From assembly GCA_002839375.1 (NCBI GenBank), contig PGXY01000006.1, forward strand, positions 1 to 64,000: DNA of 64,000 nucleotides, in the 5' to 3' direction. Numbering within the stretch: the first letter of the stretch is position 1; each line of letters starts with the position of its first letter. The position numbers and the translations under genes were made by a program. The notes beneath the pieces are model-generated. The model did not search any database, was not told the DNA's origin, and worked only from the letters and a program-made list of their open reading frames with translations. Source of the DNA: Spirochaetae bacterium HGW-Spirochaetae-1 (lineage in GTDB: Bacteria > Spirochaetota > UBA4802 > UBA5550). Shown here in pieces: positions 1-64,000 of this stretch.

Positions 1-20
1 ACCCCCTCCTGCATTCACCT

Positions 21-38
21 TGTCCCGGTTCCGGGACA
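21..38. repeat. short perfect palindrome
   Basis: An 8-bp inverted repeat (TGTCCCGG / CCGGGACA) with a 2-nt centre. It lies just beyond the terminator-like hairpin of the 155-472 minus-strand gene. It could be a second hairpin or a protein-binding site; only the symmetry is seen. Confidence 0.4.
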
Positions 39-40
39 TC

Positions 41-77
41 CAAAAATACAAAAAGGGGTGCCCTTTTGAGACACCCC
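41..77 (-). terminator. intrinsic terminator of the 155-472 gene
   Basis: Read on the minus strand, GGGGTG (77-72) pairs with CACCCC (60-55) around an 11-nt loop and is followed by a T-rich tract down to about position 41. It lies 77 nt past the stop of the minus-strand gene. Confidence 0.55.
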
Positions 78-154
78 CTGTACGTCCTTCGCGGCATGTT
101 CAAACTACAGTAAATGTTTTCAAAGAACGGTGCGTTTGTCCCGTTTCGGACTCT

Positions 155-472
155 TTAATCAACGGGATTTGCTGCCGCTGGTTTGCCTGTCTTCAGGCGC
201 TGCATGTTTACCCGGATAAAGAGATTGTATCCCGACATGGCTTTGCCGCGTGCCGCCTCATCCCAGTTGTTCTGCGTGTCCCTGCTGAGCTCTTTCCATG
301 CCTCTACGGTCTCCCTGAACAGGGCGCGTATCCGCTGCTGTGCTTCGCTGTTCACCTGGCGGGGGATAACCTTTTTCCTCACGTAGGTTTTTCCATTTGT
401 CTGTACGAAAACAAGGTCTCCGATCTGTTTTGAAAATCCTTCGAATACGGGGTTTATCTTTACATTGGCCAT
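155..472 (-). CDS. small conserved hypothetical protein (intact copy)
   Basis: A 105-residue protein starting at MANVKINP. This start is chosen over one 17 codons upstream because AGGAGG lies 6 nt before this ATG. The sequence is basic and has a central stretch GDLVFVQTNGKTYVRKK followed by a predicted helical half ending in GYNLFIRVN. The pattern of a beta-hairpin N-terminus and helical C-terminus recalls small DUF6266-like proteins often linked to mobile DNA, but I cannot assign a family firmly. There is no signal peptide or membrane segment. A truncated second copy lies at 1537-1698, and the DNA around both copies is also duplicated, so the gene probably belongs to a repeated, possibly mobile, block. 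Function unknown. Confidence 0.7.
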   Translation of the reverse strand: MANVKINPVFEGFSKQIGDLVFVQTNGKTYVRKKVIPRQVNSEAQQRIRALFRETVEAWKELSRDTQNNWDEAARGKAMSGYNLFIRVNMQRLKTGKPAAANPVD

Positions 473-905
473 GACAGGCCTCCTGCAATTAAATTTTACG
501 GGGATGGGCGCCGTGCGATCCATGTCACCCGTGTTTTGTATATTAATACGGGGGAGGTCCCGGGGGATTTAAATGTTTTTGAAAAAAAATTTCAAAAATA
601 ATTATGGCCGAGCCTTTATGGGCGATAGAACGGAGCATCTACGGAGGAGCGACGGAGGAGTCGTGGAGGATTTTCGGCAGGGTTCTTCTGCCGGGTTGGG
701 ATGTTCCAGAGGACGGAATCGGCTCTTCCAGGTTAGTGATTATTCTATCCGTGACTCTTGAATTCATGCCGGTGAGCCCTTTTATTTCTAAAATAACTTG
801 ACAGACCACAATTGTAATAGTAGGGTCATGAAATATGCTAAAGATGAAAACATATATCTATTTTCTAATCGAAATGCCGGGAAAATAATTTGAACGGGAA
901 TTCAG
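473..905. other. gene-free accessory stretch
   Basis: No convincing gene. Positions 613-700 are closely repeated at 1711-1795; both share a run beginning CGGAGCATCTACGGAGGA. A second shared string, GTGATTATT-(C/T)-ATCCG, lies near 735 and near 1968. The start of the toxin-antitoxin promoter region lies at the right end. Confidence 0.5.
798..826 (+). promoter_or_regulatory. possible toxin-antitoxin promoter
   Basis: A perfect TTGACA (798-803) is followed after 17 nt by TAGGGT (821-826), a weak -10. The 8-bp palindrome ACAATTGT (808-815) lies between them and could be an operator for autoregulation. The start codon of the toxin is about 80 nt downstream. Confidence 0.3.
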
Positions 906-1175
906 ATGGGGAAAGAGATTCGGTATTCTGAAAAGGCAGCAAAACAGTTGCGTAAAATATTCAAGGCAGATAAAAAGTCGGCTCGAATGATCGTTGACGC
1001 CATTGGGGATTATGCGGAGCATCCTGAAAATCGTCATGATGTAAAAGTATTGAAAGGTCAATTTGAAGATTTGAAAAGGATGAGGGTCGGGCGCTATCGG
1101 GTTATTTTTGATGAAAACATGATTATAATAAATATATACGAGATCAAACACAGGCAGGAGGCTTATCATGATTAA
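906..1175 (+). CDS. RelE/ParE-family toxin
   Basis: An 89-residue basic protein of the RelE/ParE toxin superfamily. The N-terminal helical part (YSEKAAKQLRKI) and the C-terminal strands RVGRYRVIFDE followed by IINIYEIKHR are the usual hallmarks. RelE-type members cut mRNA on the ribosome and ParE-type members poison gyrase; the sequence alone does not decide which. GRYRVIF and the terminal HR fit the RelE/HigB side better. The stop overlaps the start of the next gene by 8 nt, so the pair is translationally coupled. The toxin comes first, the reverse of the commonest order. It sits in the gene-poor accessory start of the window. Confidence 0.85.
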   Translation: MGKEIRYSEKAAKQLRKIFKADKKSARMIVDAIGDYAEHPENRHDVKVLKGQFEDLKRMRVGRYRVIFDENMIIINIYEIKHRQEAYHD

Positions 1176-1356
1176 AAAACATATAATAAAAGAAGAAGGA
1201 AAACCGGTGGCGGTGATAATTGATTATAATGAATATATTGAATTAAAGGCCATGGCTGAAGATAAAAAAGATTATTATTCCGCGATTGAAACAAAGCGTA
1301 AAAATAAAAAATGGGTATCTCATGAAAATCTGAAAAAAGAATTCGGGATGAGATGA
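1168..1356 (+). CDS. PHD/YefM-like antitoxin
   Basis: A 62-residue protein overlapping the end of the toxin gene. The N-terminal segment KPVAVIIDYNEYIELK matches the PHD/YefM/RelB-type pattern, in which a short strand and helix after a proline contact DNA and the rest wraps the toxin. The C-terminal half is highly charged and probably disordered until bound. Expected role: neutralise the upstream toxin and repress their shared promoter. The ATG of this gene lies inside the toxin's last codons, consistent with coupled translation. Confidence 0.75.
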   Translation: MIKKHIIKEEGKPVAVIIDYNEYIELKAMAEDKKDYYSAIETKRKNKKWVSHENLKKEFGMR

Positions 1357-2820
1357 ATGGAACTTTTCCATTACGGACCATCCAGCTCAATGCGCCTGGT
1401 GTAAATATGTATTCTGTCCATTCATCGTCCGGCGCCACCTCCGATGGACGGAAAAATCACCGCCCTGCTAATTAAAGTCTCCCAAAAACCATCACATAAA
1501 GAAACATGCCTCTGAGTATATTGATCATTACCCTTTTCATGTCTCTACGGTCTCCCTGAACAGGGCGCGTATCCGCTGTTGAGCCTCGCTGTTCGTCTGG
1601 CGGGGGATAACTTTTTTCCTCACGTAAGTTTTTCCATTTGTCTGTACGAAAACAAGGTCCCCGATTTGTTTTGAAAATCCCTGGAATATGGGGTTCATTT
1701 TTACCAGAGACCTTCATGGGCATCAGTACGGAGCATCTACGGAGGAACGTCGGAGGAGTTGCGGAGGATTTTGGCCGGGTCTCTCCTCCAGGAGGGGTGT
1801 GGCGCATCACCCCTCCTTACCACCCCCGCGCCGCCTCAAACGCCGGCGGTGGCTAAGACTTTTTGTTTCAGGGAACTCGCTTCGTGCACGCTGCGGAGGC
1901 CGTCCATGGCCATCCTCACGTGCAGCCCAGGCGCTCGCACATCCTTGATGCTCGCTTATCTGCTTGTGATTATTCCATCCGGAACTTGGAGGCGCCGGTG
2001 TCACGGGCTGACAGGAAGTCAAAAAAGCGTGTGACGACGCGCAGAGCAGGGGATTTCTGCGACGTCGGTTCCCGGCCGGAATACTTTCCGGCACATGTCT
2101 TGTATTGAGACTATGCGGGATGGTAATTGCCTATATATTTTATCAAACAACGGTTTTAGTGAAGTTGTTGAATCTAATAGACATATTTAATTTCTACTGT
2201 TGTAGATCGGGACATTGAACGACATGAAGCCCCATGCTGTCGTGTGAATTGAAACTCGTGTTGGTCAGATCCTCTGCCATGTTTATCCCGAAGAATACAT
2301 GATCTGGAATAAAAAGGCCTTAACAGCTTATCTGTACCTGGGGATTCCCGGTGTGCCGAAATGCGGCGTTTACCCGTCAACCGAATCCGATGTGGCACGA
2401 ATTAATGCCTCGACATGCCTCGGGCGCCTCGATACGTTTCACTGCGTGAAACACTCGGCAACCGAGGCCCTGGTTGTGGAATGAAATACCACGAAAGGAG
2501 TTACGCCCCGGTTGCTGAGTGATCGCTGCCTCGATATGACGGCTTCGCTGTTCCCAGGCAACCAGGCGATCGTATCGAAGCGATCGGGGAGGCCAAAAAG
2601 AAAATTTGTTCCAGAGAGCCCTCTCCTGCGGGAGAGCTCAAAACACGAAGTTTTAGTGTCGATCGCGAACAGGAGGTCTGAAAAGCGCTCGACGACGCGC
2701 GGCGGAGCCGGGGTGAGGTCACGCCATTATATTCAAAATAAACAATTTTTTTCTCGACAGGAGAATCGCCGTCCGGTTATATATAGCCTCCATAAAACCA
2801 TTGTATAAAGAGGCATACTA
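1357..2820. other. degenerate accessory region
   Basis: Apart from the truncated gene copy at 1537-1698, no open frame here looks like a real gene. The stretch holds decayed repeats. Positions 1711-1795 repeat 613-700. The strings around 2030 and around 2690 share GACGACGCGC. The CCTCTCC/GGAGAG hairpin near 2618-2637 is related to those at 3862-3937. This looks like remnants of a mobile or phage-derived segment. Confidence 0.5.
1537..1698 (-). pseudogene. truncated copy of the 155-472 gene
   Basis: The reading frame encodes 53 residues nearly identical to the first half of the 155-472 protein (MNPIFQGFSKQIGDLVF...), then stops at TGA just after the string RETVET. The N-terminal codons MANVKI and their ribosome binding site are missing. 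The DNA instead joins directly to the flanking repeat that lies more than 110 nt from the gene in the first copy. It therefore looks like a duplicate that suffered deletions at both ends. Confidence 0.7.
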
Positions 2821-3831
2821 ATGAGCATATCGACGGCATCGAAAAAGAAATTTCCTCTCTTTAAAAAAACGGCCCTGGCTTGCTCTGCTTTGCTGGCCCT
2901 GTCGCTTTCCTCCTGCGGCATTTTCGTCAAACGCCTTCCCTCGGGGGAGGTGATTCACCCCACGCCCGGCGCCGTGGACCACATGGTTGAGGTGAACGGC
3001 CTGAAGATCCACTATGCCGAGTATGCCGGCAAGGGAGAGAACGTGGTCATGGTACACGGTTTCGGCTCCTCGTCCTATTCCTGGGAGCGGATTGCGCCCA
3101 TTGTTCAGGCAAAGGGCTATTATATATTTGTGCCCGATATGAAAGGATTCGGCTGGTCAGAAAAACCGCAAAAGGCAAAATATGACGCCTACAGCCTCAT
3201 GGAGGATGTGAACGACTGGATGGAAAAAATGGGCCTCACAAAGGTCATTTATGTGGGTAACAGCCTGGGCGGCGCCGTGGGCCTTCTTCTGACCCTGGAG
3301 CATCCCGATAAGGTGGAGAGGCTGATCCTGATTGATGCCGGGGGATATCCCATGAAAAAGCCCACCATTATCAAGATGGCCTCCATTCCCTTTTCCTCCG
3401 AAATGGTGGGGTGCCTCTACGGCAAGTGGATAGTGAAATGGAACCTGGGCGAAGTTTATTATGACAGTGATAAAATACGGAAAGAGCAGGTCCAGGCCTA
3501 TTACGACCGCATGCGCACCAGGGGACATATCGATACACAGGTGGCCCTGAGCCGCGCCGTGGACTTCGAGGAGTTTGGCAAATATATCGAGCGCGTCAGG
3601 GCCATGGAGGTGAAGACCCTCATCATCTGGGGACGCGATGACCAGTGGATTCCCCTCGATAAGGTAGGGCTTCGCTTTCAGCATGATATGAAAAATTCAA
3701 CACTGGTGGTGATCCCCGAATGCGGCCACATCCCCCAGGAGGAAAAGCCCGAAATTACGGCCCGGTACATTGTAGATTTTCTCGACGGCACGCCCATAGA
3801 GGAGTATCAGCCGAAAGCGGCCAGGCCGTAG
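2821..3831 (+). CDS. alpha/beta-hydrolase lipoprotein
   Basis: A 336-residue serine hydrolase of the alpha/beta fold. The first 32 residues are a basic, hydrophobic signal with a lipobox ending in Cys32 (LSLSSC), so the enzyme should be tethered to the outer face of a membrane. The oxyanion region is HGFGSSS, the nucleophile is Ser148 in GNSLGG, the acid is Asp273 or Asp274 in WGRDDQW, and the base is His303 in ECGHIPQ. This is a complete triad. The family includes haloalkane dehalogenase-like enzymes, epoxide hydrolases and esterases; the substrate cannot be read from the sequence. It stands alone, with accessory DNA upstream and a hairpin-rich gap before the convergent response regulator. 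Confidence 0.85.
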   Translation: MSISTASKKKFPLFKKTALACSALLALSLSSCGIFVKRLPSGEVIHPTPGAVDHMVEVNGLKIHYAEYAGKGENVVMVHGFGSSSYSWERIAPIVQAKGYYIFVPDMKGFGWSEKPQKAKYDAYSLMEDVNDWMEKMGLTKVIYVGNSLGGAVGLLLTLEHPDKVERLILIDAGGYPMKKPTIIKMASIPFSSEMVGCLYGKWIVKWNLGEVYYDSDKIRKEQVQAYYDRMRTRGHIDTQVALSRAVDFEEFGKYIERVRAMEVKTLIIWGRDDQWIPLDKVGLRFQHDMKNSTLVVIPECGHIPQEEKPEITARYIVDFLDGTPIEEYQPKAARP

Positions 3832-3861
3832 TCTTTATCGACCTCTCCCCGGCTCCGCCGC

Positions 3862-3937
3862 GCCCTCTCCCGCGAGGAGAGGGCTTGCTAAATTGAATTT
3901 GCTGCTGGAACCTCCCCCTCTCCTATGGGAGAGGGGG
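3862..3937. repeat. two hairpins between convergent genes
   Basis: GCCCTCTCC (3862-3870) pairs perfectly with GGAGAGGGC (3876-3884), and CCCCCTCTCC (3914-3923) with GGAGAGGGGG (3928-3937). They are copies of one short intergenic repeat; a related copy lies near 2618. Placed between convergent genes, they may also act as a two-way terminator. Confidence 0.6.
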
Positions 3938-3952
3938 CCGGGGGGTGAGGTA

Positions 3953-4588
3953 CTATTTCGATTTTATTTTTTTCGCATAGTCGGGATAGAGCTGGTCCAG
4001 GCACCCGGGGCAGAGACTGTGGCTGATTTCCGCGTCGGAGTGCTCTTCGATGTATTTCTCAAGCTGCTGCCAGTACCCGTCATCATCGCGGATTTTTTTG
4101 CACCGGGCGCAGATGGGTAGGAGTCCCTTCAGCCTTTTTACGTTTTCCCGGGCCTGCTGGAGATCCGTGAAGAGGCGGTCTCTTTCCAGGTCGTTCTTTT
4201 TCTGGCGCACGGCAAAGCGGATTGTGCGTATGAGCGAATCCCCGTCGAGCCTGCCTTTGACCAGGTAGTCCATGGCCCCTTTTTTCATGGCCTCCACGGC
4301 GATTGTTTCATTGCCGTGGGCGGTGAGGATTATTATGGCTGTTTTTTTGAACCAGTTTTCTTCACGGTAGTTGTCCAGGAAGCGCAGACCGTCCATGGCG
4401 GGAAGGCGGTAATCCAGCAGCATGCAGTCCGGGGTATAGCGCTGCAGTAGTGTCGCTGCTTCATCGGCGCTCGCCGCCTCTTCAATGGCAAATGTCGGGG
4501 ATGTGCTTTTCTTCAGGTAATGTATGTACAGTTCCCGATGATCCCCGTCATCGTCGACAATGAGTATGGAAACCTTTTGTTCTTCCAA
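3953..4588 (-). CDS. response regulator with C-terminal Cys-rich domain
   Basis: A 211-residue protein. Residues about 5-130 are a receiver domain: acidic pocket Asp12-Asp14, phospho-acceptor Asp59 in LLDYRLP, then the conserved ILTAHG and YLVKG segments. A short coiled linker (residues about 130-155) leads to LLPICARCKKIRDDDGYW and HSLCPGC. This motif is common at the end of sensory and regulatory proteins of Deltaproteobacteria and spirochaetes and carries two Cys-x2-Cys pairs that may bind metal. There is no DNA-binding or enzymatic output domain, so the output is probably a protein contact. No histidine kinase lies next to it. It is divergent from trkH. Confidence 0.85.
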   Translation of the reverse strand: MEEQKVSILIVDDDGDHRELYIHYLKKSTSPTFAIEEAASADEAATLLQRYTPDCMLLDYRLPAMDGLRFLDNYREENWFKKTAIIILTAHGNETIAVEAMKKGAMDYLVKGRLDGDSLIRTIRFAVRQKKNDLERDRLFTDLQQARENVKRLKGLLPICARCKKIRDDDGYWQQLEKYIEEHSDAEISHSLCPGCLDQLYPDYAKKIKSK

Positions 4589-4754
4589 CCGATATAAACC
4601 TTCCTGCAGGTTGTTTTATTATCCCAACACCACGGAAATTATAATACAGAAGATACCTTTTGTAAATATATTTTTTGAATGACTTTTATTCTTATATATG
4701 TTTTTAGTGATATTTATTTTAAATTTTTTGGGGTCGGAGAAAGGGGCAGGGAGC

Positions 4755-6209
4755 ATGAATGTCAAACTGGTACTGAGAATAATCGCTATTGTGATCATAA
4801 TCCTCTCCCTGTCCATGATGCTGCCCGTGATTGTGGCCCTGATTTACGGTGAATACGGGCGTTTATATGACTTTATCCTGCCCGCCGTTATCGCATCCAT
4901 TATCAGCGGTATAATTTTACTGACTGTAAAAAAAAATACGACAACTCTTTTACCCCGCGACGGTTTCTTTATTGTGGTAATCGTCTGGTTCATAGCATCG
5001 GTTTTCGGTGCCATCCCCTTTATGTCCAGCGGTGAAATACCCTCGTTCGCCGATGCGCTTTTTGAAACTGTCTCGGGTTTTACCACAACCGGTTCCACCA
5101 TCCTGAGCAATGTTGAGGACAAATCGCGTTCGATCCTGTTCTGGCGTTCATTAACTCACTGGCTGGGCGGTATGGGCATCATCAGCCTTGCCGTGGCCAT
5201 TCTGCCCATCCTGGGCGTGAGCGGACTCCAGCTCCTGCGCGCCGAAATGCCGGGCCCCGATGTGGAAAGACTGACACCCAGGATCACCAGTACCGCCCTG
5301 ATCCTCTGGGGTATATACGCGGGAATGACCCTGGCGGAAACGGCGCTGCTCATGGCGGGGGGGATGGATCTTTTTGACGCCCTTACTCATTCCTTCGGCA
5401 CACTGGCCACGGGCGGCTATTCAACCCGGAACGCCAGTGTCGCGGCCTTTAACAGCGCCTACATTGACTGGGTCATCACGCTGTTCATGATCATGTCCGG
5501 TGTTAATTTCACGCTTTATTACAGAATTTTAAACAGGCGTTTTACTTCGGTTTTCAGAAATACGGAGCTGCGGGCATACCTGGCCGTTTTTTTTATCGCC
5601 GTAGTCATCGTGGTCATATCACTGTACGGCAATGTGTATCATTCATTGGCGGACTGTTTCCGGTACGGAGCCTTCCAGGTGGCCACGCTCATGACTTCCA
5701 CGGGATTCGCCACGGCCGATTATGACCTGTGGCCGCCCCTGGCGCAATCCATACTGCTTATCATGCTTTTCATAGGCGGGTGCGTGGGATCAACCTCGGG
5801 CGGTATAAAGATGCTCCATGTCGTTGTCCTGTCCAAACAGGCCCTGAACGAGATAAAATATCTTCTCCATCCTCGCGGTGTTTTTGTGTTCAGGCTGAAT
5901 GGCGCGGTTGTCAAAAAATCTTTTATATACTCCATCATCGGGTTTGTTTTTCTCTATATTTCCCTGGTTCTGGTTTCAACCGTTGTCGTGTCCGCTTCGG
6001 GAGCCGATCTCATAAGCAGCATGTCGGCGACCCTGGCGTGCATTGGAAACATCGGGCCCGGTTTCGGTGCAGTGGGCCCGACACGGAACTTTGGTTTTTT
6101 CCCGCCGATCATAAAATACTGGCTCGTCCTGATCATGATTGTCGGCAGGCTCGAGATCTATACATTTATCGTGCTCCTCTCTCCACACTATTGGGATAAT
6201 ATCCTGTAG
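4755..6209 (+). CDS. trkH: TrkH-type potassium uptake protein
   Basis: A 484-residue integral membrane protein of the TrkH/KtrB family, which forms the pore of Na+- or H+-coupled potassium uptake. The start at MNVKLVLR is preferred over one 19 codons upstream because a purine-rich stretch (GGGGCAGGGAGC) precedes this ATG and family members begin this way. The selectivity-filter loops are seen as SGFTTTGST, GTLATGGYST, TSTGFAT and CIGNIGPGFG, one in each of the four pore repeats. SLTHWLGGMGI and the terminal GRLEIYT are also family hallmarks. No trkA gene is adjacent, so the gating subunit must be encoded elsewhere. Confidence 0.95.
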   Translation: MNVKLVLRIIAIVIIILSLSMMLPVIVALIYGEYGRLYDFILPAVIASIISGIILLTVKKNTTTLLPRDGFFIVVIVWFIASVFGAIPFMSSGEIPSFADALFETVSGFTTTGSTILSNVEDKSRSILFWRSLTHWLGGMGIISLAVAILPILGVSGLQLLRAEMPGPDVERLTPRITSTALILWGIYAGMTLAETALLMAGGMDLFDALTHSFGTLATGGYSTRNASVAAFNSAYIDWVITLFMIMSGVNFTLYYRILNRRFTSVFRNTELRAYLAVFFIAVVIVVISLYGNVYHSLADCFRYGAFQVATLMTSTGFATADYDLWPPLAQSILLIMLFIGGCVGSTSGGIKMLHVVVLSKQALNEIKYLLHPRGVFVFRLNGAVVKKSFIYSIIGFVFLYISLVLVSTVVVSASGADLISSMSATLACIGNIGPGFGAVGPTRNFGFFPPIIKYWLVLIMIVGRLEIYTFIVLLSPHYWDNIL

Positions 6210-6573
6210 TGTGCCGTTGTGACTGGACCTCTCTCAGTTAAAAAAGACCCGGCAAACCACGATGGATATGCCCTTATCCCGGAGTTATTTTTCAAGTGAA
6301 AATCACCAGGTAGGGCAGAATATATACAAGTGAATCGGTTTTTGTCAAAAATGAGAATATTTAAAAGAAGATATAAAAATTTAGTTGATAATTAAACACT
6401 AAATAACTAAAAGTGTCTGAAGTGATTGAAGCTCCATGATCGGTAAAGCAATAAAATCGGGAAAATAATCTTGAATTACGGAAACATTTATCGTATAAAT
6501 ATATGTAGGCATATCATCTTTTTCAGTCTTTTTGAGTATAGATACAATTAAAATCCGCCAGGCGAGGAAATCC
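6210..6573. other. AT-rich upstream region of the sulfur operon
   Basis: No gene. The stretch 6290-6530 is strongly AT-rich and must contain the promoter of the multiheme cytochrome operon. I could not fix a convincing -35/-10 pair or a clear FNR/CRP-type site. Confidence 0.4.
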
Positions 6574-8043
6574 ATGAAACGAATACAGCATGAATGGATA
6601 CTGGGAGCGGCACTGATGGCTGTCATCATAGCGGTCCCGGTTCTTATTTTTCTGCCCGAGGGCAAAGGGGCGCAACGGAGTCCCTGGAAAAATGTTGTAA
6701 AAAGGCGGGCCCACCTGGACCATTCGGCCTTTTTTACGAAAAAATTCGACAGGGCGCAGGATGTGACCCAGGCATGCCTCAAGTGTCACGAAGATGCCGC
6801 AACGGACCTTATGAAGACCTCGCACTGGAAGTGGGAGGGTGAGGCGGTGAGCGTACCTGATCATGGCGGTCTCATTAAAATGGGGAAGAAAAATCTTCTC
6901 AATAATTTCTGCCTGGGTATTAAGGGCAACTGGATTTCCTGCACGAGCTGTCATGCCGGGTACGGCTGGGAAGATGATACGTTTGATTTTAAGAAAGAAG
7001 AGAATGTTGATTGCCTTATCTGTCATGACTGGTCAGGCAACTATTCCAAGGGTGCGTACGGCATGCCGGCCAAGGGCGTTGATCTTCAGTCCGTGGCAAA
7101 GAGTGTGGGATATCCGAAGCGTGAAAACTGCGGTATCTGTCATATCTATGGCGGCGGCGGCATGGGGGTCAAGCATGGTGATCTTGACCAGACCCTGGTG
7201 AACGCCCCGGGGGATGTGGATGTTCATATGGGTAAGAATAACATGCTCTGCGTGGATTGTCATAAAACTGAAAAGCATAATATAAAAGGAAAGGCCTATT
7301 CCATAAGTGTAAACCATGAAAACGGCATCGCCTGTACCGACTGCCATGTTGATGTGCCGCACCAGGATCGCAGGATTAACGCACACCTGGACAGCCTTGC
7401 CTGCGAGACCTGCCACATTTCACGGTTTGCCAAAAGAGCCCCAACCAAGATAAACTGGGACTGGTCCAAGGCCGGTGATCCCAACAGGAAAGAGAGTACA
7501 CATGAGTATCTGAAAATAAAGGGCGAATTCGTTTACGAGGAGAATGTCATACCCGAGTATTACTGGTTTAACCTGAAATCAAAACGCTATATCATCGGCG
7601 ATATAATAGATCCGGGAAAGGTAACGATACTCAACGACCCGGAAGGCGATATCCATGATCCCAAGGCGAAGATCTGGCCCTTCAAGGTGCACAGGGCAAC
7701 ACAGCCCTATGACAGGGTAAACAGGATATTGCTCCAGCCCGTTACCTCGGGGAAAGGGGGATATTGGCACGAGTTCAACTGGGACAAGGCCCTGCGTCTC
7801 GGGTCGGAGATCATTGACGTGAAATACAGCGGCAGCTACGGGTTCACGCGAACCGATATGTACTGGCCCATTGCCCACATGGTCTCTCCCGTCAACCAGG
7901 CACTGCGCTGCTGTGAATGCCACGGCACAGGCCCCACGGGGAAAAGCAGGATGAACTGGAAGGCCCTGGGATATGGTGAGGACCCCGCTGATACCGGTGG
8001 AAGGAAAACGAATAATTTACTTCAGAAAAAGGAGAGTGAATAG
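6574..8043 (+). CDS. octaheme c-type cytochrome, tetrathionate reductase family
   Basis: A 489-residue protein starting at MKRIQHEW; GGCGAGGAAA precedes this ATG, so the TTG 14 codons upstream is rejected. Residues about 10-28 form an N-terminal membrane anchor or uncleaved signal. Eight CxxCH haem motifs follow in order: CLKCH, CTSCH, CLICH, CGICH, CVDCH, CTDCH, CETCH and, after a 150-residue gap, CECH preceded by Cys. The number, spacing and the strings SHWKWEG and MVSPVNQALRCCECHG are those of the octaheme tetrathionate reductase (OTR) family. Members of this family reduce tetrathionate and, in vitro, nitrite or hydroxylamine, so the natural substrate stays open. The next three genes (cytochrome b fusion, two sulfur transporters) favour sulfur chemistry in the periplasm. 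Confidence 0.9.
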   Translation: MKRIQHEWILGAALMAVIIAVPVLIFLPEGKGAQRSPWKNVVKRRAHLDHSAFFTKKFDRAQDVTQACLKCHEDAATDLMKTSHWKWEGEAVSVPDHGGLIKMGKKNLLNNFCLGIKGNWISCTSCHAGYGWEDDTFDFKKEENVDCLICHDWSGNYSKGAYGMPAKGVDLQSVAKSVGYPKRENCGICHIYGGGGMGVKHGDLDQTLVNAPGDVDVHMGKNNMLCVDCHKTEKHNIKGKAYSISVNHENGIACTDCHVDVPHQDRRINAHLDSLACETCHISRFAKRAPTKINWDWSKAGDPNRKESTHEYLKIKGEFVYEENVIPEYYWFNLKSKRYIIGDIIDPGKVTILNDPEGDIHDPKAKIWPFKVHRATQPYDRVNRILLQPVTSGKGGYWHEFNWDKALRLGSEIIDVKYSGSYGFTRTDMYWPIAHMVSPVNQALRCCECHGTGPTGKSRMNWKALGYGEDPADTGGRKTNNLLQKKESE

Positions 8044-8045
8044 AC

Positions 8046-10397
8046 ATGAAGATCTCGATAAAAATCACGGCTGTTCTTCTCCTTTCAACGGCTGTTTCGC
8101 TGGCAGCTGCGGGAATGGCCGACAGCGTTGAGAATGTGCTGCATCCGCAGTTCTTTCTCAAAAACGCCCAGGGCGGAATCATAACCGATAAAAAACAGAA
8201 GATATCCAATGAGAAGAGCTGCATGCCCTGTCATGACGCGAAATATATCATGGCGCACAGCAGCCACTACAAAGATAAGATGAACCCTTCCTGCGTTGAA
8301 TGCCACTTTAAAGACGGGGAGATGAGCGGTGATTACCGCAAGGTAAATGTGCTGGTGCAGCGGCCCGACAATACTAACTGCGGTAAATGCCACGGTATTA
8401 TCGATATGTGCAGGGAAGGCCTGCGTATTCCCGATGACTATACCCGGTCCCTGGATTATCTTCTCGATGGCCGGAGGTATGATTTCACACAGGGCGGCGG
8501 TACTGTCTACGCGCCGCAGAATATCGCCGATTCTGATATGAACATCAAGAACAAGTTCATGTTCAATTATCCCTGGGACGTTCACTCGCTTCGGCAGCTT
8601 GAATGCGTGGACTGCCATTTTAACAGCAATGATCCCCGTTTCTGCGGGACGGTCACGGGCGATCTTGATCATCTCACCAGGGACCCGCGTAAAATCAAAT
8701 CCACGGGCAAGTATCTCAAGTGGCCCGATCACCGGCTTGCGGCTGCATCGTGCGAGTGTTGTCATGATCCCTATGTCATACATGAACATCTGCCATACAA
8801 ACAGCGGCATATGGATACTCTTAACTGCACGGCGTGTCATATTCCCAACGTCAAGGGACCGGGCTTTCAGTCCCTCGATGAAACGGTGGTTACCGAAAAG
8901 GGCGAAGCCCGCATTGAGTTCAGGGGATACGCGCGGGATAACGACTACACCTACGACATGAACACCATGTACCTCGAAGGATACTCGCCGGGACTTTTCT
9001 CCTATAAAGTGGACAAGAAAAAACAGCAGCGCGTTCCCAAATATGTTGAACGCAAAATTTCTCCCTTTAACCTGGTGACCCGCTGGTTCTGGAAGGAAAA
9101 GGACAGCGGTAAAGAAGTGTCTCTTGACGTGGTAAGAAAGGCCTGTCTCGAGGGTAAAAAATATTCTCCCGGGTTGACTGCTTTTTTTGATGCGGATAAA
9201 AACGGGACCATAGACGGGAAAGAACTGGTGCTGGATAAGAAAGAGAAGGTCGCCTTCATGGCATCGCGCCTTGAAAAACTGGGAGTGAAAAATCCCGTTA
9301 TCGTCGGAGTCATAACGCCCCATCGCCTGAACCATGGCCTTGTTCATGAGAAACAGGCCGTTCGCCGGTGCAACGAATGCCACGATACACGGGCGCGCCT
9401 CGGCGACGATATCGTCCTGGCCTCCCATGCCCCGGCGGGAATAATGCCGCGGCTGGCCTCCGATGCGCCGGTTACCCTGAACGGTGAAATAGAATCGGAC
9501 GGCGGAGACGGCTATATTCTCGTACGGAATACCGGCGTGAAATACAGCTATGTCTTCGGTCATGGAAGAAGACTCTGGCTGGATCTTCTGGGATTTTGGA
9601 TTTTTGTCCTGTCGGCCCTGGGTGTGGCCGGTCACTCGGTGCTTCGGTATCGTGCCGCGAAAAAGATACAGGCCCATGCGGCGGTAATGGAACGGGTCTA
9701 CATGTACGGGTTCTATGAGCGGTTGTGGCACTGGACCATGGCGGCGGGTGTCCTTATCCTCATCGTTACGGGATTCGAGATTCATTACAGCGGTTCAGTG
9801 ACGATACTGGGCCTTGAGAACGCCGTGGTCATACATAATGTTCTGGCCTTCATTATCGTCGCTAATGCCTTTCTCTCTCTCTTCTATCACATCACCACCG
9901 GAGAGATAAAGCAGTTTTTCAGTGTCAACCGGATATTCCTCAAGGAAGCTACGGTGCAGACGCTCTATTATATTCACGGTATATTCCGCGGCGAGGCCCA
10001 TCCCATGGCCAAGACCCGGGACAGGAAACTGAACCCGCTTCAGCAGATAACCTATGTGGGGCTGCTGAACATTCTGCTGCCCTTCCAGGTCATCACGGGA
10101 ATACTGATCTGGAGCGCCGGGTACTGGCCCTCCTGGGGCAGTATGCTGGGAGGCCTCACTATTATCGCCCCCCTGCATAATCTCGGTTCATGGATGATAC
10201 TTACTTTTCTCGTCGTCCATGTGTATCTGACCACGACGGGGCACACGGTGCTGGCGAACATTAAAGCCATGGTGACGGGATTTGACGATGTGGAAATAAT
10301 CGAAGAGAGTCAGCAGGTCAGAACAATGCTCGGTATGAAGCTGAAGGACCTGGTGAAGGCCGTTATTGATACGGTCATGAAAAAGGATCGGACGTAA
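8046..10397 (+). CDS. heptaheme cytochrome c fused to membrane cytochrome b
   Basis: A 783-residue protein with a signal peptide (residues 1-23). The periplasmic part carries seven CxxCH motifs (CMPCH, CVECH, CGKCH, CVDCH, CECCH, CTACH, CNECH). Residues 382-393 form a 12-residue EF-hand-type loop, DADKNGTIDGKE. From about residue 505 on there is one helix followed by a four- to five-helix cytochrome b with the His-bearing segments YERLWHWTM, VVIHNVLA, LFYHITTG, PLHNLGSW and LVVHVYLTTTGH, like the di-haem subunits of thiosulfate reductase and formate dehydrogenase. It probably passes electrons between the menaquinone pool and the octaheme protein encoded 2 nt upstream. An AAGGAGAGTG site lies before the ATG. 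Confidence 0.9.
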   Translation: MKISIKITAVLLLSTAVSLAAAGMADSVENVLHPQFFLKNAQGGIITDKKQKISNEKSCMPCHDAKYIMAHSSHYKDKMNPSCVECHFKDGEMSGDYRKVNVLVQRPDNTNCGKCHGIIDMCREGLRIPDDYTRSLDYLLDGRRYDFTQGGGTVYAPQNIADSDMNIKNKFMFNYPWDVHSLRQLECVDCHFNSNDPRFCGTVTGDLDHLTRDPRKIKSTGKYLKWPDHRLAAASCECCHDPYVIHEHLPYKQRHMDTLNCTACHIPNVKGPGFQSLDETVVTEKGEARIEFRGYARDNDYTYDMNTMYLEGYSPGLFSYKVDKKKQQRVPKYVERKISPFNLVTRWFWKEKDSGKEVSLDVVRKACLEGKKYSPGLTAFFDADKNGTIDGKELVLDKKEKVAFMASRLEKLGVKNPVIVGVITPHRLNHGLVHEKQAVRRCNECHDTRARLGDDIVLASHAPAGIMPRLASDAPVTLNGEIESDGGDGYILVRNTGVKYSYVFGHGRRLWLDLLGFWIFVLSALGVAGHSVLRYRAAKKIQAHAAVMERVYMYGFYERLWHWTMAAGVLILIVTGFEIHYSGSVTILGLENAVVIHNVLAFIIVANAFLSLFYHITTGEIKQFFSVNRIFLKEATVQTLYYIHGIFRGEAHPMAKTRDRKLNPLQQITYVGLLNILLPFQVITGILIWSAGYWPSWGSMLGGLTIIAPLHNLGSWMILTFLVVHVYLTTTGHTVLANIKAMVTGFDDVEIIEESQQVRTMLGMKLKDLVKAVIDTVMKKDRT

Positions 10398-10409
10398 GGA
10401 GGTGCGGAC

Positions 10410-10931
10410 ATGAATGCAAAAATTGAAAAACCTTATATAAATCCCTACCTGGGCGGAGCAATGCTGGGCGTTGTTCTTTTCATGGCGTATTTTTTCACCG
10501 GCGCGGGACTTGGAGCCTCGGGCGCCATAAGCAGGGTGCAGACTTTCATTCTCGACATTTTCGCCAGTGGACACGTCGACCGGGTCGGTTACTTCGCCCA
10601 TTACGGCGGTGGAAGCCAGAATGCCCTGGCCGACGCCTCGATTTTCATGCTGCTGGGAACCTTTATCGGAGGGCTCATCTCGGGATTTTTTAACGGCAGG
10701 CTGAAGGTGGAAACCCGCCGCGGTCCGCAGATAACCGATAGAACGCGGTGGATACTGGCCTTTATCGGGGGCGTGATCATGGGTTACGGGGCCCGCCTGG
10801 CCAGGGGCTGCACTTCGGGTCAGGCCCTGAGCGGCGGCGCGGTTTTGTCCGTGGGAAGCTGGGCTTTCATGTTCTGCGTTTTCATCGGCGGCTACGTCAT
10901 AGCCTGGTTTGTGCGGAAGCTGTGGAACTAA
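10410..10931 (+). CDS. YeeE/YedE-family sulfur transport protein (first half-size subunit)
   Basis: A 173-residue membrane protein with four to five hydrophobic helices. It carries the YeeE/YedE signature GARLARGCTSGQALSGGA; the Cys in this motif lies in the substrate path of TsuA-type thiosulfate transporters. Full-length TsuA has two such halves in one chain. Here the halves are separate genes, as in the PmpA/PmpB arrangement. GGAGGT precedes the ATG by 6 nt. The gene lies 12 nt after the cytochrome b fusion and 24 nt before the second subunit, so thiosulfate or a related anion is the probable substrate. Substrate assignment is inference from family and context. Confidence 0.88.
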   Translation: MNAKIEKPYINPYLGGAMLGVVLFMAYFFTGAGLGASGAISRVQTFILDIFASGHVDRVGYFAHYGGGSQNALADASIFMLLGTFIGGLISGFFNGRLKVETRRGPQITDRTRWILAFIGGVIMGYGARLARGCTSGQALSGGAVLSVGSWAFMFCVFIGGYVIAWFVRKLWN

Positions 10932-10955
10932 CGGGAAAGGAAAAGGAGAAATAGT

Positions 10956-12221
10956 ATGGCACCACTGGATATACTGGGAAATTACGGAACATTCTGGGGC
11001 TACCTCACGGCACTTCTCATCGGGATCGGTTTCGGCATCGCGCTGGAGATGTCGGGCTTTGGTGATTCAAGAAGGCTGGCGGCCCAGTTTTATTTTACCG
11101 AAATGCGCGTACTCAAGGTGATGTTCACCGCCATCATTGTGGCCATGACACTCATCTTTCTGACATCGTCCCTGGGGCTGCTTGATTTCAGCAAGGTCTT
11201 TGTGAATCCAACCTACCTGTTCCCCGGCATCATTGGCGGGCTCATCATGGGGGTGGGTTTCATAGTGGGGGGCTTCTGCCCGGGAACATCACTGGTGGCC
11301 ATGTCCACGGGAAAAATTGACGGCATGTTCTTTCTGGGCGGTGTGCTCTTCGGGGTCTTCACCTTCGGTGAAAGCGTGGCTTCCTTCGAGAATTTTTACA
11401 ATTCATATTACATGGGACGCTTTACCCTTTCGGAGTGGCTCGGCGTTGATGCCGGTGTGGCCGTGGTCCTGGTTCTGCTCATGGCCTTTGCCATGTTTTA
11501 CGGGTCCGAGCTCCTTGAGCAGAAGTTCGGTGAGAAGAAGGCATGGAAGAATATCAACCTGAAGCCCTACAAAAAGGGAACCCTCATCGCGGGTTCACTG
11601 CTCCTGCTGACCGGCGTCATCACCATGGCTATTGGGCAGCCTTCAATAGAGCGGCGCTGGAGCTGGAAAAGCGCCGTTGAATCGAAGCGGCTGGAGAGCC
11701 GCGAGGTTTTTATTCATCCCGGTGAGCTTTATGAGGTCATGAACAATGCACTGCTCTATAAAAACCTCATCGACGTGCGCAGTGAAAGTGATTACAATAT
11801 CTTTCATCTGGAAGATGCCGAACATCTGACGCTCAACGATTTGACAAAGACGGATGTCGTGAAAAAATTCCTCGATGCTTCGGCAAACACGGTCAACATC
11901 ATTATATCCAATGATGAAAAAACCGCTGTTGAGGCCTTCAAGATCATGCGCGCGCAGAATATTATCAATCTCTATATATTGAGCGGAGGCATCAACAACT
12001 GGCTTGATACATTCACCATTGATAAATCCATCGCGGTGCGGGAAGACATGAAGAAGAATAAAGATGCGGATGTGCTGCGTTATGCCTTTACACGGGCCGT
12101 GGGTGAGACAGTGTATCCCGCCAATCCGCGGGTGCGCCATGGCCACGGGCTTCCGGAATTAAAGTTTGAGAAAAAAGTCAAAATGAAAACGAAGAAAACC
12201 ATATCGGGCGGATGCGGATGA
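10956..12221 (+). CDS. YeeE/YedE transporter fused to a Cys-less rhodanese-like domain
   Basis: A 421-residue protein. Residues 1-190 form the second YeeE/YedE half, with hydrophobic helices and the signature GGFCPGTSLVAMSTGKIDG. Another helix at about 205-225 follows. Residues about 240-350 look like a rhodanese fold: NLIDVRSESDYNIFHLEDAEHL, then NIIISNDEKTAVEAFKIM, then LSGGINNW. The position that should hold the sulfur-carrying Cys after the strand NIIIS is Asn/Asp, so the domain cannot work as an ordinary sulfurtransferase. The tail is basic and ends in ISGGCG, giving one Cys at the second-last residue, the only one outside the transporter half. The domain may bind or guide sulfur species to the transporter. 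It is the last gene of the operon. Confidence 0.88.
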   Translation: MAPLDILGNYGTFWGYLTALLIGIGFGIALEMSGFGDSRRLAAQFYFTEMRVLKVMFTAIIVAMTLIFLTSSLGLLDFSKVFVNPTYLFPGIIGGLIMGVGFIVGGFCPGTSLVAMSTGKIDGMFFLGGVLFGVFTFGESVASFENFYNSYYMGRFTLSEWLGVDAGVAVVLVLLMAFAMFYGSELLEQKFGEKKAWKNINLKPYKKGTLIAGSLLLLTGVITMAIGQPSIERRWSWKSAVESKRLESREVFIHPGELYEVMNNALLYKNLIDVRSESDYNIFHLEDAEHLTLNDLTKTDVVKKFLDASANTVNIIISNDEKTAVEAFKIMRAQNIINLYILSGGINNWLDTFTIDKSIAVREDMKKNKDADVLRYAFTRAVGETVYPANPRVRHGHGLPELKFEKKVKMKTKKTISGGCG

Positions 12222-12305
12222 TAATACGCCGATGCAAGGACGCCGCGATGCACGGGCGAACAGGGTCCGGACGCGGCGGGGTGATGACAGGGGAGAAACT
12301 GAAAA

Positions 12306-12332
12306 GACCGGAAATCCATCCGGTCTTTTTTT
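12306..12332 (+). terminator. intrinsic terminator of the sulfur operon
   Basis: GACCGG (12306-12311) pairs with CCGGTC (12320-12325) around an 8-nt loop, followed by seven T. It lies about 85 nt past the last gene of the multiheme/YeeE operon. Confidence 0.85.
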
Positions 12333-12381
12333 AATGTTCATGAGGGTCGGAAGCTGCAAGAAAGATTCTGCGGCGCCGGGA

Positions 12382-12570
12382 TTACACGGAGAAGGTGGGA
12401 TCCTTTTTGATGAGGATTTCCTTGATCTTCGCGTCGCCCGCTGAAAAGTAAATGACGTGGGATTCCATGATTCGGTATTCCGAGAGCAGCTTAAGGAAAA
12501 GGTCGTCTCTGTTTATATCGGAAAGGTCAGCAGTTTGAAGTTTTTCATTGCCAATAAAGATAGCTTTCAT
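12382..12570 (-). CDS. small hypothetical protein
   Basis: A 62-residue soluble protein of mixed charge (MKAIFIGNEKLQTADLSDIN...). An AGGAA ribosome-binding site lies before the ATG and the codon use looks genuine. I do not recognise a family. It is convergent with the sulfur operon and divergent from lolA. It could still be a chance frame. Confidence 0.5.
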   Translation of the reverse strand: MKAIFIGNEKLQTADLSDINRDDLFLKLLSEYRIMESHVIYFSAGDAKIKEILIKKDPTFSV

Positions 12571-12722
12571 TATAGTTCCTGTGAGCAGTTATTTTGTCAC
12601 TGCTTGCAAGGGTACATTTATTAATGAATTTGTCCAGCATTTTAATCGGCCGGAAATTAAAAAGTTCCTTCCTGCCCCCCCTTAATTCGGGGAAATATGC
12701 TTGACAGAAGTCGCTTTTAGGA

Positions 12723-12751
12723 TTGACTTTTCCCTATGACGTCTTTATGTT
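12723..12751 (+). promoter_or_regulatory. probable sigma70-type promoter for the lolA-rodZ-rimO run
   Basis: TTGACT (12723-12728) and TATGTT (12746-12751) are separated by 17 nt and lie about 85 nt upstream of lolA. A second TTGACA occurs at 12701 without an equally good partner. Confidence 0.35.
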
Positions 12752-12836
12752 GTGCTAAATTTTTTATTAAAAAGTAGTTGATACATTTGACGGTATTATC
12801 CTTCTTGTCCTGTTCAACAAAAAATATTATTTGATT

Positions 12837-13538
12837 ATGAGGAATATGAAGCACATAATACGGGTATTATCCGCAGCCCTTTTGATTTTTTCCCTAACGA
12901 TCACCGGGGCCCTTGCCTATAAATTCGATTTCACCACCGTCAGCGACGTAGTGCAGAAAATCCAGGAGAAGTTTGCCGGGCTTGAGACCTATCAGGCCAC
13001 CTTCACCATCATTTCCGATAAGATGGGGAAGAAGGTGACACAGCGCGGCGAGATAAGCTACAAGGCATCAAACAAGCTTCTTATTAATTTTACTTCTCCC
13101 CAGGGACAGAAAATAGTATCAAACGGAAAGATGATGTGGATATACATACCGTCCATGAATGTAGTGGCCGAGCAGGACCTCAAATCGGACGCCGGCATTT
13201 TTTCCACGGGAACAAAATCGGGCCTGAAAAGGCTCTTCTCCAAGTATCATTACCGGTTTGCAGCCAAGGAGCAGCCCGAGCCCCAGAGCAATGGCTCTAA
13301 AATGTACACCCTGATTCTGAAACAGAAGGAAAGCCGCAGCGGTTACAGGAAACTCAAGCTGTGGGTTACGGAGAACTACACCATAACCAGGGCCGAGGGA
13401 GAGACTTCTTCGGGCAAGAACGTGGAAATAGTATTTTCTAATATAAAAACGAACATAGACTTACCTAATGGATTGTTTAAGTTTGATGTGCCGGCGCGTG
13501 CCAGGGTCATCAAGAATCCCATGATAGCAGAGGAGTAA
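12837..13538 (+). CDS. lolA: LolA-like outer-membrane lipoprotein carrier
   Basis: A periplasmic protein of about 233 residues with a signal peptide ending at GALA. The mature part shows the LolA pattern: IQEKFAGLETYQATFTI near the start, then TQRGEISYKASNKLLINFTSPQGQKIVSNGKMMWIYIP, a run of strands that build the open barrel holding lipid. LolA ferries lipoproteins from the inner to the outer membrane; the LolB and LolCDE partners are not in this window. The start is uncertain: ATG at 12837 or 12846, since the GAGGA at 12839-12843 is too close to the second. It begins a co-directional run with rodZ 3 nt downstream. Confidence 0.85.
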   Translation: MRNMKHIIRVLSAALLIFSLTITGALAYKFDFTTVSDVVQKIQEKFAGLETYQATFTIISDKMGKKVTQRGEISYKASNKLLINFTSPQGQKIVSNGKMMWIYIPSMNVVAEQDLKSDAGIFSTGTKSGLKRLFSKYHYRFAAKEQPEPQSNGSKMYTLILKQKESRSGYRKLKLWVTENYTITRAEGETSSGKNVEIVFSNIKTNIDLPNGLFKFDVPARARVIKNPMIAEE

Positions 13539-13541
13539 CGA

Positions 13542-14681
13542 GTGGAAAGCATTGGAGAAAGATTACGCACTGCCCGGGAAAGCAGAAAACTTTCAATAAG
13601 GGAGATCGTCAAGGAAACGAACATATCTCCTCTGTATATTGAAGCTCTTGAAGACGAAGATTTCGACAAGTTTCCCAGCGAGACATATATAATCGGATTT
13701 CTCCGCTCCTATGCCGAATTTCTGAAACTCGATGCCAATGAAATGATCATGTCTTACCGGGGATATAAAATCGGAGAAAGCGCCACACCGCTCGAGGAGC
13801 TGACAAAGCCGACAAGGGCGGCCTTCAGCATGACCATGTCCAACTTCGTGAACCAGTACCGGAATATTATTTTTATTGCCGGCGTCGCTTTTACCATGCT
13901 GCTCATCATATGGGGTATTAAATCCATTTTTTCATCGAAGGTGGACATCGCCGACGGTGATTCCATCGATAATATTAAAAGTGAATACAACGCTAAAAAT
14001 ATAGGCAACCAGATCGAGAATATCCGCAATCTTCAGCTTCACAATGAGCAGGGGATCGTGCTGGTTTATAAAAATGAGGCGGTCCAGTTTCTCGTTGATA
14101 ACAAGGAGGTCGTTTTCCTCCTGAAAGAGATCCAGGGTGAAGCGGTAGAGGTGGAGATACTTCCCGCCAAGCAGATACTCAAACTTGAAATGGGAAAAGT
14201 GGCCTCCGTCCGTGTTCAGGACAGCCCACGGGATGTGAATTTTACACTCAAGGGCCTTACGGAAAACAGGGCGAAGATCATGGTAGAGTTGGGCGCGAAG
14301 GTCGTGACGGAAAACACCGATGCCGTCAAGGATGGCGAAAAGGTGATGGAAGCCAATGTGGATAACACCAGTGTAATCGCCCAGAACCCGAAGAGCCTCA
14401 AGATAGTTTTCGAGGCGGAATTTACCCAGAAATCATTTGTAGAAGTCTATCTTGACGGCAATAAGAAAAGCCAGGGTTTCGTCACTCCGGGAACCAGGGA
14501 GCGGTACGAGGCATCGGAATTTATACAAATCAAGGTGGGTAACGCCGGCGGTCTCAAGGCCATCATCAACGGCAGGGAGTACTCCTTCGGCAAATCAGGA
14601 CAGGTTGCCAACAAGGTGATAACATGGAAAAAGGATGTGGCCAATCCCAACCTGTATCATATTGTAATCAAAGACTGGTAA
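13542..14681 (+). CDS. rodZ: RodZ-like HTH and transmembrane protein
   Basis: A 379-residue protein. Residues about 3-70 form an Xre-type helix-turn-helix (GERLRTARESRKLSIREI ... FPSETYIIGFLRSYAEFL), the typical cytoplasmic domain of RodZ that touches MreB. A single membrane helix lies at about residues 108-127. The remaining 250 residues are periplasmic, longer than in E. coli, and end in a DUF4115-like beta domain. It probably links cell shape or envelope growth to the cytoskeleton. The start is GTG, preceded by GAGGAG in the end of lolA. rimO follows 3 nt later. Confidence 0.8.
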   Translation: MESIGERLRTARESRKLSIREIVKETNISPLYIEALEDEDFDKFPSETYIIGFLRSYAEFLKLDANEMIMSYRGYKIGESATPLEELTKPTRAAFSMTMSNFVNQYRNIIFIAGVAFTMLLIIWGIKSIFSSKVDIADGDSIDNIKSEYNAKNIGNQIENIRNLQLHNEQGIVLVYKNEAVQFLVDNKEVVFLLKEIQGEAVEVEILPAKQILKLEMGKVASVRVQDSPRDVNFTLKGLTENRAKIMVELGAKVVTENTDAVKDGEKVMEANVDNTSVIAQNPKSLKIVFEAEFTQKSFVEVYLDGNKKSQGFVTPGTRERYEASEFIQIKVGNAGGLKAIINGREYSFGKSGQVANKVITWKKDVANPNLYHIVIKDW

Positions 14682-14684
14682 CAG

Positions 14685-16019
14685 GTGTTTCATTCAACTG
14701 ATCTCTCCTACTACATAATTTCGTTGGGCTGCTCAAAAAACCTCGTGGATTCGGAGAAGATCAACGGCGCCATGTCTTCCGCCGGGTTCAGTTCCGTATC
14801 CTCCTCGGAAGATGCCGATATCCTCATAATAAATACCTGCGGATTCATAACCCCTGCGAAAGAAGAATCAATCGGTGTTATATTCGATGCCCTGGAACAG
14901 CGTGACGCTTCTGCTGGTAATATGGAAAGACCCTTCGGGAAAAAAGTCGTGGTTACGGGCTGCCTGACACAGCGCTATTACAGTGATATCCGAAATGATA
15001 TTCCGGAAATCGATTTCATCGATGGTGTTCCCGATGAGAATTTCGTGGGGAAAATATCCACGGCGTTTCATATCAGCCTGGACGGCAGACTGCAGCGGGA
15101 CCAGGTCCCCCTGGAAAAGGGAACGGCTTTTGCCTATATAAAAATATCCGAGGGATGTTCCAATAACTGCGCCTATTGCACCATTCCCTTTATCCGCGGC
15201 AGTCATGTCTCCTTTTCTCCCACGGAAATTCTGCACGATGCCCGCCAGGCCCTGAAAAGGGGGGCGCGGGAGATCATTATCATTGCCCAGGACACGGCCT
15301 CGTACAACTGGAACGGCACTGGTCTCGCGGAAATCGTGAATATGATATCGGAGCTACCCGGTGTTGACTGGATCCGACTTATGTACTGTCATCCCGACCA
15401 TATCACCGATGAGATTGTCGGGCTCCTGGCTGACAACAAAAAGGTAGTTAAATACGTTGATGTTCCCTTTCAGCATGCCAGCGGCCCGATCCTGAAATCC
15501 ATGGGGAGAAGGGGAAATTTTGATTCATACCTGGAACTCGTGTTGAAATTGAGAGAGCGGGTGACCGGTATCCGCATCCGCTCCACCTTTATGGTGGGGC
15601 ATCCCGGTGAAACCGGTGGGGATTTCGCCCGGCTCATGGAATTTATTGAAAAGGCACAGCTTGACCGGGTCGGTGCCTTCATGTATTCTCCTGAGGAAGG
15701 GACCCGTTCCGTTTCGCTGGACGGAAAGGTTTCGGCGCGGGTGATGAAAAAACGGTACAATCAGCTCATGAAACTGCAGCAGGTCATATCCCGGGAAAAA
15801 TTGAAGGGCATGATCGGATCAACGGTAAATGTTCTGGTGGAAGAGAGACTTGATGAGAAGACCTGTGTGGGACGGAGCGAGTTTGATGCTCCCGAGGTTG
15901 ATGGTGTTTTTTACTTGACCACAACAATGGATCTTATTAATACTATTGTCAGAGCACGGGTGACCGACGCTGTCGAATATGATCTTATTGGAGAAACCCT
16001 TGAAAATACCGGAATTTAA
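14685..16019 (+). CDS. rimO: ribosomal protein S12 methylthiotransferase RimO
   Basis: A 444-residue radical SAM methylthiotransferase that adds a methylthio group to an Asp of ribosomal protein S12. The N-terminal UPF0004 domain has the three cluster Cys in SLGCSKN, NTCGFI and TGCLTQRY. The radical-SAM cluster motif is Cys158-x3-Cys162-x2-Cys165 (CSNNCAYC). The C-terminal part from about residue 375 is a TRAM domain. YVDVPFQHAS and the S12-type SLGCSKN start separate it from MiaB. The start is GTG right after rodZ; the 3' end overlaps pgsA. Confidence 0.93.
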   Translation: MFHSTDLSYYIISLGCSKNLVDSEKINGAMSSAGFSSVSSSEDADILIINTCGFITPAKEESIGVIFDALEQRDASAGNMERPFGKKVVVTGCLTQRYYSDIRNDIPEIDFIDGVPDENFVGKISTAFHISLDGRLQRDQVPLEKGTAFAYIKISEGCSNNCAYCTIPFIRGSHVSFSPTEILHDARQALKRGAREIIIIAQDTASYNWNGTGLAEIVNMISELPGVDWIRLMYCHPDHITDEIVGLLADNKKVVKYVDVPFQHASGPILKSMGRRGNFDSYLELVLKLRERVTGIRIRSTFMVGHPGETGGDFARLMEFIEKAQLDRVGAFMYSPEEGTRSVSLDGKVSARVMKKRYNQLMKLQQVISREKLKGMIGSTVNVLVEERLDEKTCVGRSEFDAPEVDGVFYLTTTMDLINTIVRARVTDAVEYDLIGETLENTGI

Positions 16020-16602
16020 ATTGAATATTCCCAATCTCCTGTCCCTGTCCAGGGTTGTCCTTATCCCCTTGTTCGTATATTTACTTGCCCAGAAAACCAT
16101 GATGGGGTGGTTCGGCGCCCTGGCGGTTTTTTCCATAGCCTCGGTTACCGATCTTCTTGACGGATGGAGCGCCCGTAAGCTGAAGATGGAATCGGAATTC
16201 GGAGAGTTTATCGATCCCCTGGCCGATAAATTCCTGGTGATTTCGGCCCTCATCGCCCTCATCGCCCTGGATCCCAATCTGGAAATTATTGATTTATGGA
16301 TGATATTGATAATTGCGGGAAGGGATGTTCTCATTACTTTCATGAGGATGGTAGCCCTTCGCAAGGGACGACCACTGAAGACCAGCCGTTTCGGTAAGGT
16401 CAAAACGGCCTTTCAGATGATATCGGTTGTTCTTATTATCCTGATCTATATGGCGAAGAAAAGCAAAATCCTGGAGACACACGAATCAGCAACATACTGG
16501 ATCATGCTCGCCGTGACCCTCATGACGGCCTTTTCCGGTCTCAGGTATCTGTTTACCAATTGGCAACTGTTTCTGCCGGAAAAAAAATCTATTGAAGAGT
16601 GA
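15979..16602 (+). CDS. pgsA: CDP-diacylglycerol-glycerol-3-phosphate 3-phosphatidyltransferase
   Basis: A membrane enzyme of about 200 residues that makes phosphatidylglycerol phosphate from CDP-diacylglycerol and glycerol 3-phosphate. The CDP-alcohol phosphotransferase signature is complete: DLLDGWSAR, then GEFIDPLADK. Several hydrophobic helices surround it. The frame opens with an ATG inside rimO; an alternative TTG at 16000 has a well-spaced GGAG and would give the more usual N-terminus, so the true start may be 21 nt downstream. The next gene, pgpA, catalyses the following step. Confidence 0.9.
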   Translation: MILLEKPLKIPEFKLNIPNLLSLSRVVLIPLFVYLLAQKTMMGWFGALAVFSIASVTDLLDGWSARKLKMESEFGEFIDPLADKFLVISALIALIALDPNLEIIDLWMILIIAGRDVLITFMRMVALRKGRPLKTSRFGKVKTAFQMISVVLIILIYMAKKSKILETHESATYWIMLAVTLMTAFSGLRYLFTNWQLFLPEKKSIEE

Positions 16603-16606
16603 TAAC

Positions 16607-17089
16607 GTGAAAATAAAGGAAATGCTGTTTACCGGTTTTTATTCCGGCTATGTACCCCTTGCGCCGGGAACGGCCGGAACCTTCGTTGGGATGATCTTCT
16701 ACTTTCTGGAATACCTTATTTTCGGGCCGCGTGTCAGTCCCTGGGTCAATGTGGGCGTGGCCGTAATCCTTCTCTATCCCGCAATAAAACTGGGTGATGC
16801 CGGTGAACTCTATTTCGGCAAAAAGGATCCCCAGGAGGTGGTTCTCGATGAGATGATGGGATACTGGATAACCATGATGTTTTTACCTTTCAGTATAAAA
16901 TTGTCCATCTTGGGATTTATCCTCTTCCGCATTATGGATGTACTGAAACCATATCCCGCGGGGAAACTGCAGGAGTTAAAGGGTGGTCTCGGTATAATGA
17001 TTGATGACTACATAGCCGGCGTATACGCATGCATCATACTTCATGCCGTTCTCCTGGCTGCCGATTATTGCGGGATTATCTTTCTTTGA
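16607..17089 (+). CDS. pgpA: phosphatidylglycerophosphatase A
   Basis: A membrane protein of 160 residues of the PgpA family that removes phosphate from phosphatidylglycerol phosphate. Family motifs seen are SGYVPLAPGTAGT near the start, the acidic DEMMGYWI in the middle and the FRIMDVLKPYP segment followed by GIMIDDYIAGV. GTG at 16607 is chosen, 4 nt after the pgsA stop; a TTG five codons upstream is less likely. Together with pgsA it completes phosphatidylglycerol synthesis from CDP-diacylglycerol. Confidence 0.9.
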   Translation: MKIKEMLFTGFYSGYVPLAPGTAGTFVGMIFYFLEYLIFGPRVSPWVNVGVAVILLYPAIKLGDAGELYFGKKDPQEVVLDEMMGYWITMMFLPFSIKLSILGFILFRIMDVLKPYPAGKLQELKGGLGIMIDDYIAGVYACIILHAVLLAADYCGIIFL

Positions 17090-17107
17090 AAGGCGAGGTT
17101 GAAGCGT

Positions 17108-17554
17108 ATGATTAAAAATAAAAAGGCCTTACTGATCTTCTGCCTGGCACTGCTTTTCCCGGCGATCCTCTCCGCACAGGATGTTGATGCGGCCAAGGAG
17201 ACCGGAAATAAACCGGTGTCCCTGGAGACAATTGCGGTGAATCTTGACAAGATTGAATCGGATATCAATTTTCTTCTGGAAAAGCACGCCGAGATAAAGG
17301 ACCTTCCCGAACGTCTCCTTGCCCTGCGGAAAAAGGCCGACGATCTTAAAAATATCACCGACGAAAAGGAGATCGATTCTGCGACGCAGATTGTTTCTCT
17401 TACGGTGGAAAAGCTTGAGGTTGAGCTTGCCACTAAAACAGCCCTGGTTAAGCGCATGGAGCTGCTATACATCATGATGTTTACTTTCGGCGTTGCCTTC
17501 ATCATCGGTATGGTGGCATACGCAGTATATATGTTTTCGAGAAGACGCAGATAA
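17108..17554 (+). CDS. hypothetical protein with signal, coiled coil and C-terminal membrane helix
   Basis: A 148-residue protein starting at MIKNKKAL; GAGGT lies 8 nt before this ATG, and a TTG three codons upstream is rejected. Residues 1-22 form a signal peptide ending SAQ. The middle (about 40-115) is a charged heptad-rich coiled coil. Residues about 120-140 form a membrane helix, followed by an Arg-rich end. No family recognised. Position after pgpA suggests an envelope role, but this is only context. Confidence 0.7.
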   Translation: MIKNKKALLIFCLALLFPAILSAQDVDAAKETGNKPVSLETIAVNLDKIESDINFLLEKHAEIKDLPERLLALRKKADDLKNITDEKEIDSATQIVSLTVEKLEVELATKTALVKRMELLYIMMFTFGVAFIIGMVAYAVYMFSRRRR

Positions 17555-17634
17555 TAAACGCAATCATCGTAGTGCCGGGATAGCGGCGCATGGATGTGCA
17601 GCCTATGGCTATTCTGTAAAACAGGTTCCTTTAA

Positions 17635-18126
17635 TTGGGAAAATATCTCTTCAATACGGAAAAAATAAAATACGTCAGGGGTGAGAAACCCGATGTGGAC
17701 TGCATCCTCTGCGCCATACGTGACCGTTCGGAAAAAGTCAGATCCCTTGAAGTGTTTCGCGACGATTTGTTCATCGTATCAGTGAATCTCTACCCCTTCA
17801 ATCCCGGGCATCTTATTATTTTTCCTGTGCGCCACATCACCGGGATGAACCAGCTTTCCGATGCAGAAGCCCTGCGCATGCATCACCTCTCGGCTTCGAC
17901 GATAGAAATATTAAGAGAAGAATTTAATCCGTCGGGATTTAACGCCGGTTATAACCTGGGCAGCGGCAGCGGTGCCAGCATTCCCCATATCCACATGCAC
18001 ATCGTACCCCGTTATGAGAACGAAGTGGGCTTTCTCGACGTTCTCGCCGGCACCAGGATTGTCGTGGTCGATCCGCGCGAGGCAGTGGAGCGCCTCAAAA
18101 AGCGTTTTGAAACGCACCTTTCCTAG
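17635..18126 (+). CDS. HIT-family nucleotide hydrolase
   Basis: A 163-residue protein with the histidine triad His118-x-His120-x-His122 (HIHMHIVPRY), the site that cleaves nucleoside phosphates such as AMP-lysine, ADP-sugars or Ap4A. An N-terminal CILC pair and the conserved LYPFNPGHLIIFPVRH put it near the Fhit/Ap4A branch. The assigned start is TTG and has only a weak ribosome-binding site. It ends the lolA-pgpA run and is convergent with the flavin reductase gene. Confidence 0.88.
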   Translation: MGKYLFNTEKIKYVRGEKPDVDCILCAIRDRSEKVRSLEVFRDDLFIVSVNLYPFNPGHLIIFPVRHITGMNQLSDAEALRMHHLSASTIEILREEFNPSGFNAGYNLGSGSGASIPHIHMHIVPRYENEVGFLDVLAGTRIVVVDPREAVERLKKRFETHLS

Positions 18127-18165
18127 CATTGCAGCTAATTCATTTAAAATTTCTCCAGGCCGGGA

Positions 18166-18714
18166 TCATTTTACCGAAGTGATGATGGTACCGAAAGCGG
18201 CGCCGCCCAGGTGTTGTATGAGGCTGAGCTTTTCCGGGTCCAGTGTGCCGTCATCGCGCCATATTTCCTTTAGGCAATAGGCGGCCGTGACTTCACCGAT
18301 CACCATTTTATGGTCTCCGGCGGGGATGATATCGCTTACCATGCATTCTATGTGAGCAGAGCAGTCTTCGACCCGGAGACAGTCGATGGTGTTGCAGCGG
18401 GCCGCCGTGAGTTCCGTTTCAACGAATTTGTTCACGTTCCTTCCCGAATGACTTCCGCAGTAAAGCACCCTGTCCAGGAGGGTATGGTCCGGGAGGTTGA
18501 TGCAGAAGCACCGTGTCGTTTCGATGAGTTCCAGGGAAAAGTGTTTTGCTGCAAGGGCTATGGCTACAAGTTTCGGTGTCCCGCTCACGGGCATGTGCCA
18601 GGCAATTGGTGTTATGGTGGAACGGTTGCCGCTGGACACGGAGACCAGGATCAGGGAGCCGGCATTTATGAGGCGGTGCGAGTCCTTGATTGGAATGGAT
18701 ATTTTTTCATGCAT
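18166..18714 (-). CDS. flavin reductase-like FMN-binding protein
   Basis: A 182-residue flavoprotein of the flavin reductase-like split-barrel family. It starts at MHEKISIP, with GAGG six nt before the ATG; a GTG four codons upstream is rejected. Seen motifs: TPIAWHMPVSGTPKLVAIAL for FMN contact, CFCINLPDHTLLDRVLYCGSHSGRNVNKF, and IGEVTAAY near the end. Relatives in anaerobes act as NAD(P)H:flavin or ferric reductases or oxygen-linked reductases. The substrate is unknown. It is a stand-alone gene. Confidence 0.85.
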   Translation of the reverse strand: MHEKISIPIKDSHRLINAGSLILVSVSSGNRSTITPIAWHMPVSGTPKLVAIALAAKHFSLELIETTRCFCINLPDHTLLDRVLYCGSHSGRNVNKFVETELTAARCNTIDCLRVEDCSAHIECMVSDIIPAGDHKMVIGEVTAAYCLKEIWRDDGTLDPEKLSLIQHLGGAAFGTIITSVK

Positions 18715-18726
18715 GGTTTTCCTCAC

Positions 18727-19167
18727 GCGTTATGTTTTTCAGGTAACTGCTGCTTCAACAATAAACCGGGTCGGCGCCCAATGCAAGATATTATAAACGC
18801 TTTCGGAGGTTTTTTTTCGATTTCCGGGACCGCCGGCGGTTATAACTGAAAATAGTCTGAATTGTTATTTGGTAAAAGGGGTTATAAAATTAAGGAGAAC
18901 CTGCTAACTCGTAAAGAAAGATATTACCACCCGCTCTCTGTCGTTCGCTGGAGACACAGAGAACACGGAGATTTTACTTTAACATTTTAATCTCCGTGTT
19001 CTCCGAACCTCCGTGGTGATATTCTTTAAAATCTTATTCAAATTGAATTCCCAGGTGCTATAAAGGAAAGATCCGGCCCATTTTTCACTCGCTTTTTACC
19101 TATACACATATATAATTATCCTTATTAATTTATACGCGAGATTATCATTTGTTGCGGGAGGTCGGTG
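18727..19167. other. intergenic region with a long imperfect palindrome
   Basis: No gene. The region carries the inverted repeat at 18913-19028 (listed separately). The final 90 nt are AT-rich and should hold the promoter of the GH32 gene, though no strong pair of boxes is clear. Confidence 0.45.
18913..19028. repeat. imperfect palindromic repeat (CACAGAGAACACGGAG type)
   Basis: The inner arms GAGAACACGGAGATT and AATCTCCGTGTTCTC are perfect complements around a roughly 15-nt centre. Outer arms (AAAGATATTACCAC on the left, GTGGTGATATTCTTT on the right) extend the symmetry with mismatches. The related string ACCACAGGGACACAGAGG bounds another element at 46363-46616. It looks like a non-coding, MITE-like intergenic repeat. 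Confidence 0.6.
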
Positions 19168-20742
19168 ATGGAAAGGATGCAGTTTCGGCTCCGGGGTTTC
19201 GGATTAACCGTTATTTTCTTCAGTCTTCTTGCGGGTATTGTCGCAGGGGTGATCCTTGTGTCCTGCAAAAGCCCGGAGAATAGCCCTCACCTGAGGCCGG
19301 CATATCATTTTACGGCCCAGGAGAACTGGATCAACGATCCCAACGGCCTGGTTTACCTCGACGGGGAATATCATTTATTTTACCAGTATAACCCCTTCGG
19401 AAACAAATGGGGCCACATGAGCTGGGGACACGCCGTGAGCCGTGATCTGGTGCAATGGGAGGAATTGCCCGTAGCACTGGAGGAAGAAGGCCCCTGGTTT
19501 TATCCCACCATGATGTTTTCCGGCAGCGCAGTCATCGATGATGAAAATACAAGCGGACTGTGCGGTAAAAATATCTCATCCTGCATGACGGCGGTGTATA
19601 CGTCCTTCACGCTCCTGGAGCAGACGCAGAGCATTGCCGTGAGTGTTGACAGGGGGCGTACCTTCGTGAAGTATTCCCGTAATCCTGTTCTGGACATCGA
19701 TGTCATGCATTTTCGCGATCCCAAGGTGTTCCGGCATGAAGCTACGGAAAGATGGATCATGGCCGTAAGCCTTCCAAAGGAGCGGAAGGTGCGTTTTTAT
19801 TCCTCCACGGACCTCAAAACCTGGAAGCATCTGAGCGATTTCGGTCCTGCCGGATTCCCCGAAGGAATATGGGAGTGCCCCGATCTTTTCCGACTGCCCG
19901 TCAAAGACGGGAAGGGAGCGCATAAATGGGTCCTGGTCACGTCCCTGGGCCAGAATGGCCCGGGACCCGACATGCAGTATTTTATCGGTGAATTTGACGG
20001 TGAAAAATTTATTAATGACAATGCCCCGGACCTGGGTCTTCGCCTTGACCACGGCTACGATTATTATGCCGCCGTTTCCTGGAATAATATTCCCGCAAAA
20101 GACGGCAGAACCATAATGATCGGGTGGCTGAATAACTGGAAATACGCCAATGACATTCCGACTCATCCCTGGAAGGGCGCCATGTCCCTCCCCCGGGAAG
20201 TGGGACTGGTAAGTACGCCTGAAGGCCTGCGCCTGACCCAGAAGCCCGTGAGGGAAACGGCAGCATTGCGTAACCGCTCGCGGAGGTTGAAAAATATTTC
20301 CGTCGTCGATGAATATACATTGCCCAATCCTGGCGGGGAAACTGGAGGCAGCCTGGAGATACGGGTCCGGTTTTCCCGTCAGAAGGCCCGTGAGTTTGGC
20401 CTTTATGTGTGCAAGGGGGCCGACAATGCCACAGTTATAGGCTATGATACTGTCACGGAGAAACTTTTTGTGGAGCGTTCACATTCCGATGATGATTCTT
20501 TCAGTGAGGAGTACGGCACAATGAGCCGTGCTGAGGTTCCTGTCGCGATGTCCCGCGATGCCCTGGAACTGCATGTTTTCATCGATAATTCCATTGTGGA
20601 GGTTTTTGCCGGTGACGGCCGGGCTGTTATAACCTGCAGGATATTCCCGGGACCCGACGACAGGGGAATAGCACTTTATTCCCGGGGTGGCGCTATTACA
20701 GTATCGGACATCGAGATATATGCTCTCAAATCAGCATTGTAA
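19168..20742 (+). CDS. glycoside hydrolase family 32 lipoprotein (fructan/sucrose hydrolase)
   Basis: A 524-residue beta-fructosidase. The nucleophile is Asp57 in WINDPNG, the transition-state stabiliser Asp184 in FRDP, and the acid/base Glu236 in WECPD, all three catalytic blocks of GH32. A hydrophobic N-terminus ends with LVSC, so the enzyme is probably lipid-anchored outside the inner membrane. The C-terminal 170 residues are the usual beta-sandwich. Family members release fructose from levan, inulin or sucrose. No sugar transporter or fructokinase lies nearby, so it may feed on external polymer with uptake encoded elsewhere. ATG at 19168 follows a GGGAGG site; a GTG one codon earlier is less likely. 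Confidence 0.92.
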   Translation: MERMQFRLRGFGLTVIFFSLLAGIVAGVILVSCKSPENSPHLRPAYHFTAQENWINDPNGLVYLDGEYHLFYQYNPFGNKWGHMSWGHAVSRDLVQWEELPVALEEEGPWFYPTMMFSGSAVIDDENTSGLCGKNISSCMTAVYTSFTLLEQTQSIAVSVDRGRTFVKYSRNPVLDIDVMHFRDPKVFRHEATERWIMAVSLPKERKVRFYSSTDLKTWKHLSDFGPAGFPEGIWECPDLFRLPVKDGKGAHKWVLVTSLGQNGPGPDMQYFIGEFDGEKFINDNAPDLGLRLDHGYDYYAAVSWNNIPAKDGRTIMIGWLNNWKYANDIPTHPWKGAMSLPREVGLVSTPEGLRLTQKPVRETAALRNRSRRLKNISVVDEYTLPNPGGETGGSLEIRVRFSRQKAREFGLYVCKGADNATVIGYDTVTEKLFVERSHSDDDSFSEEYGTMSRAEVPVAMSRDALELHVFIDNSIVEVFAGDGRAVITCRIFPGPDDRGIALYSRGGAITVSDIEIYALKSAL

Positions 20743-20770
20743 CATGGCTGCAGGAAAAAGCGGCAGTCGT

Positions 20771-20980
20771 CTACTGTTCCACGAAGGTGCCAGATTGCCG
20801 CTCGATTTTTATGAGCTGATACATCTCTTCCGTTGTTATTATAATGCAGAAAGGCTCGGCGCACATGGGGCATGAGCCCGTATTGTCTCCAACGACCAGA
20901 TTTTCCAGTTTCAGTTCCAGTCTTGATCCGCAGAGAAGGCAGGTGTAATCGGCGGCTCTCATTTCAGGGGCTTTGAACAT
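20771..20980 (-). CDS. small zinc-ribbon protein
   Basis: A 69-residue protein with two Cys pairs, CLLC and CPMC, spaced 22 residues apart, plus a further Cys, which suggests one structural zinc. The second ATG (20980) is chosen because GAGG lies about 8 nt before it. The C-terminal helix (TEEMYQLIKIERQ) is charged. No family name can be given. It is convergent with the GH32 gene. Confidence 0.6.
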   Translation of the reverse strand: MFKAPEMRAADYTCLLCGSRLELKLENLVVGDNTGSCPMCAEPFCIIITTEEMYQLIKIERQSGTFVEQ

Positions 20981-21229
20981 GGGTGGCACCTCGTTCCAGT
21001 AGTCTGTTTAATGCTGCAGTTCAAAGTTTCATGCGGTCCCGGTCAAATATTTTTTACTTTTCACGATCTTCGTGTTCTTTCTGTGATATCCTCTTTGAAA
21101 AATCTTTCAACGCATCTGAATATATGTCATGAAAAATTTCCTTGCAAAATAAAACCCATCCTGAGTATATGGACAGAACTTATATTTGTATAATATTCAA
21201 TTTTGTAGTAATAAAATCCGGAATAACTG

Positions 21230-21460
21230 ATGACTAAGGAAAAAAAGAAGTTTCGTGTTGTAGTCAGGGAACAGGGCTGCAAGGAGTGTAATCTCTGTAT
21301 AGAATTCTGCAAGCAGAAGGTCCTCCAATCGTCAAAGAATCTCAATAAAATGGGATATCACTACGCAGAAGTCGTTAATGAGAATGCCTGCGTGGGTTGT
21401 ATGGTATGTACCCAGATATGTCCCGACGTGGTGATAGAGGTGTACGGTGAAGGAGAATAA
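21230..21460 (+). CDS. 2-oxoacid:ferredoxin oxidoreductase, delta (ferredoxin) subunit
   Basis: A 76-residue ferredoxin-like protein with two 4Fe-4S motifs: CKECNLCIEFC and CVGCMVCTQIC, the second followed by PDVVIEV. It is the first gene of a four-subunit complex and carries electrons from the thiamine-bound intermediate to ferredoxin. The stop overlaps the start of the alpha gene by 14 nt. The delta-alpha-beta-gamma order is typical for KOR/VOR enzymes of anaerobes. Confidence 0.9.
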   Translation: MTKEKKKFRVVVREQGCKECNLCIEFCKQKVLQSSKNLNKMGYHYAEVVNENACVGCMVCTQICPDVVIEVYGEGE

Positions 21461-22514
21461 GATATTTATAAGCGGAAACCATGCCTTCGCTGAGGCTGCT
21501 ATCCGGGCGGGAGTTAAGTGCTACTTCGGGTATCCCATTACTCCCCAAAACGAGCTCGGTGAATATATGGCGCAGCATCTTCGTGCGAACGATGGCGTTT
21601 TTCTCCAGTCTGAGAGTGAAACAGCCGCTATCAATATGGTTATCGGCGCTGCAGCAACGGGCGTGCGAGCCATGACATCCTCGTCAAGTCCCGGCATAAG
21701 CCTGAAGCAGGAAGGTATGTCTTTCCTCGCCGGGTTTGAGCTCCCTGCCGTGGTGGTCAACGTGATGAGGGGAGGGCCGGGTCTGGGCAACATCGCCCCG
21801 GCGCAGGGAGATTATTTCCAGGCGACGCGCGGAGGCGGCCACGGGGACTACAGGACCCCGGTACTGGCTCCGGCATCGGTTCAGGAAATCGCCGATTTAA
21901 CATTCGACGCGTTCAACCTGGCCGATAAATACCGTACGCCGGTCATGCTCCTTGGCGACGGCATGATGGGCCAGATGAAGGAGCCCGTCATATTTCCTGA
22001 AAAGATAAAGAAGCTCCCGGAAAAAGAATGGGCTCTCAGGGGCCGTGGTACGGGGGCCAGCAGGTATATGGCTTCCCTCATACTTGATCCCCGTGAAATG
22101 GAGCAGCATAACTGGAAGCTGTTCCGCAAATATAAAGAGATCGAAAAAAACGAGATCAGATATGAATCGTACCTGATGGATGACGCAGAGATTGTCATAA
22201 TCGCCTATGGCACAACGGCGCGTATAGCCAAGGGTGCCATTAACCGTGTAAGGAAAGACGGTGTGAAGGCCGGGCTTATACGGCCCATCACCCTGTGGCC
22301 CTTTCCCTCCAAGGTACTGAATGACCTGGCCCGCACTATCAAGCATTTCATCGTTTTTGAGATGAGTACAGGCCAGATGGTAGAGGACGTTCAGCTTGCC
22401 CTCTGCGGTTCGGCGGAGATAACCTTTCACGGACGTCCCGGCGGCATAATACCAACTCCCATTGAGTTCGCCCGGATTATCTACCGTGAGTATCAAAAAA
22501 TGAAGAAGAAGTAA
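21447..22514 (+). CDS. vorB: 2-oxoacid:ferredoxin oxidoreductase, alpha subunit (VorB/KorA)
   Basis: A 355-residue alpha subunit of a ferredoxin-dependent 2-oxoacid oxidoreductase. The stretches FGYPITPQNE, QSESETAAINMVIGAA, TSSSSPGISLKQEG and GGPGLGNI are those of VorB-type subunits, which act on branched-chain 2-oxoacids such as 3-methyl-2-oxobutanoate; closely related KorA acts on 2-oxoglutarate. The enzyme links oxidative decarboxylation, or its reverse, to ferredoxin and CoA in the cytoplasm. The start is GTG, overlapping the ferredoxin gene. The beta gene begins directly after the stop. Confidence 0.92.
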   Translation: MKENKIFISGNHAFAEAAIRAGVKCYFGYPITPQNELGEYMAQHLRANDGVFLQSESETAAINMVIGAAATGVRAMTSSSSPGISLKQEGMSFLAGFELPAVVVNVMRGGPGLGNIAPAQGDYFQATRGGGHGDYRTPVLAPASVQEIADLTFDAFNLADKYRTPVMLLGDGMMGQMKEPVIFPEKIKKLPEKEWALRGRGTGASRYMASLILDPREMEQHNWKLFRKYKEIEKNEIRYESYLMDDAEIVIIAYGTTARIAKGAINRVRKDGVKAGLIRPITLWPFPSKVLNDLARTIKHFIVFEMSTGQMVEDVQLALCGSAEITFHGRPGGIIPTPIEFARIIYREYQKMKKK

Positions 22515-22515
22515 T

Positions 22516-23277
22516 ATGAATACTATGAAACTGAAGAATAAATGGCCTAAATATTATAAAAAAGATGTAGTGACGCACTATTGCCCGGGATGCGGACATG
22601 GTATTGTTCACCGGATCGTGGCCGAGGTTCTGGAGGATCTGGATCTGGGCAAGCGGGCCGTCTGCGTCAATCCTGCCGGCTGCGCCGTTCTGGCTTATAA
22701 GTACTTTGATATCGATACGCTGGAATCGGCCCACGGAAGGGGAACCGCCATGGCCACGGGAATCAAACGGGCCCGCCCGGAACTGTTTGTATTTACCTAT
22801 CAGGGCGACGGAGACCTTTCCGCCATTGGTACTGCCGAAACCATTCATTCGGCCAACCGTGGTGAGCAGATATGTGTAATTTTTATCAATAACGCCGTTT
22901 ACGGTATGACTGGCGGACAGATGGCGCCCACTACGCTTCTCGAACAGAAAACAACGACCTCGCCATTCGGCCGGACGCCGCAGGTCGAGGGATACCCGCT
23001 TCATATTACAGACATCCTGGCCACATTTCCCGGTGTGGTTTACGCCGAACGGGTTGCGCTCAACGGTCCAGCCGGTGTCAGGAAGACGAAAAAGGCCATA
23101 ACCACGGCTTTCCAGACCCAGGTGGACGGTCTCGGTTATTCTATCATCGAAGTGCTGTCGGCCTGTCCCACGAACTGGAAGATGTCCTCCGTTGATTCCC
23201 TGAAATGGATCGATGAAGTAATGTCAAAGGAATTTCCCCCGGGAGTTCTTACAGATAAGAGAGGAGAACAAAAATAG
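22516..23277 (+). CDS. 2-oxoacid:ferredoxin oxidoreductase, beta (TPP) subunit
   Basis: A 253-residue subunit that binds thiamine diphosphate. The TPP/Mg motif is seen as GDGDLSAIGTAETIHSANR followed by NNAVYGMTGGQ. The N-terminal HYCPGCGHG supplies Cys typical of this subunit. PTNWKM near the end matches VOR/KOR beta chains. It follows the alpha gene by one nucleotide and directly precedes the gamma gene, so all subunits are probably made together. Confidence 0.92.
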   Translation: MNTMKLKNKWPKYYKKDVVTHYCPGCGHGIVHRIVAEVLEDLDLGKRAVCVNPAGCAVLAYKYFDIDTLESAHGRGTAMATGIKRARPELFVFTYQGDGDLSAIGTAETIHSANRGEQICVIFINNAVYGMTGGQMAPTTLLEQKTTTSPFGRTPQVEGYPLHITDILATFPGVVYAERVALNGPAGVRKTKKAITTAFQTQVDGLGYSIIEVLSACPTNWKMSSVDSLKWIDEVMSKEFPPGVLTDKRGEQK

Positions 23278-23823
23278 ATGCTTCTGAAAATACTCAATGC
23301 CGGATCGGGAGGACAGGGCGTTCTCACCATGGGGAACATTCTTGGAAACGCCGCTATGCTGGCCGATTATCATGTGACCTATCTTCCGGAATACGGCGCC
23401 GCTATGCGTGGAGGAACGGCCAACTGTACCATCAGTATCTCCGATGAGGAAATAGCGTCCCCCATCGCCTCGATCCCCGATATTATTGTGGCGATGAACC
23501 AGCCCTCCGTGGCCAAGTTTATCGCACGGATGCTTTCAGGCGGACAGATGATATATAATGCCGATCTGGTTGATACGGTTCCCGTGCGCGGCGATGTCAT
23601 ATTATACGGCGTCCATGCCAACAAAATAGCCCATGAAATGGGGAGCGAGCGTTCGGCAAATATGGTCATTCTGGGTTCCCTGGTAAAACTTATCGCCGTC
23701 ATCGATCCGGAAAAAGTCCTGGAGAGCATGGAAATGGCCATGGGTTCGAAAAAGAAGCTTTTCGAAATGAGCGTGAAGGCCTTCAGGGCAGGCTTCGAAT
23801 TATTTGACAACAATACTAAATAG
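23278..23823 (+). CDS. 2-oxoacid:ferredoxin oxidoreductase, gamma subunit
   Basis: A 181-residue gamma subunit of the pyruvate/ketoisovalerate oxidoreductase family. Typical stretches are GSGGQGVLTMGNILGNAAM near the start and PEYGAAMRGGTANCTISIS. It completes the four-chain enzyme. The ATG follows the beta stop without a gap, and GAGGAG lies just upstream inside the beta gene. Confidence 0.92.
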   Translation: MLLKILNAGSGGQGVLTMGNILGNAAMLADYHVTYLPEYGAAMRGGTANCTISISDEEIASPIASIPDIIVAMNQPSVAKFIARMLSGGQMIYNADLVDTVPVRGDVILYGVHANKIAHEMGSERSANMVILGSLVKLIAVIDPEKVLESMEMAMGSKKKLFEMSVKAFRAGFELFDNNTK

Positions 23824-23853
23824 GATATATTAGAAAGAGAGAGGTTCGGTCCA

Positions 23854-24282
23854 ATGCCAATTACCCAGGTTTCAGTCGCGGTTGAAAATACTCCGGGAAA
23901 GCTGCTCCAGATAACGGAAGTTCTGGAACATGAAAATATCAATATAAAGGGCATCATGGCCTCATCGGTTCTCAGTCCGGTTCAGCTCCATCTCATCGTT
24001 GATGATCCTGAACGTGCAGTCAATGTCCTGAAGAGTTCGGGTTATGCCGTAGAAACGAAAGAGGTTATTGCCGTAGCCACACCGGATCATCCAGGCGGAT
24101 TTAATGCCGTGCTTCGTCCTCTCACCGAGGCTAAAATTAATATCGACGCGCTATATCCGTTTATCATGCTCAGGGGTCACGACGCCATCGTTATTCTTGA
24201 CGTTGATAAAATTGAAGAGGCGAAAAAGGTCCTGAAAAAGCACTGGGTTAAAACATTCGGCCCCGAAATTTATAAATCCTGA
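23854..24282 (+). CDS. tandem ACT-domain protein
   Basis: A 142-residue protein made of two ACT domains (residues about 1-68 and 70-142). Each half begins with an ACT-type strand-loop-helix (VAVENTPGKLLQITEVLEHENI; ATPDHPGGFNAVLRPLTEAKI). ACT domains bind amino acids and often regulate enzymes allosterically. The gene lies 30 nt after the VOR/KOR operon with its own GAGAGAGG site. A link to branched-chain or aromatic amino-acid sensing is likely, but this is inference from position. Confidence 0.88.
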   Translation: MPITQVSVAVENTPGKLLQITEVLEHENINIKGIMASSVLSPVQLHLIVDDPERAVNVLKSSGYAVETKEVIAVATPDHPGGFNAVLRPLTEAKINIDALYPFIMLRGHDAIVILDVDKIEEAKKVLKKHWVKTFGPEIYKS

Positions 24283-24287
24283 CGCAT

Positions 24288-26480
24288 TCATTCATCGTCG
24301 GAAATCTGAATACTTGCCCTCAGCTCATTGGCCTTGTCGTTGAGCACCCGCGTAATCCCGAGAATTATCTCGCTGTTTTCTGAAATTTTCTGAGCCATGG
24401 AGGTAAGGCGCTGGATCGTCTCAGCCGTCTCGTTCATGGCCACCTTCTGCTCCGACGTGGACCCCGCAATTACCCTGGCCAGTGCCCCGAATTCCTCGGT
24501 TTGCCTGATAACCGTTTCAATGGATGAGTTCTGTTTGGTCAGGGCCTGAGTTACCAGGGCAATCTGGTTGTCGATGCTGCTGATCGTCTGGTTGATGGCC
24601 GAGGTGGTGTCCTGGGCGTTGTTCATGATGGTGATGCCGTTGCCAATATCCGTAGATATTTTCATGACCTGGCTTGATATCTGCTTTGAATTATCAGCTG
24701 TCATCTGTGCCAGCTTCCCTATTTCATCGGCTACGACGGCAAAGCCCCTGCCGTGTTCGCCGGCCCTGGCCGCTTCTATGGCTGCGTTGAGAGAAAGCAG
24801 GTTGATCCGGTCGGTGATGTCGTTAATAAGTGAAACGATATTGGTGATGTTCTGCCCGCCTTCATCAATGATGCCCATCATGTCCGACAGCTGAAGCAGG
24901 TTGTCCCTTGTGGCCTCAGTGGCGGCGAGGATATGCCGTATCTCGGTCAGAATCGAGGTGCTGGTTATCTCCACCTCTTTCTGGACCTGTTGCAGCATGA
25001 GCACCATATCTTTCGATTTTTTACCCTCTTCGACCTGCTGGCGCATGGAACCATCAATGCTCTCATTGGAGGCCGTGAGCTCCTCGTAGGTGGCGCCCAT
25101 TTCCTCACTGAGAGCGGCCTGGTCCTGGGCCATGGATGTGTAGGAATCGGCGATTCCGGCCTGCTCGCTGCTTACCTCAAGCAGCTGCCCGGCGATATCA
25201 TCGGCCTTTTTTACCATGTTGATCAGGATCAGACTTTTCTGCTCGGTTTTTTTATTCAGCAGCGTCAACTCTTCATTCATGGCCCTGAATTTATCGGCAA
25301 GCCCCATGGACAGGAGCATGACCTGGGTTGCGGCTCCCATGAGGACGCCGTACCTGGTGAGAAAATTGTCGGGAAGAAATCCAAGAGCCTTAAGGCCATA
25401 GAGAACGGCGCCGAGAGCAAGTGCAAGCCAGGCGATAAGGAAATACCGCGCCTGGGCATGGCCTTTTCTCCAGCAGATATATCCACTTAATATGATTATT
25501 GGCGCGTAGAGAACGATGGCAAGAACGGCAAAAATAATGGCGAAAAAATAGGGAACGGCCAGGCTGAGAATGAGGTCGGACAGTCCCACATAGAAAAATA
25601 TGGTTATGATTTTATCGATTCGTGGAGACAGTTCCTTCGTTTTCAAAAAGGAACGGACAAAAAGCGACGAGAAGATAATGACAAGACCTACGGAAAAGGG
25701 CACGATGTGTTTGCCCAGCCAGGGGAGAGAGGGCCAGAAAAACTGATAGGCGACACCGTTTTCCCCGGTTATAAAGATGAAGAAGGAAAGTATGTAAAAA
25801 ATGAGAAATAAATAATTTCTGTCCCAGATGGATAGGAAGAGAAAGATGTTGTAGAATATCATGATGACGATGAATCCATATAAAAGGCCCAAAAATAACT
25901 GTTCTGTACCGGTATTCGCGGCAAAGACGGACATGGATTCAATTTTCAGGGGAAGCGTGAAACTGTCCTCGGTATAAATTCTGAGATACCAGGTACCGCT
26001 TTTACCCTCGGGGATATTCAGGGGGAAAAGAAAATTCCGGTGGCTTATTTCCCTCTCACTGAAAGGCACCAGCTGCCCCAGTTTTTTTTCACTGTAGCTG
26101 CCGTCTTCTTCAGGAGAGAAGAGACTCACATGGTCCAGCAGTGCGTAACTGATTTCCAGGACCTTGTCTTCCCGGCACGCTTCTGTTTTCTGGAGGGAGA
26201 AACGAAACCAGTATGTTGAGCGGGTGTAGCCGTAATTGGGAATACTTGCGGTATTGGGCTTAAATTGCTTCCGGATTTCCGGTTCCTGTATTTCCTCTAT
26301 GGTGAGTTTCCCCCCCGTATCTTTCAGGACATCGAGATATGAACCCTCGAGAGGATACACATCGTGATCGTTCTGGATGGTAAGAATCGGAGCGGCATGT
26401 GCATTAAGTGCAGGCAGACCGCATATTAGAGCTAGGCATATGAGGATGAAAGGTTTGTTTAAATATCTTTTTAAAATCAT
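24288..26480 (-). CDS. 7TMR-DISM methyl-accepting chemotaxis protein
   Basis: A 730-residue receptor. A signal peptide (residues 1-29) leads to an extracellular 7TMR-DISMED2-like domain (about 30-180), then seven membrane helices (about 190-395), then a cytoplasmic coiled coil with the methyl-accepting signalling tip ([18 protein letters not shown] followed by [13 protein letters not shown]). The DISM receptor architecture is common in Leptospira and other spirochaetes; extracellular ligands are thought to be carbohydrates or other small molecules. No HAMP domain is visible, as usual for this class. It is convergent with the ACT gene and divergent from the acyl-CoA dehydrogenase gene. Confidence 0.92.
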
Positions 26481-26498
26481 TCTGGTTTTTCACCTGTA

Positions 26499-26516
26499 AT
26501 TGGACGGTTGTCCAAT
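26499..26516. promoter_or_regulatory. perfect operator-like palindrome
   Basis: ATTGGAC (26499-26505) and GTCCAAT (26510-26516) are perfect complements around GGTT. It lies 19 nt before the chemoreceptor start and about 80 nt from the promoter of the divergent acyl-CoA dehydrogenase gene. The symmetry and size suit a TetR- or LysR-type dimer. The cognate protein is unknown. Confidence 0.45.
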
Positions 26517-26594
26517 CATGCAAGATTAAAAGGTTTTTGTCAACCCAAATATTCGAAATTTTCCCGAAGCCGGGCACGCACAGGCATACAATTA

Positions 26595-26622
26595 TTGACA
26601 AAAATAAGGGCAAATTTATAGT
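26595..26622 (+). promoter_or_regulatory. strong sigma70-type promoter for acyl-CoA dehydrogenase
   Basis: TTGACA (26595-26600) and TATAGT (26617-26622) are separated by 16 nt, about 85 nt upstream of the start codon. The match to the consensus is the best in this part of the window. Confidence 0.55.
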
Positions 26623-26706
26623 TTGATTTAACTTTATGAACACATGCATGGGCAACATTTTTAGGGTAACAAAATATAGAAAACACAAAAAAAATAGGAG
26701 GATACT

Positions 26707-28584
26707 ATGGCTATAAATCCAATAGTTGATTCACGGGATGTGAGGTTTATACTGTTCGAAATGTTGGAAGTGGATAATCTGACAAAATACGAAAAGTTTG
26801 CAGATTTTGATAAAGACACCTTTGACGAAGTACTGAATCTCGCTGAAACAATCGCCGTTGAGCAGGTTTACCCCATCAACGCAGCCGCTGATAAGAAACA
26901 CGCAATCTATGACGCAAAAACCAAAGAAGTAAAAGTACCCGAGGAATATTTTCCCGGACTTAATGCCTACTACGAAGCCGGATTCCTGGGCCTTGCCGTT
27001 GACCCGGAACTGGGCGGTATGGGCATGCCCCATGTTATTTTTGCCGCAGCCACGGATTATTTTTCATCGGCCAGCGTGGCTTTCACCATGTATCCCGCGC
27101 TGAGCATCGGGGCCTTCAACATGTATGCCGCTTTCATGCCCGATTCACCGGCAAAGAAGCAGATAATTGAAAAAATGCTTACGGGAGAATGGGGAGGAAC
27201 CATGTGTCTCACCGAACCCGATGCCGGTTCCGACGTGGGTGCCCTGAAGACCAAGGCAATCAAAAACAGTGATGGAACTTTTAACATCTCCGGATCGAAA
27301 ATATTCATTTCCTCCGGTGATAACAATTATTATAAAAACAATGTGCATCCCGTTCTTGCCAGGATCGAAGGCGACCCGGCAGGCACCAAGGGAATATCGA
27401 TATTTGTTGTTCCGAAGTTTCTCGTTAAAGAAGACGGCTCCCTGGGAGCCCATAACGATGTGGTTTGCGCCGGTATCGAACACAAGATGGGAATTACCGC
27501 CTCGGCCACCTGTACGCTGAGCTTCGGCGATGAGAAAAACTGCAAGGGCGTTCTCATGGGCTCCGAGCGACAGGGCATGAAGATCATGTTCCAGATGATG
27601 AACGAGGCACGTCTCTATGTAGGCGGACAGGGCATGTCCGTTTCCAGCGCCGCTTATATGCACGCCGTGACTTACGCCCGTAACCGGCTCCAGGGCAAAC
27701 ATGTATCGCAGATGATGAATCCCGATGCTCCCAGCGTTACCATAGTTGAGCATCCCGACGTCAAGCGCTTGCTCCTTTCCATGAAGGCAAGGGTAGAAGC
27801 CATGAGAACCCTCACGTATTTCTGCGGTCTTCTCAGCGACCAGACACATGTAATGGAAGGTGATGCCAAGAAGGAGGCTCAGGGACTTCTGGAATTCCTC
27901 ATTCCTATCAATAAGGCCGGTAATACCGACACGGCATGGGATGTTACGGGTGACGCCATCCAGGTTTATGGCGGATACGGTTTCATCACCGAATATCCCG
28001 TGGAGCAGTATGCCCGCGATTCCAAGATCCTTTCTCTGTATGAAGGAACCAACGGTATCCAGGCCATGGACCTGACAATGAGAAAGCTGCTCATGGATAA
28101 GGAACAATACAATTACGGAGTTTACAAGAAACGCCTGGCAGAAACTATTGCTCAGGCAAAATCAGCCGGCGTTGATGCTAAATACATCACAGCCATGGAA
28201 AAAGCTGTTGCTAAAATGGATGAAACGGTGGATTACCTCAAGAAGCAGATGGCCGAGGGAAAATTCCTCAATATCTTCGCCAATGCCACGCCGCTCCAGA
28301 AAGCTTTTACAACGCTTACCTATGCGTGGATGCAGATGTGGGGGCTTGCAAAAGCCACGCAGAAAGCGAAAGAACTCGTTGGCGACAAGAAAGGTGACGA
28401 AAGAGAAGCACTGTTGAAAGACAATGCAGAGGCTGCCTTCTATACAGGCCGCGTTCTTTCTGGTCAGTTCTTCATTGGTGCCGAGCTCACCAGGCTTACG
28501 GGCCAGTGTGATTACATCCTGAGTGGAGAAGGCGCGGTTACGAAAGCATCAAGCGCTATCTTTACCGGGGCACCTGAAGAGTAA
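26707..28584 (+). CDS. acyl-CoA dehydrogenase, long form
   Basis: A 625-residue FAD enzyme of the acyl-CoA dehydrogenase family, which makes trans-2-enoyl-CoA in fatty-acid or amino-acid degradation. The flavin/substrate motif MCLTEPDAGSDVGALKTKA is clear, and the C-terminal YEGTNGIQAMDLTMRK holds the catalytic Glu in YEGT. It is about 240 residues longer than a standard 380-residue member. The extra C-terminal helical domain (residues about 460-625) matches the long AcdA/FadE5-like branch. AGGAGG lies 6 nt before the ATG. It appears to be a single-gene unit with a strong promoter; no electron-transfer flavoprotein genes are adjacent. Confidence 0.92.
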   Translation: MAINPIVDSRDVRFILFEMLEVDNLTKYEKFADFDKDTFDEVLNLAETIAVEQVYPINAAADKKHAIYDAKTKEVKVPEEYFPGLNAYYEAGFLGLAVDPELGGMGMPHVIFAAATDYFSSASVAFTMYPALSIGAFNMYAAFMPDSPAKKQIIEKMLTGEWGGTMCLTEPDAGSDVGALKTKAIKNSDGTFNISGSKIFISSGDNNYYKNNVHPVLARIEGDPAGTKGISIFVVPKFLVKEDGSLGAHNDVVCAGIEHKMGITASATCTLSFGDEKNCKGVLMGSERQGMKIMFQMMNEARLYVGGQGMSVSSAAYMHAVTYARNRLQGKHVSQMMNPDAPSVTIVEHPDVKRLLLSMKARVEAMRTLTYFCGLLSDQTHVMEGDAKKEAQGLLEFLIPINKAGNTDTAWDVTGDAIQVYGGYGFITEYPVEQYARDSKILSLYEGTNGIQAMDLTMRKLLMDKEQYNYGVYKKRLAETIAQAKSAGVDAKYITAMEKAVAKMDETVDYLKKQMAEGKFLNIFANATPLQKAFTTLTYAWMQMWGLAKATQKAKELVGDKKGDEREALLKDNAEAAFYTGRVLSGQFFIGAELTRLTGQCDYILSGEGAVTKASSAIFTGAPEE

Positions 28585-28625
28585 GATACAAAAAAAGATA
28601 TAGTAGGGCTATCGGGGAGAGATTA

Positions 28626-28656
28626 GGGGCGTTCCGGAAACGGGCGCCCCTTCTTA
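28626..28656 (+). terminator. terminator-like hairpin after acyl-CoA dehydrogenase
   Basis: GGGGCG (28626-28631) pairs with CGCCCC (28645-28650), with further partial pairing of CCG/CGG inside. It is followed by a moderately T-rich stretch. Confidence 0.5.
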
Positions 28657-28738
28657 TTTGATAAGATGGCGGGAGGCGGCCCCGTATAATATAATAGGGA
28701 CGTATTTATCACGGCCTCTCGCAGCATGCCTTCTCCGG

Positions 28739-29221
28739 TTATACTACAATGCTTTTGATAATGTTTTGAGGCAGTGTGAACAAGTGAGACCGGTGCTTGA
28801 GAAAACCGCCATGAACGATTGAAATAAAAATTATTTCAATTTTTTTCTTCTGTCTGATGGATTTAAGGGCATCAAAGTTATGGTCATTCGTGTAAATAAA
28901 ATTGAAGGAGAGATTGCTTGAGAACGACTCGTTGTTGCTGATGAGCATGAGCGTGGTATGGCGATCATCGGATTCCACGTACCATGAGCACAGATGGGGA
29001 TCGATGGATTGGATCACGTCGTCGTGATCGATGTAAAAAATAACATAACTGCGTTTATCTTTGAGGATGTATGATTCACCCTCATTTCCAACCGTATCGT
29101 AGAAAAATTTTGAGGCTCCATCCCGGGGCAGCATTTCTCCCTCGTTGAGCTTTTTTACCTCATTGACAATGCTGTTATCTGATGCCCTGAAATTATCTCC
29201 GAATGTCTTTAATTGTATCAT
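28739..29221 (-). CDS. hypothetical protein
   Basis: A 160-residue soluble protein (MIQLKTFGDNFRASDN...). It has an N-terminal acidic helix region and then alternating strands (YVIFYIDHDD, CSWYVESDDRHTTLMLIS, IEIIFISIVHGG). No signal peptide, membrane segment or known motif was recognised. Its length and codon pattern look genuine. Neighbours are unrelated, so nothing can be said about function. Confidence 0.6.
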   Translation of the reverse strand: MIQLKTFGDNFRASDNSIVNEVKKLNEGEMLPRDGASKFFYDTVGNEGESYILKDKRSYVIFYIDHDDVIQSIDPHLCSWYVESDDRHTTLMLISNNESFSSNLSFNFIYTNDHNFDALKSIRQKKKIEIIFISIVHGGFLKHRSHLFTLPQNIIKSIVV

Positions 29222-29347
29222 GCCCGTACTCCAGAATTCACGGTTTATTGGATGGCGGATCGTGATCGGAATGCGATCCCCTGTATTCGGCCACTATAAA
29301 AACCGGTTTCAAATTGTCAAGTTTGGAATGATGGATTTCTGTTTTAA

Positions 29348-30016
29348 TTAAACAGGGATGAGGTCGCAAAAACAGAACCGGTCGTCGCGCAGTACCGTAC
29401 CCCCCTTTTTAAATTTAACGGGGCTGGAGAAAATCGGACCGTCAAAGACAAAGGAATGATATTCGCCTTTTTCCCCGCAGGGATCAACGCCCGCCGGAAG
29501 ATCGCGAAGAAAGGATGCGTCCATTTCCCGGCCGGCAAAAGCACAGTCCAGTTGCGTCGTGTCCACGCAGGTAATTATCCCCCTGTATTTTTCATCAAGA
29601 AAAGTGTGCACAATATCCTTTGTACTTATTCCCCAGAGGGGGAACAGGGCACTCATGCCTGCGGACGAAAGCTTTTCTTCGCGGTAGGTCCGGATGTCCG
29701 CCAGATGGATATCGCCGAAGGCCACGGCGGTGACGCCCCTTTGTTTCCAGTGGTTCATGGCTTCCAGCATTTTTTGCGCGTAATCCGTGTCGGTGCAGTG
29801 GGCCGGGATGATTATTTCGTAGAGGGGAATCCCCAGGGACAGGGCCTGGGCTTCCAGCAGGGAACGGCGGAAGCCGTGCATGCTCACGCGGCTATAATCT
29901 TCTGTGACGGTTGTTATAAGCGAAACTATATTGTAGCGGTCTTCCCCGAGCAGGCATTTTAAGGCCATAGCGCTGTCTTTGCCGCCGCTCCAGGAAAAGA
30001 GAATTTGTTCCATCAT
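29348..30016 (-). CDS. DUF71/COG2102 ATP-pyrophosphatase (B12-linked subfamily candidate)
   Basis: A 222-residue PP-loop protein with the ATP-pyrophosphatase motif LFSWSGGKDSAMALKCL at the start and the DUF71 hallmark GVDPCGEKGEYHSF near the end. In archaea and eukaryotes the family makes diphthamide as diphthine-ammonia ligase. Bacteria lack diphthamide, and comparative genomics has proposed a bacterial subgroup acting in vitamin B12 salvage. The gene is divergent from a cobalamin riboswitch and the TonB/BtuB uptake operon, which supports that role here. The start at 30016 is chosen because GAGG lies 6 nt upstream; two upstream ATG codons are alternatives. Confidence 0.85.
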   Translation of the reverse strand: MMEQILFSWSGGKDSAMALKCLLGEDRYNIVSLITTVTEDYSRVSMHGFRRSLLEAQALSLGIPLYEIIIPAHCTDTDYAQKMLEAMNHWKQRGVTAVAFGDIHLADIRTYREEKLSSAGMSALFPLWGISTKDIVHTFLDEKYRGIITCVDTTQLDCAFAGREMDASFLRDLPAGVDPCGEKGEYHSFVFDGPIFSSPVKFKKGGTVLRDDRFCFCDLIPV

Positions 30017-30240
30017 GCCCATCCTCATGAATCGGTGATAAAAGTATACAGTGGGGACCCTCGCCGTATTTCACGGTCCTGTCCAGAAAAATTTATACTA
30101 AACGTTTCCAAATTCTATTCGTCGGTAATTTTTACCTTGACAGAAGAGCAGAATTATTTTGATAGTAGCAGTAGTTACTTTGATATTTGTGCCGGTGAAT
30201 ATTCTATTTTTCTTCGGCATTGTGATCTTTTAAACGTGAT

Positions 30241-30432
30241 ATTGATATTTTACAGATTCTCCCCATGGGAGATGAAAAGGGAAACCCGTTAAAATCGGGT
30301 GCGGGCCCGCCGCTGTAACCGGGGACCAAGGTCGCACATTGCCACTGTTTGTTGACTGTCGAAAGGCAAGATGAATGGGAAGGCGCGGCCGGAAGGATGA
30401 TCCGGGAGCCAGAAGACCTGTCTGTAGCGATG
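30241..30432 (+). promoter_or_regulatory. cobalamin riboswitch
   Basis: The conserved blocks of the cobalamin (B12-box) aptamer appear in order: GGGAAACCCGTT-like P3 entry, CCGCCGCTGTAACC near 30308, TTGCCACTG near 30340, GGGAAGGCGCGGCC near 30377, and the B12 box GGGAGCCAGAAGACCTG ending near 30421. An intrinsic terminator follows 75 nt downstream. Binding of adenosylcobalamin should favour termination and shut off the exbB-exbD-tonB-btuB operon. Confidence 0.93.
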
Positions 30433-30494
30433 GACTGTTATCTTTCGGCAGCAAAGGATAATTATATGCGCACTAATCTGAGGATAGAAAAGGG

Positions 30495-30530
30495 AATCCC
30501 CGGAACCATAAAGGTCCGGGGATTTTTTTT
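30495..30530 (+). terminator. riboswitch-controlled intrinsic terminator
   Basis: AATCCCCGGA (30495-30504) pairs perfectly with TCCGGGGATT (30515-30524), with a 10-nt loop and eight T ending at 30530. It lies between the B12 box and the exbB start at 30552, the right place for transcriptional control by the aptamer. Confidence 0.92.
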
Positions 30531-30551
30531 GGTAAAAATTGCGAGGTCACT

Positions 30552-31178
30552 ATGATGATGGAATTTCTGAATCGGGGCGGATGGGTGATGTATGTCATAC
30601 TCTTTTGCTCCATCGCGTCTTTGGGAATCATTCTTGAACGGTTCTGGTTTTATTTTTCGACGCGCATTGATTACGACCGGTTTATTGATGAAATCAAGGT
30701 GATCAGGGAGCGCCGTCCCGGCAGTGAAATGAAGGAATATTTTGTCAGTGGAAAATCAAGTCTGCATGTTCTGGCCGGGGTGATAATGGACAGCATAGAA
30801 GTCCCGCGTGAGGAACGCGAGGAACTTCTGCATAAAACAGGGAGCCGTCAGGTCCAGCACATGGAAAGGGGGCTCGCTATTCTGTCGGCCATCGGTCAGC
30901 TTGCGCCGCTTTTAGGTCTCCTGGGAACGGTGCTCGGGATGATTACATGCTTCAGGGATATATCAAACCTGGGAGGGCATGCCGATGCCGCGGTTCTGGC
31001 CGGCGGGATATGGGAGGCCCTGTTGACGACGGCCTTCGGCCTTACGGTGGCCATACCGGTAATCGGTGTGCACCATTACTTTGAAAGCCTGATAAGCCGC
31101 CGCAGCGATGAAATGCAGTACCTTGTGGCTGAATTGAATGTCATGATTCATGGCGATGTACAGACTAATGAAAATTAG
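30552..31178 (+). CDS. exbB: ExbB/TolQ/MotA-family proton channel protein
   Basis: A 208-residue inner-membrane protein with three hydrophobic helices (residues about 10-30, 105-130 and 145-170). The conserved core is LSAIGQLAPLLGLLGTVLGMITCF and LLTTAFGLTVAIPVI. With ExbD it forms the proton-driven motor that energises TonB. It is the first gene after the cobalamin riboswitch, so this set seems dedicated to B12 uptake. GAGG precedes the first of three consecutive ATG codons. Confidence 0.92.
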   Translation: MMMEFLNRGGWVMYVILFCSIASLGIILERFWFYFSTRIDYDRFIDEIKVIRERRPGSEMKEYFVSGKSSLHVLAGVIMDSIEVPREEREELLHKTGSRQVQHMERGLAILSAIGQLAPLLGLLGTVLGMITCFRDISNLGGHADAAVLAGGIWEALLTTAFGLTVAIPVIGVHHYFESLISRRSDEMQYLVAELNVMIHGDVQTNEN

Positions 31179-31196
31179 GAGCGGGAGGCGGATGCA

Positions 31197-31598
31197 ATGA
31201 AACCCTTTATCCGTCATAAACGTACCGGCGCCTGGACAGGCATGACCCCACTGATAGACGTCATGTTCATGTTGCTGCTTTTTTTTCTGCTCACGTCATC
31301 CTTCATGGTCCCAAGCATTGCTTTAAAACTGCCGGGGGCGGGGAATACCGATTCGATGGAAGAAGAAGTCATCACCGTAAGTATTGACGCCATGAAACGT
31401 GTATACCTGGGAAAAGAAACGGTGAAAATGACGGACCTGGAAGGTCTTCTGCGTGGACAGCTGGAGCAGTCTGAAAAAAAACGCGTACTCTTCAGGGGCG
31501 ATGAGAATATTCCCTACCGGTATTTTGTGGGAGTTATGGATATAATAAAACGCTCGGGAGCCAGGGAGATCGGTATCGCCCATGAACGGAAACCATAA
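31197..31598 (+). CDS. exbD: ExbD-family biopolymer transport protein
   Basis: A 133-residue protein with a single N-terminal membrane helix (MTPLIDVMFMLLLFFLLTSS). The Asp of PLIDV is the conserved proton-path residue. The periplasmic part ends in a short alpha/beta domain. The next gene, tonB, begins inside its last codons. It acts with ExbB to power the TonB-dependent receptor. Confidence 0.92.
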   Translation: MKPFIRHKRTGAWTGMTPLIDVMFMLLLFFLLTSSFMVPSIALKLPGAGNTDSMEEEVITVSIDAMKRVYLGKETVKMTDLEGLLRGQLEQSEKKRVLFRGDENIPYRYFVGVMDIIKRSGAREIGIAHERKP

Positions 31599-32295
31599 TG
31601 TTGAAAAAATAATAACTCCGTTGAGAATGGCCATCGCACTTTCCATGCTCGTGCATGCCGCGGTGCTCGTTACATTGTCGCATAACAATTCGATAGAAAT
31701 TTCATCAAGGAAGGGGAGGCATACCTATATCAACTTCTCCCTGGTCGGTGACAATGACAGCTCCCTGGCGCAGAAAGACATCCCGGGAGATGGAGCGATG
31801 AATAATACGATGGCGAATACCGTTTCGGACTGGAAGATAATGGATGAAAAAATAAAACATGAAACAGACCGTGAGTATTCGGAAAAAAGAACCGTGGCAT
31901 CATCCATGTCTGCACATGAAGTTCAGGTGATGGAGAATTATGAATCCGCGGTTCTGCAACTCATTAACCGGAACAAGTATTATCCCTCTTTTTCCCGGCG
32001 TACCGGGCAGGAAGGCGAGGTTATGCTGAGTTTTACCATCACAAAAAATGGATGTCTCAAGGGACCAGTTTCCATTGTGCGGGCCTGCTCCCATGATTTA
32101 TTGAACCGGGCCGGTGTGGAAACGATTAATGCTTCTGTTCCTTTTCCAGTTATACCTGATGAACTCGGGCGGCAGGAAATGGCCTTTACTGTGATTATTG
32201 ATTTTAACCTGAAAGAGTATATGGGAAGAAATGAAAACATGAAACAGGACAGGAATCGTTTGCCTGGACAGTATATTTCCCGTAAAAATATGTGA
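31582..32295 (+). CDS. tonB: TonB-like energy transducer
   Basis: A 237-residue protein. An N-terminal helix (about 14-33) anchors it in the inner membrane. A 100-residue linker is poor in proline, unlike classic TonB. The C-terminal domain from about residue 115 has NRNKYYPSFSRRTGQEGEVMLSFTI and a final FTVIIDFNL, the beta-alpha-beta pattern that grips the receptor's TonB box. It overlaps exbD by 17 nt. It probably links the ExbB-ExbD motor to the receptor encoded downstream. Confidence 0.85.
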   Translation: MNGNHNVEKIITPLRMAIALSMLVHAAVLVTLSHNNSIEISSRKGRHTYINFSLVGDNDSSLAQKDIPGDGAMNNTMANTVSDWKIMDEKIKHETDREYSEKRTVASSMSAHEVQVMENYESAVLQLINRNKYYPSFSRRTGQEGEVMLSFTITKNGCLKGPVSIVRACSHDLLNRAGVETINASVPFPVIPDELGRQEMAFTVIIDFNLKEYMGRNENMKQDRNRLPGQYISRKNM

Positions 32296-32443
32296 GTATA
32301 TGTTTAACGATGCATCAAAGGTACCTGTGTATAGATGATCCCCGATAGTATGGGGAGCGGATTTTGAGAAGGTGAAACCGCGCATGGCCAGCCGGAGTTC
32401 TTTCTCGCTTTTTATTAAACTAAAATTCGATGGGAGTAAAGTA
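32296..32443 (+). other. leader between tonB and btuB
   Basis: A 148-nt gap within an otherwise tight operon. It contains CCCCGATAGTATGGGG (a CCCC...GGGG mini-hairpin around 32341-32356) and GAGAAGGTGAAACCGCGC, which faintly resembles part of a cobalamin aptamer, but the B12 box is absent. It might be a processing site or an aptamer remnant. Confidence 0.3.
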
Positions 32444-34426
32444 ATGAAATTATTCAGATTCATATTATTGGGCACGCTCATATTCTGGGTTCCTGCCGCT
32501 GGAACCGCTCAGACCGGTGATGCTGTTCTTGAAGATGAAAAGATAGCTGAAGATATAGGAAAGGATTCGGTGAGGCTGGGACGCGTTGTGGTAACTGCAA
32601 CCAAAACAGAGATACACGAGGCCGAGACCGGTGCTTCAGTTACAATTATTACCGGAGAAGAAATTGAAAAAAAGGGAAAACGATATGTTGTTGATGTGCT
32701 GAAAGAGGTTCCCGGGGTTACTGTTTCGAAGAGCGGGAATATAGTATATATATATCTGCGCGGGGCCGATCACGGGAATACCATGGTGCTCATCGACGGT
32801 ATGCGGGCCAATGATCCGATCAGTGACAGCAAGTCTTTTGATTTCGGACATCTTGTCGCAGAAAATATCGAAAGAATTGAAATAATACGCGGGCCACAGA
32901 GCACATTGTATGGATCGGAGGCATCAGGAGGGGTGATCAATATAATTACAAGGAAAGGAAAAGAGAAGACAATCCTGACCGTGAGTGCCGAAGCAGGATC
33001 GCCGAAAGCGTATACCGAATCGGTTTCTGTCAGCGGGAAAATTAAAAAAATCGATTATGCATTGGCCGTTTCGAGAATTGATCGGGGAGGATATTCATCA
33101 GTATCGGAGGATTCATCCAAGACGTCAAACCTCGAAGGTGATGAGTATGCCAATACGACGTTGTCGTCAAAAATTGGCATAATTTTGCCCTGGGATTTTA
33201 TTCTTGAGAATAGCCTGTTTTTTTCTTATGCTGATTTTGATATCGATGACTGGGCCGCCGATGATGATCTGAACAGGGTTGATTCGCAGAGAAATATCAT
33301 CACCGCCACAACAATTAAGCAATCCCCTTTTACGGTATGGGACTATGCTCTGACTTTCGGGTATCATGACATTAAAAGAACCGACGAGGATGATGTGGAT
33401 TCCGTAGAACCCGCCGATACCATCACTGATTCGTGGTTTCACGGTACTGACATGAAATCCGAGTGGTTAAACAATTTTTATATTGGGAAAATGGATACAA
33501 TAACTACAGGCGTGGAATACGCGTATGAATCGGGAGAATCCTATTCGAAATATGGAGCTGGTTCTGCCACCGAATTTAATAAAAATGCCTGGACCGTTAA
33601 TGCTTATGCGCAAAATCACCTGAAACTGTGGGACAGGATTTTTGTCACGGCCGGTATGCGATATATTTTTCACAAGGAATTCAGGAGCCAGTTGACATGG
33701 CAGACATCATTGTCCTGTATTCTTCCCGTTATTGAGACGCGACTTCGAGGAACCTATGGGACAGGATTTAAAGCGCCGACTTTATACCAGCTTTATGTAG
33801 AAAACTCTTATGTTTCAGGAGACCCGGATCTGAAGCCGGAAAAAAGCAGCGGATTCGAAGTGGGATTTGATCAATCTCTGCTGGATGAGAAGATTGAATT
33901 GTCCGCCACCTATTTTGATACACGGTATAGTGAAATGATCACCGGAGTGGAAGTAGCGCCATGGACGTATGAGTACATGAATACAGGGAAGGCCTGGACG
34001 CATGGTGTTGAGACAGGTGTAAAAATGAAACTTCCGCATGATGTGGCATTGATGGTGAATTATACCTGTACAATGAGCGAGGACAAATCAACGGGGGAAG
34101 AGCTTCTGAAGCGGCCCAGGCACAAGGCATCGGCAGGGCTTGACTGGGAATTTGCTGAGGCCGGAAATCTTAATGTGACATGTAACTATATCGGCGAGCG
34201 GAAGGAATCGACGGCCATCACTCTTGATGATTATTACACTGTTGATGTCAGCGCATCGTACTGGATGACAAAATGGGTCCAGGCCTTTATCCGGATAGAA
34301 AATATCACCGACAGCGATTATGTGGAATATACGGGCTATACCACTCCGGGCATTTCCGTATATGCCGGACTCAAGGGGCGGCTGGAATTCGGCGAAGATG
34401 AAGTAAAGAAAGGCGGTGAATTATAA
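32444..34426 (+). CDS. btuB: TonB-dependent receptor, BtuB-like (cobalamin)
   Basis: A 660-residue outer-membrane receptor. It starts at MKLFRFIL, which has GGGAG 9 nt before it; a GTG 24 codons upstream lacks a signal peptide. A signal peptide ends at GTAQ. The TonB box is near GRVVVTATKTE. The plug domain shows VPGVTVSKSGN, YIYLRGADHGNTMVLIDGM and IERIEIIRGPQSTLYGSEASGGVINIITR. The remainder is a 22-strand barrel ending in the aromatic C-terminal strand YAGLKGRLEF. The size and control by a cobalamin riboswitch make B12 the probable ligand. Confidence 0.92.
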   Translation: MKLFRFILLGTLIFWVPAAGTAQTGDAVLEDEKIAEDIGKDSVRLGRVVVTATKTEIHEAETGASVTIITGEEIEKKGKRYVVDVLKEVPGVTVSKSGNIVYIYLRGADHGNTMVLIDGMRANDPISDSKSFDFGHLVAENIERIEIIRGPQSTLYGSEASGGVINIITRKGKEKTILTVSAEAGSPKAYTESVSVSGKIKKIDYALAVSRIDRGGYSSVSEDSSKTSNLEGDEYANTTLSSKIGIILPWDFILENSLFFSYADFDIDDWAADDDLNRVDSQRNIITATTIKQSPFTVWDYALTFGYHDIKRTDEDDVDSVEPADTITDSWFHGTDMKSEWLNNFYIGKMDTITTGVEYAYESGESYSKYGAGSATEFNKNAWTVNAYAQNHLKLWDRIFVTAGMRYIFHKEFRSQLTWQTSLSCILPVIETRLRGTYGTGFKAPTLYQLYVENSYVSGDPDLKPEKSSGFEVGFDQSLLDEKIELSATYFDTRYSEMITGVEVAPWTYEYMNTGKAWTHGVETGVKMKLPHDVALMVNYTCTMSEDKSTGEELLKRPRHKASAGLDWEFAEAGNLNVTCNYIGERKESTAITLDDYYTVDVSASYWMTKWVQAFIRIENITDSDYVEYTGYTTPGISVYAGLKGRLEFGEDEVKKGGEL

Positions 34427-34470
34427 GAGGTGGAAAATCAGCTGATAATTCACCGTACACGTTAATGATG

Positions 34471-34522
34471 CGATAAGCACAGCGCCTGTCATCTGACCGT
34501 GATTTCTGTGCTTATCGTTTTA
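34471..34522. terminator. terminator hairpin between btuB and the minus-strand genes
   Basis: CGATAAGCACAG (34471-34482) and CTGTGCTTATCG (34506-34517) are perfect 12-bp complements with a 23-nt loop, followed by TTTTAAT. It stands between convergent genes and ends the B12 uptake operon. Confidence 0.75.
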
Positions 34523-34548
34523 ATCTGCAGAGGTATGGCTGATTTTCT

Positions 34549-36024
34549 TTACCGAACCTTGATGTACTGAATCTCTCCCTTTGATTCTTCGGCCGCTGAG
34601 GAGTAAAGACAATAGAGGCCGCGCATGGCAAAGGCATCAATCTTTACGGGTAGAATTCTTCCCGATACAATCTCGCCGTCGATTGACAGGGTGGCGAATT
34701 TGCCGTCATCGCTTTGAAGGCGATAATCATGCCAGTCCCCGGTATGTACGGGGATGATTCGTGAACATACATCGATGGTTTCATTTTTCAGCGTGACATT
34801 ATATACGGCACCGTTGCCCATGCTGTAGGCGAAAATGGTGACGGCGTCTCCACCGGTGTAGCGGGCACGGCATTCGATGGTGAAGGCACGCGAGGCGTTA
34901 TACCGGCTGAAGAGGCCGGCTGATTTGCCCTTTGCGGAATTGACCATGGCGATATGCAGGTCGCCCCTTTCCGTAAAACCCAGGGCCTCCATCACGGTGT
35001 CGTCCATGTGGCGCCATTCCTTCGGTGTATTTGAATCGATCCATTCCGTGAAGTGCTCATCGATGGACCACTTTTCAACAACTGTTTCCTCTTTGTAGAC
35101 CGTTATATCAAACTCCTTAAGGAATTTGCCGAATATCCAGCCTCGATGGCCATTGAGGCTGACGATACGGTACCAGTAATCCCTCTCGTCGCCGATCTGT
35201 GAGGCGTCCATGGATTTTTCAAGCTGGATGACGATCTCGTCTTTTTTCAGGGTGCCCACTCGTTGGCCGTTGAGGCCCGCTGAGTTGCGGAGATTGACAT
35301 TGTCGCCCGTTGACTGGAAAAGCCTGCCGATTTCAGGACTGGTGGGGTATCGTCGGCCGAAGGTGACTATGATGTCAAATAGATCCTGTCCCCTGTTTGT
35401 GATGTCAGCTGTTCCTTTCTGGAGCTGATCAAAGAGCATTTTAACGATGTGGGCGATGTAGTTGGTATTGGGATATTTTTTATAAAAAATAATCATGGTC
35501 TGGATGAGTCTGCCGTTGTCGGTTTTCTCAATTTTTTGAAGCTGCTCAAAATCCAGGTCTTCAATAAAGGAACTGCCCCGGTATTTAGCCACAAACTCAT
35601 CGTAGAATTTCCCCCGGGATATAATGCTGCTTCTGCCCCGTTTATCGATAAAGGCCAGGTCGCTCTGTAAATTTTTATTCAGGCCTGAAAGGTAATCCTC
35701 GATTTCCTTTCGCGCCTCGTCGTAATCTGGAGTGTTTTTTTTCTCCAGGGCCGATTCAAGGAGCTCATCTTCGAATTTCTTCTCCAGCTTATCAGCCAGG
35801 CGGTCAATGGATTTTGCCCGATAATAATGCATTTTTTCCGATGATTCATAATCGGCAACCAGGATGAGTTTGTTCAGCTTCTCGATGGCCCCGACATAAT
35901 CCCTGTCCTCAAAGGCATCAATGGCGTTTTCAAGGTCCGAATCACGGAAGAATAATATTCCTGCAACAATGGCAAGGATAAGGACTATAACCCCGGTTAT
36001 GGCTGCGACTATTTTCATATTCAT
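34549..36024 (-). CDS. membrane-anchored SH3b and LamG-like protein
   Basis: A 491-residue protein with one N-terminal membrane helix (about residues 5-26). A helical TPR-like region follows (DAFEDRDYVGAIEKLNKLI). At about 225-300 there is a bacterial SH3 domain (GDNVNLRNSAGLNGQRVGTL ... GHRGWIFGKFL). The C-terminal 150 residues look like a LamG/concanavalin-type beta-sandwich (AFTIECRARYTGGDA, GDWHDYRLQSDDGKFATLSIDG). SH3b and LamG domains bind peptidoglycan or glycans, so an envelope role is likely. It is convergent with btuB; apgM follows upstream on the same strand after a 39-nt gap. Confidence 0.75.
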   Translation of the reverse strand: MNMKIVAAITGVIVLILAIVAGILFFRDSDLENAIDAFEDRDYVGAIEKLNKLILVADYESSEKMHYYRAKSIDRLADKLEKKFEDELLESALEKKNTPDYDEARKEIEDYLSGLNKNLQSDLAFIDKRGRSSIISRGKFYDEFVAKYRGSSFIEDLDFEQLQKIEKTDNGRLIQTMIIFYKKYPNTNYIAHIVKMLFDQLQKGTADITNRGQDLFDIIVTFGRRYPTSPEIGRLFQSTGDNVNLRNSAGLNGQRVGTLKKDEIVIQLEKSMDASQIGDERDYWYRIVSLNGHRGWIFGKFLKEFDITVYKEETVVEKWSIDEHFTEWIDSNTPKEWRHMDDTVMEALGFTERGDLHIAMVNSAKGKSAGLFSRYNASRAFTIECRARYTGGDAVTIFAYSMGNGAVYNVTLKNETIDVCSRIIPVHTGDWHDYRLQSDDGKFATLSIDGEIVSGRILPVKIDAFAMRGLYCLYSSAAEESKGEIQYIKVR

Positions 36025-36062
36025 GGTCCCTTTTATTTACGTGTTAGTTATATGGCATTATT

Positions 36063-37289
36063 TCACAGTCTGCCGTGAATCATGAGCTCAATGAGCCGGT
36101 GTCCTTCCCTTATGAAAAGGCCGGTGGCAGAAGCGGCCTCTTCACTGTACTCCCGGGACTTCCTGTCATTGAGAGTGAGGTCGGTCCAGCCGTCGGACCG
36201 GTACATGCAGAAAGGCACCGGGTCTGATGAATGGGTCTTTATACTTATTGGGGTGGGGTGGTCGGGCATTATGAGAACCGAGTAGTAATCAAATTTTTTC
36301 AGGCCCTCCAGTACGGGTCCCACGACCTTTTTATCGAAATCCTCGATGGCCTGGAGTTTGTGCTCAAGGTTTCCTTCATGGCCAGATTCATCGGGTGATT
36401 CTACATGGAGGTAAACATAATCGGCATGTTCCAGGGCAGCGAGAAGGGCGTCGGCCTTGCCCGCATAATTGGTATCGATATATCCCGTGGCACCTTCCAC
36501 GTGAAGCGGTGTGAGACCGGCGGCGCGGCCTATACCGTGAATGAGGTCCACGGCTGAAATGGTATGTCCTTCCAGTCCGAAGCGTTCCTTCAGGGTGAGA
36601 ATGGAGGGCTTTCTGCCGCCGCCCCAGAGCCAGAGCGAAACGGGATTTCCACGATAGGTATCCCGGGCCTTTTTAATGGCCTCCGAATGTGCTATTATCT
36701 GCTGCGAGCGCTTCATGATGTCCAGAAGCATCCCGGCACCTTCTCCCGAAGGAAGATACGGGTCTATGCCGCGGTCAGTGATATCATGGGGCGGCGTGGC
36801 AGTCGTTATCTTTTCATATGGATAGTTGCGCCAGATAACTATATTCCGGTAGGATACGCCGGGATAAAACTCGATGTCTTTTATCCGGATATTATCGGCG
36901 ATTTCTTTCATGACAACGCGGGTGAATTCCGTCTCAATATGGCCGCCGGCAAAGTCTTTCATGATGCCCTTTTCCAGGGTAGTGATGTTGCATCGAAATG
37001 CCGCGTCCCTGGGACCCATTTCTATGTTCATATTCAGTGCTTCCAGGGGAGCCCTTCCCGTGTAGTACACCTTCGGGTCATAGCCGAAAACCGATAGGTT
37101 GGCTGTGTCGCTTCCCGGGGACATGCCTTCGGGTACTGTCTGCGTCAGGCCCGCGATGCCCTGTCGGGCGATCCTGTCCATGTTGGGAATCGATGCGTGC
37201 TGTAAGGGGGTTTTATTCCCCAGGGAGGCAATGGGCAGATCAGCCATGCCGTCACCCAACAATATGACTATTTTACGCGTTCTATTCAT
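36063..37289 (-). CDS. apgM: cofactor-independent phosphoglycerate mutase, archaeal type
   Basis: A 408-residue enzyme of the alkaline-phosphatase superfamily that interconverts 3- and 2-phosphoglycerate with two metal ions. The metal/phospho-Ser region is VILLGDGMADLP and the Ser lies in GMSPGSDTANLSVFGYDP. HVESPDESGHEGN, MPDHPTPISIKTHSSDPVPF and the final EEAASATG are family signatures. Length fits the ApgM group. It is the glycolytic/gluconeogenic mutase or a paralogue; no other glycolysis gene lies nearby. Confidence 0.93.
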   Translation of the reverse strand: MNRTRKIVILLGDGMADLPIASLGNKTPLQHASIPNMDRIARQGIAGLTQTVPEGMSPGSDTANLSVFGYDPKVYYTGRAPLEALNMNIEMGPRDAAFRCNITTLEKGIMKDFAGGHIETEFTRVVMKEIADNIRIKDIEFYPGVSYRNIVIWRNYPYEKITTATPPHDITDRGIDPYLPSGEGAGMLLDIMKRSQQIIAHSEAIKKARDTYRGNPVSLWLWGGGRKPSILTLKERFGLEGHTISAVDLIHGIGRAAGLTPLHVEGATGYIDTNYAGKADALLAALEHADYVYLHVESPDESGHEGNLEHKLQAIEDFDKKVVGPVLEGLKKFDYYSVLIMPDHPTPISIKTHSSDPVPFCMYRSDGWTDLTLNDRKSREYSEEAASATGLFIREGHRLIELMIHGRL

Positions 37290-37398
37290 GTTTTACCCAT
37301 TTTTTTGATTACAGCACTATTTGCACGGTTGCGGTAATATTTCAATAAATAATTTTTGATGATTTTGACTTTTTTGGGAGGATCAGGCTGAGATTCCC

Positions 37399-37815
37399 TT
37401 ATGATCTGTCGGATATCCACTGCGAACCGTCGCTGTAGAATTCCTTTTTCCAGATCGGAACTGTCTTTTTAATCGTGTCGATGATAAATCGGGCGGCCTG
37501 AAATGATTCGTCGCGATGGGGAGAGGAGACGCAAATAATGATGCTTGCTTCGCCGATGTTGACTCTGCCGTATCGATGCACTATGAGGCAATCGGTGATG
37601 GTCCATTCTGCAGAGGCATCCCTGGCGATTTTTTCCAGTTCCGAACGGGCCATTTCTTCATAAATTTCGTATTCCAGGTATGAAACCTGTTTGCCTTTCG
37701 ATTTATTCCGGGCCCGGCCAATAAAGGTAACCAGGGCGCCGTCCTGTTCGGTCCCGGTCAACGCGTTGGCCGCGGCGATATCGATGGGTTCCAATTGCAG
37801 CTTTATTTCTATCAT
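37399..37815 (-). CDS. moaE: molybdopterin synthase catalytic subunit MoaE
   Basis: A 138-residue protein that adds two sulfur atoms to precursor Z with MoaD. Motifs include GALVTFIGRARNKSKGKQVSYLEYEIYEEMA, HRYGRVNIGEASIIICVSSPHRDESFQAARFIID and the C-terminal PIWKKEFYSDGSQW with the substrate-binding Lys pair. It lies 9 nt downstream of moaD on the same strand. Molybdenum-cofactor genes moaA and moaC are not in the window. Confidence 0.93.
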   Translation of the reverse strand: MIEIKLQLEPIDIAAANALTGTEQDGALVTFIGRARNKSKGKQVSYLEYEIYEEMARSELEKIARDASAEWTITDCLIVHRYGRVNIGEASIIICVSSPHRDESFQAARFIIDTIKKTVPIWKKEFYSDGSQWISDRS

Positions 37816-37824
37816 CGGACTTTG

Positions 37825-38070
37825 TCAGCCTCCGCTGACCGGCGGAAAGATGGCCAGAATATCACCGGCATGCAATACCGTATCAATCTGACAATAGGTA
37901 CTGTTAAGAGCGAAGAGGAGATTTTCCCTGAGCGTATTGAGTCCCGGGCTCTCTTTCCGAAGCGTGGTGAGGACATCAGCCACGGTGCTTTCATCTTTGA
38001 CGTTGATTTCTTTCCGGTCGAATCCCAGTGCATCTTTAGCGGAAGCGAATGGTCTGATTGTAATCAGCAT
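37825..38070 (-). CDS. moaD: molybdopterin synthase sulfur carrier MoaD
   Basis: An 81-residue beta-grasp protein ending in PPVSGG. The C-terminal Gly-Gly carries the thiocarboxylate that donates sulfur to molybdopterin. It precedes moaE in the same operon, as in many bacteria. The hypothetical 38080-38448 gene ends 9 nt upstream. Confidence 0.92.
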   Translation of the reverse strand: MLITIRPFASAKDALGFDRKEINVKDESTVADVLTTLRKESPGLNTLRENLLFALNSTYCQIDTVLHAGDILAIFPPVSGG

Positions 38071-38079
38071 CTTGACTCA

Positions 38080-38448
38080 CTACTTGGCGTTTTTTGTGCG
38101 TTTGAGCATGAAAAGATAGTGCTTGATGTAAGGTTGGAGGCTCTCATGGTATGAGGAGAGCTCAACGCTTTTCGGCTCTTTCAGAATAATCCCCAGGCTG
38201 GTCTTGGTAATATCCTCATCGCAAGTATCAATGATTATTTTAAACCGGCGCATGATCTCACGATCAACAGCATCCAGTGTCATTTTATTCATCTCTGAAT
38301 ACATTTTAAGCAGGTTTGTTTTTTTTCTCGAACCTTTGCCCCGGAAAGATTTCGATACCTTCGTACTCTCGGTTTTTCCGGTTTTTACTTTAGCTGGCTT
38401 TTTAGCGGTATTTGTTTTTTTAGCAGCTGCCTTTTTTTTCTCGGCCAT
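38080..38448 (-). CDS. hypothetical protein with Lys/Ala-rich N-terminal tail
   Basis: A 122-residue protein. The first 45 residues are rich in Lys, Ala and Thr (MAEKKKAAAKKTNTAKKPAK), like histone H1-type or nucleic-acid-binding tails. Residues about 50-122 are mainly helical (MTLDAVDREIMRRFKIIIDTC). No known family. It is the first gene of the moaD-moaE transcription unit, with only 9 nt before moaD, but nothing in it suggests cofactor synthesis. Confidence 0.65.
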   Translation of the reverse strand: MAEKKKAAAKKTNTAKKPAKVKTGKTESTKVSKSFRGKGSRKKTNLLKMYSEMNKMTLDAVDREIMRRFKIIIDTCDEDITKTSLGIILKEPKSVELSSYHESLQPYIKHYLFMLKRTKNAK

Positions 38449-38822
38449 TCATCTCACCCATTTCACGAAATAATCGCAGATAATAGAACACACTCTTTAC
38501 CTGTAAACACAAATTTTAAAAAAAGTTTATGTCATATGATGAAGTATGACTCTTTAAAGCGCAGTAGATAGAAAATAATGTATGTATAAATAGTATCATT
38601 GTTGTGTAACAATATCAAGCATTTAATGGTTTGATTTGGTAAGTATTTTGATAGTAAGAAGACTTCTTTAATATAGGGGTCAGAGCATCGAATACGGTAT
38701 GAAATAATAAAGTGTGCATGAAAAATGTTTATATCCGTGAACATTTGACCGAATAATAGATATGGAAGGATTATTCCGGGCAGGCATGATTCCCCATGAT
38801 ATTAACTGAAGGTGAGGTTCCC
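38449..38822. other. AT-rich intergenic region with first GGGTCAGAGC copy
   Basis: Mostly AT-rich DNA separating divergent genes. The only clear element is the first copy of the 10-mer GGGTCAGAGC at 38677-38686. Promoters for both directions must lie here but are not obvious. Confidence 0.45.
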
Positions 38823-38954
38823 ATGAAGTGCGCCAAGTGTGGAAAAGAGCTCAATACGCTTAATCATTTTTTTATTCCCGTCCGCAACAGGATATCAGGG
38901 CTTCGATACTGCATCCAGTGCGCCAGGGAAGAAAAGATTGTGACGTTGATATAA
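38823..38954 (+). CDS. very small two-CxxC zinc-ribbon protein
   Basis: A 43-residue protein with two Cys pairs, CAKC at residues 3-6 and CIQC at residues 30-33, well placed for one zinc ion. GAGG lies 5 nt before the ATG. The remainder is basic. No family can be named. It sits just upstream of btuF and downstream of the first GGGTCAGAGC copy. At this length a chance frame remains possible, but the paired CxxC and the ribosome-binding site argue for a gene. Confidence 0.55.
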   Translation: MKCAKCGKELNTLNHFFIPVRNRISGLRYCIQCAREEKIVTLI

Positions 38955-39049
38955 ATGCTGCGGATACCCACTGATTCTGCCATCGTGAAACTCTGTACCC
39001 AGACGGGGTCAGAGCAGGCATGATAGGGGCAGCAATGGCAAGGGGTATC

Positions 39050-39895
39050 ATGATGAGCAGGATACTGGTCGTTTCAGGTATTCTTTTCCTTCTAAGTGCT
39101 CTGACCCTTTCAACATGCGGTAAAGGTGAATCGGAAGCCGTACGGCATGAGGTAAAAAGAATAATCTCTCTTTCTCCATCCATCACGAGACAGATAATAG
39201 ACCTCGACGCCTCAGACCTTCTGGTGGGGGTGACAACTTTCCATCCGCCCCTTCCCCGTAAAATAGAAATCGTAGGCACCATGTTAAACCCCGGCATTGA
39301 GAAGATTGTGCTTTTGAATCCAGACCTGGTAATACTGTCCGAAGAAGATGGCGCTACACAAAAAATCGATTCCCTGAAAATGGCGGGTATTCCCCTCGTT
39401 ACATTAGGACGAAACAGGGACTTTGTATCACTCTGTACTAATTATGAACGCCTGGGCCGTATCCTGGGAAGGGCGCAGCTTGCCGTGGAAAAAATAAAGG
39501 CTTATGAAGTGGAATTAAATAGAGTACGAAGGCCCCGGAGCGGAATAGGCGTTGTATTTCTTGTGTCACATATCCCCCTGATAACTGTATCGGGCGAGTC
39601 TTTCATCGGGCATATCATTGATGATGCAGGCGGAGTAAATATCTTTGCCGATTTGAGGAATCCCTATCCGGTTATATCACTGGAATCGCTGGTGCGGCGT
39701 AATCCCCGTGTAATACTTGTCATGACGCAGGATGGGGATATTTATCTCAAACAAAGGATGAAAAAACTGACTGGTAAGGGAGTGGCTGAACCGGGGATTT
39801 ACTCTATCGCTACTGATCACATTCCGTACTACACTCCTGCCGACTATGTTGCTTCCGTGAGTATCGTGGCTGAACTTATTGGGAGGAAACAATAG
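39050..39895 (+). CDS. btuF: ABC transporter substrate-binding protein, BtuF-like
   Basis: A periplasmic binding protein of about 280 residues of the BtuF/FepB class. A lipobox-type signal ends at STCG. The mature part has the two-lobe motif RIISLSPSITRQIIDLDASDLLVGVTT and NLDLVILSEED-like NPDLVILSEE, then SLESLVRRNPRVILVM. AAGGGG lies 4-7 nt before the ATG pair 39050/39053; ATG codons at 39020 and 39035 are alternatives. One GGGTCAGAGC copy lies just upstream and a reverse copy lies inside the signal-peptide codons (Ala-Leu-Thr-Leu). Its transporter partners btuC and btuD lie beyond the transposase gene. B12 is the likely cargo, from the nearby riboswitch operon. Confidence 0.82.
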   Translation: MMSRILVVSGILFLLSALTLSTCGKGESEAVRHEVKRIISLSPSITRQIIDLDASDLLVGVTTFHPPLPRKIEIVGTMLNPGIEKIVLLNPDLVILSEEDGATQKIDSLKMAGIPLVTLGRNRDFVSLCTNYERLGRILGRAQLAVEKIKAYEVELNRVRRPRSGIGVVFLVSHIPLITVSGESFIGHIIDDAGGVNIFADLRNPYPVISLESLVRRNPRVILVMTQDGDIYLKQRMKKLTGKGVAEPGIYSIATDHIPYYTPADYVASVSIVAELIGRKQ

Positions 39896-39925
39896 GGGCT
39901 GGTTTTTTTTTACAGTTTTTTTCTG

Positions 39926-40516
39926 CTAAAAATAAACAGCGATTCTTTTTAGATAGGCTTGTTCATATAAAAGAAATTTTTTTACACAGGCATCAAAGCT
40001 ATCACCGAGTGCTGTAAAAAATGCATGAGGTGTTATTGCAACGGGCGCCTTATAGTTTTTTATGAGATATACGTTTATAAATCCCACATCATTTTTTTTT
40101 GGGTCAGAAGAGAGTCCTTTCCTTACCGGTTTGTATCCGATGTGCCAGAGCAGCCACAGAAGATATTCTTCAGGATTATCAATTTCCTCTATAACCATTG
40201 AGCAGAACCTTTCATTCCAAAAAGGTCCCGTTGTTTTCATTGAACGATTGTATCGTTCCGCGATTCTGGCTTTAATATACTGCATGATTTTTGAGACCGT
40301 TTCCCTGTCAAGAAGTGTGCGTATGATCAAATGGATTTCATTATCCACGGGCTCAGCTGCAATAAGTTCGAAATCATATTTTCCCTGGCACATGTGGATC
40401 GCCTCAATAAAATACTTACGGTAAAATTTGCTTTTCAGAAGGTCGCGCTTCCCATGGCATCGTGATGTGCAGTGATGTGTTTTGCCCTGGGCGATGTTTC
40501 TCAGTCTTCTGGCCAT
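39926..40516 (-). CDS. REP-associated tyrosine transposase-like protein (RAYT)
   Basis: A 196-residue Y1-transposase relative. The N-terminal THHCTSRCHGKRDLLKSKFY, the block KARIAERYNRSMKTTGPFW with the candidate catalytic Tyr, NERF, and the block EYLLWLLWHIGYKPVRKGL are RAYT landmarks. RAYTs nick single-stranded REP/BIME sequences. The usual HUH metal site (His-x-His) reads Glu-Ile-His here (NEIHLII), so the first metal-binding His is replaced, which may weaken catalysis. It separates btuF from btuC-btuD and is surrounded by 16 copies of GGGTCAGAGC. It may have been acquired into the B12 transporter operon. Confidence 0.85.
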   Translation of the reverse strand: MARRLRNIAQGKTHHCTSRCHGKRDLLKSKFYRKYFIEAIHMCQGKYDFELIAAEPVDNEIHLIIRTLLDRETVSKIMQYIKARIAERYNRSMKTTGPFWNERFCSMVIEEIDNPEEYLLWLLWHIGYKPVRKGLSSDPKKNDVGFINVYLIKNYKAPVAITPHAFFTALGDSFDACVKKFLLYEQAYLKRIAVYF

Positions 40517-40817
40517 GATTTCTATCCCTATTTATTCTTTAACTATAATGTATAATGTATAATACGGAGAGAGTGTACTTGAATTGAATAAAATCCGGGG
40601 TCAGAGCCGGTTTTCTAAGATATGCAGGTTGAATTATTTATAGATTTCTATGGGGTCAGAGCATGGTACTGTTGCTAGTATAAGTTATATGCTCTGACCC
40701 CATAAGGTTGCAGAACAGAAAAAATCCAGAACAGGCCAGTTTTCTATTTGTATTAATAGCCCTTTCTTCTTAAATAGTGATGAAACGCATTATTAAAGGA
40801 TACATGTTATTTCCCCC
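40517..40817. other. intergenic region with REP-like units upstream of btuC
   Basis: It holds three copies of GGGTCAGAGC, two of them as the inverted pair at 40650-40703. No gene is seen. The btuC promoter or readthrough path must cross these hairpins. Confidence 0.55.
40650..40703. repeat. perfect inverted repeat built from the 10-mer
   Basis: ATGGGGTCAGAGCAT (40650-40664) and ATGCTCTGACCCCAT (40689-40703) are perfect 15-bp complements, 24 nt apart. This is the layout of a REP/BIME hairpin, placed about 130 nt upstream of the RAYT start codon and 115 nt before btuC. Confidence 0.8.
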
Positions 40818-41786
40818 ATGAATAAATTGTGGCGCTACATATTGTTTCTTTTTATTTTAATCATATTAGTCTTTTTTGCGCTCATGGCGGGAACGGAATT
40901 TTATTCTCCACGCGACATCATCCATGCTCTGACCCCCGGTTCTGATTCCACGGCGCACACAATTATCACCGGCATCAGGATACCGCGCATACTCCTGGCT
41001 CTCGTGACGGGCGCCGCCCTGGCTGTGAGCGGTGTACTGTTTCAATCCATACTGAAAAATCCTCTTGCTGACCCTTTCATCATGGGAGTATCAGGGGGCG
41101 CTTCACTGGGAGCTTCCCTGGCCATTGTTTTTTCCCTTCCGAACATTTTCATTGTAATTTTTTCCTTTGCAGGGAGCATTTTTGTAGTCCTTTTCGTCCA
41201 TTTTATGTCGTCACGCCACAGCTTTGGTACTTCGTCGCTCATACTTACGGGTATCTCCGTCAGTTTTATCATGTCTTCGGGTGTGCTTCTCATTTTTGCC
41301 ATGTCCCGGTCCCAGGATGTGCATCGGGCCATGATGTGGCTTATGGGAGATCTGTCCCAGGCCCGGTATGATATGCTTGCCGGGGCCGGAATATCCTGCG
41401 GTATCCTTATACTGCTTGCCCTGCGGTATCATAAGCACCTTGATATACTCTCCTTCGGGGAGCAGTTTTCCCGGAACCTGGGGGTTACGGGGTCAGAGCT
41501 TCGGCATATATTTTGGATAGCGGCGCTTTTATCGGCCCTTTCCGTATCCCTGGCAGGCGTCGTTGGATTCGTGGGGCTCATAATCCCCCACCTGGCACGC
41601 TCAATCTTCGGACCGGAGCACCGGAAGCTTATCCCTCTTTCGGCCTTTTGCGGTGCCGGATTTCTTATCCTGGCCGATACCACGGGGCGTTCCATCGCTC
41701 CCCCCTACGAGATACCCGTGGGGATCATCACGGGTTTTGCCGGGGGAATATTTTTCCTCATCTATATGACACGGCGCAGGGTATAG
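40818..41786 (+). CDS. btuC: FecCD-type ABC transporter permease, BtuC-like
   Basis: A 322-residue permease with about ten membrane helices, of the family for cobalamin, haem and iron-siderophores. Family stretches are RIPRILLALVTGAALAVSG, LADPFIMGVSGGASLGA, GVVGFVGLIIPHLAR and a final GIITGFAGGIFF. It contains one reverse copy of GGGTCAGAGC reading Ala-Leu-Thr-Pro (40926) and one forward copy reading Gly-Ser-Glu (41490); both keep the frame. btuD follows 31 nt later. Cobalamin is inferred from the neighbouring B12 system. Confidence 0.88.
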   Translation: MNKLWRYILFLFILIILVFFALMAGTEFYSPRDIIHALTPGSDSTAHTIITGIRIPRILLALVTGAALAVSGVLFQSILKNPLADPFIMGVSGGASLGASLAIVFSLPNIFIVIFSFAGSIFVVLFVHFMSSRHSFGTSSLILTGISVSFIMSSGVLLIFAMSRSQDVHRAMMWLMGDLSQARYDMLAGAGISCGILILLALRYHKHLDILSFGEQFSRNLGVTGSELRHIFWIAALLSALSVSLAGVVGFVGLIIPHLARSIFGPEHRKLIPLSAFCGAGFLILADTTGRSIAPPYEIPVGIITGFAGGIFFLIYMTRRRV

Positions 41787-41817
41787 AATGTCTGGAAAAG
41801 GGAATGAGGGTCAGAGC

Positions 41818-42615
41818 ATGGATATATTCACTTTAAAAGACGTTTCAGCAGGATATGACCGGAAGGAAATTATCCACGGTGTGGATCTCATCGTGTCCCA
41901 GGGGGATTTTCTCGCCGTGATCGGCCCTAACGGCGCCGGAAAGTCCACACTACTTAAAACCATGACGGGCGGGATAGTGCCGTCAAAGGGGTCAGTTATT
42001 TTCAGGGACAGAGCCTTAAGACACTGGCACGGATCAGCCCTGGCCCGGGAAATGTCCGTGGTGCACCAAACCATGGAACAGCTACAGGCCTATACGGTGC
42101 GTGAGTTCATCCGCCTGGGACGCTTTCCCCATCAGAAGGCCTGGGAAATCGAAAGCATGGACGATACCCGGCTTATCAATGAAGCCATGGCAATCTGCGG
42201 CGTGGAACATCTTTCGGGCCGTTCAATAAACGAACTTTCCGGCGGCGAGGTGCAGCTCGTGTGCATAGCCCGGGCTCTGACCCAGAACCGCGACGTCATC
42301 CTCCTCGATGAGCCCGTATCACACCTGGATGTGAAGCACACCCTGAAGATCATGGATATCCTCCACGACCTGAACCGGCAGGGTGCCACGGTCATCACCG
42401 TGCTCCATGATCTCAACCTGGCCTCGGACTACTGCCGACGTATCATCGGTATAAAAGAGGGAAGGATATTCTTCGACGGCGCACCACAGGAGGTCATCAC
42501 CTATGACCGCATCGAGGCCCTGTTCGATATCGTGTGCGTGGTGCGGGAAAATCCCATTTCCGGCAGGCCCTTTGCCTATGGGGTGCCGGGATATGTGGGG
42601 CGCGAAAGAAAATAA
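41818..42615 (+). CDS. btuD: ABC transporter ATP-binding protein, BtuD-like
   Basis: A 265-residue ATPase for the BtuC permease. Walker A is GPNGAGKST (residues about 36-44), the signature LSGGE (about 139), Walker B VILLDEP (about 161) and the switch His lies in VLHDLNLASDYCRR. The start at 41818 is preferred over the ATG at 41788. The GAGGG at 41806-41810 gives the right spacing, and it is part of the GGGTCAGAGC repeat unit, which runs into the start codon. A reverse copy lies inside the gene at 42274. The gene is convergent with the 42619 gene, with 3 nt between. Confidence 0.88.
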   Translation: MDIFTLKDVSAGYDRKEIIHGVDLIVSQGDFLAVIGPNGAGKSTLLKTMTGGIVPSKGSVIFRDRALRHWHGSALAREMSVVHQTMEQLQAYTVREFIRLGRFPHQKAWEIESMDDTRLINEAMAICGVEHLSGRSINELSGGEVQLVCIARALTQNRDVILLDEPVSHLDVKHTLKIMDILHDLNRQGATVITVLHDLNLASDYCRRIIGIKEGRIFFDGAPQEVITYDRIEALFDIVCVVRENPISGRPFAYGVPGYVGRERK

Positions 42616-42618
42616 TCG

Positions 42619-43539
42619 TCACAGAAATATCCTGAAACCTATTTCCAGGCTGTTTATATTGCCCCAGATTTTTTTCCCTTCATAATAATCATAGAATATA
42701 AATATTTCATCCGAGGCGCTGCCCGATATCTTTCCCTTTTCGATGTTCTGCATCTGTCTGTTGTAAGTATATGCCGCATATAAACCGAAGGTATTGTTAA
42801 ACAGATATGTTATACCGAGAGAAAAGTTGAAAGAGTACCGGTTGATGTTATATGTGATGATTTCGTTATCGTAGTAGTCGTCGGTATAGGTCACCTGGGC
42901 TCTTCCATAGGTAAAGGTAAATTCCCCAAAAGGCATGAGATGAGGGGAAACCTGATAAAAATAGGCTATGGATGGGCCGCCGTCCACGACAATATTTTTT
43001 GAGCTGGTAATGGTGGTTATTGAATAAGGGATAGATATACATTCATCCTGATGAAAAAAGGCGAAACCGAAGGTGCCGCCTACGGCAAGTCCTTTTAGGA
43101 TCACATATTGCAGTTCAAAGGAAAGGCCGGGATTGATATAAAAATCATTTTTACTTCCCTTAAAGAGTTCACCGCTGTACATGTTGAAGGAAGCAACATT
43201 GCCCAGACCCAGGATGAAGGTGCCCGGTTCAAGGGGATTTTCAGTTGCGGTCGGGGACAATGAATTAACCGGAGCGGAAGGTTTTGCTGCCTCCTGTTCA
43301 TACTGCTCCAGGTTAATTACGGTACCGTCGCTGTACTCGATATACCGGACTTCTCCGCGGCCGATTACCTCAAAGGGCTTATCACCAACAGGATCAAATT
43401 CGATGGTCGCCTCTTTGACGCTGAGGATTTTTCCTTCCAGGGTGATATTACTTTTCAGGTAGAGACGGTCGGCGTAAAGGGCCGAAGTGATAGAGATTAT
43501 CATCATTGCCGCTATCATTAATATAATGCTTTTTTTCAT
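42619..43539 (-). CDS. outer-membrane beta-barrel protein
   Basis: A protein of about 306 residues starting at MKKSIILM (GAGGATC upstream; an ATG 11 codons earlier is rejected). A signal peptide is followed by a small strand-rich domain (residues about 25-80) that may resemble an SH3-like or PRC barrel (SVKEATIEFDPVGDKPFEVI). From about residue 105 the sequence alternates aromatic and polar residues and ends with LEIGFRIFL, the pattern of an outer-membrane barrel with aromatic terminal strand. It is last in a four-gene minus-strand operon started by an ECF sigma factor. Function unknown. Confidence 0.7.
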   Translation of the reverse strand: MKKSIILMIAAMMIISITSALYADRLYLKSNITLEGKILSVKEATIEFDPVGDKPFEVIGRGEVRYIEYSDGTVINLEQYEQEAAKPSAPVNSLSPTATENPLEPGTFILGLGNVASFNMYSGELFKGSKNDFYINPGLSFELQYVILKGLAVGGTFGFAFFHQDECISIPYSITTITSSKNIVVDGGPSIAYFYQVSPHLMPFGEFTFTYGRAQVTYTDDYYDNEIITYNINRYSFNFSLGITYLFNNTFGLYAAYTYNRQMQNIEKGKISGSASDEIFIFYDYYEGKKIWGNINSLEIGFRIFL

Positions 43540-43596
43540 TTGATCCTCGTTTGTTATATGACCAAATTCCACTATCTGTATCCTTGTTTGAACTTC

Positions 43597-44892
43597 TCAC
43601 ATAAACCGATACACGATCCCCACTTGGATGGAAAAAATGGGTGTAGAGTTAAAAGAATCCGCTTTTTTTAGGTTAGGAGCACCGGGAGCGGGGTAATTTG
43701 CTGGCATATATCCATTTGTGTTATTATAATACCTAGTTTCATATGAGATTTTTTTTATAATGGATTGTTTAACTGGATAGTTGCAGATAAACGACAGGTT
43801 GAGTCCGACGGGGCCTATCAGCATATAATTTATCCCGGTTTCTAACGCAAGCATGAAAAGGTGTATGTTATTTGAAATATTCAGGTTTCCATCGGAAAAG
43901 TCTGAGTAGTGTGTTGAGGTGTTATTGGCATAAATGTATGACTGATTCGAATAATTATATCTGTAAAAATAGTATCCTCCGCCTATAGCTGCATAGGGAG
44001 TCAATTTTAGCACAGGATAATTGAACTGCAATAGACCATCAATGCCTATTCCCTTGAATCTGCCAGATTTTACAGTAGTTGATAACGAATGATATTCATC
44101 ACTCGTGATGTCTAATGTTTCATGTTGTGATTTTCTAATTTGACTAGACCATACGGTGGCATTAGCATTTGTCTTCAATGCCAGGAAGGTGTTAATGTCA
44201 TAAGTAGTAGATGCTATTACGGACATCATGTCATGAAGAACATCGATTTTATCGATAACAATGGGATCTCCTGGCGTCTCAGGCAGTTTCAGAACGGGAA
44301 GTGGAATTTCCCATAATCCGTACCGGTAGGCAATGCCGAAATACATGGGATGCCGGTCATCGTCCTGTGGTTCCGGAACATATCCCGTATCCTTCATTGC
44401 CGCCCGGCTGATGCGACCCGCAAGATTATTCACGGCCCGGTCCAGTTCCTTGTCGGACGGCACCTGTTCGAATTCGGCGGCAATAATCCGTCCCTCACTG
44501 ATATCCACGAGCTTTACCGAGATGTTGTATTCCGTGAGGCGCGATATGCTGCCCACCACAACGAGGTCCGCTGAGAGAACCTTGCCGTAGTCCACGGCGC
44601 ACTGGGTCTCGGAGCACTGGTTTAGGGTGGCCTTCTGTTCTTTCATGATGAGGTTGATTTGGCTGCGTTCAAGGACGGCAAAGTTTCCCTGTTTGTGCAG
44701 GTTCACCTCCAGGATGTCCCGGACTATATCGGCATACACGGCGGGGATGTTCTTTGCCTCCAGGGCCAGCACGGCTATTTTTGGCTTCTCCGTGGTTTTT
44801 GCCGGAGCTTTATCCTTTGCCAGGACGGGGAGGCCCAGGATGAGTATCAGTGCCAGGGATATCAGCGATTTTAAAGTTGTGTTTCGCAACAT
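43597..44892 (-). CDS. CsgG-like domain protein with C-terminal beta-barrel
   Basis: A 431-residue protein. A signal peptide (residues 1-25) leads to a CsgG/LpoB-like periplasmic domain (about 38-165), with KIAVLALEAKNIP, DIVRDILEVNLHKQGNFAVLERSQI and ADLVVVGSISRLTEYNISVKLVDISEGRIIAA. The last 240 residues look like a beta-barrel and end in PIFSIQVGIVYRFM, an aromatic terminal strand. The two halves suggest a periplasmic sensor or adaptor fixed to an outer-membrane pore. It lies between the anti-sigma-like gene and a second barrel gene in the same operon. Confidence 0.7.
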   Translation of the reverse strand: MLRNTTLKSLISLALILILGLPVLAKDKAPAKTTEKPKIAVLALEAKNIPAVYADIVRDILEVNLHKQGNFAVLERSQINLIMKEQKATLNQCSETQCAVDYGKVLSADLVVVGSISRLTEYNISVKLVDISEGRIIAAEFEQVPSDKELDRAVNNLAGRISRAAMKDTGYVPEPQDDDRHPMYFGIAYRYGLWEIPLPVLKLPETPGDPIVIDKIDVLHDMMSVIASTTYDINTFLALKTNANATVWSSQIRKSQHETLDITSDEYHSLSTTVKSGRFKGIGIDGLLQFNYPVLKLTPYAAIGGGYYFYRYNYSNQSYIYANNTSTHYSDFSDGNLNISNNIHLFMLALETGINYMLIGPVGLNLSFICNYPVKQSIIKKISYETRYYNNTNGYMPANYPAPGAPNLKKADSFNSTPIFSIQVGIVYRFM

Positions 44893-44925
44893 GGTTTAAC
44901 CTCGAAATTCATTTTCTATGGGACA

Positions 44926-45681
44926 TTATTCCTGTTTCTCTATCATCGGCCGCATCTTCCTGGCCAGTTCTGTGGCATAGTCTTCCGTACATGCCTCGTG
45001 AGGCTCTGACCCCGGGCAGGTGTACATATCGGTAAAGAGTATTTTACCGCTGTGCCCATCGAAGAGGCGCACGGTGATGATGAGCCTTTCGCCCAGACCT
45101 GAAACGGACCCGGTGAGAAAATAACGGCATCGCGGCGCCCCGTCGGTTTTAAGCACAGTGATCTGTTCATCGCCCAGCAGGTCCTTCAGTTCCCGGTAAA
45201 GTGCCAGGGTCAGAGCATTGCCCATATCCTTGCCAGTAAGATTTACCTTCAGGGGCTGTATCGCCATAATGTATTGGTCCGCAGTGCCTGTTTTTGTTCC
45301 ATTATCGGTGTCATTTTCCGTGGTATCGATGGGCTTAACCGCAATGAGTCCCTGCGATTCCGCGGGCGCTGACAGGCTCTGACCCTGGAAATACTGAACC
45401 GTCATGGTCGCCACGGTGGAAAGGCTCGCCGCCAGGGTCAGAGCCCCTGCTGTCGTCAGTATTTTAGCCCCTCCCAGGGATATTTTCAGGCCCTTTGACG
45501 TGAACCACAGGTAAAGGGCTGTGATCAGGCTGAAGGGAAGGGTCTGCTGGTTCAGCCTTTTCAGGGTCAGAGCAAGGCTTTTTCTTTTTGAAGCGGCAAC
45601 CCGTTTCTGCACCTCTTCGGGTATCGCCTGGGTGAAACGGTATTTATCCATGAGGCTGCTCAGAGCAGTTGCTTCTTTCAT
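44926..45681 (-). CDS. anti-sigma-like membrane protein with FlgO/TolB-N-type domain
   Basis: A 251-residue protein whose start overlaps the sigma gene by 4 nt (ATGA). The N-terminal 65 residues are cytoplasmic and helical, as expected for a sigma-binding domain. A hydrophobic segment lies at about 70-100. The periplasmic part from about 130 includes IMAIQPLKVNLTGKDMGNAL, YFLTGSVSGLGERLIITVRL and FDGHSGKILF, like the FlgO/CsgG-type domain found in adenylate-cyclase-linked and curli-related proteins. The gene carries five exact copies of GGGTCAGAGC, read as Ala-Leu-Thr-Leu three times, Gly-Ser-Glu once and Gly-Gln-Ser once. It probably holds the upstream ECF sigma factor until an envelope signal arrives. 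Confidence 0.65.
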   Translation of the reverse strand: MKEATALSSLMDKYRFTQAIPEEVQKRVAASKRKSLALTLKRLNQQTLPFSLITALYLWFTSKGLKISLGGAKILTTAGALTLAASLSTVATMTVQYFQGQSLSAPAESQGLIAVKPIDTTENDTDNGTKTGTADQYIMAIQPLKVNLTGKDMGNALTLALYRELKDLLGDEQITVLKTDGAPRCRYFLTGSVSGLGERLIITVRLFDGHSGKILFTDMYTCPGSEPHEACTEDYATELARKMRPMIEKQE

Positions 45682-46199
45682 AGCAGTTCCTCCAGGCTTC
45701 CGATGCCGCGCTTTGCCAGGTTTGCCTGTATCCGTTTTGCAATCTGGGTATACCGGTACTCGATCTTTCGTTTCGTCAGCCCCAGGAGTCCTGCCGTATG
45801 GGCGTAGCTGTAATTATGTATGGCCACCATTTCAAACACGGCACGGTCCTTCTCCTCAACGACTTCCTCCGTAACCACCGATTCCAGGATCAGGCGCGTA
45901 TCGCGAAAACCGTTCACGAAGGTGAGGCTGATATCGGCGAAGACCGTATCAATATCCACGGTGTTGTCATTCCGGTCCCGGTAGAACTTCAGCACGCAGT
46001 TTTTCAGCGTGCCGTAGAGCCACTGCCGGACCGAGTCCACTTTCTCCAGGTTGTTATACAGAGCGATAAATACCTCCTGGCAGATATCCTCCGTATCATC
46101 AATATTTCCTATTTTTACATATACGGCATTGAACACCATCTGGTAATAATTGTTAAAATGCTCCGTATAGATATCGCGACGCTTTCTGTCAATTTGCAC
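45678..46199 (-). CDS. ECF-type RNA polymerase sigma factor
   Basis: A 173-residue sigma factor with region 2 (FNNYYQMVFNAVYVKIGNIDDTEDICQEVFIALY) and region 4 (AHTAGLLGLTKRKIEYRYTQIAKRI), joined by a short linker. Regions 1 and 3 are absent, as in the ECF class. It begins a minus-strand operon with a membrane anti-sigma-like partner, a CsgG-type barrel and a second barrel. This suggests an envelope-stress or surface-assembly regulon under its own control. Confidence 0.85.
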   Translation of the reverse strand: MQIDRKRRDIYTEHFNNYYQMVFNAVYVKIGNIDDTEDICQEVFIALYNNLEKVDSVRQWLYGTLKNCVLKFYRDRNDNTVDIDTVFADISLTFVNGFRDTRLILESVVTEEVVEEKDRAVFEMVAIHNYSYAHTAGLLGLTKRKIEYRYTQIAKRIQANLAKRGIGSLEELL

Positions 46200-46362
46200 G
46201 GTGAAGCATCCTTCTAATGATAACGTTCCATTTTGCGGCGAATCGTCACAAAATTTTTTTTACAATTTTTAGGGAATACTATTATAGGGCAATCATTATT
46301 TATTGCCGGGGTCAGAGCCCTGATAGAAGAATACTGGTTGTGACAAAAATTGAAGGAAATGC

Positions 46363-46616
46363 AACCACAGGGACACAGAGGCACAGGGGAGGGGAGAGGG
46401 TTTATATTCAGTTGTCGGGAAAATCAGGTTTTTCCATTCTATTAATAATGGATGACTGATTTTTAAAGGTGCCCGTACGTTAAAAAACCTTTATAACAAT
46501 TCATGCTGATAACTCGATCTATGTCACTGGAATGGATTTTGCCTTGAATTGCCCCCTCTCTCTCTCTCTCTAGTCTTTTCCCTGTGCTTTCCCCGTGTCC
46601 CTGAGTCCCTGTGGTG
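46363..46616. repeat. MITE-like element with imperfect terminal inverted repeats
   Basis: The left arm ACCACAGGGACACAGAGG... (46363-46389) and the right arm (complement of 46580-46616) are imperfect complements over about 30 nt and enclose about 190 nt without a gene. The same type of repeat makes up the palindrome at 18913-19028. Confidence 0.55.
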
Positions 46617-46653
46617 CTCTTTATTGTTTGTGTTTAACGCTGTCCTGCTGAAT

Positions 46654-46685
46654 AAAAAAAGGGCGCCCTTTCGGAAGCCCTTTTA
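46654..46685 (-). terminator. terminator of flaA
   Basis: AAAAGGGC and GCCCTTTT (46657-46664 and 46677-46684) form the stem. On the minus strand the hairpin is followed by seven T, 20-50 nt past the flaA stop. The symmetric A/T flanks could also stop plus-strand transcripts. Confidence 0.7.
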
Positions 46686-46706
46686 TAATTTCGATGTGGA
46701 TATTTT

Positions 46707-47375
46707 CTACCAGTCGTCGCTCTGACGGTCCGTGTATTTTTCACGTACCATGGCGGAGATGTCATCGAGATAAAAATACTGCCACAGGGGAAGGCGGGCC
46801 ATATTACCGGGCCGGTACTGTATCTGGAGTATTTTTAGAAACCTTTTCTGGTTCAGGTACTCATCTTCCTGTTTTATTTTTCTGTCCAGCTTGACGATGA
46901 GCTTTCTCCAACCCAGAAAATCCGTGGTACCCAGGATGATGCGGTGGTTCTGCTGTTCCGCGTCCTGGAGAATCATGGAGAGTTCGCCCGAGAAACGTTT
47001 TCCGTAGACCCATACGGCAATAGAACGGCAGTACTTGTCGATTATCAGGTCTTTTGCCGGGATTATCTTGAATACATCGCCCTTTTTGGCATACATTTTT
47101 ACGCCGAGATACTTTTTGGATTTTCCCGTAGGAGCGGCGTACTGATCACGCATGTTGATTGATCCCTCCTGGTTCTTGGTGACGCTGAACTGGAGGTTTT
47201 TTTCCGTGGTATATACTGTCTGTTCGAAGTCCTCCAGGATTGTTTCGAAATATACTTTATCACCTATTGAGTCGGCAATGTCATCGGTTTTTGTCTCCGC
47301 CGGTTTATCCTGGCTGTAGCCCGGCATCATAATGCACAGGGAAAGAATAAGTAAATAGGCAAGATGTTTATACAT
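46707..47375 (-). CDS. flaA: flagellar filament outer-layer protein FlaA family
   Basis: A 222-residue secreted protein with a signal peptide ending GYSQ. The mature part carries the FlaA-type pattern: ETILEDFEQ, then KKYLGVKMYAKKGD, then CRSIAVWVYGKRFSGELSMILQDAEQQ, LGWRKLIVKLD and PLWQYFYLDDI near the end. FlaA forms the sheath of periplasmic flagella in spirochaetes, so this is the best taxonomic marker in the window. It stands alone with its own terminator; other flagellar genes are elsewhere. Confidence 0.82.
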   Translation of the reverse strand: MYKHLAYLLILSLCIMMPGYSQDKPAETKTDDIADSIGDKVYFETILEDFEQTVYTTEKNLQFSVTKNQEGSINMRDQYAAPTGKSKKYLGVKMYAKKGDVFKIIPAKDLIIDKYCRSIAVWVYGKRFSGELSMILQDAEQQNHRIILGTTDFLGWRKLIVKLDRKIKQEDEYLNQKRFLKILQIQYRPGNMARLPLWQYFYLDDISAMVREKYTDRQSDDW

Positions 47376-47558
47376 GAAATTCCTCCACGTTGGTTACTGT
47401 TGTGCAGTAAAATAATGATAACTGTCTTAAGAAATCATTTGACACTGATATTCTAATAATAATATTATTTGATGTCAATAAATTCTTCTGAAATCATTAA
47501 AAATTGAATATTTAAACGGCATAAACAGGCCTTTCAGGCATCAGAAAGAGGTTTATTC

Positions 47559-47939
47559 ATGGAATTGCGCACTCTTGCAAGAACAGAAATACCGGCCAGA
47601 GCCGGGAAAGAAGGGGATACATTTTATGTGGAGCTTGATATTCCCGAAACCGTGCGGGCCGCGGTTATCGATATCAGCCTGAAAGGAATCGGTATCGAGA
47701 TCAGAGACCTCGACAGAACCAAAGCGGATTATCTGAGAAATGTGAGCGAACTGTTTCTGAAGATACATGCCGGGAATACCTTTTTTATCGCCGGTGTACG
47801 AAATGTATGGAATAATGTAACCGCCCAGGGAAAGGGATTTACCTATAAAGGGGGTATGATCATAAGCATCATTTCTCCCCAGGACAATATCCAACTCGCC
47901 TCGATCATAAATATGATGCGGAATGAAGGATCGTGTTGA
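47559..47939 (+). CDS. PilZ-like domain protein
   Basis: A 126-residue soluble protein. The stretch AAVIDISLKGIGIEI matches the DxSxxG strand of PilZ domains, which bind cyclic di-GMP, but the upstream RxxxR motif is not clear (RTLARTEIPAR is the nearest). A regulatory role in motility is plausible next to flaA. Assignment is tentative. Confidence 0.55.
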   Translation: MELRTLARTEIPARAGKEGDTFYVELDIPETVRAAVIDISLKGIGIEIRDLDRTKADYLRNVSELFLKIHAGNTFFIAGVRNVWNNVTAQGKGFTYKGGMIISIISPQDNIQLASIINMMRNEGSC

Positions 47940-47977
47940 AAGAAACTGGTTTTTCCCGTATTTATACTGAAAAATGA

Positions 47978-49609
47978 ATGAAAAAAATAAGCCGCATACA
48001 TGTTATCCTCCTTCTCACGGCTGTAATGCTGTTGATAGCTGCGGGGCCATCCTTCGCCGGTGAATTTGACTGGCAGTGGTTTTTGTATGAGCAGGAGAGG
48101 GCGGGTCTGCAGAGTACCTTTGTTGTGCGCCCCTTCTATCTTCGTCATGAAACAGAGGGAAAAAGATTCGATGCTTCTCTCATGCCCCTGGTTTTCTGGC
48201 GATACAAAACCGATGTCAAGGATGACTGGCGCGGTCTCCTGGGTTTTTTTAATTCACTGGAGTTTCGCCATGAATACGGCATTATCGATTATGATCTTGG
48301 CATCTTTCCTTTTATCTATTACGGCAGCAGCCCTGAAGAGAAGGACCGCTATTTCATGCTCTGGCCCTTCGGTGGAGTTCTCAAGGGTAAGCTGGGCCAG
48401 GAGCGTATTGTCACGGCCCTGTTCCCCGGCGTGCTTCTCTTTGTCTTTTTTCCGCCGGCAAGCTTTTTTTCCCTGACCACCACACTCTATGCCGTGGTCT
48501 CGCTCCTGCCTCTCTATGTTTCGTATTCCCGCGCCGACTATTCGGCCTGGGGACTGGCGTGGCCGCTTTTTACGACGGGGAAAAGCGTCAACCGCGACGA
48601 TCTGCGGATACTTCCTTTTTATGCCCATCACCGGAAAAAGGACACTTATAAAAAGTATTCCATCCTTGTTCTGTTCAACTATGAAGAACAGTATTACTCG
48701 CATGACACCCGTTATACATTTTTCTTCTTTCCTGTTTATGGCCACAAGTGGAGCGATTCGGGCCGTATTTCATCCCATACCGTGCTGTGGCCTTTTTTTT
48801 CCTGGGGGTACGATAAAAAAACTCAAAGCACCCAGTATAACCTTCCCTGGCCCCTGGTACAGATCGAAGATACGGCTACCCCTCATATCCGGAAGAGAAT
48901 CTTTTTCCCCTTCTACGGCCGGTATAACTATGAAAAAAAGGAGACCTTCTTTGTGACGCCCTTGTATTTCCGCCTGAGCAAAGAGGGAGCCGTTTTTAAT
49001 TCCAATTATTATTACCACTTTATCGTGGTCTGGTATTTTAAGAAGGACTATCACGGAAGCGACCCGGTCCATGGAAAATACTGGCGCTATTTCAAGATAT
49101 GGCCCCTTGCCAGTGTTGAATACAGTGAAAAGGGCTACCGGGCGGTGAACTTCCTGTCGCTCCTTCCCATGCGGGACCCTGAAGGATATGAAAAACTTTA
49201 TGAGCCACTGTGGACCCTTTTCGAGTACCGCCGCTTTCCCGATGGAGAGAAGCGAATGGGTTTACTGTTCAGGACCTATTATCAGCGCTGGGGTGGAGAT
49301 TATTTTCAGTGCAAGATCCCTGTGCTTTTTTCATACAAGCAGGCAGGCGGCAGCACGGTTCATGCGGGTTTCATACTTTCCATGTTCGGCTTTGAACAGA
49401 AGAAGAGCGGGAAATATGTCAGGATATTCTGGGTGCCCGTGCGGGTTGGCGAAGCAGATCCGGGCATTGCCGTAAATCACGGTATGGAAGACGATCTCCG
49501 CTCCGGGGATAAAGAGGCAGACCACGGGAAGATTGCCTCCGTGACAATCCCGGATTTTCCCGGGGAACGGACGGGCCGTGATTTTTATGTTGCAAAAACC
49601 CGGTTTTGA
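47978..49609 (+). CDS. uncharacterised aromatic repeat protein linked to Mla
   Basis: A 543-residue protein with a signal peptide (residues 1-27) and a hydrophobic patch at about 145-175. The rest consists of repeats of about 20-40 residues rich in Phe, Tyr and Trp, each with a core such as LPFYAHHRKKD, FFFPVYGHKWS, LWPFFSWGYDKK, LPWPLVQIE or FFPFYGRYNYEKKE. The pattern suggests stacked beta-hairpins, perhaps an outer-membrane or periplasmic beta structure. mlaE, mlaF and mlaD follow directly, so it may be a partner in phospholipid transport. No known family was recognised. Confidence 0.75.
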   Translation: MKKISRIHVILLLTAVMLLIAAGPSFAGEFDWQWFLYEQERAGLQSTFVVRPFYLRHETEGKRFDASLMPLVFWRYKTDVKDDWRGLLGFFNSLEFRHEYGIIDYDLGIFPFIYYGSSPEEKDRYFMLWPFGGVLKGKLGQERIVTALFPGVLLFVFFPPASFFSLTTTLYAVVSLLPLYVSYSRADYSAWGLAWPLFTTGKSVNRDDLRILPFYAHHRKKDTYKKYSILVLFNYEEQYYSHDTRYTFFFFPVYGHKWSDSGRISSHTVLWPFFSWGYDKKTQSTQYNLPWPLVQIEDTATPHIRKRIFFPFYGRYNYEKKETFFVTPLYFRLSKEGAVFNSNYYYHFIVVWYFKKDYHGSDPVHGKYWRYFKIWPLASVEYSEKGYRAVNFLSLLPMRDPEGYEKLYEPLWTLFEYRRFPDGEKRMGLLFRTYYQRWGGDYFQCKIPVLFSYKQAGGSTVHAGFILSMFGFEQKKSGKYVRIFWVPVRVGEADPGIAVNHGMEDDLRSGDKEADHGKIASVTIPDFPGERTGRDFYVAKTRF

Positions 49610-49635
49610 TACACAATGGCCGGCAGAAGATCACT

Positions 49636-50430
49636 ATGAAAAAATGGATTGAAGAACAACTGGCTATTGCGGGGCGCTATTTTATTTCCACTCTGGAATT
49701 TTCCGGTTTTACCGTCATTCTTCTTCTTAAGACTTTGTATTACACCAAAAATTTCATCCAGAAGCGGCATGAAATCGCCCGGCAGATGTTCAATGCCGGT
49801 GTGCGGACCTTCCCTGTGCTTTCCATCGTGGCGCTCTTCACGGGCATGGTCCTTTCCCTGCAGCTCGGCATTGAAATGAAGTACTACGGACAGGAAAAAT
49901 ATCTGGGACAGGCCGTTATCGCTACCCTGACCAGGGAAATGGGGCCCTTCACGGCGGCCATCATTCTCATTGCTTCCGTTGGTGCAGCCATGGCTGCCGA
50001 GGTAGGGACCATGAAGGTGTCGGAGGAGATCGATGCCCTGGAGATAATGTCCATCAGCCCGGTTAAATTTCTTGTCATGCCCAGGGTCATAGCCCTTGCG
50101 CTGGTCATGCCTATTGCCACGGTCTATATCAATTTCATGGGCGTCCTGGGAGCGGCCGTCGTGGCCAATTCCCATGTTAATGTTTCTTTTGATGTCTTTT
50201 ACTTTTATACCATCCAGGGCATGCACTTCAAGGCAGTGTATGTGGGGCTCCTGAAATCCTTTGTTTTCGGGATGTGCATCTCGTCCATCAGCTGCGCCCA
50301 CGGGCTCAAGGCCGATAATGGCGCCATCGGGGTGGGGCACGCTACGCGCGATTCCGTCGTGGCATCGTTTATTACGGTACTTATTGTGGGATATTATATT
50401 ACTGAAATATTTTTCCGGCATGGATTATGA
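49636..50430 (+). CDS. mlaE: MlaE-family lipid transport permease
   Basis: A 264-residue permease with about five hydrophobic helices. The family stretch LTREMGPFTAAIILIASVGAAMAAEVGTMKVSEEIDALEIMSISP is clear. It begins at MKKWIEEQ; a TTG 10 codons upstream overlaps the previous gene. mlaF overlaps its last 4 nt. It forms the inner-membrane core of the Mla system that moves phospholipids between the membranes. Confidence 0.92.
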   Translation: MKKWIEEQLAIAGRYFISTLEFSGFTVILLLKTLYYTKNFIQKRHEIARQMFNAGVRTFPVLSIVALFTGMVLSLQLGIEMKYYGQEKYLGQAVIATLTREMGPFTAAIILIASVGAAMAAEVGTMKVSEEIDALEIMSISPVKFLVMPRVIALALVMPIATVYINFMGVLGAAVVANSHVNVSFDVFYFYTIQGMHFKAVYVGLLKSFVFGMCISSISCAHGLKADNGAIGVGHATRDSVVASFITVLIVGYYITEIFFRHGL

Positions 50431-51173
50431 TTGAACTTATCGATGTAACCAAAACATTCAACGGCAGGACTGTCCTGAAGAACCTCTCCGTTTCGATAAA
50501 AACCGGCGAGACTTTTGTGATAATCGGTATGTCCGGTACGGGGAAGACCGTGACTCTGAAAAATATTTCGGGCCTCATAGACCCCGATTCCGGGCAGGTC
50601 GTCATCGACGGTATGAAAATGAACAATTCCTCGGGCGGCACAAGGAAAAAGCTCCGGGAAAAAATGGGCGTCGTATTCCAGTCCGGGGCGCTGCTCAACT
50701 GGCTTACCGTGGGAGAAAATGTGGCCCTTCCCCTGGTGGAGCGCCGTGTCCTGACCGGGGAGGAAATTTCCCGGCAGGTCGAGGAAAAGCTGAAGCTACT
50801 CCATCTCTACGAGGCTATTGACAGGATGCCTGCGGAAATCAGCGGCGGGATGAAGAAGCGGGTGTGTCTTGCCAGGGTCCTGGTCCGCAATCCCGAAATA
50901 ATACTTTACGACGAGCCTACTTCCGGGCTGGACCCCGTCATGTCCACGGTAATAAACGATCTTATTCGGCGAATGCAGCGTGAGTTCGGCGTTACGTCCG
51001 TGGTGGTGACCCATGACATGGAAAGCGCCTATTTCCTGGCGGACCGGATTGCCTTTCTTCATAACGGCGAAATCATCCAGTGCGATACACCGGAGGGCAT
51101 ACGGAATTCGGTCAATCCTACCGTTCAGCAGTTTATCAGGGGAGAGATCAAGGGGCCCATTGATGTGGAATGA
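50427..51173 (+). CDS. mlaF: MlaF-family lipid transport ATPase
   Basis: A 248-residue ABC ATPase. Walker A appears as GMSGTGKTVT (Ser in place of one Gly), the Q-loop VFQSGALLNWLTVGENV, the signature ISGGMKKRV, Walker B IILYDEPTSGLDP and the switch VVTHDME. These are MlaF/Ttg2A features. It overlaps mlaE by 4 nt and is followed by mlaD after 111 nt. Confidence 0.92.
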   Translation: MIELIDVTKTFNGRTVLKNLSVSIKTGETFVIIGMSGTGKTVTLKNISGLIDPDSGQVVIDGMKMNNSSGGTRKKLREKMGVVFQSGALLNWLTVGENVALPLVERRVLTGEEISRQVEEKLKLLHLYEAIDRMPAEISGGMKKRVCLARVLVRNPEIILYDEPTSGLDPVMSTVINDLIRRMQREFGVTSVVVTHDMESAYFLADRIAFLHNGEIIQCDTPEGIRNSVNPTVQQFIRGEIKGPIDVE

Positions 51174-51284
51174 CGGGTTTAAAAAAAATTTCCGGATCAG
51201 GGCAGTGATAGTATATTAATAGCAAAGCAGTTAAGATGGTAAAATAAGTAGCAGGACTAAAACGCGATTTTTGGAGGTGCTGAA

Positions 51285-51947
51285 ATGGAAAATAGATTAA
51301 AAATTGAAATAATGGTGGGCATTCTTTTTTTTGTGGCACTGGGTATTCTGGGCTATTACACGGTAATCATGAGTCACGAGGTGTTAAAACCGGAGAATTC
51401 ATATACACTCACGGTTCAGTTCAATGATGCGGGCGGTCTTGTTGAAAATAGCAGGGCCTTTGTAAACGGCGTAAACTCCGGCAAAGTCGTTTCCATAGAG
51501 CTGCATGACGAATATGTCGAAGTGGTCCTGCTGATGTTCAACCGGTTCACCCTGTATGAAAATTATGATATACGCATTAAGTCCGAGGCTGCCCTGGGCG
51601 GGAAGCAGATAAACATCAATCCGGGAAAGAAGACTGATGCGAAGGGTCGTGCCTTTGCCGTGGTTTCTACCGGGGGCCTGCTCGTGGGCTCTCTTGATGA
51701 TCCCATAGCCACTATCACGAGTCTGGTCGAAGAGAACAGGGAAAATATTTACGTCTCGATCCGCAATATCAGGGACTTTACCGGCAAAATGAATTCGGGG
51801 CAGGGCACTGTGGCCAGACTGCTTAACGACGGTAAGCTGGCCAATCAGGCCAATGATCTCCTGGAACAGGTGCGGGAAACCGTGGAGGACGCACGGGAGC
51901 AGGCCCCGGTCACCAGTTTTATACGCGCGGCCCTGACGGTTTTTTGA
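51285..51947 (+). CDS. mlaD: MlaD/MCE-domain protein
   Basis: A 220-residue protein with one N-terminal membrane helix (residues about 8-28) and an MCE domain (about 37-120): YTLTVQFNDAGGLVENSRAFVNGVNSGKV and IKSEAALGGKQINI. A helical tail of about 90 residues follows. MlaD-type rings carry lipid across the periplasm with MlaE and MlaF. GGAGGT precedes the ATG. mlaB and mlaC are not seen. Confidence 0.9.
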   Translation: MENRLKIEIMVGILFFVALGILGYYTVIMSHEVLKPENSYTLTVQFNDAGGLVENSRAFVNGVNSGKVVSIELHDEYVEVVLLMFNRFTLYENYDIRIKSEAALGGKQININPGKKTDAKGRAFAVVSTGGLLVGSLDDPIATITSLVEENRENIYVSIRNIRDFTGKMNSGQGTVARLLNDGKLANQANDLLEQVRETVEDAREQAPVTSFIRAALTVF

Positions 51948-51969
51948 CGCCGAAAAACCGGTTGCGTCG

Positions 51970-52560
51970 TCAGCTGATTCTCTTCATCCTGAAAAGCTGC
52001 AGTATGTATTCGATGAGCAGGGGGGTTTCCATGCGGATAGGATCTATGGATTCAAAGAGCCCCGCGCAGAGAAGGATGATCTGGGTTGTTCTCCCGATGA
52101 GCTGAATATCTTCTTGTGAAACATCTTTGTCGTCGCGGTTGTTGATGATGATGTCTTCGTATATATTCAGGTGGTTCCGGATGAATTTCTGGATGATGGC
52201 CATTATTTTTTCATCCTCGAAACCATAGAGAATGATGTTGATGAATATCCTGATATTCTTTTTATCAAGAAGGAACCGTTCAATGCCAAACAGGGTCGAT
52301 ATGAAGGCCTTGTCATTGTGGTCCAGGCCTTTCATGACGCCAATATTGTCTTTTTCGATCTGGTTGAAGAAATCCTCGATCAGCTCCGTGTAGAGTTCCT
52401 CTTTGGTGGGGAAATAATGCCGTAATCCTCCCTTGGAGAAACCGGCCTCCTGGGCCACATCCTCAATGGATATCTGGGAATAGACATTTTTTTCCAGGAG
52501 CCTCTTCAGGGCCTCCAGTATTTGTTTTTTCTTTTCCTGCAGCTTCAGTTCTTTATCCAT
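51970..52560 (-). CDS. TetR/AcrR-family transcriptional regulator
   Basis: A 196-residue repressor. The N-terminal helix-turn-helix is NVYSQISIEDVAQEAGFSKGGLRHYFPTKEELYTELI. The C-terminal 140 residues are the ligand-binding helical domain, with VIIDPIRMETPLLIEYILQL-like end. It is convergent with mlaD and divergent from carB across 380 nt, so it may control the Mla operon or itself. Its ligand is unknown. Confidence 0.9.
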   Translation of the reverse strand: MDKELKLQEKKKQILEALKRLLEKNVYSQISIEDVAQEAGFSKGGLRHYFPTKEELYTELIEDFFNQIEKDNIGVMKGLDHNDKAFISTLFGIERFLLDKKNIRIFINIILYGFEDEKIMAIIQKFIRNHLNIYEDIIINNRDDKDVSQEDIQLIGRTTQIILLCAGLFESIDPIRMETPLLIEYILQLFRMKRIS

Positions 52561-52940
52561 GGGCCTGTCTCTGTTGCGGTTATCTTGAAAATTAATTGAC
52601 TATTTTTCTTATTAAAGACACAAAGTCAAGCAGATATATGGATTATTCTATTTTTATTTACATATCCTAATAGTAAAAAATATATATGACGTAACCCCCT
52701 GCGAAAATGCTTTACTTTACAGAGGACCATGATTAATTTACTTAAAAGACATTTTTGTGTTTTTATTTTTATTGACAAATAGGTGTTGTAAAAACCTTAT
52801 TTTTCTGACCTTAACTTAACAGCTGTTCATTACAAACGCACTATGTTCCCGGTTTCAGCAGCGGAACCTTGTCAGAACTGAATCGATATAAAATACAGAA
52901 TTGACCTGTCTTGAAATATACGTCATAGAACGAGGAAGCA
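52561..52940. other. AT-rich intergenic region between tetR and carB
   Basis: No gene. A TTGACA occurs at 52772-52777 but no strong -10 lies 16-18 nt after it. No PyrR-type attenuator hairpin was recognised upstream of carB. Confidence 0.4.
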
Positions 52941-55900
52941 ATGCCCAGAAGAGATGATATCAGTAAAATATTGATCATAGGATCGGGACCAATCATTATC
53001 GGTCAGGCCTGTGAGTTTGATTATTCAGGGTCCCAGGCCTGTAAGTCTTTAAAGGAAGAAGGCTACACTGTCGTTCTCATTAACTCCAATCCCGCCACGA
53101 TCATGACTGATCCCGACCTGGCGGACAAAACCTATATTGAACCCATAACGGCCGATGTTATAGAAAAAATAATCAGTATTGAAAGACCCGATGCGGTGCT
53201 CCCCACGGTGGGAGGCCAGACTGCACTCAACGTGGCCATGGAATTGGGAGAGATGGGTGTTTTCGAAAAATACAACGTAGAGCTTATAGGCGCCAATATA
53301 GATTCCATTAAAAAGGCCGAGGACCGGGAGCTTTTTAAAAGGGCCATGATCGATATCGGCCTTCAGGTACCCGAGTCGGGCCTGGCCTCATCCATTGATG
53401 AGGCGCTGAAGGTTATGGAGCGGATCAAGCTTCCCATCATTGTCCGGCCCGCCTTTACCCTGGGAGGGACCGGCGGTAATATCATTTATAATAAAGAAGA
53501 TTTTATCGATTTCGTACGGAAAGGCCTGGACGAGTCACCAATCCACCAGATACTTCTCGAAGAATCGGTGATCGGCTGGAAGGAATTCGAGCTCGAGGTC
53601 ATGCGCGATAAAAATGATAATGTGGTCATCATCTGCTCCATCGAGAACCTGGATCCCATGGGCGTGCACACCGGCGACTCCATCACCGTGGCCCCGCAGC
53701 AGACCCTGACTGATAAGGAATATCAGCAGCTGAGAAACATGTCCATCGCCATCATCCGGGAGATTGGCGTAGATACGGGCGGGTCTAATATCCAGTTCGC
53801 CGTCAATCCCGATGACGGCCGTGTCATGATAATAGAGATGAATCCCCGCGTCAGCCGTTCAAGCGCCCTGGCGTCGAAGGCAACGGGATTCCCCATAGCC
53901 AAAATCGCCGCCAAGCTTGCCGTGGGTCTCACACTGGATGAGATCCCCAATGACATAACAAGGGAAACACCGGCATCCTTCGAGCCCACTATCGACTACG
54001 TTGTGGTGAAGGCGCCGCGGTGGGCCTTTGAGAAATTTGAGGGCGCCGATCCCAACCTGGGCACGCAGATGAAGTCCGTGGGCGAGGCCATGTCCATCGG
54101 CAGAACATTCAAAGAGGCCTTTCAGAAAGCACTGCGTTCGCTGGAGATCGACCGTTACGGTTTCGGCGCCGACGGCAACCTGAAGATAGACGAGCTTTTC
54201 GAAGAGCTATCGGAGCGGCACCGCAACGCCATCATCGAATCAGAGTTGCTCACTCCCCGGGAAGACAGAATTTTCTACATACGGGCCGCCTTCCGGTTCG
54301 GATGGAGTGTGGATCGTGTCCACAAGCTTACCAGGATAGATCCCTGGTTTCTCAACCAGATTCATGAGATATACCAGGCCGAGGAGAATTTCAAAATAGA
54401 ATTCGCCGACAGGGGGTTCACTCCTGAAAACGTGAGAACGATGAAGGAGCTGGGTTTCTCGGACCGCCAGTTGGGATATATTTCCAGCAAGGATGAGTTG
54501 GATTCCCTTTACTATAAAGGCCCGGCCTTCCAGCGTAAATATGCCATTAAGCTTAAAGAGAAGGAAAACCTGGCGCGTAAATTCAGGAAGGAGCATGACA
54601 TTGTGCCGGGCTTCAGACTCGTAGATACCTGCGGCGGTGAGTTCGAGGCATATACGCCCTATTACTATTCAGCTTATGACGGAGAAAACGAAACGGTTAG
54701 TTCCGACAGGAAAAAAATCATGATCCTGGGAGGCGGTCCCAACAGGATAGGGCAGGGAATCGAGTTTGATTACTGCTGCTGCCACGCCTCCTTTTCACTC
54801 CGGGAAGAGGGAATCGAATCCATCATGGTGAATTCCAATCCCGAAACGGTTTCCACGGACTATGATACCTCGGACCGTCTCTATTTCGAGCCGTTGACCC
54901 TGGAGGATATTCTCCATATATATGAAAGGGAAGATCCCGACGGGGTCATCGTTCAGTTTGGCGGCCAGACGCCCCTCCGGCTTGCCAAGATGCTCGAGGA
55001 AAACAATGTTAAAATTATCGGTACCTCGCCCGATTCCATAGACCGTGCCGAGGACAGGGAGCGTTTTGCCGAAGTTGTGCGGAAGCTGGGACTTCTCCAG
55101 CCCGACAATGGTATCGCCTACACGCAGGAGGATGCGGTGAACATTGCCGGCGACATCGGGTATCCCGTGCTGGTCCGTCCTTCCTATGTTCTGGGCGGGC
55201 GAGCCATGGCTATCATCTATGACGAGAAGAGTCTCCTGCACTACATCAAGACCGCCGTTGATCTTTCGCCGGAGCACCCCATCCTGGTTGATGATTTCCT
55301 CGAGGATGCCGTGGAGATAGACGTGGATGCCATCAGCGACGGCACCGATGTGTATATCGGAGCCATCATGGAGCATGTCGAGGAGGCCGGAGTCCATTCC
55401 GGTGATTCGGCCTGCATCATCCCCCCTATGTCGATTTCGGCTCCCATGCTGGAAAGAATTGCCGTCACAACCGAAGCCCTGGCCAGGGAACTGGTGGTCA
55501 TAGGGCTTCTGAATATACAATATGCCATTAAAGAGGATGATCTCTATGTCATTGAGGTCAATCCCCGGGCCTCCCGGACCGTGCCCTTCGTTTCCAAGAC
55601 CACGGGGGTACCCCTGGCCAAGGTTGCTGTGAAGGTCATGCTGGGTAAAAAACTGAAGGATCTGGGCCTGACGGTAATGAAAAAATTTCCCTATGTCAGC
55701 GTGAAGGAGGCTGTTCTGCCTTTCAATAAATTCCCCGGCGTTGACACCCTCCTGTCTCCGGAGATGAAGTCCACGGGAGAGGTCATGGGCATATCCATGG
55801 ATTTCGGTGAGTCCTTCTACAAGGCCGAGCTTGCCGCCGGGGACCGGCTTCCCGTCGATGGCTGTGTCTTTCTCAGTATCAACAGGAAATCGAAAGAAGA

Positions 55901-56264
55901 GCTTCTCAGTGAGGTGCGGCGTCTTCATGAAAGCGGCTTCCGTCTCATCGGTACGGAAGGGACGGCACAGTTTTACATGGATCACGATATACCCTGTGAA
56001 AGGGTATTCAAGGTCAGTGAGGGCCGCCCCAATATTGTGGACATGATTAAAAATGAGGAAGTCGACCTTATCATAAATACGCCGTCGGGGAAAATTTCCA
56101 AGGATGACGCCTATTACATCCGGCAGGCGGCCGTGCGGTATCACATACCCATCATGACGACCATCCCTGCGGCCAAAGCGGCTATCAACGGGATACTAAC
56201 GGTTAAAAGCAGAAAAGATCTTTCAGTTAAAGCAATCCAGGAGTATCATAAAGAGGTATCCTAA
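52941..56264 (+). CDS. carB: carbamoyl-phosphate synthase large subunit
   Basis: A 1107-residue enzyme for pyrimidine and arginine synthesis. It consists of two ATP-grasp halves. Each half starts with a nucleotide-binding loop ([42 protein letters not shown]) and includes a [12 protein letters not shown] or [12 protein letters not shown] motif. The C-terminal 140 residues form the allosteric domain (LIINTPSGK), where UMP, IMP or ornithine would bind. GAGGAAG precedes the ATG. carA, the glutaminase subunit, is not adjacent. pyrR follows 3 nt later. Confidence 0.96.
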
Positions 56265-56267
56265 ATC

Positions 56268-56807
56268 ATGAACAGCAAGAAGATTTTAAAGAACGATGAG
56301 ATCAGTGCAATAATTGATTCACTTTCGAAAAAGATTTATGAGGATATTAAAAATATCGAAAGGTTCGCCATTGTGGGAATCCAGGCCAGCGGCGTGGAAC
56401 TGGCGAACCGCATACGTCATAATATTGAATCGTACAGCGGCCGGGACATCAGGCATGGTACGCTCGACATCACATTTTATCGAGATGATCTTTCGACGCG
56501 CGGTATCCTGCCCGTAATAAAGGAAACCAGGATTGAATTCAATATTGCTCAGATGGTGATTCTCCTTGTGGACGATGTAATCTTCACCGGCAGGACCACC
56601 AAGGCGGCCCTTGAAACACTCATGAGTTTTGGCCGTCCCAGCATGATAAAGCTTTTCTGTCTCGTGGACAGGGGAAACAGGGAGATTCCCATTCAACCCG
56701 ATTATTGCGGATATACCCTGTCCACGGATCCGAAGGACAGGGTCAATGTGATTATTTCTACGGAAAACCGTGAAGAAGATTCTGTCGTGCTTGAACAGGA
56801 CAAGTAA
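56268..56807 (+). CDS. pyrR: PyrR bifunctional regulator / uracil phosphoribosyltransferase
   Basis: A 179-residue protein of the PyrR family. The PRPP-binding loop is VILLVDDVIFTGRTTKAAL, and LVDRGNREIPIQPDYCG is a PyrR hallmark. PyrR binds pyr mRNA in response to UMP and can also make UMP from uracil. It lies directly after carB, which fits a role in sensing pyrimidine levels, though no attenuator leader was recognised. Confidence 0.9.
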   Translation: MNSKKILKNDEISAIIDSLSKKIYEDIKNIERFAIVGIQASGVELANRIRHNIESYSGRDIRHGTLDITFYRDDLSTRGILPVIKETRIEFNIAQMVILLVDDVIFTGRTTKAALETLMSFGRPSMIKLFCLVDRGNREIPIQPDYCGYTLSTDPKDRVNVIISTENREEDSVVLEQDK

Positions 56808-56860
56808 GGGCGACGGCAGCAATGTCATAATAAATGGTGTGGCGTGATGCAGGTAGGGAC

Positions 56861-56907
56861 GTGATGCATGTAGGGACGGGTTTCAAACCCGTCCCTACAT
56901 GCATCAC
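56861..56907. repeat. 47-bp perfect palindrome after pyrR
   Basis: Two 23-bp arms (GTGATGCATGTAGGGACGGG + TTT and its complement) surround a single C. A partial extra copy of the left arm precedes it (56844-56860). It lies between convergent genes and would form a very strong hairpin. It resembles the widespread GTAGGGGCG-type intergenic repeats and may double as a terminator. Confidence 0.75.
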
Positions 56908-56915
56908 GATGTATT

Positions 56916-58091
56916 TTATATTAACGCTATCAGTTCCTTTAATGTCGATTCCAGTTTTTTCCCATTCTCGATATTTTTCTCCGAGCCTTCGATGGGAAAC
57001 CGTGTGGCTTCGGTCATGGAGGCAACCTCACGCTTGATGCTGTTGAAATAATCGATTTCCTTTTTCGTTGATTTTACCGATTTATCCTCGATTTCGTTGT
57101 TCAGATGGCTGGTATCGGTCATGTCGTAGTTCAACGCCGCAATATTCCGTATATCCGTGCATGCAATGGTGATATAGGTGATCAGGTCTTCCACCTCGAT
57201 GGATTTGCTGTCCAGTTCTTCCAGGGTGCCGATGATTTCCTCAACGGAAAGGAATTTCATGAATTTCAGTGAGATGAGGACCGTGAGTACCGTAATAGTC
57301 TGCAGGTTCTGCTCGAAGACATGATGCTTCTTTACCACCAGGTCCTGGATGGCAATGGATTCCTGGTGAAGCTGTTCCGTGAAGTTGTTTACCGTTTCCG
57401 CGAATTCGAACTGTGATTTTGAACTGTTGTTTACTTCAACGGCGATGTTCCAGCCCCGGTTGGCATTTTGCATCATGGATTCCAGTTCCTTCTTGTTTTT
57501 ATCGGCCACGAGCTGTGCTACATGTCTGAATTTATCCACGAAAGTCATTCCCCGTTCCAGGTTCGATGATGACCCCTGGATGGCCTTCTCTGCATCGTCC
57601 AGGGCCATATCGGTGAGCTTTTTAAGCTTATTCAGCTGTTCTTTCTGTTTTTTCTTTTTTAGGATAAGCACATTATCAAGGAGCACCAGTTCGTTGTCGC
57701 TGGCAATTATATCTGCAATATGTTCCAGTGCCTGGGATAGGGGGCCCTCAAGATCCTTGATTCTTTTCAAATGGCCATCGGCTATTTCAGGTGTGATTAC
57801 TTTTTTATGCTTCAGCGTCTCAAGCAGCTGCTTCTGGTGTGTCAGATTGGATTTGAGAACGATGCATGTATTGTTGACGATCGTGTCCTGATTCCGCAGG
57901 TCGTTGTTGGATTGTGCCACTGAATCGATATCCTTGGACAGCTCATTGCCGAGTTCCATAGAGAGATTTATATATTTGATCGCCTCTTCGGAATGGTTTT
58001 TACGCATTTTCGATGATTCATTGACTTTCCTTGCGATTGCTCCGAAGTCTTCAGCTGTTTTACGGAGAATCTCTATACTTTTCTGTTCCAT
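56916..58091 (-). CDS. coiled-coil protein of unknown function (chemotaxis-linked)
   Basis: A protein of about 391 residues, starting at MEQKSIEI with GAGGAG 7 nt before the ATG. It is almost wholly helical with long heptad stretches (residues about 1-110, 120-250 and 290-390) and no signal peptide or membrane helix. There is no recognisable signalling tip, so it is not a classic chemoreceptor, though its architecture recalls toxic-anion-resistance/TelA-like or MCP-like helical proteins. It is divergent from a chemoreceptor gene. Confidence 0.65.
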   Translation of the reverse strand: MEQKSIEILRKTAEDFGAIARKVNESSKMRKNHSEEAIKYINLSMELGNELSKDIDSVAQSNNDLRNQDTIVNNTCIVLKSNLTHQKQLLETLKHKKVITPEIADGHLKRIKDLEGPLSQALEHIADIIASDNELVLLDNVLILKKKKQKEQLNKLKKLTDMALDDAEKAIQGSSSNLERGMTFVDKFRHVAQLVADKNKKELESMMQNANRGWNIAVEVNNSSKSQFEFAETVNNFTEQLHQESIAIQDLVVKKHHVFEQNLQTITVLTVLISLKFMKFLSVEEIIGTLEELDSKSIEVEDLITYITIACTDIRNIAALNYDMTDTSHLNNEIEDKSVKSTKKEIDYFNSIKREVASMTEATRFPIEGSEKNIENGKKLESTLKELIALI

Positions 58092-58404
58092 GATCACGCT
58101 CCTCAATAGTATTCCTGAATTTTATTACAGTGTGAGACCTTTGTCAAATTTTTTTTATTAAATCACCGTAGATCAATAGTTTTGAAAAGCAAAGCTTATG
58201 GAAGGAAAAATCATAGGTAATATCGTCACAGTAGCAATGGGCTGGAATTAATGGAAAATAATTTCTTATCAGGCATTTTATATTAAATTTATCTGTATTT
58301 ATTTTTATCCTCCCGATTATTTCCCGGAATCAGGGGAAAGTTCTTGAAATGCTTTGCGTTTGGTATATACTTTTATGCATATCTCTTTGCCATGGAGAAA
58401 AAAT
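58092..58404. other. intergenic region between divergent genes
   Basis: AT-rich, with no gene. It must contain promoters for the coiled-coil protein and the chemoreceptor, but I see no clear boxes. Confidence 0.4.
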
Positions 58405-60402
58405 ATGAACTTTTTTGACGGCATGAAAATTCAGACAAGGATGATGATATCCACGGCCCTTGTTCTGGCCATAATCACGGTTCTTGCCGCTGGAATCACC
58501 TATGGTTTTTCTCAAAAATCAGCCTCTGACCGCTCCGGATTAATGGCCAGGGAGATAGCTTACCAGTATGCCGGCGCGGTTAAAAGGGAAGCCGAGAATG
58601 CCCTGTCCGAGGCAAGGGCAATGGCGGGTTTTTTTGAAACGGCGGTAAACGCCCCCAATGTTTATATGAACCGTTATGCGGCAAATACGATTCTCCAGAA
58701 TTTTATAGAGAAAAATACTCGTTATAGTGGAGTTTTTCTGGCCTTTGAGCCCAATGCCTTTGACGGGTATGATATTAATTTCGCCGGGTACCGGGGTAAC
58801 CTCTGGGGGCATGATGATACAGGGCGGTTCACACCCTGCTGGATCCGGGATACATCGGGAAAGGGTGTCCTGAAGGTTCTAGCCGCATATGACCGAGAAG
58901 GCGAAGGTGATTTTTACCAGGTGCCCGGGAAAACCATGCGGGAAGGTGTATTCGGACCTCTTACGTTTCCCGTGTCCGGGGGAACGGGGCAGGTAATATC
59001 TATAACCGTTCCAATGAAAAACCATTCAGGAAACTTTATCGGTGTGGCCGGTATTAACCTGTCTCTGGAAACGCTTCATAATTCCCTTATATCATCATTT
59101 AAAATGGAATCGGGTTTTGCTGTTTGTTTTTCAGGCAACGGGGTTGTTATCACCGGCAGCGATGCCGGTTTTATCGGGAAGAACGTGACTGATGTTACTG
59201 AAAGCAGTATTATTGCAAAGCATGTATTGGCGAGGGACATGGAGTTTTATGAACGAAATTTCGTAAATTTAAAGGGAGAGTATTATTTTACCTATGGTGT
59301 TCCCGTATCCATTGGGAATAATCAGGCTGTATGGATGTCTTCGGTGAGTCTGCCCGCGGGAAAAAGGACCGCCGGGTCCATGGATATAATATGGATCGTA
59401 CTTTTATGCGGCGCGGCAGCGATTGTTATGGGAACTGTCATCATGTATTTTATTTCCCGATCCATAGCAAGTCCTATAACGGCAATCGCACTGAGAACCA
59501 GGGCTCTGTCGGAAGGGAATCTGAACACGCTTTTTGATATTGAGGGCAACGAGGAAACCCATCTTCTTTCGCAGTCTATTCGTGACATGGCGATCAAACT
59601 GGCGGGGATAATAAAGGAGATCATTGAAAGTGTCAATGTGCTGGCCGGCGCTTCGGAGCAGATTAATGAAACGGCTATGAATCTGAGCAGGGGATCCACG
59701 GACCAGGCTGCAAATGTTGAGGAGATCACCTCATCCCTGGCGGAGATTGCCGGGACAATTACCCAGAATGCCGTTAATTCAAAAAGTACCGATGAACTGG
59801 CCCGGCATACTGCTGATATGGCCGTTGAAGGGGGAGAGGCCGTGGCGAACACCGTGGGTGCCATGAAGGAAATCACCGATCATATCAGTATTATTGAGGA
59901 TATAGCCTATAAGACGAATCTCCTGGCGCTCAACGCGGCCATTGAGGCGGCCAGAGCCGGGGAGCATGGGAAAACATTCGCCGTTGTGGCGGCCGAAGTT
60001 AAAAAACTTGCCGAGAGAACCCAGCGGGCATCAAAACAGATCCGTGATGTAGCGTCGGGCAGCCTGTCCATTGCCGACAGGGCCGGTGTTCTTCTCAATG
60101 AAATAGTGCCCAGTATCGGGAAGACGGCAAACCTCGTACAGGATATAAGCACCGCTACAGAAGAGCAGAAAAACAGCGTAACCCAGATAAACAACGGGAT
60201 GAATCAGCTCAATGACATCACGCAGCAGAGTGCTGCATCAGCCGAGGAAATGGCCTCCACTGCTCATATTCTTCGTGAACATGCAGTGAAGCTCCAGAAA
60301 ATAATGGGATTCTTTAATTTTACCGGGATGAACGAGCCGGAGCCTTCTACTGTAGGTTTTGATGATAAAAGCAGTGTTAAGAAAATTGAGAGAAAAATCT
60401 AG
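58405..60402 (+). CDS. methyl-accepting chemotaxis protein with dCache sensor
   Basis: A 665-residue receptor starting at MNFFDGMK (GGAG 7 nt upstream; an ATG-like start 17 codons earlier is rejected). Helix 1 (about residues 12-35) is followed by a periplasmic dCache domain (about 40-325), with FLAFEPNAFDGYD and VAGINLSLETL motifs common in amino-acid or carboxylate sensors. Helix 2 (about 328-355), a HAMP domain (about 356-410) and the signalling domain with [18 protein letters not shown] follow. It is transcribed towards the che genes and separated from them by 320 nt. Confidence 0.93.
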   Translation: MNFFDGMKIQTRMMISTALVLAIITVLAAGITYGFSQKSASDRSGLMAREIAYQYAGAVKREAENALSEARAMAGFFETAVNAPNVYMNRYAANTILQNFIEKNTRYSGVFLAFEPNAFDGYDINFAGYRGNLWGHDDTGRFTPCWIRDTSGKGVLKVLAAYDREGEGDFYQVPGKTMREGVFGPLTFPVSGGTGQVISITVPMKNHSGNFIGVAGINLSLETLHNSLISSFKMESGFAVCFSGNGVVITGSDAGFIGKNVTDVTESSIIAKHVLARDMEFYERNFVNLKGEYYFTYGVPVSIGNNQAVWMSSVSLPAGKRTAGSMDIIWIVLLCGAAAIVMGTVIMYFISRSIASPITAIALRTRALSEGNLNTLFDIEGNEETHLLSQSIRDMAIKLAGIIKEIIESVNVLAGASEQINETAMNLSRGSTDQAANVEEITSSLAEIAGTITQNAVNSKSTDELARHTADMAVEGGEAVANTVGAMKEITDHISIIEDIAYKTNLLALNAAIEAARAGEHGKTFAVVAAEVKKLAERTQRASKQIRDVASGSLSIADRAGVLLNEIVPSIGKTANLVQDISTATEEQKNSVTQINNGMNQLNDITQQSAASAEEMASTAHILREHAVKLQKIMGFFNFTGMNEPEPSTVGFDDKSSVKKIERKI

Positions 60403-60725
60403 TATAATTACGTGATAGGTTCCGGGAATACCCTTAATTATATGGATAAAATGGAATATTTTGTAAATATAATCGACTGTCGTGTACCGGGAGAAATAAT
60501 GCACGGTGATGAATCACCTGCAGGAATGGATGAGGCGTATTGTGCGAGTATAACGGCCTGTTCAGCACATAGAAGATATTCCAATATTTTGTAAAAAAAT
60601 ATTTCTTGAATTCAAAAAAATGAGGTGATATAATCAAAACATGCTATTCTGAAATGAAGAAGCTTATTGCTTGATGGTTGCGGCCAGATCGTATGATGAT
60701 ACAAAAAATGAATGAGGGTGTTGCC
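60403..60725. other. intergenic region before the che operon
   Basis: No gene or clear repeat. It should carry the promoter for cheW-cheW-cheY-STAS-cheA. Confidence 0.4.
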
Positions 60726-61253
60726 ATGGAAGAAATGAATACCATAAACAGATTATCACTGGAAGGCTCCGCGGACATTTCTCTTAATGCGCGGCAGTAT
60801 CTCACCTTTCATATCGGTAATGAGATTTATGGCGTGGAAGTTAATAACGTAAGGGAAGTAATTGAGTACGAACACGTATATAAAATTCCCACGGTCCCGT
60901 CCTTTATCCGCGGCGTTATTAATCTCCGGGGAGAAGTGGTGCCTGTCGTTGACCTGTCATCGCGGTTTTATAAAAGAGCAAGCGACATTACAAAACTCTC
61001 TTGCATTGTCATTGTGGAGGTCGAAGACCGGGACGATACTATCATGCTGGGTTTTGTAATCGACAGCATTAATGCCGTAATAGACATCCCCGAGGAAAAA
61101 ATTGAAACTACGCCGGGATTCGGTGCCAGGATACGCACGGAATTTATCAGCGGCATAGGCAAGATAGACAGTAACTTTATCATATTGCTGAATATGCACA
61201 AGGTGCTTGATATAAGTGAGTTATCTAACTTTGGTTACAATCTTATGGAATAA
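60726..61253 (+). CDS. cheW: CheW chemotaxis adaptor (first copy)
   Basis: A 175-residue CheW protein that couples receptors to CheA. It starts at MEEMNTIN, with GAGGGTG suitably upstream; upstream ATG codons are rejected. The core shows YLTFHIGNEIYGVEVNNVREVIEY, IPTVPSFIRGVINLRGEVVPVVDL and IGKIDSNFIILLNMHKVL. The N-terminal 20 residues are an extra tail. Confidence 0.93.
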   Translation: MEEMNTINRLSLEGSADISLNARQYLTFHIGNEIYGVEVNNVREVIEYEHVYKIPTVPSFIRGVINLRGEVVPVVDLSSRFYKRASDITKLSCIVIVEVEDRDDTIMLGFVIDSINAVIDIPEEKIETTPGFGARIRTEFISGIGKIDSNFIILLNMHKVLDISELSNFGYNLME

Positions 61254-61292
61254 AGCGCACTGTTCGTTTAATACTGCATGGGAGGATTTCGC

Positions 61293-61781
61293 ATGAAAGG
61301 AGCAGCGACCAAACGGGTCATTGAGGAAAGCGTTGAAGAAAGAATGTTTGTCACAATATCCATCGGTGAAGATAAATTCGGCGTTGATGTCAATAAAATA
61401 CAGGAGATAATGGGTATACCTGAAATCGCCAGGGTCCCCAATGTCATGCCCTTTATGAAGGGCGTCACGAATCTTCGGGGGAAGGTTATCCCCCTCGTTG
61501 ATCTACGGATAAAATTTCATATGCCTGAACGGGAATATGACAAGCTGACGGTCGTTATGATAGCGGAAATTAAGGGAACCCTGGTCGGGCTGATAGTTGA
61601 TTCCGTTTCCGATGTAATCAGTATGCCTCTGTCCAATATCCAGAAGACGCCTCATTTCAGTTCGAGTTTTGATACCGATTGTATTAACGGAATAGGCAAA
61701 CTTGATGACCAGATAGTAATCATAATCGATGTGGATAAAATATTCACTGACGATGAGCTGGCCAGGATCAGCGAAGAATGA
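61293..61781 (+). CDS. cheW: CheW chemotaxis adaptor (second copy)
   Basis: A 162-residue CheW starting at MKGAATKR (GGAGG 7 nt upstream). Motifs are FVTISIGEDKFGVDVNKIQEIMG, VPNVMPFMKGVTNLRGKVIPLVDL and IGKLDDQIVIIIDVDKIF. It differs clearly from the first copy, so the two probably serve different receptor arrays or positions in one array. Confidence 0.93.
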   Translation: MKGAATKRVIEESVEERMFVTISIGEDKFGVDVNKIQEIMGIPEIARVPNVMPFMKGVTNLRGKVIPLVDLRIKFHMPEREYDKLTVVMIAEIKGTLVGLIVDSVSDVISMPLSNIQKTPHFSSSFDTDCINGIGKLDDQIVIIIDVDKIFTDDELARISEE

Positions 61782-61824
61782 TACTGGCTTATGTTGCACC
61801 AAATATTTTTTGGAGGATTTATAA

Positions 61825-62199
61825 ATGGGAAAGACAATTATGATTATTGATGATGCCACATCGATACGTCAGGTTGTAGCCATGACACTGGAAGAAGCCG
61901 GTTATGAATATATTGAGGCTAAGGATGGAGTTGATGCGCTCAATCAGCTTGATGGCAGACAGGTCGACATGTTCATCTGTGATGTGAATATGCCTAATAT
62001 GGATGGTGTCACTTTTCTGGAGAAGGTTAAGCATGACGACAGCTATTCCTCATACCGGTTCACCCCTTTTATCATGCTGACTACCGAATCGGGTGCGGAC
62101 ATGAAGGCCAAGGGCAAGGATCTGGGAGCCAAGGCGTGGATGGTAAAGCCATTCCAGCCGGAGCAGTTGCTTGGTGCTGTTAAGAAACTAATAATCTAG
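61825..62199 (+). CDS. cheY: CheY-type response regulator
   Basis: A 124-residue single receiver domain. Acidic pocket IDDATS, phospho-acceptor Asp in ICDVNMPNMDG (about residue 53), the LTTESG segment and Lys in WMVKPFQPEQ are all present. It is the likely flagellar-motor output of the CheA encoded in the same operon. Confidence 0.95.
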   Translation: MGKTIMIIDDATSIRQVVAMTLEEAGYEYIEAKDGVDALNQLDGRQVDMFICDVNMPNMDGVTFLEKVKHDDSYSSYRFTPFIMLTTESGADMKAKGKDLGAKAWMVKPFQPEQLLGAVKKLII

Positions 62200-62224
62200 A
62201 AATACAATTACCAGGAGAGTCTAT

Positions 62225-62524
62225 ATGAATGCCAGTGTGAAGGAAGAAAAAAAAGGTTCCGGTGATATCAGCCTTTCTATAAAGGGAGATATGACCATAT
62301 ATACCGTCAATGAACTGAAGCAGTCTCTGTTGAATGGCCTGGAAGGCTCAACCGGGCAGATTGAGCTCGATCTGGGCCAGGTCAGCAGGATCGATACTGC
62401 CGGTTATCAACTGCTCCTGCTGCTGGACAGGGAGGCTCTCGCGGAAAATAAAAAGATTGTGATAAAGAAACTGAGTGGTGAGGTTAAAAGGCTCTTTAAT
62501 CTCTATAAATATAGTTATCAATAA
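62225..62524 (+). CDS. STAS-domain protein
   Basis: A 99-residue STAS-fold protein, like anti-sigma-factor antagonists. The phosphorylatable Ser site appears as SRIDTAGYQLL, where the usual Ser is Thr and could still be modified. It lies between cheY and cheA, an arrangement also seen in other chemosensory clusters, where such proteins tune signalling. Confidence 0.88.
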   Translation: MNASVKEEKKGSGDISLSIKGDMTIYTVNELKQSLLNGLEGSTGQIELDLGQVSRIDTAGYQLLLLLDREALAENKKIVIKKLSGEVKRLFNLYKYSYQ

Positions 62525-62536
62525 AGGAGATGAGCA

Positions 62537-64000
62537 ATGGGATCAGGAAAATTTAACCTAAATGATGCATTAAATACCTTTTTTATAGAAAGCAGGGAGA
62601 TGCTGGAAAATATGGAATCCTGCCTGCTGGAGCTGGAGAAGGATTCAACCGATGCCGAATCCATGAATGCCCTGTTTCGTTCGGTTCATACCATTAAAGG
62701 TTCTTCAGGCATGTTTGGTCTCGAGCCCATCGAACGATTTACGCATATAGTGGAAAATATTCTTGATGATGTGCGGACCGGTAAAATCTCCGTTGATTCC
62801 GATCTCATCGGTTTGCAGCTTGAATGCCATGATTTTATGGCGCAGCTCCTCGATCTTTTTGAGCAGAATAAGAAGGCCGTGCTTAGTGACGAGATGGTCC
62901 AGAAGAACGGGTATCTTGTTGAAAGACTGAACAGCTATCTCGGAGGCGGTAATACGGCTCCGGCAAAAGAAGAAAAAATTGAGTCCCAATTGGAAGTGAA
63001 CGGCGGGGAAGAAGATCAGGTTGTCAGTGAATACTGGCACGTATCTCTTCGTTTTCATAAAGACGTATTTAAAAACGGCCTGGATCCTCAATCATTCATC
63101 AATTATCTCAGCGAAATGGGTGAGATAAAAAACATTATAAGTGTTTATGATGAAATGCCCCATGCGGAAGAGATGAATCCCGAGGATTGTTACCTGGGTT
63201 TTGAAATCGTTTTTGATGGAAGTACCGATAAGGATACCCTCGAAAATGTTTTTGAATTTGTCATAGATGACTGCCAGCTGAGGATTATACCACCCAGAAG
63301 CAGCATCGCCGATTATGTCAATCTGATCGACGAGCTTCCCGAGACTCCCATGAAGATCGGCGATATGCTGAAAACCGTAGGGTCGCTGACGGAAATCGAG
63401 CTTGAAAAAGCACTGGAAATGCAGAAAGAAATGAGCGGCGGGGATGATGAAGCTGACCGGAACAGGTTCATCGGCGAAATCATGGTGAATGAAAAAATGA
63501 TCCAGAAGCCTGTTCTTGATAGGGCCTTGGAAAAGCAGAACGATATAAAACGCCTTGAAGAGAAAAAGAAAAAGTCAATCAGGATCGACGCTGACAAGCT
63601 GGATAAACTTATAAACCTCATAGGCGAGCTGGTGATTACCGGTGCCAATGTTCGGCAGCTCAGTGAACGCACGGGAGACATTGAATTGAATGAATCGGTA
63701 TCCTCCATGTCGCGGCTCATCGAAGACGTACGGGACAGCACCATGAACCTGCGCATGGTTCAGATTGGCGAGACCTTCAAACGTTATGAGAGGATTGTCC
63801 GGGATCTCAGCAGGGAACGCGGTAGAGAGATCGAGCTTGATGTAAACGGCGGTGAAACGGAACTGGATAAAACGCTCATTGAAAAAATATCCGATCCCCT
63901 AATGCATCTGATCAGGAATTCCATCGATCACGGTATCGATAATCCCGACGATCGTGTTTTACGGGGTAAACCGAGAAAAGGGACAGTTCAGCTCAATGCT
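62537..64000 (+). CDS. cheA: chemotaxis histidine kinase CheA (5' part, runs off the window)
   Basis: The first 488 codons of CheA; the frame is open to the edge. The HPt domain carries phospho-acceptor His51 in SVHTIKGSSG. Residues about 155-255 form a CheA linker domain (WHVSLRFHKDVFKNGLDPQSF). Residues about 273-335 hold two GspE-N/MshEN-like repeats: KIGDMLKTVGSLTEIELEKA and FIGEIMVNEKMIQKPVLDRA, each followed by L-x2-Q. The dimerisation domain starts at about 350 (IRIDADKLDKLINLIGELVI). The kinase N-box HLIRNSIDHG begins at residue 457. AAAGGAG precedes the ATG. The receptor-coupling CheW-like end lies beyond the window. Confidence 0.95.
   Translation, partial: MGSGKFNLNDALNTFFIESREMLENMESCLLELEKDSTDAESMNALFRSVHTIKGSSGMFGLEPIERFTHIVENILDDVRTGKISVDSDLIGLQLECHDFMAQLLDLFEQNKKAVLSDEMVQKNGYLVERLNSYLGGGNTAPAKEEKIESQLEVNGGEEDQVVSEYWHVSLRFHKDVFKNGLDPQSFINYLSEMGEIKNIISVYDEMPHAEEMNPEDCYLGFEIVFDGSTDKDTLENVFEFVIDDCQLRIIPPRSSIADYVNLIDELPETPMKIGDMLKTVGSLTEIELEKALEMQKEMSGGDDEADRNRFIGEIMVNEKMIQKPVLDRALEKQNDIKRLEEKKKKSIRIDADKLDKLINLIGELVITGANVRQLSERTGDIELNESVSSMSRLIEDVRDSTMNLRMVQIGETFKRYERIVRDLSRERGREIELDVNGGETELDKTLIEKISDPLMHLIRNSIDHGIDNPDDRVLRGKPRKGTVQLNA

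Follow-up and report, generated by a model that had tools for sequence, protein, structure and literature searches.

A predicted periplasmic cysteine arm between multihaem reductases and a split YeeE-type sulfur importer

The window analysed here, a 64,000-nucleotide stretch of DNA from Spirochaetae bacterium HGW-Spirochaetae-1, contains four plus-strand genes that place an octahaem cytochrome beside membrane proteins of a sulfur transporter family, raising the question of what couples a respiratory haem enzyme to a sulfur channel. The first gene (6574-8043) encodes an OTR-family octahaem c-type cytochrome of 489 residues with eight CXXCH motifs and one N-terminal hydrophobic helix, and the second (8046-10397) a 783-residue fusion of a heptahaem c domain (seven CXXCH motifs) to a b561-type diheme membrane domain (PF01292, E 3e-22). 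The third (10410-10931; 173 residues) specifies a YeeE/PmpA-like half that corresponds to the C-terminal half of TsuA (PF04143, E 1e-21, profile positions 176-309). The fourth open reading frame (10956-12221; 421 residues) begins with a YeeE/PmpB-like half, the counterpart of the N-terminal half of TsuA, and an additional transmembrane helix (10956-11640; PF04143, E 1e-15, positions 11-211), and continues with a predicted periplasmic rhodanese-like domain and linker (11641-12202; PF00581, E 7e-9), whose loop, ISNDEKTA, lacks the catalytic cysteine, and a putative C-terminal carrier arm, S-G-G-C420-G (12204-12218). The order of the YeeE halves is therefore reversed, with the C-half gene first and the N-half gene second. 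Intergenic gaps of 2, 12, and 24 nt and a hairpin with a 12-bp stem and T run at 12301-12330 (plus strand) bear out an earlier note, made from the sequence of this DNA, that described four tightly packed genes ending at a terminator. Within the window, no tusA/yeeD gene and no nitrogen gene adjoins the operon.

An OTR-type enzyme and its probable quinol partner

The octahaem protein scored 542.7 bits against the OTR family model TIGR04315, above the curated cut-off of 375, and its sole close relative of solved structure is the Shewanella octahaem cytochrome 1sp3 (E 2e-135). The Shewanella enzyme receives electrons from CymA/STC and reduces tetrathionate as well as nitrite and hydroxylamine (PMC4484225), and OTR is counted as a tetrathionate reductase in metagenome surveys, for example in 73 sediment genomes (PMC9040765). 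In the window protein, Cys113 is the counterpart of Cys64 of 1sp3 and Lys200 that of its haem-2 ligand Lys153, and equivalents of both are kept in all OTRs compared except one divergent sequence that is not linked to YeeE. Asp150 was considered as a further required active-site residue and rejected, as this position varies between M, N, Q, L, and D without separating YeeE-linked from unlinked OTRs. In a tree of OTR sequences, the main-type OTRs linked to YeeE group in a single branch (support 100/97), outside of which lie the Shewanella OTR and the unlinked OTRs. One further YeeE-linked OTR also falls outside this branch, which suggests that the association between OTR and YeeE arose or was kept more than once.

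All seven CXXCH motifs of the heptahaem protein are invariant among 28 homologues. When the heptahaem-b and OTR alignments were compared as profiles, the match had a probability of 99.4% (E 3e-21) and the last haems paired one to one. Neither the VKHG lysine nor the NNFC cysteine has an equivalent in the heptahaem protein. A fold search with its AlphaFold2 (AF2) model returned 1sp3 first, followed by the cytochrome b of hydrogenase-1 and FdnI; as this model is only moderate (pLDDT 79), the kinship to OTR rests mainly on the profile comparison. By this comparison, the heptahaem protein appears to be an OTR relative that lost the catalytic site (Cys64/Lys153) and gained a b561 domain, a relationship that goes beyond the earlier note. 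The score against the PhsC thiosulfate reductase cytochrome b model (NF011582) was 120 bits, under the cut-off of 204. We infer that the heptahaem-b561 protein is probably a quinol dehydrogenase and dedicated electron wire to the octahaem enzyme, and the earlier proposal of a quinone-linked chain, running from b561 through the heptahaem to the octahaem protein and coupled to a YeeE-type sulfur transporter, is supported.

A split YeeE pair bearing a dead rhodanese domain and a cysteine tail

In a profile match, the YeeE C-half aligned with residues 239-327 of TsuA (8k1r; E 4e-11), placing C134 of its ARGC134TSG motif at Cys293 of TsuA, while C108 in the GGFC108PGTS motif of the N-half corresponds to Cys91; C134 is invariant, as is C108 among 43 homologues. 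The first conserved cysteine of TsuA is missing, such that the pair retains two of three channel cysteines, on two separate chains. Two adjacent halves that match the C- and N-halves, with one conserved cysteine each, follow the pattern of PmpAB/YedE1E2, and a split YedE1E2 pair of the PmpAB type has been reported to move zero-valent sulfur (PMC10812762). A plain TsuA-type thiosulfate transporter was rejected as the family, given scores of 38 bits against a cut-off of 400 for NF052577 and 24 against 645 for NF041049, and a cysteine count that does not agree. Thiosulfate is not specifically supported as the cargo, and tetrathionate as substrate with thiosulfate as the imported product, as suggested earlier, is not established.

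The remainder of the fourth protein has a rhodanese fold, as it matches PF00581 and a fold search returned rhodaneses only. The catalytic cysteine is absent from its loop (SNDE or similar) in 43/43 homologues. An active sulfurtransferase was rejected on this ground, there being no cysteine in the CXXXXR/S loop, and the earlier description of a split YeeE with a rhodanese holds for the split and for the fold, but not for the catalytic residue. The dead rhodanese with an invariant C-terminal cysteine arm is likewise a feature beyond that description. Among the same 43 homologues, C108 and C420 are the sole cysteines of this fourth protein that never vary, the latter being the second-last residue; the modal frequency averages 0.46 over residues 240-416 versus 1.0 for G418 and C420. 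Across the best 80 of 550 relatives of the third gene, every one of the 76 complete fourth proteins has G-x-C at its C-terminus, with no more than two residues beyond (GGGCG, SGGCG, GGLCS, and others, usually ...GGCG), and two further copies run off the contig. A disulfide between the tail cysteine and Cys156 of the YeeE C-half was considered and discarded, as Cys156 is not one of the invariant positions.

The AF2 model of the fourth protein contains six transmembrane helices and has a mean pLDDT of 87.7, exceeding 90 over most of the rhodanese domain; only residues 1-3 and 417-421 fall below 50. As the stretch before the tail is variable among homologues and the tail itself is among these low-scoring segments, the model points to a flexible arm on a well-formed domain. 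Averaged over the 43 homologues, the net charges of successive loops alternate (-1.0, +1.05, -1.05, +0.98, -0.67, +2.23), and by the positive-inside rule the last loop before TM6 is predicted to be cytoplasmic and the rhodanese domain and arm periplasmic, the side on which the haem proteins must be. Consistent with the periplasm, the rhodanese of a molybdoenzyme-linked version of the module is a protein of its own and carries a signal-anchor-like segment at its N-terminus. The GGCGG sequence of SoxY carries sulfur (PMC6067878). A Pfam scan of the fourth protein at E values up to 1 detected no SoxY domain (PF13501), and a search for SoxY in its genome found no match, although control genomes gave none either.

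Distribution of the operon and a second reductase context

The third gene was used to scan approximately 85,000 species genomes, and the best 80 of 550 relatives were kept. Whether the four genes stay together, the check named in the earlier note, was answered in its favour: all four are present in 57 of the best 80 loci, while 11 are cut by contig ends and in 12 the heptahaem-b gene was not found by similarity, a nonahaem-b561 fusion replacing it in the one such locus scanned with Pfam. As 80/80 of these relatives lie in the same context or have contig ends inside it, the operon is not a chance arrangement. Within this sample, conservation of the operon extends over at least 12 phyla (Chloroflexota, Myxococcota, Bacteroidota, Bdellovibrionota, Pseudomonadota, Spirochaetota, Ignavibacteriota, Actinomycetota, Eiseniibacteriota, KSB1, Planctomycetota, and Gemmatimonadota), and the hosts are nearly all metagenome-assembled genomes (MAGs), with one isolate, the cultured marine Vibrio hangzhouensis. 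An ArsR-type regulator directly precedes the octahaem gene in 36 of the 72 loci with enough upstream sequence, and none does so in the window; sulfane-sulfur-responsive repressors are known in the ArsR family (PMC12423496).

Ranking by similarity biases the best 80 towards close context, and the association was therefore also tested without such selection in the class Anaerolineae, where 26 of 150 genomes contain an OTR over the cut-off (the reference genome being counted from its own locus). The YeeE-rhodanese protein occurs in 24 of these 26 and is absent from two; in 19 its gene and that of OTR share a contig, no more than a few kb apart, and in five they are on different contigs, consistent with assembly breaks. 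In Spirochaetota, OTR was found in 17 of 296 genomes, seven with the YeeE pair alongside, eight with an OTR and b561 arrangement (six of the eight with a small rhodanese), and two with neither. The notion that OTR occurs with YeeE everywhere was rejected, as 10/17 spirochaetal OTR genomes have no YeeE beside OTR; these belong to other OTR clades. Within the octahaem clade of the window, the coupling is kept wherever a relative has enough sequence to show it. Absence of the transporter from most loci, which the earlier note had held would count against its reading, is accordingly not seen in the window's clade and does describe the OTRs of other clades among Spirochaetota.

The genome from which the window comes also encodes, on another contig, a PhsA-like molybdoenzyme together with an FeS protein and NrfD, followed by a YeeE C-half, an N-half, and a rhodanese that is without the loop cysteine and ends in ...KKKKLEGC. 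Seven other spirochaetal genomes also have the YeeE pair and tailed rhodanese in a non-octahaem context, one of these loci ending before the position of the molybdoenzyme. As the module also stands behind a PhsA/PsrA-type molybdoenzyme with FeS protein and NrfD, one YeeE/tail module appears to serve two unrelated reductases. Grouping the operons into YeeE-linked types A and B and OTR operons without YeeE (type C) revealed that the rhodaneses of the spirochaetal type C operons, which pair OTR with b561, keep the loop cysteine (YCG) and have no tail, whereas those of types A and B lack the loop cysteine and have the tail. None of the loci examined combines a loop cysteine with a tail cysteine, a pattern that would be expected had the sulfur-carrying cysteine shifted its position when the rhodanese domain became a channel partner.

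A candidate reductase-carrier-importer relay

We lean, with moderate confidence, towards a periplasmic sulfur-compound reductase that is coupled to sulfur import through the tethered cysteine arm, the feature that best explains the coupling of enzyme and transporter. Menaquinol would be oxidized by the b561 domain of the second protein and electrons would pass from its b-haems through the seven c-haems to the octahaem protein. There, the catalytic haem with its Lys ligand and the cysteine beside it may reductively cleave an S-S bond of a sulfane-sulfur compound (a polythionate, thiosulfate, or polysulfide). The sulfur-bearing fragment would be transferred onto Cys420 of the GGCG tail as a persulfide or S-thiosulfonate, as on SoxY. 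Carried on a dead rhodanese domain that is itself anchored to one of the YeeE halves, the tail could extend to the reductase as well as to the mouth of the PmpAB-like pair on the periplasmic side, where the sulfur would be handed from Cys420 to channel cysteines C108 and C134 for import. The carrier tail is short and the structure models are of single chains; we infer the contact between the proteins, as we do the cargo of Cys420, the substrate, and the direction of flow. What was observed is the gene content and its conservation, the loss of the loop cysteine, the invariance of the tail cysteine, the conservation of the active site, and the association of the module with two unrelated reductase types, to which the predicted topology is added. 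The genome encodes one TusA-family protein and no siroheme sulfite reductase, so that imported sulfite would be without an obvious route of cytoplasmic reduction.

It is possible but unlikely that a tetrathionate reductase instead makes free thiosulfate that a TsuA-type transporter imports, with the rhodanese as an accessory sulfurtransferase. Membership of the OTR family, the tetrathionate activity of the Shewanella enzyme (PMC4484225), and the YeeE homology, including the Cys91 and Cys293 equivalents, all accord with such a scheme; yet scores with the TsuA models reach 24-38 bits where the cut-offs are 400-645, the first conserved TsuA cysteine is missing, no tusA/yeeD is adjacent in the window, the rhodanese is without its catalytic cysteine, and the invariant C-terminal cysteine would be left unexplained. 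SoxXA performs comparable chemistry oxidatively, and the direction of flow is therefore not fixed by sequence. We nevertheless regard as quite unlikely an oxidative direction, in which thiosulfate or sulfide would be oxidized onto the arm as in SoxXA/SoxY, electrons passing to quinone and the bound sulfur being imported. The SoxY-like arm, the conserved cysteine beside the catalytic haem, and the ability of b561 domains to run in either direction would suit it, as would the divergent soxY gene (SoxY-S3) that adjoins otr in lucinid symbionts (PMC11237559). Against it, the same module stands behind enzymes of the PhsA/PsrA type, whose characterised members are reductases, MAGs from anaerobic lineages account for many of the hosts, and the genome yielded no SoxY match, although neither did the control genomes.

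The octahaem protein might also be mainly a nitrite or hydroxylamine reductase, with the YeeE and rhodanese-like genes travelling along for sulfur supply. The linkage to sulfur proteins in the YeeE-linked loci and most type C loci, and the lack of a nitrogen gene adjoining the window operon, make this very unlikely despite the conserved active-site lysine and the reduction of both nitrogen compounds by the Shewanella OTR (PMC4484225). Finally, transport by the module of selenium, tellurium, or metalloid compounds made by the reductase is highly improbable: YedE-type selenium models score, but weakly, with all of them far below cut-off, and although an undecahaem cytochrome is encoded beside two type B loci, in one case resembling ExtM of selenite/tellurite reduction, this neighbour occurs in those two loci only and in none of type A.

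Returning to the tethered-arm relay, we give about even chances to its general form, in which a SoxY-analogous periplasmic carrier, formed when the reactive cysteine of a rhodanese moved from the loop to a C-terminal GGCG arm and the carrier was fused to a split YeeE importer, would make up a modular reductase-carrier-importer relay that serves OTR-type and PhsA/PsrA-type reductases and is widespread in bacteria. How sulfur is presented from outside to YeeE-type SoxT importers is an acknowledged gap (PMC11582611), and the operon offers a concrete link from a respiratory haem enzyme to a sulfur channel in the form of one invariant cysteine that is predicted to be periplasmic. If the relay exists, annotations of tetrathionate reduction that are based on OTR would have to be separated according to clade and operon type, and carrier-bound sulfur would belong to the reductive side of periplasmic sulfur metabolism as well as to the oxidative side. 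We found no description of this operon arrangement in the open literature, to which our search extended and of which subscription papers are not part; all of its components come from known families, while the combination and the tailed pseudo-rhodanese appear to be undescribed.

Each known system shares part of this arrangement. The Shewanella OTR (SO_4144, PDB 1sp3) has full-length homology, eight haems, and the Cys64 and Lys153 pair in common with the window protein, which belongs to a different clade, has Met in place of Asp150, and is tied to a dedicated heptahaem-b561 quinol partner and a YeeE pair. PsrABC/PhsABC polysulfide/thiosulfate reductases are also quinol-linked and periplasmic, and the PhsA-like version in this genome is followed by the same YeeE/tail module, but the operon uses an octahaem cytochrome rather than a molybdoenzyme and a multihaem b561 fusion rather than NrfD. 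PmpA/PmpB and YedE1E2 likewise consist of two half-proteins, each with one cysteine matching Cys91 or Cys293 of TsuA, whereas the operon halves are longer, are linked to reductases instead of PDO/SQR, and include an N-half with an added transmembrane helix, periplasmic pseudo-rhodanese, and GGCG tail. The thiosulfate importer TsuA-TsuB (YeeE-YeeD) combines a YeeE fold and channel cysteines with a partner sulfur-handling domain; in the operon, YeeE is split and lacks the first conserved cysteine, and the partner cysteine is predicted to be periplasmic rather than cytoplasmic and belongs to a dead rhodanese instead of a TusA domain. SoxY/SoxYZ shares the flexible, periplasmic C-terminal Gly-Gly-Cys-Gly arm beside a haem enzyme with an active-site cysteine, while the arm of the operon is carried on an unrelated fold, that of a rhodanese, tethered in the membrane to an importer, and probably works reductively.

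Regulators and cytochrome b partners

An ArsR-family regulator, a candidate sulfur-responsive repressor, lies immediately 5' of the octahaem gene in 36 of the 72 loci with enough upstream sequence, chiefly those of Chloroflexota (for example, directly upstream at L151:5313-5729 and L120:5184-5507). At locus L109, a downstream gene for a nonahaem-b561 fusion (L109:11752-13638) takes the place of the heptahaem-b gene; this variant operon was also noted for other Bacteroidota/Bdellovibrionota loci, with Pfam identifying nonahaem-b561 in the single locus scanned among the 12 that lack a similarity match to the heptahaem-b gene. Another OTR-YeeE operon contains an unusual, sensor-like fusion of cytochrome b561 to a PAS domain (L044:133-1143).

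Divergent OTR-family proteins and operons without YeeE

One OTR-family octahaem protein (L087:766-2367) has lost the equivalents of both catalytic Cys64 and Lys153 (Shewanella OTR numbering). Upstream of one type A operon, a 15-haem protein with OTR similarity (L133:1043-3256) has a PsrB-like FeS protein as its neighbour. YeeE is absent from the spirochaetal operons L080 and L082-L086, where the OTR protein is membrane-anchored and the rhodanese loop Cys intact; L082-L086 include a short cytochrome b561, not seen on the short contig of L080.

The molybdoenzyme-linked module

The window's own genome encodes, on contig C7 (~14.9-20.5 kb; L032:6920-12546, minus strand), an operon of a PhsA/PsrA-like molybdoenzyme, FeS protein, NrfD, YeeE halves and a tailed pseudo-rhodanese ending in KKKKLEGC. 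Elsewhere, undecahaem cytochromes adjoin this module (L034:4985-6679 and L041:10905-12872), the latter similar to ExtM of selenite/tellurite reduction operons.
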